A stretch of 40,075 nucleotides of DNA, taken from assembly GCA_937899905.1 (NCBI GenBank), contig CALCCF010000002.1:1-40075 (forward strand), written 5' to 3'. Both the position numbers and the translations under genes were made by a program. The stretch is from an uncultured Phycisphaeraceae bacterium (GTDB lineage Bacteria; Planctomycetota; Phycisphaerae; Phycisphaerales; UBA1924). The stretch's first letter is position 1. Each line of letters begins with the position of its first letter. Below the pieces are notes generated by a model. The model saw only the letters and a program-made list of their open reading frames with translations. It was not told where the DNA came from and ran no database searches. This document shows positions 1 to 40,075 of this stretch, piece after piece.

Positions 1-1
1 G

Positions 2-253
2 CGCAAGCCGGCCGAGGCACACGAGATCATCGCCGACGTCGCCATCGGCCCAAATCTGTGTGTGAAGGACAACGTCTTCCAAGCCGCCTTCATCCTCGTC
101 AGCATCGCCATTGCCGCCGGCATCGGCGCGTTCGTCGCACCACAAGAAATCGGTCCCGCTTGGGGCGCCGTCATGGGTGGCATCGTCGGCCTCATCGCCG
201 GCGCACTCCTGAGCGGCGGCTTGCTCATGGTCTACCGCCTGTTCAGGCACTGA
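2..253 (+). CDS. 3' end of a membrane protein gene cut by the window edge
   Basis: The reading frame is open to the left edge, so this is probably the C-terminal 83 residues of a longer gene. A GTG at 62 could be an internal start giving 63 aa, but coding sequence (…EIIADVAIGPN…) continues in frame upstream of it. Two hydrophobic segments are visible: one of about 20 residues beginning at QAAFILVSIA, and a glycine-rich one (GGIVGLIAGALLSGG). The protein ends with a short basic tail (YRLFRH). It is convergent with the terminase gene and stops 6 bp from that gene's stop. I do not recognise the family. A holin-like role would be a guess based only on the neighbouring terminase. Confidence 0.6.
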   Translation, partial: RKPAEAHEIIADVAIGPNLCVKDNVFQAAFILVSIAIAAGIGAFVAPQEIGPAWGAVMGGIVGLIAGALLSGGLLMVYRLFRH

Positions 254-259
254 GCCAAA

Positions 260-1720
260 TCACAAGTAACTCCCTGCTTTCAGTGATCCCGGCCGATCCA
301 GATTCGTCACCAGATACCGCAGCGCATCCACCGCGTGATCCGGCCCGTCCTTGGCCGGCTCCTCGCTCATCGGCCGCTGCATGTCGTAGTGATACCGCTC
401 CAGGCTCTCGATCAGGTGCTCGCACGCCGGCGAGATGAACAGCGTCGGCTCGCCGTCGGCGGGTCGTAGCCGAGCGCGGAGCAAGTCCAGCCCCGCGCGC
501 ACAGTCGTTCGCCGTGCGCGCACGCTCAGCCCGGCCCGCTGGATCTGCTGCGCGTCGCTGAGCCCCGTCTGCGCGTTGCCCTGCCAGCCGGCGGGATCGA
601 TGCCGATCCACTCGGGCTTCGAGTCCTCGTCGCCGAGCCCATCACCCAAAATCGCGTCGATGTGCTCCCCAAGCAAGCACCGGCTCGCCACCCGCTCTCG
701 CACGATGTGCAGCACGCCCTCGGCCGACAGCGCGCCCCACACGATCACCGTCGGCGAGCGATACCCAAAGTCCATGCCCAGCACCCACCGATGCCCCTCC
801 TCGATATCCGGCAACTCGCGCACGTGCACGTCACGATCGAACTCGGGCAGCACCGCATCATCGCTCTTGGGCCGCTCGCAGCGCATCTCGGCGTCCCACG
901 TGCTCAGCGAAACCCGCCCCTTCAGCGACACCGCATCGGCAATGGACAGATGCCCCGAAGGCCTATCAGATTGCTTTGCCGACCCCTGGCACTCCTTGAA
1001 CAGCGGGCAGGTCTCGCAGTCATACCGATCGTCGCAGTGCTCCAAGACATCGACTACGCCCCACTTGTATAACCGGCGCGCCCCATCCTCGCACTGCTCG
1101 ACGACATCACGCATGAGCCCGTGCGCACGGTGCATGGTGCTCAACGCCTCGATCGATCCACGGATCGTGAATTCCTCGCCGTCGTACTCGATGGTCTTGC
1201 TGCGCGTCGTCAGCTGCGCCGCGTCCCACACGGCCGGGTCGAACAGCTCGACTTCGTCGCACCGCAGCTTCTGGATGCGCGTGCCACGGACCGACGCCTG
1301 GCTCTGAGCGAGCAGTTCCAAATGAGAGCCATTGGTAAGCGAGAGCTTCCGATCCGTCACGCGCCCATCGATCAGATCACGAAATGCGGGCATCGAGAAC
1401 AAGTGTCGTAGGTGCGCGTGCATGCGCTGGGCTTGCTCGAGCGAGCCGCCCAGGATGCGCACCTCGATCCCGGGCTTGTACACCATGTCCAGCAGCGTCG
1501 CCACCGCTCCAAGGAAGGTCTTGCCGCCGCCGCGATTGGCCCAGACCACCGCGTCGATCGGGTCGTCCTGCGTATTGCCCAGCACCTCGGGCATGTGGTC
1601 GGCGAAGAACGCGTGCGCGAGGTACCGCCGCGGCATCGCGCTGAGCTGGACCTCCAATGCATCACGGACGCAGTGCGAGAGCTCCTCGACGCTCGCGGGC
1701 CGTTTGGGCGGCGGCGTCAT
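260..1720 (-). CDS. Phage-type terminase large subunit (ATPase plus RNase H-like nuclease)
   Basis: Probable DNA-packaging motor and nuclease, 486 aa. The N-terminal ATPase has a Walker A (RGGGKT, residues 63-68) and a Walker B with catalytic glutamate (LRCDEVEL, D155/E156). The C-terminal nuclease domain has the expected acidic residues: D317 in LGMDFGY, D375 in IGIDPAG, and D461/D465 in GPDHAVDALRYL. Between the two domains sits a four-cysteine cluster (C229, C235, C238, C244), spaced C-x5-C-x2-C-x5-C, which could bind zinc or an iron-sulfur cluster. The ATG at 1720 was chosen because it overlaps the upstream acetyltransferase stop (ATGA). The longer open frame to 1975 is low-complexity Arg/Ala sequence antisense to nothing plausible. 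It is the last gene of a four-gene overlapping operon. No portal or capsid gene is visible. Confidence 0.85.
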   Translation of the reverse strand: MTPPPKRPASVEELSHCVRDALEVQLSAMPRRYLAHAFFADHMPEVLGNTQDDPIDAVVWANRGGGKTFLGAVATLLDMVYKPGIEVRILGGSLEQAQRMHAHLRHLFSMPAFRDLIDGRVTDRKLSLTNGSHLELLAQSQASVRGTRIQKLRCDEVELFDPAVWDAAQLTTRSKTIEYDGEEFTIRGSIEALSTMHRAHGLMRDVVEQCEDGARRLYKWGVVDVLEHCDDRYDCETCPLFKECQGSAKQSDRPSGHLSIADAVSLKGRVSLSTWDAEMRCERPKSDDAVLPEFDRDVHVRELPDIEEGHRWVLGMDFGYRSPTVIVWGALSAEGVLHIVRERVASRCLLGEHIDAILGDGLGDEDSKPEWIGIDPAGWQGNAQTGLSDAQQIQRAGLSVRARRTTVRAGLDLLRARLRPADGEPTLFISPACEHLIESLERYHYDMQRPMSEEPAKDGPDHAVDALRYLVTNLDRPGSLKAGSYL

Positions 1721-2391
1721 GAGGCACCCCGATCGTGCACCAACGCAACCGGCGGATGCGTGAGTGCCGCGAAGGCACGGGCGGCGATGTCGGTGCCCTT
1801 CAGCTTCCGGGCCGAAGCCCAAGTGCGCAAGGCGGGCCCAAGCCCGCTGGGGACGCCGTGCAGCAGATCTCCTGCCGTGAGCGAGTGTGCCTCCAATATG
1901 CGCGCGAGCTTGGCGTCGGCCTTGCTCGGCGGCAGAGTGACGCGCCGCATGCCGGCGCGCTCGAAGAAGGGGCACGCGTGCGCCATCGCGGCGAGAGCCT
2001 CGGTGCGCGGTGTGGGAGGATCATCCAGGTATGCGCGCACGAGTTGGACGGCGATGCCGAGGCCGCGATACCGCGGGTCGACGATCACACGCGAGATGAC
2101 GCGGACCTCGCTGTTCAGGCGACGAGCGTTGGCGCGCTTGTCGGGCGAGTCGTACTCCCCGGGCCACGCAATCGCGCGCCATCGCCCGTTGAGCGTCGGC
2201 ATCGACGCGACGAGGACGGCGATGGTCACGCCATCATCAATGGCGCGCAGGATGCGTGAAACCGGGCCGGGCCTTCCGGCGGCGTAATGGAAACGTGCGA
2301 GCGGCTTGAGGTCGTCGAGCGTTCCAGGCTTGATCGTGGGTTCTAGTGCGGGTGTCAGTTCGGTGAATCGGCGTAGCAGGGTGTCGGCCAC
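1717..2391 (-). CDS. GNAT-type N-acetyltransferase, like the C-terminal half of COG2401
   Basis: Predicted acetyl-CoA-dependent acyltransferase, 224 aa. Motif A is clear at about 98-116 (ISRVIVDPRYRGLGIAVQL), with the R-x-x-G-x-G/A pyrophosphate loop at R107-A114. A following stretch, AMAHACPFFERAGMRRV (135-151), matches the second half of COG2401 proteins (an ABC-type ATPase fused to a predicted acetyltransferase) as I remember them. Here that half is a separate gene starting with GTG at 2391, overlapping the ATPase gene by 37 bp, and its own stop overlaps the terminase start by 4 bp. Translation of the three is therefore probably coupled. The substrate is unknown. The C-terminal 60 residues are not assigned. 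Confidence 0.75.
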   Translation of the reverse strand: MADTLLRRFTELTPALEPTIKPGTLDDLKPLARFHYAAGRPGPVSRILRAIDDGVTIAVLVASMPTLNGRWRAIAWPGEYDSPDKRANARRLNSEVRVISRVIVDPRYRGLGIAVQLVRAYLDDPPTPRTEALAAMAHACPFFERAGMRRVTLPPSKADAKLARILEAHSLTAGDLLHGVPSGLGPALRTWASARKLKGTDIAARAFAALTHPPVALVHDRGAS

Positions 2392-3059
2392 GGAGCGGCT
2401 CCGCGGGGGGCGCGGGCGAGGATGGTGGGCGGCGATGGGCGATCGCCGGGTAGGGGCATCGCGACCAAGAGGTCCGGTCGCAGGGCTTCGAGCGTGTCGT
2501 CCTGGGCGGCGGCGACAACGAGAGAGACGTCATTGGTTCGGCACCACTTGGCAAGGGCGCTCGCAAGCGATCGCGCGGCGACGCGGTCGAGCACGGCGGC
2601 GAACTCATCGATGATGAGCACGCAGCCGGGCGTGCAGCGGTCCATGGCCGCCGCGATAGTCAGACGTGCGCGCTGGCCGGTGCTGAGTGCGCCGGCTGCG
2701 CGCGGGAGCAGCGATGCTTCAGCGAGGCCGGCGGCGCCGAGCAAGCGCAGTGCAGAGGGCAGGTCTTCGCCGATCTGATCGATCGCGGCGCGTCGCCGTG
2801 ATAGATGGGCCGGCGGGTGAACGACGATGCGATCGAGTCGTGCGAGCCTTCGGCGGAGCATGCGTAGCGCGGTGGACTTGCCGCAACCGCTGGGGCCGGT
2901 GAGCAGGCCGACGCCACCCGGTTCGAGCGTCGCGAGGGCCCGTGCGGCATCGCGGGCGGCGCGCAGTGCGGTCCGTCGCGCCGGATCCGCGTCGCCGGCG
3001 GGCAGCGCAAAGAGGGCTCGGGCGTGGGACACGCGATCGGTGGCGGCGCGCTCGTTCAC
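2355..3059 (-). CDS. ABC-type ATPase, like the N-terminal half of COG2401
   Basis: Soluble ABC-fold ATPase of 234 aa with no membrane partner nearby. It shows Walker A GPSGCGKST (55-63), signature LSTGQ (125-129) and Walker B VLIIDE (147-152). The run IDEFAAVLDR followed by EALRPDLLV resembles the pattern I recall for COG2401 (IDEF-x-A-x-LDR). The usual H-loop histidine is replaced: VVAAAQDD has Gln186 at that place. The start is GTG at 3059, whose first base pairs overlap the upstream gene's TGA (GTGA). It overlaps the acetyltransferase gene downstream by 37 bp. It is unlikely to be a transporter subunit; a DNA- or nucleoprotein-related role is an inference from the adjacent terminase. Confidence 0.8.
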   Translation of the reverse strand: MNERAATDRVSHARALFALPAGDADPARRTALRAARDAARALATLEPGGVGLLTGPSGCGKSTALRMLRRRLARLDRIVVHPPAHLSRRRAAIDQIGEDLPSALRLLGAAGLAEASLLPRAAGALSTGQRARLTIAAAMDRCTPGCVLIIDEFAAVLDRVAARSLASALAKWCRTNDVSLVVAAAQDDTLEALRPDLLVAMPLPGDRPSPPTILARAPRGAAPWPTPCYADSPN

Positions 3060-3505
3060 ACCGCGGCCTCCGCATGGAGGCGCTTCCTGGCCATGACGCC
3101 CGCGGTGTTGGCCATGGCCTTGAAGGCGTCGCGGTGCTTGCGGACGTTGTGATAGCTGATGCCCAGCCGCTGGGCGATCTGCCGCATGGGTATGCCCTCG
3201 ATCGCCGAGAGCCGGGCGACCTGGCGCAGCTGGCGTGGCAGTTCGGGCTCCAGGCGGACGGCGGCGTCGAACGAGGGGTCGCAGACGCGGCGGACGAGGG
3301 CCTTCACCCGGCGGCGGAGCTGGCGCTCGGGCGTGCCGAGCATGGCGGCGGCCTCACGGACGGCCATGCCGCGGCCATAGACGGCCAGCAGGAGCTGTCG
3401 CTCGTCGGGGGGCAGGTGGTCGGCGGCGTCGACGATCCGGGTCACGAGGGCCCGGCGTCGCTTGCGTCGCATGTCGAGGGCGGTGTCGTCCAGTCTGGTC
3501 TGCAT
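3056..3505 (-). CDS. Double helix-turn-helix DNA-binding protein (sigma region 4-like)
   Basis: A 149-aa basic protein with two HTH-like segments. The first is around residues 40-75 (GMAVREAAAMLGTPERQLRRR) and the second around 100-130 (IPMRQIAQRLGISYHNVRKH), both similar to sigma-70 region 4 or LuxR-type HTHs. The start is set at the ATG at 3505 because GGAGG lies about 6 bases upstream; the open frame further upstream to 3733 runs through the AT-rich promoter region. It heads the operon with the ATPase, acetyltransferase and terminase, and overlaps the next gene by 4 bp. Position and size would fit a terminase small subunit that recognises DNA. An operon activator is equally possible. I cannot decide between them from sequence. 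Confidence 0.75.
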   Translation of the reverse strand: MQTRLDDTALDMRRKRRRALVTRIVDAADHLPPDERQLLLAVYGRGMAVREAAAMLGTPERQLRRRVKALVRRVCDPSFDAAVRLEPELPRQLRQVARLSAIEGIPMRQIAQRLGISYHNVRKHRDAFKAMANTAGVMARKRLHAEAAV

Positions 3506-3558
3506 GGGTGTCCTCCGCTGGCGGGAAAGGTTTACAAAACAAATCAACCAACGGATAC

Positions 3559-3601
3559 ATTGTCGACTAGATTGAAAACAATTGCAAGGGTATTGTATGG
3601 T
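3559..3601. promoter_or_regulatory. Candidate operator/promoter region between repressor and terminase operon
   Basis: This AT-rich island lies between the divergent double-HTH gene and the S24 repressor. It holds three copies of one pentamer: ATTGT at 3559-3563, its inverse ACAAT at 3578-3582, and ATTGT at 3592-3596. The last two form an inverted repeat with a 9-bp spacer, extended by A-x-ACAAT / ATTGT-x-T. On the plus strand TTGAAA (3572-3577) and TATGGT (3596-3601), 18 bp apart, form a weak -35/-10 pair that the repeats would cover. On the minus strand TTGCAA and GACAAT, 17 bp apart, form another weak pair. It is the obvious place for repressor control of both directions; binding is inferred only. 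Confidence 0.4.
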
Positions 3602-3699
3602 ATCGCCACGAGATGGCGCGCCAGCGAGGACATGGAGCCTAAATTCCATCTTGGCGCTCTTAAACGGCACCCTGTTCGAGGGATACGAAGGACGAGGCC

Positions 3700-4563
3700 A
3701 TGTCCGAGGCAGCCAAGGGTACTGATCGGTCACGCGTGGCTTTTGGTACCACGTTGCGAGACCGTCGACTGCGGCTCGGATTGAGTTTGCGCGAGACGGC
3801 AGAACGTGCGCAATGCACCAAGGGATACCTCTCGCTTCTGGAGCGCGGGAAGCGCGGCGTGCCGACGGGCGAGATGCTCGCCCGGCTTGAGGCTGCGCTC
3901 GATATGCAACCCGGCGGGCTCTCTGAAGTCGTAGAACTCGAGGCGACGCCCAAGCGTGTGCGCGACGAGTTGGCCGAGCGGCGCGAGCAGGCCGAGGCGG
4001 CGCGGCAGCTCGCGGCGCTGCTGCGTGGGGCCGGTCCCGGCGGGCTCGATCGAGCGTTTGAGTCGGGCGCCTTGCAGAAGCTTGTGCAGCGCATCGCGCC
4101 GACGGATGGCGACGGTGCCGGATTGGGCGAGCCGGTGGGGGCGTTGCTGCCGCGCGCGGTGCCGCTCATCAACCTCGTGCCGGCGGGCCGGGCCGCGGAG
4201 TTCACCGATCTCGGATACCCGGCTCGCGTAGCGGATAGCTACGTGGCCGCGCCCGACCTGGCCGACCCCGACGCGTTCGCGGCGCGCGTGACGGGCGACA
4301 GCATGGAGCCGGAGTATCGCGAGGGCGACGTGGTGATCTTCAGCCCGGCGCGAGATGTTCAGAGCGGCATGGACTGCTTCGCGCGGCTCGAGCCCGATAG
4401 CGAGCTGACGTTCAAGCGGGTGTACCTGGAGCGCGGGTCGGATGGGGGGGAGGTCATCCGGCTGCAACCGCTGAATCCGAAGTACCCGGCGCGCATCGAG
4501 CCGCGGGAGTTGGTGGCGGGGCTGTATCCGGCGGTGAGCGTGACGCGACGGGTGGGTGCGTAG
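3700..4563 (+). CDS. XRE-family repressor with S24 (LexA/CI-like) self-cleavage domain
   Basis: Phage-repressor-like regulator, 287 aa. An N-terminal HTH_3 domain (about 15-72, RRLRLGLSLRETAERAQCTK) is followed by a charged linker and a C-terminal S24 peptidase fold. The catalytic dyad is visible as Ser201 in TGDSMEPEY and Lys239 in LTFKRVYL. An Ala162-Gly163 pair in LVPAGRAAEF sits where LexA/CI proteins are cut. Established knowledge: such proteins self-cleave when bound to activated RecA, lifting repression after DNA damage. It is divergent from the terminase operon with a 194-bp gap containing repeated ATTGT elements, so control of that operon and of itself is the simplest reading. A chromosomal stress regulator is the alternative. 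Confidence 0.85.
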   Translation: MSEAAKGTDRSRVAFGTTLRDRRLRLGLSLRETAERAQCTKGYLSLLERGKRGVPTGEMLARLEAALDMQPGGLSEVVELEATPKRVRDELAERREQAEAARQLAALLRGAGPGGLDRAFESGALQKLVQRIAPTDGDGAGLGEPVGALLPRAVPLINLVPAGRAAEFTDLGYPARVADSYVAAPDLADPDAFAARVTGDSMEPEYREGDVVIFSPARDVQSGMDCFARLEPDSELTFKRVYLERGSDGGEVIRLQPLNPKYPARIEPRELVAGLYPAVSVTRRVGA

Positions 4564-4569
4564 CTGGGC

Positions 4570-5010
4570 TTAGGTGCTGGGCTTGTCGAGCCTCCACGCG
4601 GCGCTGCACTCGGGGCACACCGTGCAGCCATCGGCTTCGGGGGAGAGGTTGGTCAGTTCGTAGTTGCAGACGCGACAGCGGGTCGGATTACTCGATTGCT
4701 TGTAGGACCAGGGCTTCAAGACCTTCTCGAGTGCGACGATGAATGCGATGGCCAGAGTGGGCATGACAAAGCAAGGGAGGATGCCTTGGAGGGCCGCCTT
4801 GAGGTTGCCAGGCATCACTACCGTGGCCATCATGAGTAAAGTCGCCGCCAGAAAACCGAGGTGGCAGACCCGCCAGACAAGCGGCGTGCGTCCGTAGCTC
4901 GGATCCCACGGCATTGGCATGATCGCGCGACGGCGAGCGTGGGTCACCCGGTGGACGGTGCTGCGATCGTCGGCCACGCTCTTTGGGTTTTGCACCTTCA
5001 CCGACGGCAC
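4570..5010 (-). CDS. Zinc-ribbon membrane protein (copy A of a tandem pair)
   Basis: Small membrane protein of 146 aa with two hydrophobic segments in the middle (HLGFLAATLLMMATVVM; LPCFVMPTLAIAFIVAL) and a C-terminal zinc ribbon: CRVC, then CTVCPEC about 16 residues later. I chose the GTG at 5010 because it gives exactly the same length as the neighbouring copy at 5407-5847 and aligns its N-terminus (…SVADDR… with …TIKDDR…). An open frame continues to 5046. The last 90 bp are almost identical to those of the neighbouring copy, so the duplication is recent or being homogenised. Function unknown. It is convergent with the S24 repressor, 6 bp away. Confidence 0.6.
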   Translation of the reverse strand: MPSVKVQNPKSVADDRSTVHRVTHARRRAIMPMPWDPSYGRTPLVWRVCHLGFLAATLLMMATVVMPGNLKAALQGILPCFVMPTLAIAFIVALEKVLKPWSYKQSSNPTRCRVCNYELTNLSPEADGCTVCPECSAAWRLDKPST

Positions 5011-5165
5011 TGTATCAGCGCATGCAAAGGCCCAGGCTAGGGGCACCGGGCTCTTCAGAAGGAGCCGCCTCCTCGAGAAGATTGGGATTTGGGGGTGGCC
5101 GCTGGTTATGGACTGCTGCCGCCCGCGCGGGATTTATCGAGCGTCGTGAGGGGCGTCTTCCAGTC

Positions 5166-5345
5166 CTAGTTGCGGAAATCGGCGAATTCTTCCATAGGGC
5201 CGTCGGCGATCCTGCCCCGATGAGGCCGAGGTCGTGGATGACGCAGGCGATGGTGGAGCCGTTGGCGGAGTTGAACTCGCCGAGAACGCCCAGCAGCGAG
5301 AGCTGGTGCTCGTTGTCGAGGCCGGTGAGCGACTTGGCAAGCGAT
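5166..5345 (-). pseudogene. Decayed fragment of an iron-type ABC transporter ATPase gene
   Basis: Reading the minus strand gives LTGLDNEHQLSLLGVLGEF and then NGSTIACVIHDLGL, which matches the D-loop to H-loop section of the intact ATPase at 5894-6751 (LTGLDIEHQLGLLDLLSDL…VVCVIHDLGL). After a deletion of about a dozen codons and a frame change, GRIADGP follows (intact gene: GRIAADGP), with a stop at 5166. Walker A, signature and Walker B are missing or unrecognisable. With the zinc-ribbon gene on its downstream side it repeats the order ATPase then zinc-ribbon gene, so it is the remains of a tandem duplication. The rest of the 5011-5406 gap holds nothing else I can identify. Confidence 0.8.
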
Positions 5346-5406
5346 GAAGTGTTGGTGGGTCAAGTTGTTAACGCATTGAGACCCATCCGTGAGTCGCGGT
5401 GGTGTC

Positions 5407-5847
5407 CTAGAGCCTCCACGCGGCGCTGCACTCGGGGCACACGGTGCAGCCATCGGCTTCGGGGGAAAGGTTGGCGAGGTCGTAGTCGCAGGCGCGGCAG
5501 CGCCCGGTTGCCAGCTTGTGGTTCTTGAGCCAGGGTCGGAACTGACGGACGTGCAGGTAGATATAGATCACAATCCACGGGAACATGTAGTACGGATACG
5601 CATCTGCCAACATTCGCGCGATGTCCTTGTACGGTCCTGATGGAAGCAAGATCGCGCCGCCGAAGACCAGGAGTGCGAAGGGCAGAAGCACGAAATATCC
5701 AAAGCTCTGAAAGCGCCGCCATGTTGGCGGTGTCATTGGATAAATGTCATGCCACGGCCCCGGGTATGAGCCGCGGTAGACCCAGCGCGTCATTGGGTGT
5801 GTTCGGCCGCGGTCGTCCTTGATGGTGCGCTCGGGCACGCGGGGCAT
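5407..5847 (-). CDS. Zinc-ribbon membrane protein (copy B of a tandem pair)
   Basis: 146-aa protein with two hydrophobic segments (YFVLLPFALLVFGGAILL and MFPWIVIYIYLHV) and a C-terminal four-cysteine ribbon: CRAC and CTVCPEC, ending AAWRL. It is the paralog of 4570-5010, with near-identical 3' DNA and a diverged N-terminal half. It lies 46 bp downstream of the ABC transporter ATPase on the same strand, so it may be co-transcribed with the importer genes. The CxxC pairs suggest zinc binding on one side of the membrane; function is unknown. At least four other proteins in this window share the ribbon. Confidence 0.75.
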   Translation of the reverse strand: MPRVPERTIKDDRGRTHPMTRWVYRGSYPGPWHDIYPMTPPTWRRFQSFGYFVLLPFALLVFGGAILLPSGPYKDIARMLADAYPYYMFPWIVIYIYLHVRQFRPWLKNHKLATGRCRACDYDLANLSPEADGCTVCPECSAAWRL

Positions 5848-5893
5848 GGCGAACGGTACACCCCCGCCTCATGCGAGCGGTGGCAGTGCGGCG

Positions 5894-6751
5894 CTACCTC
5901 GGGATCGGCTGGCGATCGAGGCTGGGTGTGACGACCTCGGGCTTTGTGTCTCGCTCGCCGCACGAATGGCTTCGGCAAACCACGACCGGATGTCCCGGTA
6001 GATCGAAGCAGGCGCAGCCTTCGACGCCGAAGACGGTGCGGAGTGTCTTGGCATCAAGGACCCGATCGCCCGGTCCGTCGGCGGCGATCCGGCCCTCGTG
6101 GACCGCGACGATGCGCGGGAAGTGGCGCAGGGCGAGGCCGAGGTCGTGGATGACGCAGACGACGGTGGTGCCCGTGGCGGTGTTGAGATCACTGAGCAGG
6201 TCGAGTAGGCCAAGCTGGTGCTCGATGTCCAGGCCGGTGAGCGGCTCGTCGAGCAGGAGGATGTCGGGCTGCTGCGCGAGGGTGGTTGCGAGGCGGACGC
6301 GCTGGCGTTCGCCGCCCGAGAGCGCCTCCATGCGGCGCTCGGCGAGGTGGGCCACGCCGCAGCGGTCCATGGCGGCGTTAATGGCGGCGTTGTGGGTGGC
6401 TTGGTCGACGCTGCGGAAGAGCGTTGCCAGCGGACTTGTGTGGGCGTGGCGTCCCATGGCGACGTGCTCGCGCACGGTCGTAAGTTGGGGGAGGTCGGCG
6501 GTCTGTGCGAGCAAGCCTCTTCGGCGCGCGAGCGAGCGCTTTGCGAAGCGATGCAACGGCTTGGCGTCGAGAGTGGTGCCTCCGGCGGCCGGCCTGAGCA
6601 GGCCCGCGAGGGCGCGCAGCAGCGTGGACTTGCCCGAGCCGTTGGGGCCGACGATCGCGACCATCTCGCCGGGCGTGATGCTCAGGTCGACGCCGTTGAG
6701 TACCCGGTTCGAGCCGAGATCAACCACGAGTTCGTGGGCGGCGAGGGTCAT
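5894..6751 (-). CDS. ABC importer ATPase, iron-siderophore/heme/B12 type
   Basis: Nucleotide-binding subunit that drives uptake of an iron complex, heme or cobalamin; 285 aa. Motifs are complete: Walker A GPNGSGKST (35-43), signature LSGGERQ (144-150), Walker B ILLLDEP (164-170), D-loop GLD and H-loop His202. The start is ATG at 6751, which overlaps the permease stop (ATGA). A GTG at 6760 is an alternative. The gene is third in a binding protein-permease-ATPase operon read right to left. Two cysteines near the C-terminus (GCACFD) and a final tail of 25 residues beyond the usual family end are a little unusual. The exact substrate cannot be read from sequence; the operator-like palindrome upstream favours a metal-regulated one. 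Confidence 0.9.
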   Translation of the reverse strand: MTLAAHELVVDLGSNRVLNGVDLSITPGEMVAIVGPNGSGKSTLLRALAGLLRPAAGGTTLDAKPLHRFAKRSLARRRGLLAQTADLPQLTTVREHVAMGRHAHTSPLATLFRSVDQATHNAAINAAMDRCGVAHLAERRMEALSGGERQRVRLATTLAQQPDILLLDEPLTGLDIEHQLGLLDLLSDLNTATGTTVVCVIHDLGLALRHFPRIVAVHEGRIAADGPGDRVLDAKTLRTVFGVEGCACFDLPGHPVVVCRSHSCGERDTKPEVVTPSLDRQPIPR

Positions 6752-7797
6752 CGCAGCCACCCGCTCTTGTACAAGAGGAAGATGAAGTAGGGGCCGCCGA
6801 CGAGGCCTGTCACGACACCAACGGGTAGCTCGCTCGGCGCGAGCGCGGTGCGGGCGGCGAGGTCGGCCCAGAGCAGGAGCGCGCCGCCGGCGAAGGCGCT
6901 GACGGGGACGATGAGGCGGTTGGAGCCCATCGTGAGACGGACGAGGTGTGGAACAACGAGGCCGACGAAGCCAACGAGGCCGGCGACGCTCGCGGCCGAG
7001 CCGGCGAGTAGGGCGGCGGCCGCGAAGGCGAGCAGGCGCGTGCGCTCGACGGAGATGCCCATGGTTGAGGCGGAGTCGTCTCCGAGCTCGAGGATGCGGA
7101 CGCGCGATCGCAGGGCGAACGCCAGCGCGAGTCCGATGATCGAGTAGGGCAGGATCTGCCAGAAGTGGCTCCAGCCGCGGCCATTGAAGGAGCCGGCGGT
7201 CCAGAACATGACGGCAGGGATGCGGTCGGCGTAGGCGGTGATGAGCACGCCGATGACAGCGCCCAGGATGGCGTTGACGGCGACGCCGGCGAGCACCATG
7301 CGGACGGGGCTTGTCCCGCCGCTGCCCGAGCCGCCGGGCGTCCAGCTGACGGCGTACACGAAGACGGCCGAGGCCATCGCTCCCAAGAACGCGGCGAGCG
7401 GCAGGGCGTGGGCCGCCTCGGGGAAGGCTGCGAGAACAACCGTGGCGGCCATACCCGCGCCCGCGGTGACGCCGATGATGCCCGGGTCGGCCAAGGGGTT
7501 TCGCGTGACGCCCTGGAGCAGGACGCCGGCGACGGCGAGGTTGGCTCCCGCGATCAGCGCGACGATGGCTCTGGGCAGGCGTGCGTGCAGCACGATGCGT
7601 TCGGCTGAGCCCTCTCCCGAGCCGGCGAGAATCGGCCAGAGCTCGGCGATGGGGATGCGTACCGCACCGAGCGCGAGCGAGAGCGCGAGGCCGACCACGA
7701 GCACCAGCGCGATCACGACGGGTGTGACGAAACGCCGCGTCGGTCGGGCCGTCGCGTTTGTCGTGGGCGCTGGCTGTGACGCGGCGACAGCAGACAT
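6748..7797 (-). CDS. ABC importer permease, FecCD/BtuC family
   Basis: Inner-membrane permease of 349 aa, the usual length for the family, with about ten hydrophobic segments. Family landmarks include LPRAIVALIAGANLAVAGVL near residue 80, QGVTRNPLADPGIIGV just after it, and GLVGFVGLVVPHLVR near 285. The N-terminal 25 residues are hydrophilic and Thr/Pro-rich. It starts 6 bp after the binding-protein gene stops and its own stop overlaps the ATPase start, so the three are one operon. The full transporter would be a homodimer of this protein with two ATPase subunits. Substrate class (siderophore, heme or B12) is not resolved. Confidence 0.92.
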   Translation of the reverse strand: MSAVAASQPAPTTNATARPTRRFVTPVVIALVLVVGLALSLALGAVRIPIAELWPILAGSGEGSAERIVLHARLPRAIVALIAGANLAVAGVLLQGVTRNPLADPGIIGVTAGAGMAATVVLAAFPEAAHALPLAAFLGAMASAVFVYAVSWTPGGSGSGGTSPVRMVLAGVAVNAILGAVIGVLITAYADRIPAVMFWTAGSFNGRGWSHFWQILPYSIIGLALAFALRSRVRILELGDDSASTMGISVERTRLLAFAAAALLAGSAASVAGLVGFVGLVVPHLVRLTMGSNRLIVPVSAFAGGALLLWADLAARTALAPSELPVGVVTGLVGGPYFIFLLYKSGWLR

Positions 7798-7803
7798 GCT
7801 CGC

Positions 7804-8721
7804 CTAGCGGGCGCTCTCGAGCGCCGCTCGCAGCTCCTCGAGCGCGACGGTCGCCTGCGAACCTGAACGCATGGCGTAGAGGTCATCAGACAGGAATGCG
7901 ACGTGGTCACCCTTCGTCGCGGAGAGCTGGCCCCAGAGTGGATCGGCGTCGAGCATGGCCTTGGCGGACTCTTCCGGTCCATGGAAGATGACCAGCAGCA
8001 CGTCCGGATCGCGATCGATGACCACTTCCATGCTCAGGGTGGCCAGGCCGCGAAACCTCCGGTGCTCGGTCATGTCTTCGGTGATGAGTTGTCCGCCGGC
8101 GTGCTCGACGAGATTGCCGAGATAGCTATGGGGCATGAACGCATAGAACCCATTCGGTGTGCCGAAGATCGCGAGCACGCTGAAGGGCTCGTCCGCAGAA
8201 CTCGGGGTGCTCTCTCCGGAAAGGTCGGTATTGAAATCCTGGATCCACTCTTCGGCTTCGGCTTGCTTTCCGATGAGCTCACCGAGTGTCCGGGTGTGCG
8301 TCCGAACGTCCTCCAGCGTGTCCGCATCCATCGCGATAACACGTGCGCCCGTGGTCTTCTCGATCTGCGGGATGTGCCGACTCTCAACCGCGCTGACGAT
8401 GACGAGATCAGGGTCGGCGGCGATGAGCTGTTCGATGTTCGGGCCAGCCGCGTGGTCAAGGCCGCCGGCCGTGATGCCCTGCCAAGCCTCGGGCTGGCCA
8501 CTTCGCAGCGCGGGCACCAGCACGGGCTTCACGCCCAGCGCGATGAGCTGGTCGGCCGCGAAGGGGAGCAGCGCGGCGACCCGTGGCGTGTCCGTGCTGA
8601 CGCTGACGGTCTGAGTCGGCGTCGAGGGGGCGGACTCTTCGCAGGCGGGCAGGAGGGCCACAGTGGGGGCCAGAGCGGCGACGAGACAAGTCAGTCGGAG
8701 GCGGTGTCGGAAGATGGGCAT
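7804..8721 (-). CDS. Substrate-binding lipoprotein of an iron/B12-type ABC importer
   Basis: Extracytoplasmic substrate-binding protein of 305 aa (class III, FepB/BtuF fold). The signal peptide ends in a lipobox LLPAC with Cys27 as the lipidated residue. A Ser/Thr-rich linker follows. The two lobes carry family features: RVAALLPFAADQLIALG near the N-terminus, PNIEQLIAADPDLVIVS in the middle, and a C-terminal lobe with DRDPDVLLVIFHG. It is the first gene of the importer operon, with a promoter and a perfect palindrome 47-63 bp upstream of the start. A role in metal-chelate uptake is inferred from family plus operator. No TonB-dependent receptor is present in the window. Confidence 0.88.
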   Translation of the reverse strand: MPIFRHRLRLTCLVAALAPTVALLPACEESAPSTPTQTVSVSTDTPRVAALLPFAADQLIALGVKPVLVPALRSGQPEAWQGITAGGLDHAAGPNIEQLIAADPDLVIVSAVESRHIPQIEKTTGARVIAMDADTLEDVRTHTRTLGELIGKQAEAEEWIQDFNTDLSGESTPSSADEPFSVLAIFGTPNGFYAFMPHSYLGNLVEHAGGQLITEDMTEHRRFRGLATLSMEVVIDRDPDVLLVIFHGPEESAKAMLDADPLWGQLSATKGDHVAFLSDDLYAMRSGSQATVALEELRAALESAR

Positions 8722-8756
8722 TCGGCTCTCTCAACGGTGGTTGGGTCTGGGCCCAG

Positions 8757-8784
8757 ATCATATCGTGTTGAGACAGAGTCTCAA
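8757..8784 (-). promoter_or_regulatory. Importer promoter with overlapping perfect palindromic operator
   Basis: On the minus strand, -35 TTGAGA (plus-strand positions 8784-8779) and -10 TATGAT (8762-8757) are separated by 16 bp and sit 36 bp before the binding-protein start. The segment 8768-8784 is a perfect inverted repeat TTGAGAC-AGA-GTCTCAA lying over the -35 box and spacer, the standard place for a repressor. The shape (TGA…TCA ends, centre one base) is compatible with a Fur-family box, though the inner bases differ from the classical Fur consensus. The promoter call is from sequence; the regulator is inferred. Confidence 0.65.
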
Positions 8785-8896
8785 TGATTGGTACCGGCCC
8801 AGGCTCCGGTGCAACATCTTGGCCCGTCAGACGTAGGCGTACTCGGGGGGCGTGGGCGGTACCGGTATCCCAAGACAGGAAGCAAGGGGTTGCCCT

Positions 8897-9889
8897 ATGG
8901 GCGTGCGTGTCACAGTCGGTCGCGGTCGCGGTTTCACGCTGATCGAGCTGCTGGTGGTCATCTCGATCATCGGCGTGCTCCTGGGCATCCTGATCCCGGC
9001 CCTGGCCGGGGCCCGGCTGACGGCCCGCTCGACGGTGGGCGTTGTCAACCTCCGGAGCCTGTCGCAGATGCTCATGCTGTACGAGCAGGAGCAGCAATTC
9101 TTTCCAAATCCGTTCGACCCCAAGCCGGACGACCGTGCGAGGCGTGTGCGAGGCACGCGGTGGGCCGACGCGTTGCACCCAAGCGAGGACGAACCCGTCG
9201 GGGACTTCGAGGGCCCGGCCCAGCCACAATGGTCGACCGAGTTCTTCTCGGTGTACTGGTACTCGTGGCTGAGCGATTGGCACCAGCAGGGCGCGCGAGA
9301 CAGCGAGGTGCAGTTCTCTCCGGCCGACCGGCTCGCGCTCGATCAGCTGAACCAGTATCGATCGCGCGTCGAGGTCCGCAATGGGCGATACCTGTGGCCC
9401 GGCAGCTACTACATGTCGCCGACACTGTGGAGCTCGCCGAGCCGGTACTCGGCCGGCGCGCGTGGTGCGATGTCCGCCGAGACGCTCTCACCCATGTCGA
9501 TCAGCAGCGTCGGTCAGCCGGCGTACAAGGTGTTGCTCTGGGAGCGCGCGGACTTCGCGAAGAACAACCGCATCACGATCAACAGCGGCAGCGCCACGCG
9601 CGAGCAGCTGCCCCCGAGCTGGTGCAACCCCGAAGCCAGGCCGCACGTGGCGACGGGCGATGGCAGCGTTCGGCAGGTGGACATCGGGCGACTCAGCGAT
9701 CTGGCGGCCGACAACGATGAGTACCTGCCGGGTGGGCGCATCCAGCCGAGTGATCTCATGCCCTTGTACCCGAGCTGGCGGCCCGAGAGGCTGCTGCCGC
9801 TCGGCGGCACGTCTGGGAGCGATGGCGAGTATCCGCTGTTCTTCTGGGCTACGAACGATGGGATTCGGGGGGTTGATCTTCCGCGGTGA
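8897..9889 (+). CDS. Type IV/type II-like pseudopilin with planctomycete C-terminal domain
   Basis: Secreted prepilin-type protein of 330 aa. After a basic leader the cleavage/methylation site is G12|FTLIELLVV, with the conserved Glu at +5, followed by one hydrophobic helix. The large C-terminal part is Trp/Tyr-rich and includes HVATGDGSVRQVDI, which resembles the His…DGSV motif of planctomycete DUF1559-type pseudopilins. ATG at 8897 is chosen because AAGGGG lies about 8 bases upstream; the frame opens at 8852. Established knowledge: such proteins are processed by a prepilin peptidase and are very numerous in planctomycetes. No pilus assembly genes are nearby. Its 3' end overlaps the convergent zinc-ribbon gene by 41 bp. 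Confidence 0.85.
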   Translation: MGVRVTVGRGRGFTLIELLVVISIIGVLLGILIPALAGARLTARSTVGVVNLRSLSQMLMLYEQEQQFFPNPFDPKPDDRARRVRGTRWADALHPSEDEPVGDFEGPAQPQWSTEFFSVYWYSWLSDWHQQGARDSEVQFSPADRLALDQLNQYRSRVEVRNGRYLWPGSYYMSPTLWSSPSRYSAGARGAMSAETLSPMSISSVGQPAYKVLLWERADFAKNNRITINSGSATREQLPPSWCNPEARPHVATGDGSVRQVDIGRLSDLAADNDEYLPGGRIQPSDLMPLYPSWRPERLLPLGGTSGSDGEYPLFFWATNDGIRGVDLPR

Positions 9890-10712
9890 GGCCTTCGATC
9901 CGGTCGAGCACGGCTCTCACGCAACGTGCAGCCTTGAGCATGCGCAGCAGGTGTGCCGTCACGAGCATCGCGAATCCCAGGATGAGGAAGGGCAGCGTCG
10001 CCTCAATCACGAACGGCATCGAGACGGGAGACAGCACGAAGGCAAGCAGCGAGCCCCAGCCGATCGTGCGCTCGCGCCACGTCCACCTCGCGTCGCGCTC
10101 GCATCGCCTGATCAGTGATTCGGCATGCTCGCAAAGCGTGTAGTACAACACGCCGGCGCTCGCGACCGCGATCGGGATCGTGATCAGGAACAAGAGTCCG
10201 CCGAACCCGCCGGTGACGATCGCCAGGGCGAGCGTCGCCGAGGGTGGGCCGACGCACCACCAGAAGGGCAGCGAGACGGACTTGCGCTTCGGCTGATCGT
10301 GGCGCTTGCGTGCGTTGCGGTGACGCCGGCCGATGAGGCCCGCGAATACGAGCCCGACCACAAGGCCCGCCGCGAGCGTGATGAATCCCGCCATCATCAG
10401 CCACCAGGCGGTCTCCCATCGATCGGGACCGCTTTGGCTAAGGACCGCGGCGAAGCAGGCCCCAGCCAAGGCGACCAGGGCCAAGAGCACGATGGCGTTC
10501 GCGGCGACGATGCCTCGGATGTGGCGGTACGTGGCTCGAACGAACGCGGGGTGGGCTTCGCTCAACTTGTCCGTCGGCCAGCCGGCGGGCGCGAGATAGC
10601 CGCACTCGGGGCAGCGAGCGCCCCACCGAAGGCCCGAAAGGTCATAACGGCACACGACGCAGACAAAGCCCGGAGGCATGGTGTCGGGTTTGATGTCGCC
10701 TTCGTGAGGCAT
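9849..10712 (-). CDS. Zinc-ribbon multi-pass membrane protein
   Basis: 287-aa protein. An N-terminal ribbon has C18-x2-C21 and C34-x2-C37 (CVVCRYDLSGL…CPECGY). Around five or six hydrophobic segments follow, the first starting near residue 68. The cysteine pattern and the words 'CRYDLSGL' are shared with the next gene and with 38260-39096, so these are paralogs. Starts for the family lie just ahead of the ribbon. It stops inside the 3' end of the pseudopilin gene (41-bp convergent overlap) and begins 3 bp after the next upstream gene stops, so the two zinc-ribbon genes form an operon. Function unknown; the ribbon probably binds zinc. Confidence 0.75.
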   Translation of the reverse strand: MPHEGDIKPDTMPPGFVCVVCRYDLSGLRWGARCPECGYLAPAGWPTDKLSEAHPAFVRATYRHIRGIVAANAIVLLALVALAGACFAAVLSQSGPDRWETAWWLMMAGFITLAAGLVVGLVFAGLIGRRHRNARKRHDQPKRKSVSLPFWWCVGPPSATLALAIVTGGFGGLLFLITIPIAVASAGVLYYTLCEHAESLIRRCERDARWTWRERTIGWGSLLAFVLSPVSMPFVIEATLPFLILGFAMLVTAHLLRMLKAARCVRAVLDRIEGLTAEDQPPESHRS

Positions 10713-10715
10713 GGC

Positions 10716-11642
10716 CTACGCGCCGCTCATCTTGGGATCGACATCCGAGTCGATCGGTTCGGCAAAGCCCAGGCCGCGGCGGAAGTAGGCGATCGCGACG
10801 AGCATCACGATGATGCACCAAGCCATCGCGATCGGCCACACATATGGAGGGTTGATGGGCAGCAACCGTGGAAACGAGGATGGCTGCGAGCCGGACAGGC
10901 CGAGGAGCAGCAAAATGCTCTCGTCGGCCGGACCGGTTGCCGCCGGCAGCGGGATCATGACGAACATGCCCGCGATAGCAAGGCTCATGAGCAGCTTCGG
11001 CTTGAGGGATCGGCTGCGCTGCGCGAGGCTGTGCAGGTAGAAGCACACGTAGATCGGTACGAAGAGGAAGAGAATCCACATCGTGAACACGTACTCGATG
11101 GCGCGATGCTGCGACAGCGAGATCCGGCCCGAGACCAAGAGGACGAGCACGGCTGCGGAAAGCAACGCGTACGCCACGACGAAGATCGCGGCACCACGGA
11201 GCACCGCTCGGAATGACTTGGCTTTCGGGTCTTCGCCGGGGATGCGGTGCGAACCGAGCACCCGCATCTGCTGCGCGGCCAGAAACGTCGTGACGAGGAG
11301 CGTCGAGCTGCCAAACAGCGTGCCGAACATTGGGGCTTGGCTGCCCACCCCGCCGCCGCGGAAGCCGTACCCGAGGCAAAGGAGGGCAAGGCCAATGAGC
11401 GCCAGCACGCCCGCCTTGGTGATGGCTCTGGTCGAGCCGTTGAGTGTGGCCAGAAGCTTGTGATCGGCGCTCTCAAGAGCGATGTTGTTGACCGAAGGCG
11501 CGACGCGATCGCCACACTCGGGACACTTCGCGCGGATGTCCATGCCCGAGACGTCATAGCGGCAGCCAAGGCACATGGCGCCTCGCGGCGCGGTGTCGAG
11601 CAGTTCGGGCTCGGTGGGCTCTGGTGGCGGAACCGAGGGCAT
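10716..11642 (-). CDS. Zinc-ribbon multi-pass membrane protein
   Basis: 308 aa when started at ATG 11642 (PSVPPPEPTEPE…). A proline-rich N-terminus leads into C24-x2-C27 (CLGCRYDVSGM) and C40-x2-C43 (CPECG), then about seven hydrophobic segments. The frame stays open to 11963 but that part is Arg/Ser-rich, lies antisense to the 11738-12280 gene and has no family resemblance, so it was dropped. The start codon has only a weak ribosome-binding site. It is paired with the zinc-ribbon gene downstream (3-bp gap). Function unknown. Confidence 0.7.
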   Translation of the reverse strand: MPSVPPPEPTEPELLDTAPRGAMCLGCRYDVSGMDIRAKCPECGDRVAPSVNNIALESADHKLLATLNGSTRAITKAGVLALIGLALLCLGYGFRGGGVGSQAPMFGTLFGSSTLLVTTFLAAQQMRVLGSHRIPGEDPKAKSFRAVLRGAAIFVVAYALLSAAVLVLLVSGRISLSQHRAIEYVFTMWILFLFVPIYVCFYLHSLAQRSRSLKPKLLMSLAIAGMFVMIPLPAATGPADESILLLLGLSGSQPSSFPRLLPINPPYVWPIAMAWCIIVMLVAIAYFRRGLGFAEPIDSDVDPKMSGA

Positions 11643-11737
11643 CCCAGAGGGTATGTCGAGCGTAGAAGTGTGTAGAACGGCTTGGGCGAAGCCGGCGTGT
11701 TCGATAGAATGGTGGGAGAGGTACCGTCGGAGGCTCG

Positions 11738-12280
11738 ATGTCCAAGCGCGAGTTCGAGGAAAGCTTTGCAGAGATCGGTCGCAGGATCGATGCCTTCTTT
11801 GGTGGCATCGGCGAGGCCTTCCGACGCTTGCGCAATTGGATCGCCACCGGCGGGCTGTTCGAGCGATTCGAGCGGACGGCTTCTGGTCCGAATACCAAGG
11901 AGAAGCTGGCCGAGCGTGTGGCCGACGCGAAGGAGAAGCTCGAGGACAGCCAGGCGGGTACATCGATGGTGCTCGGTGCCTTTGGAGCCGGAGCGGCGCT
12001 CGTGGCGGTGGTCGTGCTGGTGCTGGTGTTCGGCTTCGGGCTGTTCCGTGGCACTGGTGTGACCGAGGCGGACCTGGAGCGCGACGCGAGGTTGCGGCAG
12101 GCGGCCGACCGGGCCCAAGCCGAGCGAGAGGGCGCGCTCAACCCGGCGGCGATGATGCAGCGTCAGCAGCAAGACGCGGCGGCTCGGGCGGAGGGCGAGT
12201 CGGCGCGACGTGGTTCGGATGGGCGTCCTCCCGCGAGGGGTGGGGTGACTCCTAGCAAGCAAGCGTCCGGCGGCGGTTAA
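11738..12280 (+). CDS. Single-TM protein with charged N-terminal helix and disordered tail
   Basis: 180-aa protein I do not recognise. An amphipathic, charged N-terminal region (about 1-75) leads to one transmembrane helix near 76-102 (GAFGAGAALVAVVVLVLVFG). After that comes a coiled-coil-prone stretch rich in Ala, Arg and Gln, then a Gly/Ser/Arg-rich disordered end. CGGAGG lies 7 bases before the ATG at 11738, supporting the start. It is divergent from the zinc-ribbon pair and 27 bp upstream of uvrC on the same strand, so the two may be co-transcribed. A simple topology would put the helical N-terminus in the cytoplasm. Confidence 0.75.
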   Translation: MSKREFEESFAEIGRRIDAFFGGIGEAFRRLRNWIATGGLFERFERTASGPNTKEKLAERVADAKEKLEDSQAGTSMVLGAFGAGAALVAVVVLVLVFGFGLFRGTGVTEADLERDARLRQAADRAQAEREGALNPAAMMQRQQQDAAARAEGESARRGSDGRPPARGGVTPSKQASGGG

Positions 12281-12307
12281 GCGGTGCGGGCTTCGTAGAA
12301 TCCGGCT

Positions 12308-13708
12308 GTGGCTGACGCGCCTGAAACTGACATGCAGAACGAAGGTGGGGGTGAAACTCGCGAGGAGCGGCTCGCTCGGCTGTTGAAGCAGGCGCGGGCG
12401 CTGCCGCCCGAGCCGGGCGTGTACCTCATGAAGGACGAGAAGGACCGCGTCGTGTACGTCGGCAAGGCGCGCAAGCTGCCGGATCGTGTTTCCAGCTACT
12501 TCGTGCCCAGCGCCGATCTCGGGCCGGCCAAGGCACCGATGCTCGACGTGGTGACGGATTTCGAGACGCTCGAGTGCGAGACGGAGTTCGAGGCGCTGCT
12601 GACCGAGAACCGGCTGATCAAGGACATCCGGCCGCGCTTCAACGTCCGGCTGACCGACGACAAGACGTTCCCGTATCTGGTGGTCACGCAGCGCGAGGAC
12701 TTCCCGCGTGTGTTCGTGACGCGGAACCCCGCGGGCATGAAGCCCGATGGCACGACGCCCGAGTACATGAAGGGCGCGAAGGTGTTCGGGCCGTTCGTGA
12801 ACGCGGGGGCGCTGCGTGAGGCGGTGCAGGTTGCGCAGCGGGTATTCAAGTTCCGCGATTGCAAGCTGGACATCGTGCAGAACCACCCAAAGAACAAGTT
12901 CTTCAGGCCTTGTCTCTTGTACAGCATTGGGCAGTGCACGGCGCCGTGCGCGAATCGCGTGTCGCTGACGGCATACGGCGAGCAGGTCGATCGCTTCGTG
13001 CGCTTCATGGGCAGCAAGCGCAGCCAGATGTTGCGCGAACTGCGCACGGAGATGGACGAGGCGAGCAAGGCGCTCGAGTTCGAGCGCGCGGCCGAGCTGC
13101 GCGATCAGATCGCGGCGATCGAGAAGCTCGAAGAACGCTCGAGCCGGCGTGACGGCTGGCAGCCCGAGACCGAGATCGGCTACGTCGACCCCGAGAAGGG
13201 GATGCGGAGCCTACAGAAGACGCTGGGATTGGACGAGCCGCCGCGGGTGGTCGAGGGCTTCGACATTGCGCACCTTGGCGGCAACGAGACGGTGGCGAGC
13301 AAGGTGTGCTTCGTGGACGGCCGGCCGTTCAAGAGCGAGTACCGGCGCTTCAAGATCACGAGCGTGGGCAACGACGACTACGCGGCCATCCGCGAGGTGG
13401 TGTCGCGGCGGTATCGCGATGCCGGCGCGGGGCAGGAGCTTTACCCCGATGTGATCCTCATCGACGGCGGGCTCGGGCAGCTTCATTCGGCGATGGAAGC
13501 GCTCCGCGAGATGGACGTACCGGCGCCGATGGTGATCTCGCTGGCCAAGAAGGAAGAACTGATCCACGTGCAGGAGCGCGAGGCGCCGATCCGGCTGGGG
13601 CGGGAGAACTTCGGATTACGACTCTGCCAGCAGGTGCGCGATGAGGCGCACCGTTTTGCGCAGCATTACCACCATATCTTGCGTCGCAAGAAGGTCGTCG
13701 GCGACTAA
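12308..13708 (+). CDS. uvrC: UvrABC excinuclease subunit C, short form without HhH domain
   Basis: Makes the two incisions around bulky DNA lesions in nucleotide excision repair. The N-terminal GIY-YIG nuclease has Y39, YVGKAR (50-55) and catalytic-type E100 in LLTENRLIKD. Four cysteines (C185, C202, C210, C214) match the cluster reported to bind an iron-sulfur centre in UvrC. The UVR motif lies near 245-275, and the RNase H-like nuclease has D319, D386 (ILIDGGLGQL) and H448 (DEAHRF). At 466 aa it stops about 18 residues after that histidine, whereas typical UvrC proteins are about 550-650 aa and go on into a tandem helix-hairpin-helix DNA-binding domain. The start is GTG 12308; ATG 12332 is an alternative. 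Confidence 0.93.
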   Translation: MADAPETDMQNEGGGETREERLARLLKQARALPPEPGVYLMKDEKDRVVYVGKARKLPDRVSSYFVPSADLGPAKAPMLDVVTDFETLECETEFEALLTENRLIKDIRPRFNVRLTDDKTFPYLVVTQREDFPRVFVTRNPAGMKPDGTTPEYMKGAKVFGPFVNAGALREAVQVAQRVFKFRDCKLDIVQNHPKNKFFRPCLLYSIGQCTAPCANRVSLTAYGEQVDRFVRFMGSKRSQMLRELRTEMDEASKALEFERAAELRDQIAAIEKLEERSSRRDGWQPETEIGYVDPEKGMRSLQKTLGLDEPPRVVEGFDIAHLGGNETVASKVCFVDGRPFKSEYRRFKITSVGNDDYAAIREVVSRRYRDAGAGQELYPDVILIDGGLGQLHSAMEALREMDVPAPMVISLAKKEELIHVQEREAPIRLGRENFGLRLCQQVRDEAHRFAQHYHHILRRKKVVGD

Positions 13709-13723
13709 GTGACGTGCGTTGGC

Positions 13724-16540
13724 TTACGCCGACTTGGCGTGGTCCTTGGGCACGGGCCGCTCGTGCGTGCTCACTGCCTCGGCGGGGATCTCGTCGAGGA
13801 TGAGCTGCTCGATCTTGGGCGCGTTCTCGAGGGGCTTGCCCTTCGCGTCGGTCAGCGGCGTGCCGTCGAGGCGGGTGATGACCGGCGTTGGGTTGGCCTT
13901 CTCGTGGGCTTCGAGCTGCTTCTCGAGGGCGGCCTTCTTCTTGTCCTCGATCTCGGCCCACTTGCCGCGGCCGCGACACTTGGGGAAGCGCGAGCAGCCG
14001 AGCCACGGGCCGCGCAGGCCGTTGCGCAGGTTCAGCGGAGATTCGCAGATCGGGCACGGCAGGTCGGTCTGTAGCGGCGGCACGCTGGGCGCGACGACGA
14101 AGCCCTTCTTGTCCATGTTGAGGATGAGGCCGTCTTCGGGGCGTTCGCCCTCGGCCAGGTCGGTCGCGATGAACGGGCCGAAGCGACCGGTGCGGAACAC
14201 CATGGGTCGGCCGGTCTTGGGGCAGCGCACGTCGACGTACTCGACAGGGCGCGGTCGGCCCTGGCTATCGACCGGGCACGCGTAGTTGCAGTCGGGGTAG
14301 TTGCTGCAACTGAGGAAGCGGCCGTTCTTGCCGAAGCGGTAGACGAGCTCGGCGCCGTCGCGCGGGCAGAGGTAATCGCTGGGCTGCACCTCGGCCTTGG
14401 CGTGCTGGAGGTTCTCCATCGCGTGCTCGAGGCTGTCGCGGAACGGGCCGTAGAAGCGCTCGAGCATATCGATCCAGTCGAGGTGCTCTTCCTCGATCTT
14501 GTCGAGCTCGGCTTCCATCTCGCGCGTGTAGCCCAGGTCCATGATGCGCGGGAAGGCTTCGATGAGCTTGTCGGTGACGACCTCGCCCAGATCGCTGGCG
14601 TAGAAGCGGCGCTCGCGCTGCTCGACGTACTTGCGATCCTGGATGGTCTGCACGATGCTGGCGTAGGTGCTGGGTCGGCCGATGCCCTCGCTCTCGAGGG
14701 TCTTGATGAGGCTCGCCTCGGTGTATCGCGCGGGCGGGTTGGTGAAGCGCTGGCGTGGGTCGATCGCGAAGGCGTGCAGGCCGTCCTGCTCCTTGACGGC
14801 GGGCAGCGTGGCCTCATCGCTGGCGGTGGGTACGCCGGCGACCTTGTAGAAGCCGTCGAACACGAGCACCCGGCCGCTGGCCTTGAAGGTCAGCGTGTCG
14901 GTGTTGCCCCCGTCTATAAGGACGGTCGTCGCGTCCCATTGGGCCGATGCCATCTGGCAGGCGACGAAACGCTGCCAGATGATCTCGTAGAGCTTGGCCT
15001 GGTCGGGCTTGAGGCTCTTGCGCACACGGTCGGGCGTGTAGGCGACGTTCGTGGGGCGAATGGCCTCGTGTGCTTCCTGCGCGCTCTTGTTGGAGCTGCC
15101 GAAGAAGTTGGGCTTCTCGGGGAGGTACTTGTCGCCGTAGGTCTGGGCGATGTGGGTGCGCGCCATGTTGAGCGCTTCGCCGGCGATGTGCGTCGAGTCG
15201 GTACGCATGTAGGTGATGAGGCCCACGGGGCCCTCACCTGGGATGTTGACGCCCTCGTAGAGGCCCTGGGCGGCGCTCATCGTGCGGCGGGCGCCGAAGC
15301 CGAGGCGCGTGCTGGCGGCCTGCTGCAAGGTGGAGGTGATGAAGGGCGGTGGCGGGCGGCTGCTGGTGCGTTTGGTCTCGATGGAGCGCACGTTCCAGGG
15401 CAGCGACGGGTCGGGCGTGCCCGAGATGCTGCGCTGGAAGCGTGCCGGGCCGCGGGCGTCGGCGATCTCTTCGACCGCCGACTGGATGTTGCTCAGGCCC
15501 GCGGACTTGAGCACCGCTTCGACCTTCGAAGACAGGTCCTCGGGTTCGACCGCTTCCTCTTCACTGAAGCCCGGCTGGCTGATGTCGAACTTGGAGCCGT
15601 TGATCTCGACGAGTTCGGCGCGGAAGCCGTCGTTCTTGGCGAGCCAGGCGTTCTGCGACTTGAGCGAGGGTGGGTTGCCCTTGTCGTCACGCTCGGCCAG
15701 CAATTCGGTCCATTGCGGCGCGAGCTTAGCGGCGGCGGCTTGCTCGCCCGTGAAGCACGCGGAGATGCTCCACTGCTCATCGGGAACGAACGCGCGGATC
15801 TCACGCTCGCGCTCGACGACCAATCGAACGGCGACGCTCTGGACGCGTCCGGCGCTCAGGCCTCGCGTGACCTTCTTCCACAACAGCGGCGAGACCTGGT
15901 ACCCGACGATGCGGTCGAGGATGCGCCGCGCCTGCTGGGCGTTGACCTTGTCGACATCGATCGGGTGTGGGTTCTGGAAGGCGCGGTCGATCTCGTTCTT
16001 GGTGATGGCCGCGAACACCACACGCTTGGCGTCGTCGGCCTCGATGCCCATCTCTTGCGCGAGGTGCCAGGCGATGGCCTCGCCCTCGCGATCGAGATCG
16101 GTCGCGAACCAGACCTGGCCGCCGTCGCCGGTCGCGTCCTTGGCGGCGCGCTTGAGCTCGCGCATGACGGTTTCTTTGCCGCTGAGGATGCGGTAGGTCG
16201 GGGTGAAGCGTTTCTCGACGGCGACGCCGGGGACGGGGCTCTTGTCGCCCTTGTCGGCCTTCTCGGGCAGGTCGCGGACGTGGCCGACGCTGGCGAGCAC
16301 CACGTAGCCGTCGCCGAGGTACTTATTAATAGTCTTGGCCTTGGAGGGGCTCTCCACGATGACCAGGTCGCGGCCCTTGGCGTCGCCCGACTTGTAGCCC
16401 GTGCCGCGGCTCGTCCGGCTGGCGCGCGGACCACCGCCACTCCGCGCGGCGCCTGACCGGCTGGCGGTCTTCTTGCCCACCTTCTTGGTGGTCTTCTTCC
16501 CGACCTTCTTGGTCGTCTTCTTGGTGGTCTTCTTGGCCAT
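13724..16540 (-). CDS. topA: DNA topoisomerase I (type IA) with lysine-rich N-terminal tail
   Basis: Relaxes negative supercoils through a transient 5'-phosphotyrosine link; 938 aa. The Toprim domain has E63 (VIVESPSKAK) and D148/D150/E152 (ATDLDREGE). The active-site tyrosine is Y444 in ITYMRTDST. Two C-terminal zinc fingers are seen, at 725-755 (CPRD…CSNYPDC) and 829-847 (CPIC…CSRFPKC), with a further CPKTG motif between them. The first 28 residues are almost only Lys, Thr, Gly and Val in TTKK/VGKK repeats, resembling histone H1-like bacterial tails. ATG 16540 starts that tail; the frame continues seven codons upstream without reason. It is convergent with uvrC, with a 15-bp gap. Confidence 0.95.
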   Translation of the reverse strand: MAKKTTKKTTKKVGKKTTKKVGKKTASRSGAARSGGGPRASRTSRGTGYKSGDAKGRDLVIVESPSKAKTINKYLGDGYVVLASVGHVRDLPEKADKGDKSPVPGVAVEKRFTPTYRILSGKETVMRELKRAAKDATGDGGQVWFATDLDREGEAIAWHLAQEMGIEADDAKRVVFAAITKNEIDRAFQNPHPIDVDKVNAQQARRILDRIVGYQVSPLLWKKVTRGLSAGRVQSVAVRLVVEREREIRAFVPDEQWSISACFTGEQAAAAKLAPQWTELLAERDDKGNPPSLKSQNAWLAKNDGFRAELVEINGSKFDISQPGFSEEEAVEPEDLSSKVEAVLKSAGLSNIQSAVEEIADARGPARFQRSISGTPDPSLPWNVRSIETKRTSSRPPPPFITSTLQQAASTRLGFGARRTMSAAQGLYEGVNIPGEGPVGLITYMRTDSTHIAGEALNMARTHIAQTYGDKYLPEKPNFFGSSNKSAQEAHEAIRPTNVAYTPDRVRKSLKPDQAKLYEIIWQRFVACQMASAQWDATTVLIDGGNTDTLTFKASGRVLVFDGFYKVAGVPTASDEATLPAVKEQDGLHAFAIDPRQRFTNPPARYTEASLIKTLESEGIGRPSTYASIVQTIQDRKYVEQRERRFYASDLGEVVTDKLIEAFPRIMDLGYTREMEAELDKIEEEHLDWIDMLERFYGPFRDSLEHAMENLQHAKAEVQPSDYLCPRDGAELVYRFGKNGRFLSCSNYPDCNYACPVDSQGRPRPVEYVDVRCPKTGRPMVFRTGRFGPFIATDLAEGERPEDGLILNMDKKGFVVAPSVPPLQTDLPCPICESPLNLRNGLRGPWLGCSRFPKCRGRGKWAEIEDKKKAALEKQLEAHEKANPTPVITRLDGTPLTDAKGKPLENAPKIEQLILDEIPAEAVSTHERPVPKDHAKSA
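16457..16537 (-). repeat. Short tandem repeats encoding the Lys/Thr tail of topoisomerase I
   Basis: Imperfect direct repeats of the form AAGAAGACCAC and AAGGTGGGCAAG (minus strand) encode KKTT and KVGKK units at the start of topA. Such repeats can slip, so tail length probably varies between strains. Confidence 0.7.
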
Positions 16541-16685
16541 GTGGCGCGTGCGGGCTCCCAAAGGACCATCGGTCGGCGGACGGAAACGACAGGAAAGCGG
16601 GTCGGCGAGGCGATGTCAAGCGCCGGCCGGGTGGGCCACTCCCGAGCCACCTTCCATCGGCTGTCAATCGGGTCCACGGCCTGCG

Positions 16686-16721
16686 GTATTCACACATCAC
16701 GTCATCCAGAGATGTGGATAG
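16686..16721. other. Inverted pair of DnaA-box-like 9-mers upstream of topA
   Basis: GTATTCACA (16686-16694, plus) and CTATCCACA (16713-16721, read on minus) each differ from the DnaA consensus TTATNCACA at the first base only and face each other 18 bp apart. They lie in the miaA-topA gap, about 150-180 bp before the topA start. Two near matches are weak evidence; regulation by DnaA is speculative. Confidence 0.25.
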
Positions 16722-16739
16722 TGTGTTGCATCATGGCGA

Positions 16740-17726
16740 CTAACTTGCCATAAAACAAGTGTCGACAATGATTTGCATCGATTCCTGAATGTCATCTCGA
16801 TCGGGATAGACGACAAGCCGGTGGGGCCGATCGGCGGGTCCGGACGCCAGCCTGCGGAGCCACGTGCGTTGGTTCTTGGCGAATCGGCGGGTCTCGATCT
16901 TCACGCGTTCGATCGCGTCATCAAGGGAAAGCCCTGATGTTTCGGGCGGCCGAATGTGCTCCAGGATCTGCTTCGTGCCCAGGGCTTGGGCGGCTTGGAC
17001 ACCCAGGTTCCCCGACTCCAGCAGCCGCCGGGTTTCCTCGACCAAGCCGGCCTCGACCATGGATCGCACGCGGGCGTTGATGCGGCGGTTGATGGCCTCG
17101 GTCTCCCATTGGAGTGTCACGAGCAAGAGGCGATCGGCCAGCGGGTTCGTGTCGCGGTCCCACTGGCTCTGGTGGTCGCTGATCGGCGTGCCGGTGAGGC
17201 GGTAGACCTCGATGGCGCGGATGGTCCGGCGTTGGTCGGCGGGATGGATGCGCTCGGCGGCCTTGGGATCGATGCGCTCGAGCTCGGTGCGCAGCTCGGC
17301 GGGCGGTACTGCGCGGAGTTGTTCGCGGAGCGTTTCGTCGGCGGGCGGGCCCTCGAAAAGGCCGTCGATGAGCGCCTTGATGTAGAGGTGTGTGCCGCCG
17401 GCGATGATGGGCCAGCCGCCGCGGGCTTCGATGTCGTCGATTGCGTTCGTGGCGAGCTCGAGCCATTGCGCGACGGTGAATGGCTCGCTCGGCTCGACGA
17501 TGTCGATCGCGTGGTGCGGCACGCCCTGGCGTTCGGCCATAGAGGGCTTACCGCTGGCGATGTCAAGGCCGCGGTAGATCTGGAAGGCGTCCGCGGAGAT
17601 GACCTCGGACTTGCCCTGAGGCACAAGGCCGCGCTCCTCGGCGAGCTTGGCGCATGCGATGGCCAGCTCGGTCTTGCCACCGGCGGTTGGGCCGGCGATG
17701 ACGGGGATGAAGGGCTTGGCTGGCAC
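16740..17726 (-). CDS. miaA: tRNA dimethylallyltransferase
   Basis: Transfers a dimethylallyl group to N6 of A37 in tRNAs that read UNN codons; 328 aa, normal for the family. The P-loop is GPTAGGKT (12-19). The tRNA-binding signature is ADAFQIYRGLDIASGKPS from residue 45, with Ala47 where many family members have Ser. GGTHLYIKAL near 109 is the next conserved block, and RRTIRAIEVYRLTG near 165 follows. The start is GTG at 17726. It lies 199 bp upstream of topA on the same strand and is divergent from the zinc-ribbon gene at 17807. Usual partner genes (mutL, hfq) are not adjacent. Confidence 0.93.
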   Translation of the reverse strand: MPAKPFIPVIAGPTAGGKTELAIACAKLAEERGLVPQGKSEVISADAFQIYRGLDIASGKPSMAERQGVPHHAIDIVEPSEPFTVAQWLELATNAIDDIEARGGWPIIAGGTHLYIKALIDGLFEGPPADETLREQLRAVPPAELRTELERIDPKAAERIHPADQRRTIRAIEVYRLTGTPISDHQSQWDRDTNPLADRLLLVTLQWETEAINRRINARVRSMVEAGLVEETRRLLESGNLGVQAAQALGTKQILEHIRPPETSGLSLDDAIERVKIETRRFAKNQRTWLRRLASGPADRPHRLVVYPDRDDIQESMQIIVDTCFMAS

Positions 17727-17806
17727 GCAGAAAGATAGAGGATGCGTACCATGGAGGCACGAAGTGCACTGAGTTGGGAACAGGAAGGGGAGGGCTATCG
17801 TCCACG

Positions 17807-18490
17807 ATGGCCAAGGCGCGGTATCGCATCCTGACCTGGCGGATGGTGGTGGCGGCGTTGCTGGTGGGGGTGGTGCTGGCGGTCGTGAGCGTGCCGGTGG
17901 CGGCGGTGATCGTCGACCTTCACGCGCGGTCGGGCCCCAAGCGGACGCTTGCCCTCCATCGCGTTCAGGACGGCCACTTCATCGTCATCCTTTGCGACGT
18001 GGGGCCCACGGGCACGATCTGGGATACCTCCGCGGAACCGGAACCAGCGCTCAGCCTTCGCCGGGCTGCCGAACTGATTTCGACGAAAGCCAGCAAGGAT
18101 GATCCTCGACCGCAGATCATCCGCCTTGAGCCCGATGATACCTGGACGGACGCGACCCTCTACCGCGTGGGTTGGCCGCTGGAGTCGGCGTACTGCGTGA
18201 GTCTTAGGAGCCAAGGTACCAACGTCGTGTCCGATAGGGGCTTCGTGATCGTGCAGGCCTTCGGCAGACGTTGGGTGATCCCTCGACTTCCACTCTGGCC
18301 CGGCCTGCTGGCCAACATCCTCTTCTACACCACGCTCGCACTGACGCCGGTAGTGCTGCTGCGTTGGCGGCGCACGCGGCGGCGGATCAAGCACGGACTA
18401 TGTGTGGCGTGCGGGTACGAGTTGGGAAGAGACGTGGAAGTCTGTCCCGAGTGTGGGCTGGCAGAACCCATAGCATTCAGGATTCTCTAG
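17807..18490 (+). CDS. Membrane-anchored protein with C-terminal zinc ribbon
   Basis: 227-aa protein. An N-terminal transmembrane helix (VVAALLVGVVLAVVSVPVAA, about 17-36) is followed by an extracytoplasmic domain of some 130 residues that I do not recognise. A second TM segment (LLANILFYTTLALTPVVLL) comes next. A basic stretch then leads into the four-cysteine ribbon LCVACGYEL…VCPECGL near the end. ATG 17807 was chosen over 17774 because it starts directly before the first TM segment. The ribbon would be cytoplasmic if the first helix is a signal anchor. The gene shares the ribbon with five others in this window. Its stop overlaps the trpS stop by 4 bp. Confidence 0.7.
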   Translation: MAKARYRILTWRMVVAALLVGVVLAVVSVPVAAVIVDLHARSGPKRTLALHRVQDGHFIVILCDVGPTGTIWDTSAEPEPALSLRRAAELISTKASKDDPRPQIIRLEPDDTWTDATLYRVGWPLESAYCVSLRSQGTNVVSDRGFVIVQAFGRRWVIPRLPLWPGLLANILFYTTLALTPVVLLRWRRTRRRIKHGLCVACGYELGRDVEVCPECGLAEPIAFRIL

Positions 18491-19560
18491 CGCGGGAACG
18501 AGAGTTCGCGCTGGATCAGGTCGAGCTTCATCGCGGCCTTCGCTCGGGCAAGCGTCTCCTCCGCAACGGCGTTCGCCTTGTTCGCGTGGTCGCGGAGGAT
18601 GTCGAGGACGATGGCGTCGCCCTTGTCGCCGTCGAGCTCGGCGCGCTTGGCACGGACGGGCTCGAGCAGCTGGTCGATGGCCTCGGCCACCTCGACCTTG
18701 ATGTGGCCGTCGCCGATGTTGTCGCCGGCGGCGTACTTGGTTTCCAGTTCCTTGACGCGTGCCTCGTCGCGGATGAAGGCGCGGACGTAGTCGAACAGCG
18801 CGTTGTCGATGTCGCCCGGCTCGTCGAGTGATTGGCGGCCGGTGTAGAGCTGGCCCATCTTCTTCTTGATCTGCTTGAAGGTGTCGGTGAGGAAGATGGC
18901 GTTGTTGAGGCTCTTACTCATCTTCTGTTTGCCGTCGGTGCCGACGAGGCGCCCGACGCGGCCGACCTTGGCCTCGGGGATGGGGAACACGCCCCCGAGG
19001 GATTCGTGCTCGTGGTCCTCGGCGTGCGGGTCGACGCCGCAGTAGACCTGGTTGAAGCGGCGCGCGGCCTCGCGGCACATCTCGATGTGGGCGACCTGGT
19101 CCTCGCCCACAGGCACGAGCTGCGGGCGGAATGACAGGATGTCCGCGCACTGGCCGACGGCGTACATCGGGAAGCCGAAGCTGTAGGTATCGCCGAGGTC
19201 CTTGTCCTTGATCTCGGTCTTGAGCGTTGGGTTCTTCATCACGCGGTTGAAGGGCAGGAGCATCGCGAAGAACCACGTGAGCTCGGCGATGGCGGGGACT
19301 TCCGTCTGCAGGACGAACACGCTGCGCTCTGGGTCCATGCCGACGGCGAGCCAGTCCTTGACGATGTCCATCGTGCTCTGGCGGATGCCCTCGGGCTTGT
19401 CGGCCCGGGTGGTGTAGGCGTGCATGTTGGCGATGAGGAAGTAGCAGTCGTACTCGTCCTGGAGCGCGACGCGGCTCTCGAGGCTGCCCACGAGGTGGCC
19501 CAGGTGGAGCTGGCCGGTGGGGGTGTCGCCGGTGAGGATTCGGGGCTTGGAGGTCGTCAT
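18487..19560 (-). CDS. trpS: Tryptophanyl-tRNA synthetase
   Basis: Charges tRNA-Trp with tryptophan; class I synthetase of 357 aa, in the normal range (330-360). The HIGH-type motif is TGQLHLGH (15-22) and the KMSKS loop is KMSKS at 213-217. FGFPMYAVGQCADIL (128-142) and PVGEDQVAHIE (150-160) are typical substrate-pocket segments. The ATG at 19560 precedes the catalytic N-terminus directly; the open frame up to 19701 is low-complexity. No leader peptide or T-box is visible upstream. It appears monocistronic, between the convergent zinc-ribbon gene and the upstream lipoprotein gene. Confidence 0.95.
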   Translation of the reverse strand: MTTSKPRILTGDTPTGQLHLGHLVGSLESRVALQDEYDCYFLIANMHAYTTRADKPEGIRQSTMDIVKDWLAVGMDPERSVFVLQTEVPAIAELTWFFAMLLPFNRVMKNPTLKTEIKDKDLGDTYSFGFPMYAVGQCADILSFRPQLVPVGEDQVAHIEMCREAARRFNQVYCGVDPHAEDHEHESLGGVFPIPEAKVGRVGRLVGTDGKQKMSKSLNNAIFLTDTFKQIKKKMGQLYTGRQSLDEPGDIDNALFDYVRAFIRDEARVKELETKYAAGDNIGDGHIKVEVAEAIDQLLEPVRAKRAELDGDKGDAIVLDILRDHANKANAVAEETLARAKAAMKLDLIQRELSFPR

Positions 19561-19634
19561 GGGGTGACAGGGTAGAGCCGCGGATGCGGTGGCGCATCGG
19601 CTTGCCGGACGGTAAACCCGAAGCCCTCGCCTCG

Positions 19635-20201
19635 TCAGCGTCGCCGGAGGCTGTAGCGGTTTCGCCAGTACCGCTCGCCGCCGTCGCCGGGCTGGATCCA
19701 CTTGGTGAGCGTGACGGTCTCGCCGGCGTCGCCGAACGCGTGCAGCAACTCGACCCGCACCGTGGCGGCCTTGCCCGCATCTTCGCCCGAGCCCTCGCTG
19801 GTGATCTCGTGCGCGGCGGGGTCGCCCGTAAGCGTGAAGTCCACGATCGGGAGCCCGGCGTCGCCGATGACGAGCGAGCCGTCGGCGATCGCGATCGGTC
19901 CCTCGCTCGGCACGGTCGAGCCGTCCGGCTCGGTGTACACGTACGAGCCCATCACCGACTCGGGCCCATCGGAGACGAACGACACGGTCATCGGCAGCGT
20001 GACCGTGCTCGTGTTGTCCTGGTAGTCGAGGTACTCGAGCTCACCAACCCAGTTGCCTTCGAGAAACGCGATGGTGGGGGGCGCTGGCGCCGGTGTGACC
20101 GATGCGCACCCGGAGAGAGCGGCGGCCGCGGCGAGCGCCATCGCGGTGCCCAACACAAGAGTCGACGGTCGAAGAAGTTCAGTGTTCGGTGAATCGAGCA
20201 T
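19635..20201 (-). CDS. Predicted lipoprotein of unknown function
   Basis: 188-aa exported protein. A hydrophobic signal (LVLGTAMALAAAAALS) ends in a lipobox LSGC with Cys32. After an Ala/Pro linker the mature part is rich in beta-prone segments, such as FLEGNWVGELEYLDYQD and VMGSYVYTEPDG. It looks like a small lipocalin-like or beta-sandwich fold, but I cannot assign a family. AAGGGG lies about 9 bases before the ATG. The C-terminus is Arg-rich (YWRNRYSLRRR). It is divergent from the dockerin gene at 20352, with 150 bp between, and sits 74 bp upstream of trpS. Confidence 0.75.
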   Translation of the reverse strand: MLDSPNTELLRPSTLVLGTAMALAAAAALSGCASVTPAPAPPTIAFLEGNWVGELEYLDYQDNTSTVTLPMTVSFVSDGPESVMGSYVYTEPDGSTVPSEGPIAIADGSLVIGDAGLPIVDFTLTGDPAAHEITSEGSGEDAGKAATVRVELLHAFGDAGETVTLTKWIQPGDGGERYWRNRYSLRRR

Positions 20202-20351
20202 TGGATGAGCCCCTTGTGATGGGTGTTTGGCACGCCCCCTCCGGAGTTATTGCTCGTTGGTGAAGCCCACACGCTTCTTTCATACGTCTTTTGCCAGAAC
20301 CAAGGGGTTCGTCTGACCGCGTTCTGATATCATGCCATACGGAGGTGAGCC

Positions 20352-21230
20352 ATGCGGACGCATGCGAGCGCGGCAGTTCTTTTGGGCGTTCTGATCGGGA
20401 CACCAGCGATCGCCCAGGATCGGGCGATCGAACGGGAGGTCTCCGCCGAAGCGCTGTCGCTGGTATTCGACGATCCGGTGCGTGATCGCGATTCCGAGTC
20501 GTCCGTCGAGACGGGCGGCTTTGCCGAGTCAGTCTCTGCCCAGGCTGCGATCCCGCCTTTTGCATCGAACCGGTCTCGCGCCGAACAGGACAGCATCTTC
20601 GAGCCGAGCGTGGGAGGCGATGTAATCGAGGCCTCTGGCTCGGCGGTGGCGCAGCTGTTTATACAGGGGCTCGGCGATGCTTCATCGACGAGTGTGTACC
20701 GCCTCGAGTTTGTTGCCACCGGGCCCGCGATGCTCCTGATCGAGGACTTCGAGTTGCTGGTCGATCGGTCCTTCGACGGCGAGGTCTCGCGCGACCGCCC
20801 GGGTGACGCGTCGGCATCGATCCGGCTGGTGAACACCGACACGTTTGAGGTCGAGTTCGAGATCGAGGCTGAGCTGGATGACATCGGCACGCGGCTCCTG
20901 CTGCGGCCCGTCTCGCCGATCGAGATCGATCTCGATCCCGGCGCGTACGAGCTGCGGGTCATGGCCGAGGCGAGCGATCAGACTGACGGGTTCGAAGAGG
21001 TCCAAGACAGCCTCGCGGCGGCGAGCTACTTCTTCGAGGCCATGCTCTTCGAAGCTGGTGCTTGCGTAGCCGACCTGGATGGCGACGGTGCGCTCACGGT
21101 GTTCGACTTTCTGGAGTTCCAGAACCTGTTCGATGCCGGCGATCCTCTGGCCGACTTCGATGGTGATGGCGCTCTGACGTTATTCGACTTCTTGGCATTC
21201 CAGAACGCGTTCGACGCCGGCTGCCCGTAG
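20352..21230 (+). CDS. Secreted protein with C-terminal GC-type dockerin tag
   Basis: 292 aa. A signal peptide ends near AIAQD (about residue 22). A mid-region of beta-rich sequence (about 95-235) is unassigned. The last 55 residues hold two EF-hand-like repeats, DLDGDGALTVFDFLEFQNLF and DFDGDGALTLFDFLAFQN, and end DAGCP. This is the paired calcium-loop tag known as the GC-type dockerin in planctomycetes; its partner is not established here. CGGAGG lies about 7 bases before the ATG. It is the only plus-strand member of the six tagged proteins and is convergent with the sigma/anti-sigma operon, 6 bp from the anti-sigma stop. A small hairpin (GAACC-AAGG-GGTTC, 20297-20310) lies in its leader. 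Confidence 0.85.
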   Translation: MRTHASAAVLLGVLIGTPAIAQDRAIEREVSAEALSLVFDDPVRDRDSESSVETGGFAESVSAQAAIPPFASNRSRAEQDSIFEPSVGGDVIEASGSAVAQLFIQGLGDASSTSVYRLEFVATGPAMLLIEDFELLVDRSFDGEVSRDRPGDASASIRLVNTDTFEVEFEIEAELDDIGTRLLLRPVSPIEIDLDPGAYELRVMAEASDQTDGFEEVQDSLAAASYFFEAMLFEAGACVADLDGDGALTVFDFLEFQNLFDAGDPLADFDGDGALTLFDFLAFQNAFDAGCP

Positions 21231-21236
21231 ACCTCG

Positions 21237-21980
21237 TTAGCCCTCGACACCCAGCAGCGGCAGCACAATCGGCTCGGGCAGCGTCGAGATCTCGTCGACG
21301 ACGAGGCCGCCGATGGTGGTCGAGTGCTTGGTGTAGCCGAGGGTGTCCTTGGTGTCGAATCGCAGGGTGTCCTTCGCTCGGAACACGACGATGACGCGCT
21401 CGTCATTAGGGCCAAGGGCGAGCAGCACGCGGACGGGCTTGTCGCCGGAAATCGACTCGTCGCCGTAGCGACCCTGATAAGAGCGCCAGCCGACGAGGGT
21501 GATGTTCGCGGTGGCGGCCGCGTCGAAGTTGGCGGCGAGTGGCACGTCGAAGGTGTCGATGCCGTACTGGCGGAACTTGTCGTACGTGTCGCAGACCACG
21601 AAGGGCTGGAACGGTCCCTCGAGCACGCCACGTGCGTGGGCAAGCTGGACCGTGGGCGTCGGTGAGTGGAGGTAGACAAAGGAGAGCGCGCCGACGATCG
21701 CGATGAGCGCGGCGATGCCGATGATTCGCCGTGGCATAGAAACGCTTGGACGGATGGATCCGGCGATGGTGGTATCGCTCGGAGCACCGAAGTGCGCCCG
21801 AAGGGATTCATCGATACTCTCCATGCGTTCGAGCATCGCGGCGAGCTCGGGACGGTCGGCCATCTCCGCTTCGAAGGCGGCGCGTTCGTCGGGGTTGAGA
21901 TCGCCCTCGGCGTAACGGATGACACGATCGATGTCTTCGGGTGTGGGTTCGAGTGGTGTGTTGTACGGTTTCGTGGTCAT
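21237..21980 (-). CDS. Probable membrane anti-sigma factor
   Basis: 247 aa. The cytoplasmic N-terminal domain (1-65) has the look of a planctomycete anti-sigma domain: DIDRVIRYAEGDLNPDERA, then repeated acidic helices. It lacks the HxxxCxxC zinc motif of the ZAS family. One transmembrane helix spans about 86-104. The outer domain (about 105-247) has a heavy beta content and is unassigned. The ATG at 21980 overlaps the sigma-factor stop (ATGA), so the two are coupled, which is the main support for the role. The expected function is to hold the ECF sigma factor at the membrane until a signal outside the cytoplasm releases it. Confidence 0.75.
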   Translation of the reverse strand: MTTKPYNTPLEPTPEDIDRVIRYAEGDLNPDERAAFEAEMADRPELAAMLERMESIDESLRAHFGAPSDTTIAGSIRPSVSMPRRIIGIAALIAIVGALSFVYLHSPTPTVQLAHARGVLEGPFQPFVVCDTYDKFRQYGIDTFDVPLAANFDAAATANITLVGWRSYQGRYGDESISGDKPVRVLLALGPNDERVIVVFRAKDTLRFDTKDTLGYTKHSTTIGGLVVDEISTLPEPIVLPLLGVEG

Positions 21981-22600
21981 GGGGTGTTGCTCCCCTGGTT
22001 GAGTTTCTGCAGCATCGCGGCGCGGGCGCGGAAGACGTGGCTGCGGGCGGTGGCCACGGGCATGTCGATCGTGGCGGCAATTTCTTCGTATGAGAGCTCG
22101 CCCACCACGCGGAGTAGCAAGCACTCGCGTTGCGTGGTGGAAAGGGTGTCGAGGGCTTCGGTCATGTCCTTCGGCAGCTCTGACGCCAAGCTTGCGTACG
22201 CGTGGTTGTGTCGCCGGGGGATGAGGCGCAGTGTGCGCTCTCGCCGGGTGCGGGAGTGCTCGCTGCGTCGCATGTTGCGCGCGGCGTTGCGCGTGAACGC
22301 GGCCATCCACGCCCGAAAATCGGTGCCGGGGGTGAAGCGGTCGAGGGCGGCCAGGGCGGCGATTGCCGCCTGCTGGAGCGCGTCCTCGGCGTGCGTCCGG
22401 CCGACCTCGGCGGCGGCGATGAGCCGGAGCGTGGGCGCGGCTTCGTCGAAGAGGCGTGCGAATGCCTCGCGATCCAGCGATGGGGTCGCGGGTGTTGCCG
22501 GCGTCTCGCGTTGTTCCTGGAGAGGCTCGATCGCTCGGGTTCCTCCAGGCCTCCACAGCGGCGGTGAGGCCAGCGTCAGGCTATTGGTGGCGGTGCTCAT
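21977..22600 (-). CDS. ECF-type RNA polymerase sigma factor
   Basis: 207 aa. Region 2 is visible at FARLFDEAAPTLRLIAAAEV and AEDALQQAAIAALAALDRF, with the DNA-melting segment FRAWMAAFTRNAARNMRR. Region 4 is a clear HTH: LSTTQRECLLLRVVGELSYE followed by IAATIDMPVATARSHVFRAR. The start was set at ATG 22600, giving a 40-residue Thr/Pro-rich lead before region 2; the frame runs on to 22690. It is co-transcribed with the anti-sigma factor. The regulon is unknown. The surrounding genes for secreted proteins are candidate targets, but no shared promoter motif was established. Confidence 0.85.
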   Translation of the reverse strand: MSTATNSLTLASPPLWRPGGTRAIEPLQEQRETPATPATPSLDREAFARLFDEAAPTLRLIAAAEVGRTHAEDALQQAAIAALAALDRFTPGTDFRAWMAAFTRNAARNMRRSEHSRTRRERTLRLIPRRHNHAYASLASELPKDMTEALDTLSTTQRECLLLRVVGELSYEEIAATIDMPVATARSHVFRARAAMLQKLNQGSNTP

Positions 22601-22758
22601 GTGTCTAGCGGCGAGGTGTGCCGGTGTCTCCGCTGTTGCGTTCTGCCGCGAAAGACCGGGATTCTCGGGCCTCGAGCTTCCTGTTCTCACTGGTTTCCCG
22701 GGGATGGGTTAGGGAAGAGCGCGTTGGCACTCGCCCCGCAACGGAGCTTCAAACGAGA

Positions 22759-22788
22759 CGCCCCGACCTGCGATCGCAGGTCGGGGCG
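22759..22788 (-). terminator. 30-bp perfect palindrome, likely transcription terminator
   Basis: Both 15-base halves are exactly complementary (CGCCCCGACCTGCGA and its reverse complement), so the RNA can form a very stable GC-rich stem. It lies 35 bp past the stop of the minus-strand dockerin gene and is followed on that strand by TCTCGTTTG, a weak U-rich tract. The rest of the 22601-22823 gap shows nothing else clear and must contain the sigma-factor promoter. Confidence 0.7.
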
Positions 22789-22823
22789 CTCGGAACGGAA
22801 CGGGTCGGGAGTTGGGTTCGGGA

Positions 22824-23864
22824 TCAGCAGCCGGCGTCGAACTCGTTCTGGAATGCGAGGAAGTCGAACAGGCTGAGCGCACCATCGCCGTCGAAGTCGG
22901 CGGCGAGGTCGCCGGTCGAGAACAGATTCTGGAACTCGAGGAAGTCAAAGACGGTGAGCACGCCGTCGCCGTCGAGGTCGGCCGGGCAGCTCTCGCCGCA
23001 TCCGCTCCCGGGCGCGGCGGGAAAGCCCAGCCTGGGCACGAACGTGGCGCCGCTGGCGTAGGCTCGGTTCTCGGCAGTACGCGGCGGGCTCGGCAGGCTC
23101 GGCTCGAACTCGGCCGTCTCCAGGTTGAACACCGCGATCGGTGCGTCGCCGTAGCGGCTGTTGAGGCCGTTGGTCAGGTACACCTTGCAGTCGCCCACGG
23201 CCACGCCATCGAAGCGGAACGCGATGCCGTCGTAGATCGAGTCAGGCACGACGGCCACTGGTGTCACGACGAACGCATCGAGATCGAAGCTCACGATCGT
23301 TTGCGGCGACGTACCGGTGATGGCGTACATCAGGCCGTCCACGGGGTTGTAGTCGATGCCCGGGAAGGCCTGCCCATCGAGCGAAGGGGCGACGAAGGTC
23401 GCGACGGCGGTTGATGGGTCGATGGTGTAGAAACCCCGCTCGATACCGCGGCCGCGCTGCTCGTCTCCCAGCTTTCGGTCGGCGAACGCATAGATGACGC
23501 CTCGTGCGAAGCCCATCGACGTGATCTGATCTGGCTCCGCCCCGGTACCGCTGGCATCGAAGATGCGGCGGCTCGCGCCCACCTGGACGAGTTCGCCGCC
23601 GTCGACTGTGTAGGTCGAAAGGCTGCGGCCGGTTGACGCGTAAACCAGGCCACGCGTGTTGTCGGCGGCGAGTGCTTGCGCGCCCGTGCGTGTCGTCACG
23701 TCTTCGAACGCGCCGGTGCTGACGTCGGTCAGCCACGAGTCGACGAAGTCGGGAATCGGCCGCCCGTCGTCGAAGGCCGGTGCGCTCCAGCCCGACAAGA
23801 GCTGGGCGTGGGCGGCGGCGGGGATCGCGAGGCCGGCGAGAGCGAGTGGTAAGGCTGCACGCAT
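22824..23864 (-). CDS. Secreted beta-propeller-like protein with GC-type dockerin tag
   Basis: 346 aa. A signal peptide MRAALPLALAG…AAAHAQ (cleavage near residue 20) precedes a body with repeated blades (e.g. TRGLVYASTGRSLSTYTVDG; GIDYNPVDGLMYAITG) typical of YVTN/DUF4394-like propellers. The C-terminal tag has two EF-hand loops (DLDGDGVLTVFDFLEFQNLF; DFDGDGALSLFDFLAFQNEF) and ends DAGC. The start is ATG 23864 because GGAG sits 7 bases upstream; an ATG four codons earlier (23876) has no such site. The first residues and last 50 residues are nearly the same as in the neighbouring gene at 23989-25512, so the two are paralogs. Role at the cell surface unknown. Confidence 0.85.
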   Translation of the reverse strand: MRAALPLALAGLAIPAAAHAQLLSGWSAPAFDDGRPIPDFVDSWLTDVSTGAFEDVTTRTGAQALAADNTRGLVYASTGRSLSTYTVDGGELVQVGASRRIFDASGTGAEPDQITSMGFARGVIYAFADRKLGDEQRGRGIERGFYTIDPSTAVATFVAPSLDGQAFPGIDYNPVDGLMYAITGTSPQTIVSFDLDAFVVTPVAVVPDSIYDGIAFRFDGVAVGDCKVYLTNGLNSRYGDAPIAVFNLETAEFEPSLPSPPRTAENRAYASGATFVPRLGFPAAPGSGCGESCPADLDGDGVLTVFDFLEFQNLFSTGDLAADFDGDGALSLFDFLAFQNEFDAGC

Positions 23865-23891
23865 TCGGAACTCCATTGATGACCAAGGAAA

Positions 23892-23923
23892 GGAGCGGCT
23901 CGAGCTCGTTGCCCGGCCGCTCC
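23892..23923 (-). other. Intergenic stem-loop between two dockerin genes
   Basis: GGAGCGGC (23892-23899) and GCCGCTCC (23916-23923) form an 8-bp perfect stem with a 16-base loop. It lies 65 bp beyond the stop of the upstream gene and 27 bp before the start codon of the next, so it could be a terminator or a 5' leader element. No U-run follows. Confidence 0.5.
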
Positions 23924-23988
23924 AAGAGGTCCGCGGTTGCCGCGTGCGTTGCAGCGTTGCGCCATCGGTTGTTTGACGTTCCGACGCG

Positions 23989-25512
23989 TTAGCAGCCGGC
24001 GTCGAACTCGTTCTGGAATGCGAGGAAGTCGAACAGGCTGAGCGCACCATCGCCGTCGAAGTCGGCGGCGAGTTCGCCGGTGGAGAAGAGGTTCTGGAAC
24101 TCGAGGAAGTCAAAGACGGTGAGCACGCCATCGCCGTCGAGGTCAGCCGGGCAATCGGCGCCCAGCACCTCGTACTCGTCCGGCCCGCCGGGCACGTCGC
24201 CCGACAGATCGATGAGGCGGATGCTTGCCGAGTCGGCTTCGGTAGCGATGAAGTCGCCCTCGGCGGTCCAGAGTCCCTCGCTCACTGCCTGACCCGTGCG
24301 CGTCTCGGCCGAGCCGGCGCCCTGGCCGTCGATGTTCCACTGGATGTGGTCGGCGATGTCGGTGCTATCGCCGAAGCTGACGCTGCCATCGGGACCGGGG
24401 AAGAACAGCTGCACGGCGTACGCGTCCTGATCGAGCGGCAGCGCAAAGCTGCCTTCCAGTTGGCTTCGGTTCACGCGGAGCGGATCGCCGGCGGGTGCGT
24501 CGTCGTTGTAGTACACACGCAGGACGTCGCCGGGCTCGAGCGTGATGCCGTCGAGGCCGTTCGTGCCCGAGTATCGCCGGGCTTGGTCGAAGTCGTGCGA
24601 GCAGAATCGCCAGCCCGAGAGGTCGAACGCGTCGGTCGAGAGGTTGGTGACCGAGAGCACGCCGCGATCAAAGTCGATGCTGGTGATTTGTACCTGGCGC
24701 TCGAAAGAAGTCCGAAGCGGCGGAGCGACGGCCAGCGTTTGCAGGAACGTGGCGCCACCGGAACCGTTGCCAAAGCGACGCGGCAATGGCAGTTGGTCCT
24801 CGAACTGCCCGGTGACGCGGTTGAACACGCTGATCGGGCCGCACGGGGCGCCGCAGTCGGCGTAGATCCGCCCGTAGCCGTAGGCCAGCCCGTCGAAGTC
24901 CGACATGCCCGTGGCCACGATCTCGCTCTCGCCGGTTACGGGGTCGAACGCGTAGATGGCGTTCTCCTCGGGGGGCGCACCGCTGACGCTCCTGCCGACG
25001 AGCAGCTGGTTGCGGTCGTGGTCGAAGGTAAAGCCGCTGGTCCCGGGCACGAGGTCCGACGTGGGCAGCGGCGTGTAGATGGCGGTCTCAACGTCGATGG
25101 TGCCGACGCTCGCCGGGATGCCGTCACGCACGTTGCCGCTGCTGGCGGCGTACAGCGTGCCGTTGCCGAAGGCGAGCGATCGGATGAAGCGGATGTCGAA
25201 GCCGTCGCTGTCGACGATCTCGCGCGAACTCCCCTGGGTAATCGTGCCGTCTGGGCTCACCGTCGAAATTCGCAGCGAGACGCTGGTGCGGCCGAGGCCG
25301 CGATCCTCGATCTCGAAGATGCGGTTGGTCGCCGGATCGCTGGCCAGTGCCCGGCTCTTGCCGAGCGGCCCCGCGACGTCGTCGCCGGTCGTGACGTCGA
25401 TGATCCAGTTCTTCGGCGGGGGCTCGTCGCCCGTGTAGGCGGTGATGAGCTGGGCCTGGGCGGCGGCGGGCAATGCCAAACCGGCGCACGCGATCAAAAG
25501 CGCTGCACGCAT
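23989..25512 (-). CDS. Secreted propeller-like protein with lamin-tail domain and GC-type dockerin tag
   Basis: 507 aa. The signal peptide (MRAALLIACAGLALPAAAQA) closely matches that of the paralog at 22824-23864. Propeller-like repeats occupy about 20-250. A lamin-tail (LTD) domain follows at about 265-420: ITSIDFDRGVLSVTNLSTDA, then FDLSGWRF, GITLEPGDVLRVYYND and WNIDGQG. The C-terminal tag has two EF-hand loops and ends DAGC. GGAG is placed 8 bases before the ATG. Compared with the paralog, the extra 160 residues are mostly the LTD insertion. LTD domains in bacterial exported proteins are linked to surface or DNA/polymer association, but binding is not shown here. Confidence 0.85.
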   Translation of the reverse strand: MRAALLIACAGLALPAAAQAQLITAYTGDEPPPKNWIIDVTTGDDVAGPLGKSRALASDPATNRIFEIEDRGLGRTSVSLRISTVSPDGTITQGSSREIVDSDGFDIRFIRSLAFGNGTLYAASSGNVRDGIPASVGTIDVETAIYTPLPTSDLVPGTSGFTFDHDRNQLLVGRSVSGAPPEENAIYAFDPVTGESEIVATGMSDFDGLAYGYGRIYADCGAPCGPISVFNRVTGQFEDQLPLPRRFGNGSGGATFLQTLAVAPPLRTSFERQVQITSIDFDRGVLSVTNLSTDAFDLSGWRFCSHDFDQARRYSGTNGLDGITLEPGDVLRVYYNDDAPAGDPLRVNRSQLEGSFALPLDQDAYAVQLFFPGPDGSVSFGDSTDIADHIQWNIDGQGAGSAETRTGQAVSEGLWTAEGDFIATEADSASIRLIDLSGDVPGGPDEYEVLGADCPADLDGDGVLTVFDFLEFQNLFSTGELAADFDGDGALSLFDFLAFQNEFDAGC

Positions 25513-25541
25513 GGTGCTTCTCCTGCGGTAAACCTGGGGTG

Positions 25542-25575
25542 GTGTGGTGCCGGGGGTTCTTCCCGGTCACCACAC
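25542..25575 (-). other. Strong intergenic hairpin upstream of the lamin-tail dockerin gene
   Basis: GTGTGGTGCCGGG (25542-25554) pairs with CCCGG-T-CACCACAC (25562-25575), making 13 base pairs with a single bulged base and a 7-base loop. It is 66 bp past the stop of the upstream gene and 29 bp before the start of the next. It could be a terminator without a U-run or a leader structure. Confidence 0.6.
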
Positions 25576-25638
25576 GAGGTCGACCGCCTCACCATGCGTT
25601 GCAGCACGGATGCGAGCTTCTTCTTCCCCTGGGAAGCG

Positions 25639-26415
25639 TCAGCAGCCGGCGTCAAACTCGTTCTGGAACGCCAGGAAGTCGAACAGGGTGAGGCTGCCGT
25701 CGCCATCAAAGTCTGCGGCGAGATCTCCGCTGTCAAAGAGGTTCTGGAACGCAAGGAAGTCGAAGAGCGTGAGTTCTCCGTCTCCGTCGAGGTCGGCGCG
25801 GCAATCGCCCAGTGGGAGCAGCTCGAACTGGATGAACGCATCGACTTCCCGCGCGCCGAACGCGGTCGCATCGATCGTCATGACGTATAGCGTGTCGGGG
25901 AACAGCGTGAACGACTCATCACCCGTTCTCGGATCATCGGGATCGAAGATGAACTCGCTGAGCAGGGCGCCCCCGCTGGCTTCCAAGAGCTGGACGCGTC
26001 CCTCGGCGTCGTCATCGCCCGAGCCGAGTGGGATGTCCCACGTTGCGCGCAATGTCGACTCTTGTGAGACCTCGAAGTACGCGTTGATGGTGGCGTACGC
26101 GTAGGGGAAGGTGTCCGTGCTCGTCGTGGTCGTGGCGCTCACGCGTGCCACGGTGGGCGAGAACGAGGCCGTCGCACGCCAGCCGCTGGCCGTCGAGAAG
26201 TCGAAGTCCCAATCAAACGCTTCGGAGGCCGAGTAGGCGTAGCCGTAGCTGTACTGGTAGTCGTATCCCTCGCTGACGCTGACCGAGTAGTAGCCGAGAT
26301 AGTCGCTCCCGCCGGGCACCGTTGGGATGAACTCTTGGGCCGATGCAGTGTGGCCAAGGCCGGCCGCGAGCAGTGTGCCGCCGAACAGGCAGGCGCGTGT
26401 GGTCGAAACGGGCAT
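25639..26415 (-). CDS. Secreted Tyr/Ser-rich protein with GC-type dockerin tag
   Basis: 258 aa. The signal peptide ends near TASAQEF (about 27). Residues about 35-75 are strikingly rich in Tyr, Ser, Gly and Asp (YDYQYSYGYAYSASEAFDWD). A beta-sandwich-like body follows (RATWDIPLGSGDDDAEGRVQ; FTLFPDTLYVMTIDATAFG). The end is the double EF-hand tag (DLDGDGELTLFDFLAFQNLF; DFDGDGSLTLFDFLAFQNEF) closing with DAGC. GAGGAG lies 7 bases before ATG 26415, which decides the start; the frame upstream to 27132 is antisense to the sulfotransferase. The gene is in line with the other minus-strand tagged genes. Confidence 0.82.
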   Translation of the reverse strand: MPVSTTRACLFGGTLLAAGLGHTASAQEFIPTVPGGSDYLGYYSVSVSEGYDYQYSYGYAYSASEAFDWDFDFSTASGWRATASFSPTVARVSATTTTSTDTFPYAYATINAYFEVSQESTLRATWDIPLGSGDDDAEGRVQLLEASGGALLSEFIFDPDDPRTGDESFTLFPDTLYVMTIDATAFGAREVDAFIQFELLPLGDCRADLDGDGELTLFDFLAFQNLFDSGDLAADFDGDGSLTLFDFLAFQNEFDAGC

Positions 26416-26573
26416 CTCGAATCTCCTCAAGATGGGATTGGTGTGGACCGCCGCAAGCGCACTGCGGCCTTCTTGCACGGTAATGCAAAGCAGCCATCGT
26501 TGCAACCCGAACAAACCCAGAGATGTTCGAGGGAGCCGGGTTATCGCGCGTACGGCGACCTGTGTCCCCGTGT

Positions 26574-28094
26574 TCAGTCGCCGGCCCACGGGTCGTACGG
26601 CGGAAACTCGATGCCCCTGATATGCGACGCGTAGTTCGCGTGCCGTCCGGAGCTGCTGCTGTACAGCGGCCTGTTGACCTGGTCGTAGCTCAGCGTGCGC
26701 ACCGTGCGTTTGCTCTCGTAGAAGCGCTCGCATCGGCTGTCCCAGGGCAAGCCGAGGAAGTCGATGATGCGCGGCATCTCGACCTCGGGCTGGGCGACGA
26801 GCCGCTCGTAGTGGACGTCGAGAATCTGTACGTCGAGCGAATCCTTCCAGTGGTCCATCATGCGGCGGGACTGCTGCCACGCGTGCGACGCCCAATCGAG
26901 CCGCGTGGTCCAGGGGTGCAGGCGGTTGTTGAAGCCGCCCATGAAGCAGCTGATGGCGACGTCGCGCGGGTCGCGGATGGCGTGGATGATGCGCGTTTTG
27001 GGAAACAGCCGCGCGAGGAGGCCGACGAGCTTGTTGTTGCCCAGGGCCTTGTTCACGACACGCTGGGCACCATCGGGTGCCAGGCCCTCGATTTCGCGGA
27101 CATAATCCCTGGCCTGGCGCGTCCAACGCCACGCGTCATACTTACCGAACTGCTTCCCCTCGCCGCGACCGGGGTCCCACGCGGCGCTGAGCTCGTAGGC
27201 AAACTTCTCGATGCTTGACAGCTCGCCGACGCCGGCGGCCTGGGGGTGCGCGTCGATGATTTGGTCGATGAGGCTCGTACCCGAGCGCGGCATGCCGGCG
27301 ATGAACACGGGCAGCTCGCTGTCGCACGAACTGATCGGGAAGCCGGCCATCGCTTCCTTTGACCAGTTCTCGATCAACGCCGAGACCTGCGTTGTATACA
27401 GCTCGGGATCGAACTCGAGGCGGCCGATGTCGTTGGCCGCCGAGGCAGACTCAAACGCGAGGTCGTACCGCTTCGCGCGGTCGGCGGCCTTGGCCTTCAG
27501 GTGCAGCTGCGCGCGGCGGAGGTCGTCGGCCTTCGGCTCCAGCCCATCGAGGGTCTCGTCGATCAGCGCAATGGCCTCGTCGTACGCCTTGGACTGCACG
27601 AGCAGCTTGCTCCACTCGACCTGGACTGGCATCGGTAGCGGTGTGCCTTCGGCGGCGTGCTTGTCGACGATCGGAGCCAGCACCGCCTTTGCCTCATCGA
27701 ATCGGCCCGCTTCTTCCAGTGTGCCCGCACGGAGCACGGTGGCCGCGTCGGGCTTGAGCGCATCGAGCCGGTCGCAGGCGGCGAGCGCCTCTTCGGTGTG
27801 CCCGGCGCGGCGGCACGCACGGGCGAGCAGCGCTACCGCGTCGGGGTGCTCGTGTGCCGTGAGCGAGGCGCGGGCGTGCTCGATAGCCTCGGCTGGGCGG
27901 TGCCGCTTCTCGGCGAGTATGCCGCGCAGGAACTCGGCCTCGGGATCACCGCGCAGCGGGGCCGGGAGAGTCCGCAGCGCGGCCTCCGCTGAAGCAAGGT
28001 CGCCGTCCGCCATGTGTTGGCGGACGGCGTGCATCGCCTTCCGGCGCCGCTCGGCGGCGGCAGGATTCAGTGGTCGGAGCGCCCGCTTGGCCAT
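26574..28094 (-). CDS. TPR-containing sulfotransferase
   Basis: 506 aa. The N-terminal half (about 20-250) is helical with TPR-like repeats (AEFLRGILAEKRHRPAEAIE; VLRAGTLEEAGRFDEAKAVL). The C-terminal half is a PAPS-dependent sulfotransferase. The 5'-phosphosulfate-binding loop is MPRSGTSLIDQII (268-280) and the 3'-phosphate-binding motif is RIIHAIRDPRDVAISCF (368-384). It would move a sulfuryl group from PAPS to a protein, lipid or glycan; TPR domains often select a protein partner. There is no signal peptide, so it acts in the cytoplasm. It stands between dockerin genes, which makes surface glycans or exported proteins plausible but unproven substrates. The substrate class is not readable. 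Confidence 0.88.
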   Translation of the reverse strand: MAKRALRPLNPAAAERRRKAMHAVRQHMADGDLASAEAALRTLPAPLRGDPEAEFLRGILAEKRHRPAEAIEHARASLTAHEHPDAVALLARACRRAGHTEEALAACDRLDALKPDAATVLRAGTLEEAGRFDEAKAVLAPIVDKHAAEGTPLPMPVQVEWSKLLVQSKAYDEAIALIDETLDGLEPKADDLRRAQLHLKAKAADRAKRYDLAFESASAANDIGRLEFDPELYTTQVSALIENWSKEAMAGFPISSCDSELPVFIAGMPRSGTSLIDQIIDAHPQAAGVGELSSIEKFAYELSAAWDPGRGEGKQFGKYDAWRWTRQARDYVREIEGLAPDGAQRVVNKALGNNKLVGLLARLFPKTRIIHAIRDPRDVAISCFMGGFNNRLHPWTTRLDWASHAWQQSRRMMDHWKDSLDVQILDVHYERLVAQPEVEMPRIIDFLGLPWDSRCERFYESKRTVRTLSYDQVNRPLYSSSSGRHANYASHIRGIEFPPYDPWAGD

Positions 28095-28139
28095 CGGACG
28101 CAGTGTACGGCCGAGAGCGGCGCTGCTGGCGTTGGGTGC

Positions 28140-29951
28140 TTATGGGCAGCCGGCGTCGAACTCGTTCTGGAACTCGAGGAAGTCGAAGAGCGTCAGTCGG
28201 CCGTCGTCATCGAAGTCAGCGGTGAGGTCGCCCGCGTCGAACAGGTTCTGGAATTCGAGGAAGTCGAACAGCGTGAGCTCGCCGTCGCCGTCGAGATCGG
28301 CCCGGCAGTCGCCTTCGGCGCCAACCCGAACGGTATAGATGCCTCCATCGCCGCCGACAAAGTTAGCGTCGAAGATCGCGACGCCGTCGTCGTTGAGCTT
28401 CGAGCCAAATCCGGATTGCTGGCCCGTACCGCCGCGGAAGAACACGGTCTCGATCTGAGGCGACGTGCCGCGGCCCGGAAGTTCTCCGCCGGCTCGGGCG
28501 ATGAGCTGGAGCCCGTCGTCGGCCGTCCACGACCATACGGACGAGAGCGGGATTCCCGATTGCTCGATGATGGCGAGGAACACGACATCACCGCGGGCAT
28601 TGGTCGCGAAGTTGCCGACGCTCGTGAAGGTCGCGTTGGTGACGCCGGGCGCATCCGAGCCCGCACGCACGACGAGCTGGAGATCGTCGGGCGCACCGGT
28701 GAAGAGTGCACGCTTGTTCAGGCTGAACGGTGTGATGTCCGGGCCTGCAAGGTCGGCTGCGACCAAGATGTTGCCCGTCCCGCTGAGCACCGGGCGATCG
28801 ATGGGGAGCACAAAGTCCGAGACACCATCGAAAACGAGCGCATCGATCGTGAAGCCGGGCAGGCCCGGTGCGTCATCACCGCTGGCGAGGACGGGCACCG
28901 GGGCGTCGGTGGGACCAACAAAGAGTGTTTGCGCCGGGCTTGCGAGCGTGCCGAAGAGGCCTCGGTAGATAACCTCACCGAGTTCGTTCGTCTCGGCCTC
29001 GCGCAGCTCGCGGACGCGGTCTTCCGTTGGGCCTTGGACCGTGGTGCTCGCGATCAGCGACGGGACTCCATCCTCGTAAACGTACAGCGCGCGATCGTTG
29101 GGCGCGGTCACGCCTGCTCCGGTGATGCGAGCCAGAAGGATGGTCTGATCGAGGTCGTTCAGCCGCGGCTCGGTGAGGGCCGTGGATGCGCCGCACGAGG
29201 GGCATCCAAACACGACGCCATCGGGAAGGCCGGGAGCTGCCTCGCCCTTGCGGTAGATGATGGTTGCTTGGTCGCCATCACGATCGACCACGACTTCCTG
29301 ATTCGTCGGGTCGATGCCCGGCCCGAGGATGATCCCCGCGTGGACGATGCGGTTGTTGTTGTTTATCCGGGCCGCGCCTTCTAGCAGGAGGCCGGGCACG
29401 CCGAAGCCGCCGTAGCTCGTGCCCGGGGGCAGCTCGGGGCTGATGTCGGGCTGGCTCGAGCGGGCGAGCACACGCAGGCCGGTCTCGTCGCCCGCCAGAA
29501 GGAAGCGCTCGACGCCCTCGAAGCTCAGAGGGCCAGTGGCACGCACCGAGACGGTCGTGATGACCACTTGGCCGTCATCATTGAGGGTCTGAGAGTTCGC
29601 GACAGAGAACACCTCGTCGGGACCGGCGAATGGGTGAGGTTCTCCACCCACGGCGACCGGCTCGAGTGTGCCGTCGCGTTCGATGTACAGCCCGTTGTTT
29701 AGGATGAGGACGTAGTAGAAGAACGGCGGCATGTCCCACCGGATGCCGGCGTTGATCGCGAGGTCGCCCGCTGCATTGACGGCGTAGTCGGAACCGAACG
29801 TCCCGCCCGAGAACGTTCCCGGACCAAAGACCGGGATGGGGGCCTCATCGTCGGTGAAGATGATCGGCTCTGGTGCGCTCTGCGCGATCGCGGCACCCGC
29901 GGCTGCGGCGAGCGCAAGGATGGACGCACGACTCTGGACGTTCTCTTTCAT
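28140..29951 (-). CDS. Secreted NxxGxxV-repeat protein with GC-type dockerin tag
   Basis: 603 aa. The signal peptide runs MKENVQSRASILALAAAAGA and is probably cleaved near AIAQS. The body is built from repeats of the form N-x-x-G-x-x-V/A (AVNAAGDLAI, TLNDDGQVVI, ATNARGDVVF, KLNDDGVAIF), matching what NCBI calls the choice-of-anchor tandem repeat NxxGxxV family. The tag at the C-terminus has loops DLDGDGELTLFDFLEFQNLF and DFDDDGRLTLFDFLEFQNEF, ending DAGCP. The second loop has DDDG rather than DGDG. GGAG lies 6 bases before ATG 29951. Likely a surface or extracellular repeat protein; ligand unknown. Confidence 0.85.
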   Translation of the reverse strand: MKENVQSRASILALAAAAGAAIAQSAPEPIIFTDDEAPIPVFGPGTFSGGTFGSDYAVNAAGDLAINAGIRWDMPPFFYYVLILNNGLYIERDGTLEPVAVGGEPHPFAGPDEVFSVANSQTLNDDGQVVITTVSVRATGPLSFEGVERFLLAGDETGLRVLARSSQPDISPELPPGTSYGGFGVPGLLLEGAARINNNNRIVHAGIILGPGIDPTNQEVVVDRDGDQATIIYRKGEAAPGLPDGVVFGCPSCGASTALTEPRLNDLDQTILLARITGAGVTAPNDRALYVYEDGVPSLIASTTVQGPTEDRVRELREAETNELGEVIYRGLFGTLASPAQTLFVGPTDAPVPVLASGDDAPGLPGFTIDALVFDGVSDFVLPIDRPVLSGTGNILVAADLAGPDITPFSLNKRALFTGAPDDLQLVVRAGSDAPGVTNATFTSVGNFATNARGDVVFLAIIEQSGIPLSSVWSWTADDGLQLIARAGGELPGRGTSPQIETVFFRGGTGQQSGFGSKLNDDGVAIFDANFVGGDGGIYTVRVGAEGDCRADLDGDGELTLFDFLEFQNLFDAGDLTADFDDDGRLTLFDFLEFQNEFDAGCP

Positions 29952-30051
29952 CTGGATCTCCGTATGGGTTCCGCATGCTTTCGATAGCAAGGCAGAACCG
30001 ACGCAGGTACTCAAGAGAACCCTGCGCCGTTTTCGGAGCCCCAGAGAAATC

Positions 30052-30067
30052 GGTGCCTACGGGCACC
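30052..30067 (-). terminator. Small hairpin at the stop codon of a dockerin gene
   Basis: GGTGCC (30052-30057) and GGCACC (30062-30067) pair around the loop TACG, with the TAG stop in the loop. On the minus strand GATTTCTCTGG follows. It may act as a weak intrinsic terminator for the 30057-31088 gene. Confidence 0.3.
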
Positions 30068-31088
30068 CGGCGTCGAACCCGTTCTGGAATTCCAAGAAGT
30101 CGAAGAGCGTGAGGCTGCCGTCGCCGTCGAAGTCTGCCGTGAGGTCGCCGCTGTCGAACAGGTTTTGGAACTCGAGGAAGTCGAAGATAGTCAGCTCGCC
30201 ATCGCCGTCGATGTCAGCGCGGCAGTCGCTGCCGCCGAGCAAGCCGGGCGTGAACGCGGCACCGCCGCTTGGGTTGGGCGCGATGGGGCTGCCCGCGGGC
30301 GCGGGGTAGGGCGAGTCGGCCGTGGTGAAGTCGCCGGTGGCGAGGTCGTAGATGTGGTGCACGCCGTCGTTGGCGTTCGCGTTGTCGGTGAGCAGGAACA
30401 CCTTGCCGGCGCCGGCCGCGACGCCGTCGACGTCGGTGATGTTCGAAGGGAGCCGCACGACCTCCGTCAGGCCGGTCGGGTTGGTCGGATCGACGCTATA
30501 GATGAAGCGGCCGCCGTCGGCGTCGTCATCGACCAAGTAGATCAGCCCGTCGTCGGCGTTGTAGTCGATGCCGCCGATGGTGATCGAGAACGCCGTGTCC
30601 TGGTAGTCGAGCACGAGGGTGAGCACGCCGGTGGTTAGATCGATAGCAAACAACCCCTCGGGCTGACCGGCGCTGCCCAGCGTGCGCGTTCCATAAAGGA
30701 CTCCGGTCGAGCTGTCAAACGCGAGGCCATCGATCGAGACGTCGCCGCCCATGGCGTCCTGCGTCTCCACGAGCTTCACGGGGTTCAGCAGGTCGTCGTA
30801 CGAGAACTCGTAGACGTCGTCGTTCGGCCCGTTGCGCACGGTCGCGAAGAAGCGGCGGTTGGCGTCGTCGCCCGCCAGCCCGGTGAAGCCCGGCGCCGTC
30901 GCAGGAATGCCCAGATCGGTCTCGATGTCGAAGAGGAAGGTGTTGTCGTCGCCCTCGTTGAAGAACGCCTCGGGCTGGTTTACGCCGAACACCGGCTTGG
31001 TAATACCTGTGGTGTACTGCGCGTGGGCGGTGGCGGCGAGGCCGGCGACGGCCAGCGTGGCGATGATCCGGGTCTGCTTCGTCGACAT
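30057..31088 (-). CDS. Secreted DUF4394-like propeller protein with GC-type dockerin tag
   Basis: 343 aa. The signal peptide ends near ATAHAQY (about 24). The body has propeller-type blades (FTGLAGDDANRRFFATVRNG; DVSIDGLAFDSSTGVLYG; IGGIDYNADDGLIYLVDDDA) similar to DUF4394 proteins. The tag has two EF-hand loops (DIDGDGELTIFDFLEFQNLF; DFDGDGSLTLFDFLEFQNGF) and ends DAGCP. AGGAG lies 7 bases before ATG 31088; the longer frame to 31229 is Arg-rich and lacks a signal. It is the first of five minus-strand tagged genes, read right to left. A small hairpin (ACTACC/GGTAGT, 31120-31141) lies 31 bp before its start. Confidence 0.85.
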   Translation of the reverse strand: MSTKQTRIIATLAVAGLAATAHAQYTTGITKPVFGVNQPEAFFNEGDDNTFLFDIETDLGIPATAPGFTGLAGDDANRRFFATVRNGPNDDVYEFSYDDLLNPVKLVETQDAMGGDVSIDGLAFDSSTGVLYGTRTLGSAGQPEGLFAIDLTTGVLTLVLDYQDTAFSITIGGIDYNADDGLIYLVDDDADGGRFIYSVDPTNPTGLTEVVRLPSNITDVDGVAAGAGKVFLLTDNANANDGVHHIYDLATGDFTTADSPYPAPAGSPIAPNPSGGAAFTPGLLGGSDCRADIDGDGELTIFDFLEFQNLFDSGDLTADFDGDGSLTLFDFLEFQNGFDAGCP

Positions 31089-31260
31089 GGCAAGGCTCCT
31101 CTCTCGTGCGGCTGTGGCTACTACCCCCAAACGACGGTAGTTCCCGAGGGAGTGCATCCGCGTGCATAGGCCGGTGCGCATAGGGGTTTTGTCCCTCCGC
31201 GCAGGGCGTTCGGAGCCGGATCGTGACAAGATCGGACGTTGCGTTCGGCTTCGATCGGGG

Positions 31261-32523
31261 TTAGCCGGCCGACGGCGGATCGCGCAGCCACGACACGATG
31301 GCGTTCACGTGCCCCGGCGTGCTCGCCTTCGAGCTGGCCTCGGGCTTGCGCGCCACGGCGATGAGGAACTGCGGCTTGCCACCTCCCGCGGGCCAGCGCT
31401 CCTCGCGCGCGGCGGCGGTGTCGATCGCCCACATGCCCGGCGGCAGATCGGGCGCGTACACCTCGTCGGTCGGGTTCTGGCCGATCCACCGCTCGATCAC
31501 GAAACTGCTCTCGATGATGGCGGAAAACTCCGGCAGGCCGAAGTCGTGCACGTGATAGGGCGTGGGGCCGATGCGGTTTGGCGTGCTGATGATGAGAGAG
31601 CCGCCGGGCTTGAGCACGCGGTGGAGTTCGCTCAGCAGGCCCGTCGCATCCTGGATGTGCTCGATGGTCTCGAAACTGGCCGCCACGTCGAACGCGCCGG
31701 ACGCCAGCGGCGTGCGGCACGCGTCGGCGACGTAGAACGCGCACCGGCCCTCGCACGCGTGGCGACGCTGCGCGTAGTCGACGGCCTTTGGGTCGAGGTC
31801 AACCCCCTCGGTCTTGGCGTCCGAGATCGTGGCCATCAAGCGCGAACCATATCCGGTGCCGCAGGCGAGGTCGGCGATTCGGTCTGCGTCCTGCGTGCGC
31901 GCGATCTCTCCAGCGAGCTCGTATCGTCGCGCGTGCAGCTCCGTGCGAGCGGCGGGGATAATCGGCAGCAGCGCGTCGTGCCGCTCGCCCCGGTTTGCAA
32001 CGAGCCACCGCGCGTCCTGTAACGACACGCCCCGAGCGATCAAACGCTCGACGGTGGCTTCATCGTCCCAGAGAGAGTCGTCCGGCTGGTAGAGCGAGAC
32101 GACCCGCACGCCGGTCCCCGCAAAGGCCGCATGCGCGCGCTGGCCGCGCGCATCCTCGTGCTCGGTCGTGCTCAGGACCACGGCTTGGAAGCCCGGTCGC
32201 GCGGCGGCCTCGGCCGGCGTGCGCACCGAGACGCCTGCGATGTTGCCCCGAACGGGCGTGTCATCGAGGACGGCCGAGACCTCGATGCCGTAGGTCAGCC
32301 AGGGCTGGCGGATGATCGCCCGCGTGTGCCGTCCGCCGGGGTAGAGCGCGATCCGTGTTACGCCGTGGGCGGCCAGCCAAGCTGCGGTGCGATCGAGCAG
32401 GCGCTCTCGGAGCTGTGGCACGAGCGGCAGCCGCGGGGCCGCGGGGCGCCACGCACTCGATTCGGGCGTATCCACCTGCGGATGCTGCGCGTCGATCGTG
32501 CTCACGGTGGGGGTATCGGCCAT
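31261..32523 (-). CDS. SAM-dependent methyltransferase with N-terminal Rossmann-like domain
   Basis: 420 aa. Residues about 50-145 form a small Rossmann-like domain (VTRIALYPGGRHTRAI; VSAVLDDTP) of the kind found beside sugar or glycan methyltransferases. The class I methyltransferase domain follows: motif I is DLACGTGYG (218-226), then GVDLDPKAVDYA, FDVAASFETIEHI, and ELHRVLKPGGSLIISTPN. It probably methylates a sugar or small molecule in surface-glycan synthesis; the neighbours are three glycosyltransferase genes. The start at ATG 32523 leaves only 40 bp to the divergent glycosyltransferase start, so both promoters must be compact or lie inside coding DNA. The exact substrate cannot be told. 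Confidence 0.82.
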   Translation of the reverse strand: MADTPTVSTIDAQHPQVDTPESSAWRPAAPRLPLVPQLRERLLDRTAAWLAAHGVTRIALYPGGRHTRAIIRQPWLTYGIEVSAVLDDTPVRGNIAGVSVRTPAEAAARPGFQAVVLSTTEHEDARGQRAHAAFAGTGVRVVSLYQPDDSLWDDEATVERLIARGVSLQDARWLVANRGERHDALLPIIPAARTELHARRYELAGEIARTQDADRIADLACGTGYGSRLMATISDAKTEGVDLDPKAVDYAQRRHACEGRCAFYVADACRTPLASGAFDVAASFETIEHIQDATGLLSELHRVLKPGGSLIISTPNRIGPTPYHVHDFGLPEFSAIIESSFVIERWIGQNPTDEVYAPDLPPGMWAIDTAAAREERWPAGGGKPQFLIAVARKPEASSKASTPGHVNAIVSWLRDPPSAG

Positions 32524-32563
32524 CTTCTATCGGTGGCACGAACGCCGGGCCGATGGATCGAGC

Positions 32564-34654
32564 ATGTCCGCGATCCCCGCCGTCCGTGCGCCTGCCGAAT
32601 CCTCGCCGCTGATCGACCTTGCTCGCGTGTTGTGGCCAGATGCCTTGAAGGCCTGGGGGCTCGCCGGTGGCGTGCTCGAGGGCGTGCGGAGCCACCTGCC
32701 CGCCGAGCCCATGATGTCGGGCGACCGGCCGATCTGGCCGGAAAGAGCGGACTATGCCGCCCCGGTCGTGATCGCCGGCCTCGCGTGTGCGCGGCCGCTG
32801 GCCCGGGCGATCCGCGAGCGTACGGGCGCGATGCAATACCTCCCGCGCGTGCTCGTCGTCGAGCCGCGGGCCGAGGTTGCCCTGGCGTCGCTGGCACGCC
32901 TGGCGGCGAGCGAGGGCGAAGCCGGTGTCCGCGAGTTGCTGCACGCGTCCGGCGTCGAGTGGTTCATGGGCCCGACCGCGCTTGGCGACCTGCAGCGATG
33001 GCTCGCGCAGCACGTCGACGATCCGCGACCCAAGTCCGTTTTCGATAGCGGAGCTCCGCCCGAGGTCGCCTCGGGTATCGGCACGATCATGGCCGACGCA
33101 CAGACGCGCCAGCAGGCGGAGCTACGCGAGCTCATGCAGGCGTTGCGACGGACCGCGAGCGATAGAACGAAACGGGATGCCGTGCGCAACCGCTGGCGCT
33201 CGGGTGAGGCCCTACGCCTGTCGGTGTATACCTGCCGGTACTCCACGTACATGAGGCACGCCGCGGCCGACCTGGTCGCCGTCTTGCAGCAGCTCGGGCA
33301 CGAGGCCGCACTCCTGGTCGAGCCCGACGACCACACGGGCATGACGCAGCTGCACTACCTGCGCGCCGTGCGAGACTTCGAGCCCGACGGCGTCGTACTC
33401 GTCAACTACCTTCGCCCGCAGATTGGTCCCGTTTTGCCGCCGTACGTGCCGGTCATCACGTGGTCGCAGGACGCGATGAGCCACTTCTTCGTTGGAGCAG
33501 AGCCCCCACGTGCAACCCCGCAGGACTTCGTCGCCGGGCTTTTGTACCCCGAGCAGCGCGATCGCTTGGGTATCCCCGAGTCTCGCATGCTGCCGTGGCC
33601 GATCCCGGTCTCGCCCGCGAAGTTCCACCGTGCGCCGGTGGGCGGTGGTTACGAGCACCTGCGCTGCGACGTGGCGTTCGTCACGCGGCACAGTGAGGCA
33701 CCGCAGGCCTACGCCGAGCGACAGATCGAGCAGAACAAAGCGCAGCCACAGGTTGCGCGATCGATCGAGTCCCTGGCATTGCGCATGCCGGCAGCGCTCG
33801 AGCGTGCGCGGCGCGAGCGTCTGTGGCTTGTCCATGCCCTGCGTGAGTCTTGTTCCGACGCGCTCCGCGACGGGTACGGCAGATCAGCCACACAACCAAT
33901 GGTGGAGGGTTTGCTGCAACAGATCGCCTTGCCGCTTGTCGATCTGTACCACCGCCAACAGGCGGTGCGCTGGGCGGCCTCGGCGTGCGAGCGCAACGGG
34001 TGGCGGCTGCACCTCTACGGCCGCGGCTGGGAGGATCACCCCGACCTTGCGCGGCATGCGAGGGGAGAGCTCGAACACGGGGAGGAGCTGCGCGCGGCCT
34101 ACCAGCTCGCGGGCATCACGATCCACGCGTCGGTTCGCGGGCTTCTGCACCAGCGTGTGGCCGAAATCGCGATGTCCGGCGGACTGCCCATCGTGCGGCG
34201 CAACTTCGAGGACATCGATCGGGCCCGGTGGTTCCAACTCAACGCGATGGTCGGTGGCGTAGAACCTGTTGGCCACACCGAGGATGGGCGGCCCGAGTTC
34301 GCGATCGCCGACCATCCCGAGCTCATGCGAGTCGCTTCGCTCTGGGGGCGTTGCGGTCGCCAACTCGGCGAAGGTGGCCGCGTGTCGCCCACGCCGTACG
34401 AGATGGGCATCCTGAAGAACTGCCCGCTCGGTAAGCCCAGACTCCCACACCAGGACCCCGGCCTGGCGCTCGTTGATGTCGGCGAGGTTGGGTTCGAGAC
34501 GGAGGCAGAGCTGGAGTCTGTCATGCGGCGTTCGATGGACGAACGCTGGCGCTCGGCGTGGTCAGCCGCGATCGATGCGCGGATGCGCGATCGCTTCTCG
34601 ATGGACCGCTTTGCGAGCGACATGGTCGATCTCGTGCGCCGCAGCTTTGCGTAG
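32564..34654 (+). CDS. CgeB-like glycosyltransferase
   Basis: 696 aa from the ATG at 32564 (the frame is open from 32387, antisense to the methyltransferase). The N-terminal 220 residues are unassigned. The middle part has GT-B features (AADLVAVLQQLGHEAALLVE; VPVITWSQDAMSHFF). The C-terminal part matches CgeB/Glyco_trans_1_2 proteins: WRLHLYGRGWEDHP, then GEELRAAYQLAGITIHAS and LHQRVAEIAMSGGLPIVRRN. It would transfer a sugar from a nucleotide donor to a surface glycan or glycoprotein; donor and acceptor are unknown. The protein is cytoplasmic, with no signal or TM. The 3' end overlaps the convergent gene by 93 bp. Confidence 0.8.
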   Translation: MSAIPAVRAPAESSPLIDLARVLWPDALKAWGLAGGVLEGVRSHLPAEPMMSGDRPIWPERADYAAPVVIAGLACARPLARAIRERTGAMQYLPRVLVVEPRAEVALASLARLAASEGEAGVRELLHASGVEWFMGPTALGDLQRWLAQHVDDPRPKSVFDSGAPPEVASGIGTIMADAQTRQQAELRELMQALRRTASDRTKRDAVRNRWRSGEALRLSVYTCRYSTYMRHAAADLVAVLQQLGHEAALLVEPDDHTGMTQLHYLRAVRDFEPDGVVLVNYLRPQIGPVLPPYVPVITWSQDAMSHFFVGAEPPRATPQDFVAGLLYPEQRDRLGIPESRMLPWPIPVSPAKFHRAPVGGGYEHLRCDVAFVTRHSEAPQAYAERQIEQNKAQPQVARSIESLALRMPAALERARRERLWLVHALRESCSDALRDGYGRSATQPMVEGLLQQIALPLVDLYHRQQAVRWAASACERNGWRLHLYGRGWEDHPDLARHARGELEHGEELRAAYQLAGITIHASVRGLLHQRVAEIAMSGGLPIVRRNFEDIDRARWFQLNAMVGGVEPVGHTEDGRPEFAIADHPELMRVASLWGRCGRQLGEGGRVSPTPYEMGILKNCPLGKPRLPHQDPGLALVDVGEVGFETEAELESVMRRSMDERWRSAWSAAIDARMRDRFSMDRFASDMVDLVRRSFA

Positions 34655-36577
34655 ATCGACTAACTCGGTGGGTAGCCCCGTGCCGTGGTAGCGCTCGAGG
34701 TCTCGCTCATGCAGGGTGAGCAGGCCGTCTACACGGAGTCGGATGAGGCCTGACGTGAATGGGTACGCTGGCAGCCCCATGTGCGTCGTCGGCTCGGTCG
34801 CATCATCGTCGAGCCAGCCGATGATGGGTGCTCCATGGCGGATCACCGGCGCGAGCACGGGCGAGCGTCCGGGAGTATGGGCGACCGCGATGCGACGGCA
34901 GCCCGAGTGCATGAGCCGTGCGACGGCGCGCTCGGCCGCGTACACACCCACATCAACGACCATGTTTGGAGAGATCGCGACGCCAAGCCCCATGTCACGC
35001 CAGCGTTTGACTTCTGACCAAGACGGCCGCTCAGTGGCCGCGCGCACCAGGACGGCGTCGCAGTCGTCGCTCGGTTCATCAAGCTCGATGCTCTCATAGC
35101 CCGCGAGCCTCAGCTCGTGCTCGAGCCACGCGTCGGCACTCGATTCATTCGCCGGCCAGCGGACACCCCATGGCCAAAGGTCAACTTGTCGAACGGCGAA
35201 GTCGTTGCGCCGCGCAAGCCGACGGTCATCGCTCACGACGCCACGATTCACCAGCCGGGCGGCGAGGGCAAGAGCCCGATCATCGTCAAACTCAATACGC
35301 GACGGCTTGAGAGCCAACGCCGCGTCGAGCTCAGCGTTGGCGCGCTCATGCGTGCTGTCGAGTGGATCGAGCACGATGGCGTGTGCATGCGGATGGTCGA
35401 GCGACGGGGTGTTGGTCTGCTCGAAGTTCAAAGGGCTGGTGCCAATGCACAACAGGTGTGAGTCTGGGTCCGCACGCATGGCGGTAAGTGCCGTGTCGAC
35501 CATTCGTGGTCGAGGGTCCTGGTGGTCACAGACTGCGATGTACAGCGTTGAACACCGAGTGGGTAAGACGCGAACCGACCCCATACTCGGGATCGGGTTC
35601 TGGTTGTTCGAGAGTCGTGTGTTCGTGATCGCATTCGCGACCCGATCGGCCGCGTCCGGTGTGTGGAGCAACTCGAGAACGCTCTCTTGTGTGCTCAGAT
35701 CGCGTTCTTCGAGCAACGCGTCGAGTGTGTTGTCCAGTGAAGGTGAGCTATGGATAGGGAGCTTGTGCAGCGTTCCATCGTCCTCGCGTGCCCGCCACGT
35801 CCAGGCTGCCGGAACCCACAGTGGCCAGCAATGGGGATGCGCCACGGCGGTCGGGACCCCGGCGATCATGCTCTCGACGACGAGGGTGCTTGCCGTGCTC
35901 AGCGTTGCGCGCGCACCGGCGAGGCTCTCGGCGAGCGGTGATTCATCGCGCTGCACTCCGAGCTGGGAGGCCAGTGTCGAGTCGGTACGCCATCGTACGG
36001 GAAGGTTGCGCAACCGTGCCGAGGTGCGAATCTGAGCCAGCATTTCTAGCACGCGGCCTCTTGCGGCTTCATCGAGTGCCGGTGTAAGCGCTGTCGAGAC
36101 GAGCAGCCATTGGCCTGGTTCCGTGTGGCGTCTGGCTTCGGCGACACGCGACTCGAAGCCGTCGAGCCGGGGGAGCCCCGTCACAATGACGCGATTGCCC
36201 AGGCGTTCGAGGAGTTCGCCTTGCCAGCGCCCCATCGCGAGGACGAGATCGTGCGGCGTGTTCTGCAGATGGGTCGGACCAAGCCAAGGGTTGGAGTACG
36301 TGTTGGCGTGCTCGACGACACCGTCGACCAGCAGCACGGTCGGGATGCCGCGTTCGCGCGCGAACCGGGCTGGGGCGAGGTGCGCGTTGTACGAGAGATC
36401 GGCGAACGCGAGCGCATGGGCATCTTCGATCACGCCGGGCTGCGCATGGTGGCCGAAGCGCATCTCGCGGTCCCACAATCGCTCGTAGCGGACCTCGTGC
36501 CCGCTATTGGAGAGTTGCTCTGGTACGCCGGCAAACTGATCGAGCGGGCGGCGGCTGCCGAAGAGCGTGATGCGCAT
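34562..36577 (-). CDS. Two-part glycosyltransferase-like protein
   Basis: 671 aa starting at ATG 36577, which directly follows the stop of the next gene upstream. The N-terminal half (1-330) has a GT-B/CDP-glycerophosphotransferase look: MRITLFGSRRPLD, ADLSYNAHLAPARFARERG, RVIVTGLPRLDGF, and TASTLVVESMIAGVPTAVAH. The C-terminal half (about 340-620) begins with TLYIAVCDHQDPRPRMVDTA and holds a second unclear glycosyltransferase-like segment. No catalytic residues can be named with certainty. It is in an operon with the family 2 glycosyltransferase. It likely works on a cell-surface polymer. The 93-bp convergent overlap with the CgeB-like gene is unusually long. Confidence 0.65.
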   Translation of the reverse strand: MRITLFGSRRPLDQFAGVPEQLSNSGHEVRYERLWDREMRFGHHAQPGVIEDAHALAFADLSYNAHLAPARFARERGIPTVLLVDGVVEHANTYSNPWLGPTHLQNTPHDLVLAMGRWQGELLERLGNRVIVTGLPRLDGFESRVAEARRHTEPGQWLLVSTALTPALDEAARGRVLEMLAQIRTSARLRNLPVRWRTDSTLASQLGVQRDESPLAESLAGARATLSTASTLVVESMIAGVPTAVAHPHCWPLWVPAAWTWRAREDDGTLHKLPIHSSPSLDNTLDALLEERDLSTQESVLELLHTPDAADRVANAITNTRLSNNQNPIPSMGSVRVLPTRCSTLYIAVCDHQDPRPRMVDTALTAMRADPDSHLLCIGTSPLNFEQTNTPSLDHPHAHAIVLDPLDSTHERANAELDAALALKPSRIEFDDDRALALAARLVNRGVVSDDRRLARRNDFAVRQVDLWPWGVRWPANESSADAWLEHELRLAGYESIELDEPSDDCDAVLVRAATERPSWSEVKRWRDMGLGVAISPNMVVDVGVYAAERAVARLMHSGCRRIAVAHTPGRSPVLAPVIRHGAPIIGWLDDDATEPTTHMGLPAYPFTSGLIRLRVDGLLTLHERDLERYHGTGLPTELVDLRKAAAHEIDHVARKAVHREAIAHPRIDRG

Positions 36578-37555
36578 TCAGGCACGCACCGTGTTCGGGA
36601 AGATTGCGTTCGCGGACGGCGGCGCTTCACCATCGAGTGCGGCAAGGTAGCCCGCGGCCCGCGCAGCCATGCGCCACGGCCGGGCGGCTGCGAAGAGTTC
36701 GTGCACGTTCGCTTGCATGGCGGGGCGAACGGCAACCGTCTCGAAGTGCGTGTATGTCTCGGAGGCCTCGGCTGCGACGAGTGCGCGAGCCTCCTCGGCG
36801 GAAGCTGGCGAGCCGTCGAAACGCGCGCCGAACACCGTTCGCGCGCACTCGGGGTTGACGCCATGGAGCGCCAGTGCCTGGTGGCCGAGCAGGGCCTCGC
36901 GTTGGAGGATCTGTTGCGGTTCGTAGCGGTGGTGGTGGGTTACGCGTGCGCCGGGCCGGTACACGACCGGTGCGTCGTGCGATCGCGTCACCCGGTACGC
37001 CCACTCGAGGTCGTCGAACATGGGGTACGTGAGGCCTGCATCGAACGGCTCGCACGCGGCCCTCGGCAGCGAGAGATTCAGTGTCCATGCGTGCCGGAAG
37101 CCCCAGTCATGATCGGGGTCACGTGTGTCCATGGTGTCGTAGAAGAACAGCAGGCTCGTTTCGCGGGTCATGCGATCGAGCACCCGGTCCGGCTCGGATA
37201 TCGCGAACGGCGCACCGCCGAGTACGAGCCGGGTCGCGCCATCGGCGTGCGCAGCGCGGTGGCGATCGATGAGGTCCGGAGCGGGCGTGACATCATCGTT
37301 CAGGAACAGCACGAGATCGCCGTCAGCGTGCTGGATCGCGCGATTGCGCGCAGCCCCGGGGCCGCCGTGTTCGCCGGTCGTCACGGTCAGTGCCGGATCA
37401 TCGATGAGTGGCTCGAGCGCTCGTGGCACGGCATGTCCGTCGATGCCGACGACGATGCGCAGCCTGGCGTCGCGTAGGGCAAGCAGCGCCGCGACGAGCC
37501 TGGGCACCGGGCCGCCGTCGCCCTCTCGGGTTGGGATGATCGCCGTGACGCGCAT
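36578..37555 (-). CDS. Family 2 glycosyltransferase
   Basis: 325 aa, GT-A fold. The N-terminal strand is VTAIIPTREGDG, the metal-binding DxD-type motif is NDD (86-88, in LVLFLNDDVTP), and the acceptor/base region is FDDLEWAYRV near 185. GGPGAARNRAIQ (64-75) is typical of GT2 enzymes. It transfers a sugar from a nucleotide-activated donor, with inversion, to a glycan or lipid acceptor in the cytoplasm. The ATG at 37555 sits at the start of the catalytic domain. The stop is immediately followed by the start of the next gene (TGA-ATG), so the two are one operon. Donor and acceptor are unknown. Confidence 0.88.
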   Translation of the reverse strand: MRVTAIIPTREGDGGPVPRLVAALLALRDARLRIVVGIDGHAVPRALEPLIDDPALTVTTGEHGGPGAARNRAIQHADGDLVLFLNDDVTPAPDLIDRHRAAHADGATRLVLGGAPFAISEPDRVLDRMTRETSLLFFYDTMDTRDPDHDWGFRHAWTLNLSLPRAACEPFDAGLTYPMFDDLEWAYRVTRSHDAPVVYRPGARVTHHHRYEPQQILQREALLGHQALALHGVNPECARTVFGARFDGSPASAEEARALVAAEASETYTHFETVAVRPAMQANVHELFAAARPWRMAARAAGYLAALDGEAPPSANAIFPNTVRA

Positions 37556-37597
37556 CTCTCAGTCAGAACGGCCGAATCGCGCCTGAATCTGGAGAAT

Positions 37598-38161
37598 TCA
37601 CGCTCGCAGTGCTCTGGCGAATAGTCCTCCGACGACGGTGCGCTCGTGATCGAGCAGCCACCGCTTCCGATCCAGCCCGCCGCCATAGCCGTGCAGCGTG
37701 CCGTCGGCGGCCACGACGCGATGGCACGGCACCACGATCGCCAGCCGATTCGCACCGTTCGCCGCCCCGACGGCTCGGGAGGCGCCCGCGTCTCGCCCGA
37801 CCCGGGTCGCAAGCTGCCCATAGCTCAGCGTCTCACCAAACGGGATGTCCAGCAGCCCACGCCAGACGTCGGTCTGGAACGGCGTGCCGGCAAGCTCGAG
37901 TGGCACGGTGAAGGCTCGCAGGTCGCCGGCGAAGTACGCGGCGAGTTCTTGAACGAGCAGGGACAGGGCCGGGCATTGGGGCGGGTCGACGCTGGGCTCC
38001 ACGGTCGCGTGGAACATTCTGGCCAGATCGTCCATGGCCGCTGGTGCCCGGTGGCCAAACTCGATCAGAGCGATTCGGGGCGCATCGGCATCGGTGATGC
38101 TGGCGAGAGTGAGCGTGCCGACGGGCGAGTCCTGGGTTGTGGTGGTCAAGACCGTGTGCAT
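37598..38161 (-). CDS. ogt: Methylated-DNA-protein-cysteine methyltransferase
   Basis: Suicide repair of O6-alkylguanine (and O4-alkylthymine): the alkyl group moves to Cys146 in IVVPCHRVV. The HTH with the arginine finger is TLSYGQLATRVGRDAGASRA (111-130), and NGANRL precedes the active site. The protein is 187 aa with an unassigned N-terminal domain of about 90 residues. ATG 38161 was chosen; the extra 25 residues to 38236 have no support. No Ada-type transcriptional domain is fused, so Ogt is the better name, though the choice between ogt and adaB is uncertain. It follows the GT2 gene on the same strand with a 42-bp gap. Confidence 0.9.
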   Translation of the reverse strand: MHTVLTTTTQDSPVGTLTLASITDADAPRIALIEFGHRAPAAMDDLARMFHATVEPSVDPPQCPALSLLVQELAAYFAGDLRAFTVPLELAGTPFQTDVWRGLLDIPFGETLSYGQLATRVGRDAGASRAVGAANGANRLAIVVPCHRVVAADGTLHGYGGGLDRKRWLLDHERTVVGGLFARALRA

Positions 38162-38259
38162 ACCAAACAAGACTAGGACAAACTTCGGAGTCGATCCATG
38201 CCCTGCCACGGACATGGCCCGAGCGGATGACGCCACGCGGATCGACCAACGATCCGGCG

Positions 38260-39096
38260 ATGCACTCAGGAGCAGAGCATGTCGAAGGCGTACCGCCAGA
38301 ATGGGCTCGCTGCGTGCGGTGCGGGTACGCGATCGTGGGCCTGCGCCCCGATGGTGTCTGCCCAGAGTGCGGGTTAGGTATCCTCGCGTCGTGGCCGCAG
38401 TGGGAACTGCGTGAGTGCCATGGTGCTTACATCAGGCATCTGTTTGACGAGCTCGGCGCGTTGCACGGTGTCGCCTCGATCGTTGGTCTTGCGGCATTGG
38501 TCGGTGTGGGCACGACCGTGCTTTCGGTCACCGTCAGCGGTGATCCACGGATGTACGTTCTCGCCGGTGGGATCGCCTCGGCCTGCATCTTGTCGGGAAT
38601 CGCGCTCGGCCAGCTCTTCCAGCTCATCAAGCATCTGTACAAGCATGCCAATTCCAACTGGACGTATGGCAGCAGCCTGCGACGTTGCATGAAATTGGGT
38701 GTGATCGTCATTGGTGTGGGCGAGGTCGTGGCGTTCGTGCTTGGCTTGCTCGCGTTCGTGTATGCCAGCCAGGTTGGTTCCGCCGTCATCCTGATCGGAG
38801 CGGTGCTGGTCTTCGCCGGGCTGGGTCTGATCCACCTGAACGGCATGCTGTACGCCGCGTTCACGCTCGAGCGCGCGGGCGATACTCGTCGACGGTCAAC
38901 TCTCACAGATCTCTCTTGGCTATTGCCCTTTGTTGGGCTCATCGGTTTTCCCTTCACGGTGTTCGGAGTCCTCGATTGGTGGTGGATCGCTGCCGTTGGC
39001 TTGTTGGGCGTGGCGATCGCCGCTGCGACCCTCGCGCGACGATGCACATGCGCCCGCGGGGTGCTTCGGTCGCTGATGGAGTCGCTATCCCATTGA
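38260..39096 (+). CDS. Zinc-ribbon multi-pass membrane protein
   Basis: 278 aa from the ATG at 38260. An N-terminal ribbon C18-x2-C21 (CVRCGYAIVGL) and C34-x2-C37 (CPECGL) precedes about six hydrophobic segments. The layout matches 9849-10712 and 10716-11642, so this is the same family. The start is uncertain: ATG 38227 is also possible, and the frame is open from 38137; no strong ribosome-binding site marks any of them. I preferred 38260 because related proteins begin roughly 17-23 residues before the first cysteine. A CTCARG motif near the C-terminus adds two more cysteines. Function unknown. It lies 25 bp upstream of the LysR gene on the same strand. Confidence 0.7.
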   Translation: MHSGAEHVEGVPPEWARCVRCGYAIVGLRPDGVCPECGLGILASWPQWELRECHGAYIRHLFDELGALHGVASIVGLAALVGVGTTVLSVTVSGDPRMYVLAGGIASACILSGIALGQLFQLIKHLYKHANSNWTYGSSLRRCMKLGVIVIGVGEVVAFVLGLLAFVYASQVGSAVILIGAVLVFAGLGLIHLNGMLYAAFTLERAGDTRRRSTLTDLSWLLPFVGLIGFPFTVFGVLDWWWIAAVGLLGVAIAAATLARRCTCARGVLRSLMESLSH

Positions 39097-39121
39097 GCGT
39101 CGGGCTCGCAAGGATGCTTCC

Positions 39122-40012
39122 ATGGAACTCACCCCCCTCCGCTACCTCCGCGCTATCGCCGACGCCGGCACGATGACCGTCGCGGCGCAGCGGCTTGGGC
39201 TCAGCCAGCCGACGCTCTCGGCGGCGGTGCGCAAGATGGAGGAGGAGCTGGGCGTCGATCTGTTCAGCCGGACTGGGCGCGGGCTGACGCCGACCGAGGC
39301 GTGCTTGGTGTTGCTCGAACACAGCGATCAAGCCGTGCGCAGCGTGGACGCGGGCGTGCGCGCCGTACGCGCTTTAGCAGGTCTCGAGGCGGGCACGGTG
39401 CGCATCGGTGCCGGCGCAACCGTGGTGACGTACCTGCTGCCGGGCGTCGTCGAGCGCTTCCGGCGTGCGCATCCCGATCTGCGCGTGAGCGTTCGCGAGG
39501 CCGGCAGCATCCAGGTGGCCGAGGCGTTGCTTACCGGCGACCTCGATCTCGGCGTCGTGACTTTGCCGGTGAACGTGCCGGGCGGGTCCGAGCTCATGAC
39601 CGTCGCACGCGCGCAGGACGAGCTGAGGCTCATCTGCCCCGACGGGCACACGCTCGCCGGCGGGTCCGATTTCGCCTGGAGCGAGCTCGCCGGAGAGCCG
39701 GTCGTCGGCTTCGAGGCCGGCAGCAGCGTGCGCAACGTGATCGACCAAGCAGCCATGACCCACGGCGTGTCGCTCGAGGTCGTGGTCGAGCTGCGTTCGA
39801 TCGAGGGCATCGCTCGGATGGTGCAGGCAGGGGTTGGCGTCGGGTTCGTGAGCCGGTCGGCCCTGGAAGACACCTCGCAGCCCTTTGGCGCGGGGCTTGC
39901 GTGCCGCGATGGCCGCTTGGTCCGGGCGCTGGCCCTGGTCCGGCGTCGTGATCGCAGCCTCTCGCCCGCTGCCGCCGAGTTCGAATCGGCGTTGACGCAG
40001 GCGATGGTCTAG
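39122..40012 (+). CDS. LysR-family transcriptional regulator
   Basis: 296 aa, normal length. The winged HTH is at the N-terminus (LTPLRYLRAIADAGTMTVAA; QRLGLSQPTLSAAVRKMEEE; LGVDLFSRTGRGLTPTEA). The substrate-binding domain follows (GTVRIGAGATVVTYLLPGVV; LTGDLDLGVVTLPV; GVGVGFVSRS). It has three scattered cysteines but not the C-x8-C pair of OxyR. AAGGATG lies a few bases before the ATG. An ATAG-N7-CTAT palindrome of the LysR T-N11-A type is found 25 bp after the stop, suggesting that the target gene lies to the right, outside the window. The effector is unknown. Confidence 0.88.
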   Translation: MELTPLRYLRAIADAGTMTVAAQRLGLSQPTLSAAVRKMEEELGVDLFSRTGRGLTPTEACLVLLEHSDQAVRSVDAGVRAVRALAGLEAGTVRIGAGATVVTYLLPGVVERFRRAHPDLRVSVREAGSIQVAEALLTGDLDLGVVTLPVNVPGGSELMTVARAQDELRLICPDGHTLAGGSDFAWSELAGEPVVGFEAGSSVRNVIDQAAMTHGVSLEVVVELRSIEGIARMVQAGVGVGFVSRSALEDTSQPFGAGLACRDGRLVRALALVRRRDRSLSPAAAEFESALTQAMV

Positions 40013-40036
40013 TTCCGGCTCGGTGGCATGAATGAA

Positions 40037-40051
40037 ATAGCCATTGGCTAT
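40037..40051. promoter_or_regulatory. LysR-type box (ATAG-N7-CTAT)
   Basis: ATAGCCATTGGCTAT is a perfect inverted repeat with a one-base centre and matches the LysR T-N11-A pattern. It is in an AT-rich stretch that runs to the window edge, right after the LysR gene. It probably belongs to the promoter of the next gene. Confidence 0.5.
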
Positions 40052-40075
40052 CAAACGTCATTATGATATCGATTG

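Follow-up and report, generated by a model that had tools for sequence, protein, structure and literature searches.

Genes of a probable gene transfer agent with a divided genome in the bacterial class Phycisphaerae

Introduction

Few gene transfer agents (GTAs) have a known genetic basis. The 2022 classification recognises three independently exapted GTA groups, two of them alphaproteobacterial, and defines a GTA by six features: particle proteins derived from caudoviricetes, full endogenisation (often in several loci), vertical inheritance with co-diversification with the host, packaging of mostly random host DNA, an own genome that is not fully packaged, and delivery of DNA to other cells (PMC9662315). 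The same paper describes RcGTA and CcGTA as vertically inherited, spread over several loci and provided with dedicated regulators, and GTA genes as often lying in more than one place, a point also made in a further paper (PMC9662315, PMC11841831). In Caulobacter, RogA represses gafYZ, and GafZ carries a sigma-factor-like helix-turn-helix (HTH) domain (PMC11150451). Brachyspira VSH-1 and Bartonella BaGTA are also independently domesticated GTAs, in hosts that differ from the one considered here. A search of open PMC papers found no report of a GTA in Planctomycetota; those pairing the term with Phycisphaerae or Planctomycetota had it in a reference, used it in passing or dealt with Rhodobacteraceae. 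The nearest statement concerns a predicted Zavarzinella prophage whose large terminase lies near RcGTA-like large terminases (PMC7947584).

Complete phages provide a second point of comparison. In SSU5, RHph_N1_15 and nickie, ParB genes are followed by an ABC-type ATPase and then by a GNAT-fold acyltransferase of the phrog_886 family. The large terminase (TerL) and head genes come after the GNAT gene in RHph_N1_15 and nickie, and the SSU5 record ends before TerL. COG2401 proteins consist of an ABC ATPase fused to an acetyltransferase; our literature search found no paper naming COG2401. Here we describe a locus from an uncultured Phycisphaeraceae bacterium whose genes form the packaging and regulatory operon of what we consider, with fairly good confidence, to be a domesticated tailed-phage element and most likely a vertically inherited GTA of Phycisphaerae.

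The packaging operon of the window

The window (the whole stretch of 40,075 nucleotides that was analysed) is an entire contig (C2, bases 1-40075), so that the assembly holds no sequence to the left of the locus. Four minus-strand genes overlap by 4, 37 and 4 bases and diverge from a repressor gene, exactly where a sequence-only reading of this DNA had placed them. The operon begins with HTH2 (3056..3505 from its ATG), a protein with two sigma-region-4-like DNA-binding domains according to Pfam and a structure model. It is followed by the ABC-type ATPase (2355..3059), assigned by Pfam/PHROG to the phrog_293/phrog_11143 family, and by the GNAT-fold acyltransferase (1717..2391), assigned to phrog_886 by Pfam/PHROG, hhalign and a structure model; these genes represent the first and second halves of a COG2401-like pair. 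The last gene (260..1720) encodes TerL, 486 aa from its ATG, with an ATPase and an RNase H-like nuclease domain. The S24 repressor lies on the plus strand (3700..4563), and between it and HTH2 an alignment of seven congeners revealed a conserved regulatory block (3559..3620, assigned to neither strand) that we read as a putative operator/promoter. A convergent plus-strand ORF with a small membrane-protein-like product (2..253) marks the operon's left boundary; it lies outside the element and adjoins TerL in 5 of 21 loci, every one from the window's genus. The neighbours that recur downstream of TerL are host-like genes, and no permease gene was seen adjoining the ABC ATPase in the window locus.

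TerL matches the PHROG terminase (E=1.3e-15), and a four-Cys insert separates its two domains. The Walker A Lys and Thr, the DE pair and Asp 317, 375 and 465, which we take to be catalytic, are invariant in 22 aligned TerLs, in agreement with the earlier claim that the ATPase and nuclease residues are intact. Relatives of this protein occur at E<1e-20 in 78 of 101 related genomes (81 matched, from which the weak partial matches in G085, G094 and G100 were left out). A scan of a genome collection recovered 311 stretches encoding relatives; the best 80 of the 311 were kept, and their titles are nearly all Phycisphaerales, Phycisphaerae, Phycisphaeraceae or Planctomycetota.

Conservation of gene order and the ABC/GNAT pair

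Sixty of the fetched loci have at least 6 kb upstream of TerL, and in all 60 HTH2, ABC and GNAT precede TerL (the first 20 loci gave 20 of 20, with S24 in 17). The HTH-ATPase-GNAT order before the terminase, first noted in the window, therefore holds across relatives, and the proposed association of the pair with a packaging motor extends to the 60 loci and two phages. Chance is excluded as an explanation, since the locus is conserved across a class. An opposite-strand S24 gene is present in 54 of the 60 loci, a ParB match, often a remnant, in 34 (its identity backed by phrog_723, E=5e-15), and a small-terminase-like gene in 8. The ABC gene was detected in every locus, with its Walker A motif in 59, and ABC and GNAT form one ORF in 25, as judged from profiles freed of the other domain. 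The two domains of this COG2401-like pair, joined in COG2401 proteins, are thus split in the window and fused in some loci of the taxonomic order. The commonest order in deeper families is HTH2-ABC-GNAT-ParB-small terminase-TerL. Among deviating deeper-family loci, G098 is rearranged, G086 lacks ParB and G222 lacks both ParB and the small terminase; in G041, S24 and HTH2 are the only module genes that stay with TerL. The window's genus is without ParB and the small terminase.

The GNAT family of the window matches the phrog_886-type protein of phage nickie by hhalign (probability 98, E=8e-14), and its model (pLDDT 91) has a GNAT fold. It also matches phage genes whose depositor-given names are 'ABC-type ATPase fused to a predicted acyltransferase domain' or 'MK0520 protein, ABC-type ATPase fused to a predicted ...'. 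A relationship to Mom of phage Mu was considered and set aside: hhalign, run against one Mom sequence, found nothing, and the structural alignment with Mom (8bv8; Z 12.3, rmsd 3.2, 141 aligned) is tied with those of many GNATs, the top one reaching Z 13.3. A phage Mom ranked third among viral models, and DNA-base modification by the GNAT protein is only a lead. A role in anti-phage defence was likewise rejected, as PADLOC matches were confined to partial stretches of the ATPase, where mad3 ranked best (E=2e-11), and of the S24 protein, where HTH_VI did (E=2e-8).

The sequence-only reading had also offered a 'new system', and this claim survives in part. Phages already show an ATPase and a GNAT as separate genes next to a terminase, so that this arrangement is not new in itself; domestication across a whole class and a separate structural locus are new.

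The repressor, HTH2 and the control of the operons

The S24 protein combines an HTH with an S24 domain, and its Ala162-Gly163 site and Ser201/Lys239 dyad, confirmed by Pfam and an alignment of homologues, are exactly those proposed earlier. In 60 homologues A162 and G163 are each conserved in 59, and S201 and K239 each in 57; by sequence, the protein would be a self-cleaving repressor. The switch-on by DNA damage that had been proposed from the window may apply, these conserved self-cleavage residues being the one observation that favours it.

HTH2 was initially seen as a small-terminase-like DNA selector, an assignment that our results do not support. Two stretches of the protein match Pfam Sigma70_r4_2 (E=1e-14, with the longer ORF 3056-3733 as query), and the model (pLDDT 94) consists of helices only, in two small helical domains. 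With Z scores of 8-9, the second of these resembles HTH domains of response regulators as well as sigma region 4; between helical models such values may reflect a common arrangement alone. Compared with small-terminase families, a single 29-residue match was obtained (phrog_7067, E=1e-4), and sigma region 4 remained best. HTH2 is moreover the first gene of its operon, opposite the repressor, and other families have a separate small-terminase-like gene beside TerL. The name of that gene rests on position and size: one sequence gave no Pfam match at E<=0.001, and three sequences gave nothing better than 0.079 in PHROG. It matched in 61 of 101 genomes and in none of the seven of the window's genus; many of the weak matches, away from TerL, are probably HTH noise. 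HTH2 looks more like an activator of the element than a small terminase.

S24 probably controls HTH2. By analogy with RogA and GafZ of Caulobacter, S24 may be the off-switch and HTH2 the activator. In seven of seven congeners the block between them contains a 26-base core of which the genome has no second copy. A further conserved promoter block lies upstream of the portal gene of a second operon (see below), so that each operon has its own block. The portal-promoter motif has exact matches solely before the portal, in six genomes, with G004 showing two mismatches at that place; elsewhere it has four two-mismatch matches, against 13 for the reversed pattern. No operator of note common to both operons was found when words shorter than 13 bases were compared. 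We found no wider regulon, since each genome has one copy of the HTH2-operon core and the portal motif is essentially limited to the portal.

The structural operon

No capsid gene adjoins the locus, as had been observed from the window; the structural operon lies elsewhere, tens of kb away. An SPP1-portal model has one match in each of 75 of 101 genomes (72 over the cut-off), and an SU10 capsid model matches in 74, with 97 matched by the RecA control. HK97 models are sporadic, the capsid model matching in 11 genomes and the portal model in 16 (13 over the cut-off), neither in any of the seven congeners. Weaker extra SU10 capsids in five genomes (G032, G045, G063, G071 and G079) are probably prophages. 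Weak HK97-portal matches in G026, G042 and G086 were considered as a conserved divergent portal and rejected: their neighbourhoods, alike over 20 kb, look like those of related prophages that read as lambda-like.

The genes of the operon follow the order portal, scaffold-like, capsid, c1, c14, c13, c4. The capsid of G068 matches the SU10 model at E=2.5e-88, the scaffold-like protein resembles PF06810 below the cut-off (E=0.0014), and connector-like roles for c1, c13, c14 and c4 are conjectures suggested by gene order and size. Profiles trained on nine genomes of the same set of 38 entries matched the portal in 36, scaffold, capsid and c1 in 35 each, and c14, c13 and c4 in 25, 27 and 29. The misses are G222 and G374, whose fetched stretches lie elsewhere, and, for scaffold, capsid and c1, also a G004 fragment holding the front of the portal alone. 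Leaving G004 aside, the matches to portal, scaffold, capsid and c1 follow one another in this sequence in 34 of 34 genomes, four of which have an interrupted capsid.

In the window's genome portal and capsid are found at C19:62799-66001, the capsid gene with an in-frame TAA near its start; in G004, 67 kb separate the two parts of the portal. Tail/fibre-like genes c41, c45 and c52 occur together in four genomes of families f5 and f6, with c41 also in f3; the c45 profile also matches two proteins elsewhere. No complete tail or lysis set was recognised, tail/fibre-like genes being limited to some f3, f5 and f6 clusters, and no such set was recognised in the window's family. The lack of recognised tail genes in f1 clusters would suit a particle with another role, such as killing of competitors, disposal or storage of DNA, or release by lysis without transfer. 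We regard this as very unlikely: the conserved TerL and portal argue for filling with DNA, and we know of no killing role for a DNA-filled head without a tail.

Compared with known systems, the element shares with nickie an SPP1-type portal and the same gene set, contiguous in the phage; the nickie capsid is only weakly SU10-like (E=2e-4, below the cut-off) and matches GP7 better (E=2e-8). RHph_N1_15, nickie and SSU5 are complete phages with a contiguous block, whereas the Phycisphaerae element consists of two operons amid host genes. Like RcGTA and CcGTA, the element, known here from its genes, is vertical, multi-locus and equipped with its own regulators. It differs from them in its phylum, in its ABC/GNAT pair, frequent ParB near TerL and S24 repressor, and in an SU10-type capsid and SPP1-type portal, whereas HK97 models match Caulobacter.

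Linkage, descent and selection

TerL, portal and capsid are all present in 67 of the 101 genomes, and 18 have none of the three. TerL and portal occur together in 70 genomes, TerL without portal in 8, portal without TerL in 5 and neither in 18; the corresponding numbers for TerL and capsid are 69, 9, 5 and 18. Fisher p values for co-occurrence are 9e-10 and 2e-9, respectively, and are overstated because the genomes are related. HK97 capsid and TerL showed no link in the same genomes (p=0.27). The five genomes with portal and capsid and no TerL are drafts of 150-310 contigs and perhaps incomplete. All eight additional genomes with TerL that were tested, seven from outside the order, also have the capsid. 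Portal adjoins capsid in each of the seven loci fetched from these genomes; in the locus of G231, which belongs to another class, it does not.

Among the 70 genomes that have TerL and portal, 30 carry the two on one contig. Their spacing is 8-67 kb in 26 of the 30 (median 37 kb) and 250-651 kb in the other four. Restriction to shared contigs favours short distances; in the single-contig genomes G004, G041, G086, G091 and G098 the spacing is 39-63 kb.

TerL tracks the host phylogeny and is vertically inherited in class Phycisphaerae. Its tree recovers each of the five listed GTDB families as a clade, with the fewest possible changes, and the portal tree does so for four of four families. The capsid tree recovers f1 (weakly) and f4 and does not recover f5 and f6, and the poorly supported RecA tree does not recover f1 and f6. 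Distances for TerL, portal, capsid and RecA correlate at 0.75-0.85 (0.76-0.80 with RecA alone), a level reached in 0 of 2000 permutations. Purifying selection acts on TerL, portal and capsid at a strength comparable to that on RecA: median pN/pS across seven congeners is 0.25, 0.20 and 0.22, against 0.22 for RecA, with 0.28 for S24 and 0.37-0.45 for GNAT, ABC and HTH2.

These patterns bear on two other explanations. The packaging module could have been domesticated for a job inside the cell (DNA repair, segregation or processing), with capsid genes kept for other reasons or decaying. Six genomes do hold TerL without portal and capsid, several have an interrupted capsid or portal, and three of four f9 loci have no other module gene near TerL, one adjoining an ORF read as dnaA. 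We nevertheless find this unlikely: portal and capsid are constrained like RecA, co-occur and co-map with TerL, and the capsid is present too in those f9 genomes with TerL that were tested. An ordinary or recently defective prophage seems quite improbable. Most of the proteins are indeed phage-derived, the pair adjoins TerL in real phages, and some IMG/VR contigs hold parts of the module (L254 with GNAT-TerL; L282 with HTH2-like, small-terminase-like and TerL genes). However, phylogeny and selection are host-like, each genome has a single TerL and a single portal (barring fragments and two weak extra TerL matches), and mostly host-like genes separate the two operons. Packaging and structural genes are thus not contiguous, nor is their distribution sporadic. 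In IMG/VR a single-sequence search gave 0 relatives, and none of 57 stretches from the alignment search held the full module.

Discussion

We classify the element as a probable GTA whose genome is divided. Its novelty lies in the host class, the divided locus and the accessory pair. The suggestion of a 'gene-transfer-like unit', one of the options raised from the window, gains from the portal and capsid found elsewhere in the same genomes. Three of the six defining features were tested, and all three were found. The particle proteins appear by similarity to derive from caudoviricetes (TerL, SPP1 portal, SU10 capsid); the element is fully endogenised in several loci, with other genes between the two operons; and it is inherited vertically and has co-diversified with its hosts, the capsid tree being less clean than that of TerL. 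The other three features concern particle contents and DNA delivery; the distance of tens of kb between the operons would favour an own genome that is not fully packaged. Several observations count against a GTA: no complete tail or lysis set was recognised, the window genome's capsid gene has a stop, the portal of G004 is split, some genomes have one half only, and the capsid tree is less clean. Conservation by vertical descent is, moreover, no proof that DNA is transferred.

We infer the order of expression, the target of HTH2, the role of the ABC/GNAT pair, the particles, the packaging of host DNA and its transfer as follows. The S24 repressor would silence the divergent operon until its inactivation allows HTH2 to be made, which would help switch on the structural operon. 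TerL would then dock on the portal and fill heads with host DNA, and the ABC ATPase and GNAT protein may make DNA ready for the motor or license it, a role they would have brought from the source phages. Tentatively, and with less than even confidence, we propose further that this is an ancient, class-wide, divided-genome GTA of Phycisphaerae, independently domesticated and still transferring host DNA, in which the COG2401-like ABC-GNAT pair acts as a dedicated packaging licence and a serine-recombinase element uses the capsid gene as its attachment site, either preying on the GTA or switching it off.

A class-wide GTA, if true, would matter for how genes are exchanged within a poorly understood group, and would offer one more independent example from which to ask why bacteria retain such machines. 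It would also make the function of COG2401-like proteins testable within a packaging system.

Architecture of the large terminase

In the TerL of the window (260-1720, minus strand), the ATPase and the nuclease are separated by an insert that carries four cysteines, three of which are invariant among 22 sequences, and which may form a metal site. Among the viral contigs recovered from IMG/VR (fetched stretches L248-L287), many encode a TerL ATPase that is about 40% identical to that of the window and is detached from the nuclease part, which covers TerL profile positions ~318-490 and is found upstream as one or two separate ORFs. Separate TerL ORFs are seen, for example, at 5187-5756 and 7842-8744 of L249. 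Within family f9 of the relatives, the TerL of genome G252 (L072) lacks the ABC/GNAT pair and is adjoined by an ORF that reads like dnaA, with the capsid gene located ~17 kb from TerL on the same contig.

Interruptions of the structural genes

In four genomes, G041 (L104/L105), G086 (L097/L098), G008 (L157) and G023 (L158), an insert of ~11 kb splits the element's capsid gene, and its position within the gene is approximately the same in all of them. The flanking capsid pieces share 13-18 residues of the capsid model in G008, G023 and G086; no overlap was found in G041 in the same comparison. In G041 a large serine recombinase is encoded within the insert, alongside a methylase of the Eco57I type, and the insert is read as a mobile element that targets the capsid gene. 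Capsid matches are likewise split in G010 and G072. The portal gene of G004 (L089/L090, L156) also occurs as two parts, which lie 67 kb apart, and the remaining genes of the structural operon follow the second part. In addition, the capsid gene of G000, the genome of the window (C19:64829-66001; L087/L088), holds an in-frame TAA close to its start and that of G071 an in-frame TAG, stops that may reflect either decay or assembly error.

Possible occurrence outside Phycisphaerae

Terminases of the window type are present in records titled Cyanobacteria and Leptolyngbya (L178, L236), which are probably mislabelled MAGs. G231 (L084, L309), a genome from another class of the phylum, holds a single strong match to the SU10 capsid (E=5e-84), with no portal seen adjoining it in the fetched stretch around the capsid. 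Its TerL and capsid match stand amid genes that read like host genes, and G231 may thus exemplify a further GTA-like lineage beyond Phycisphaerae.
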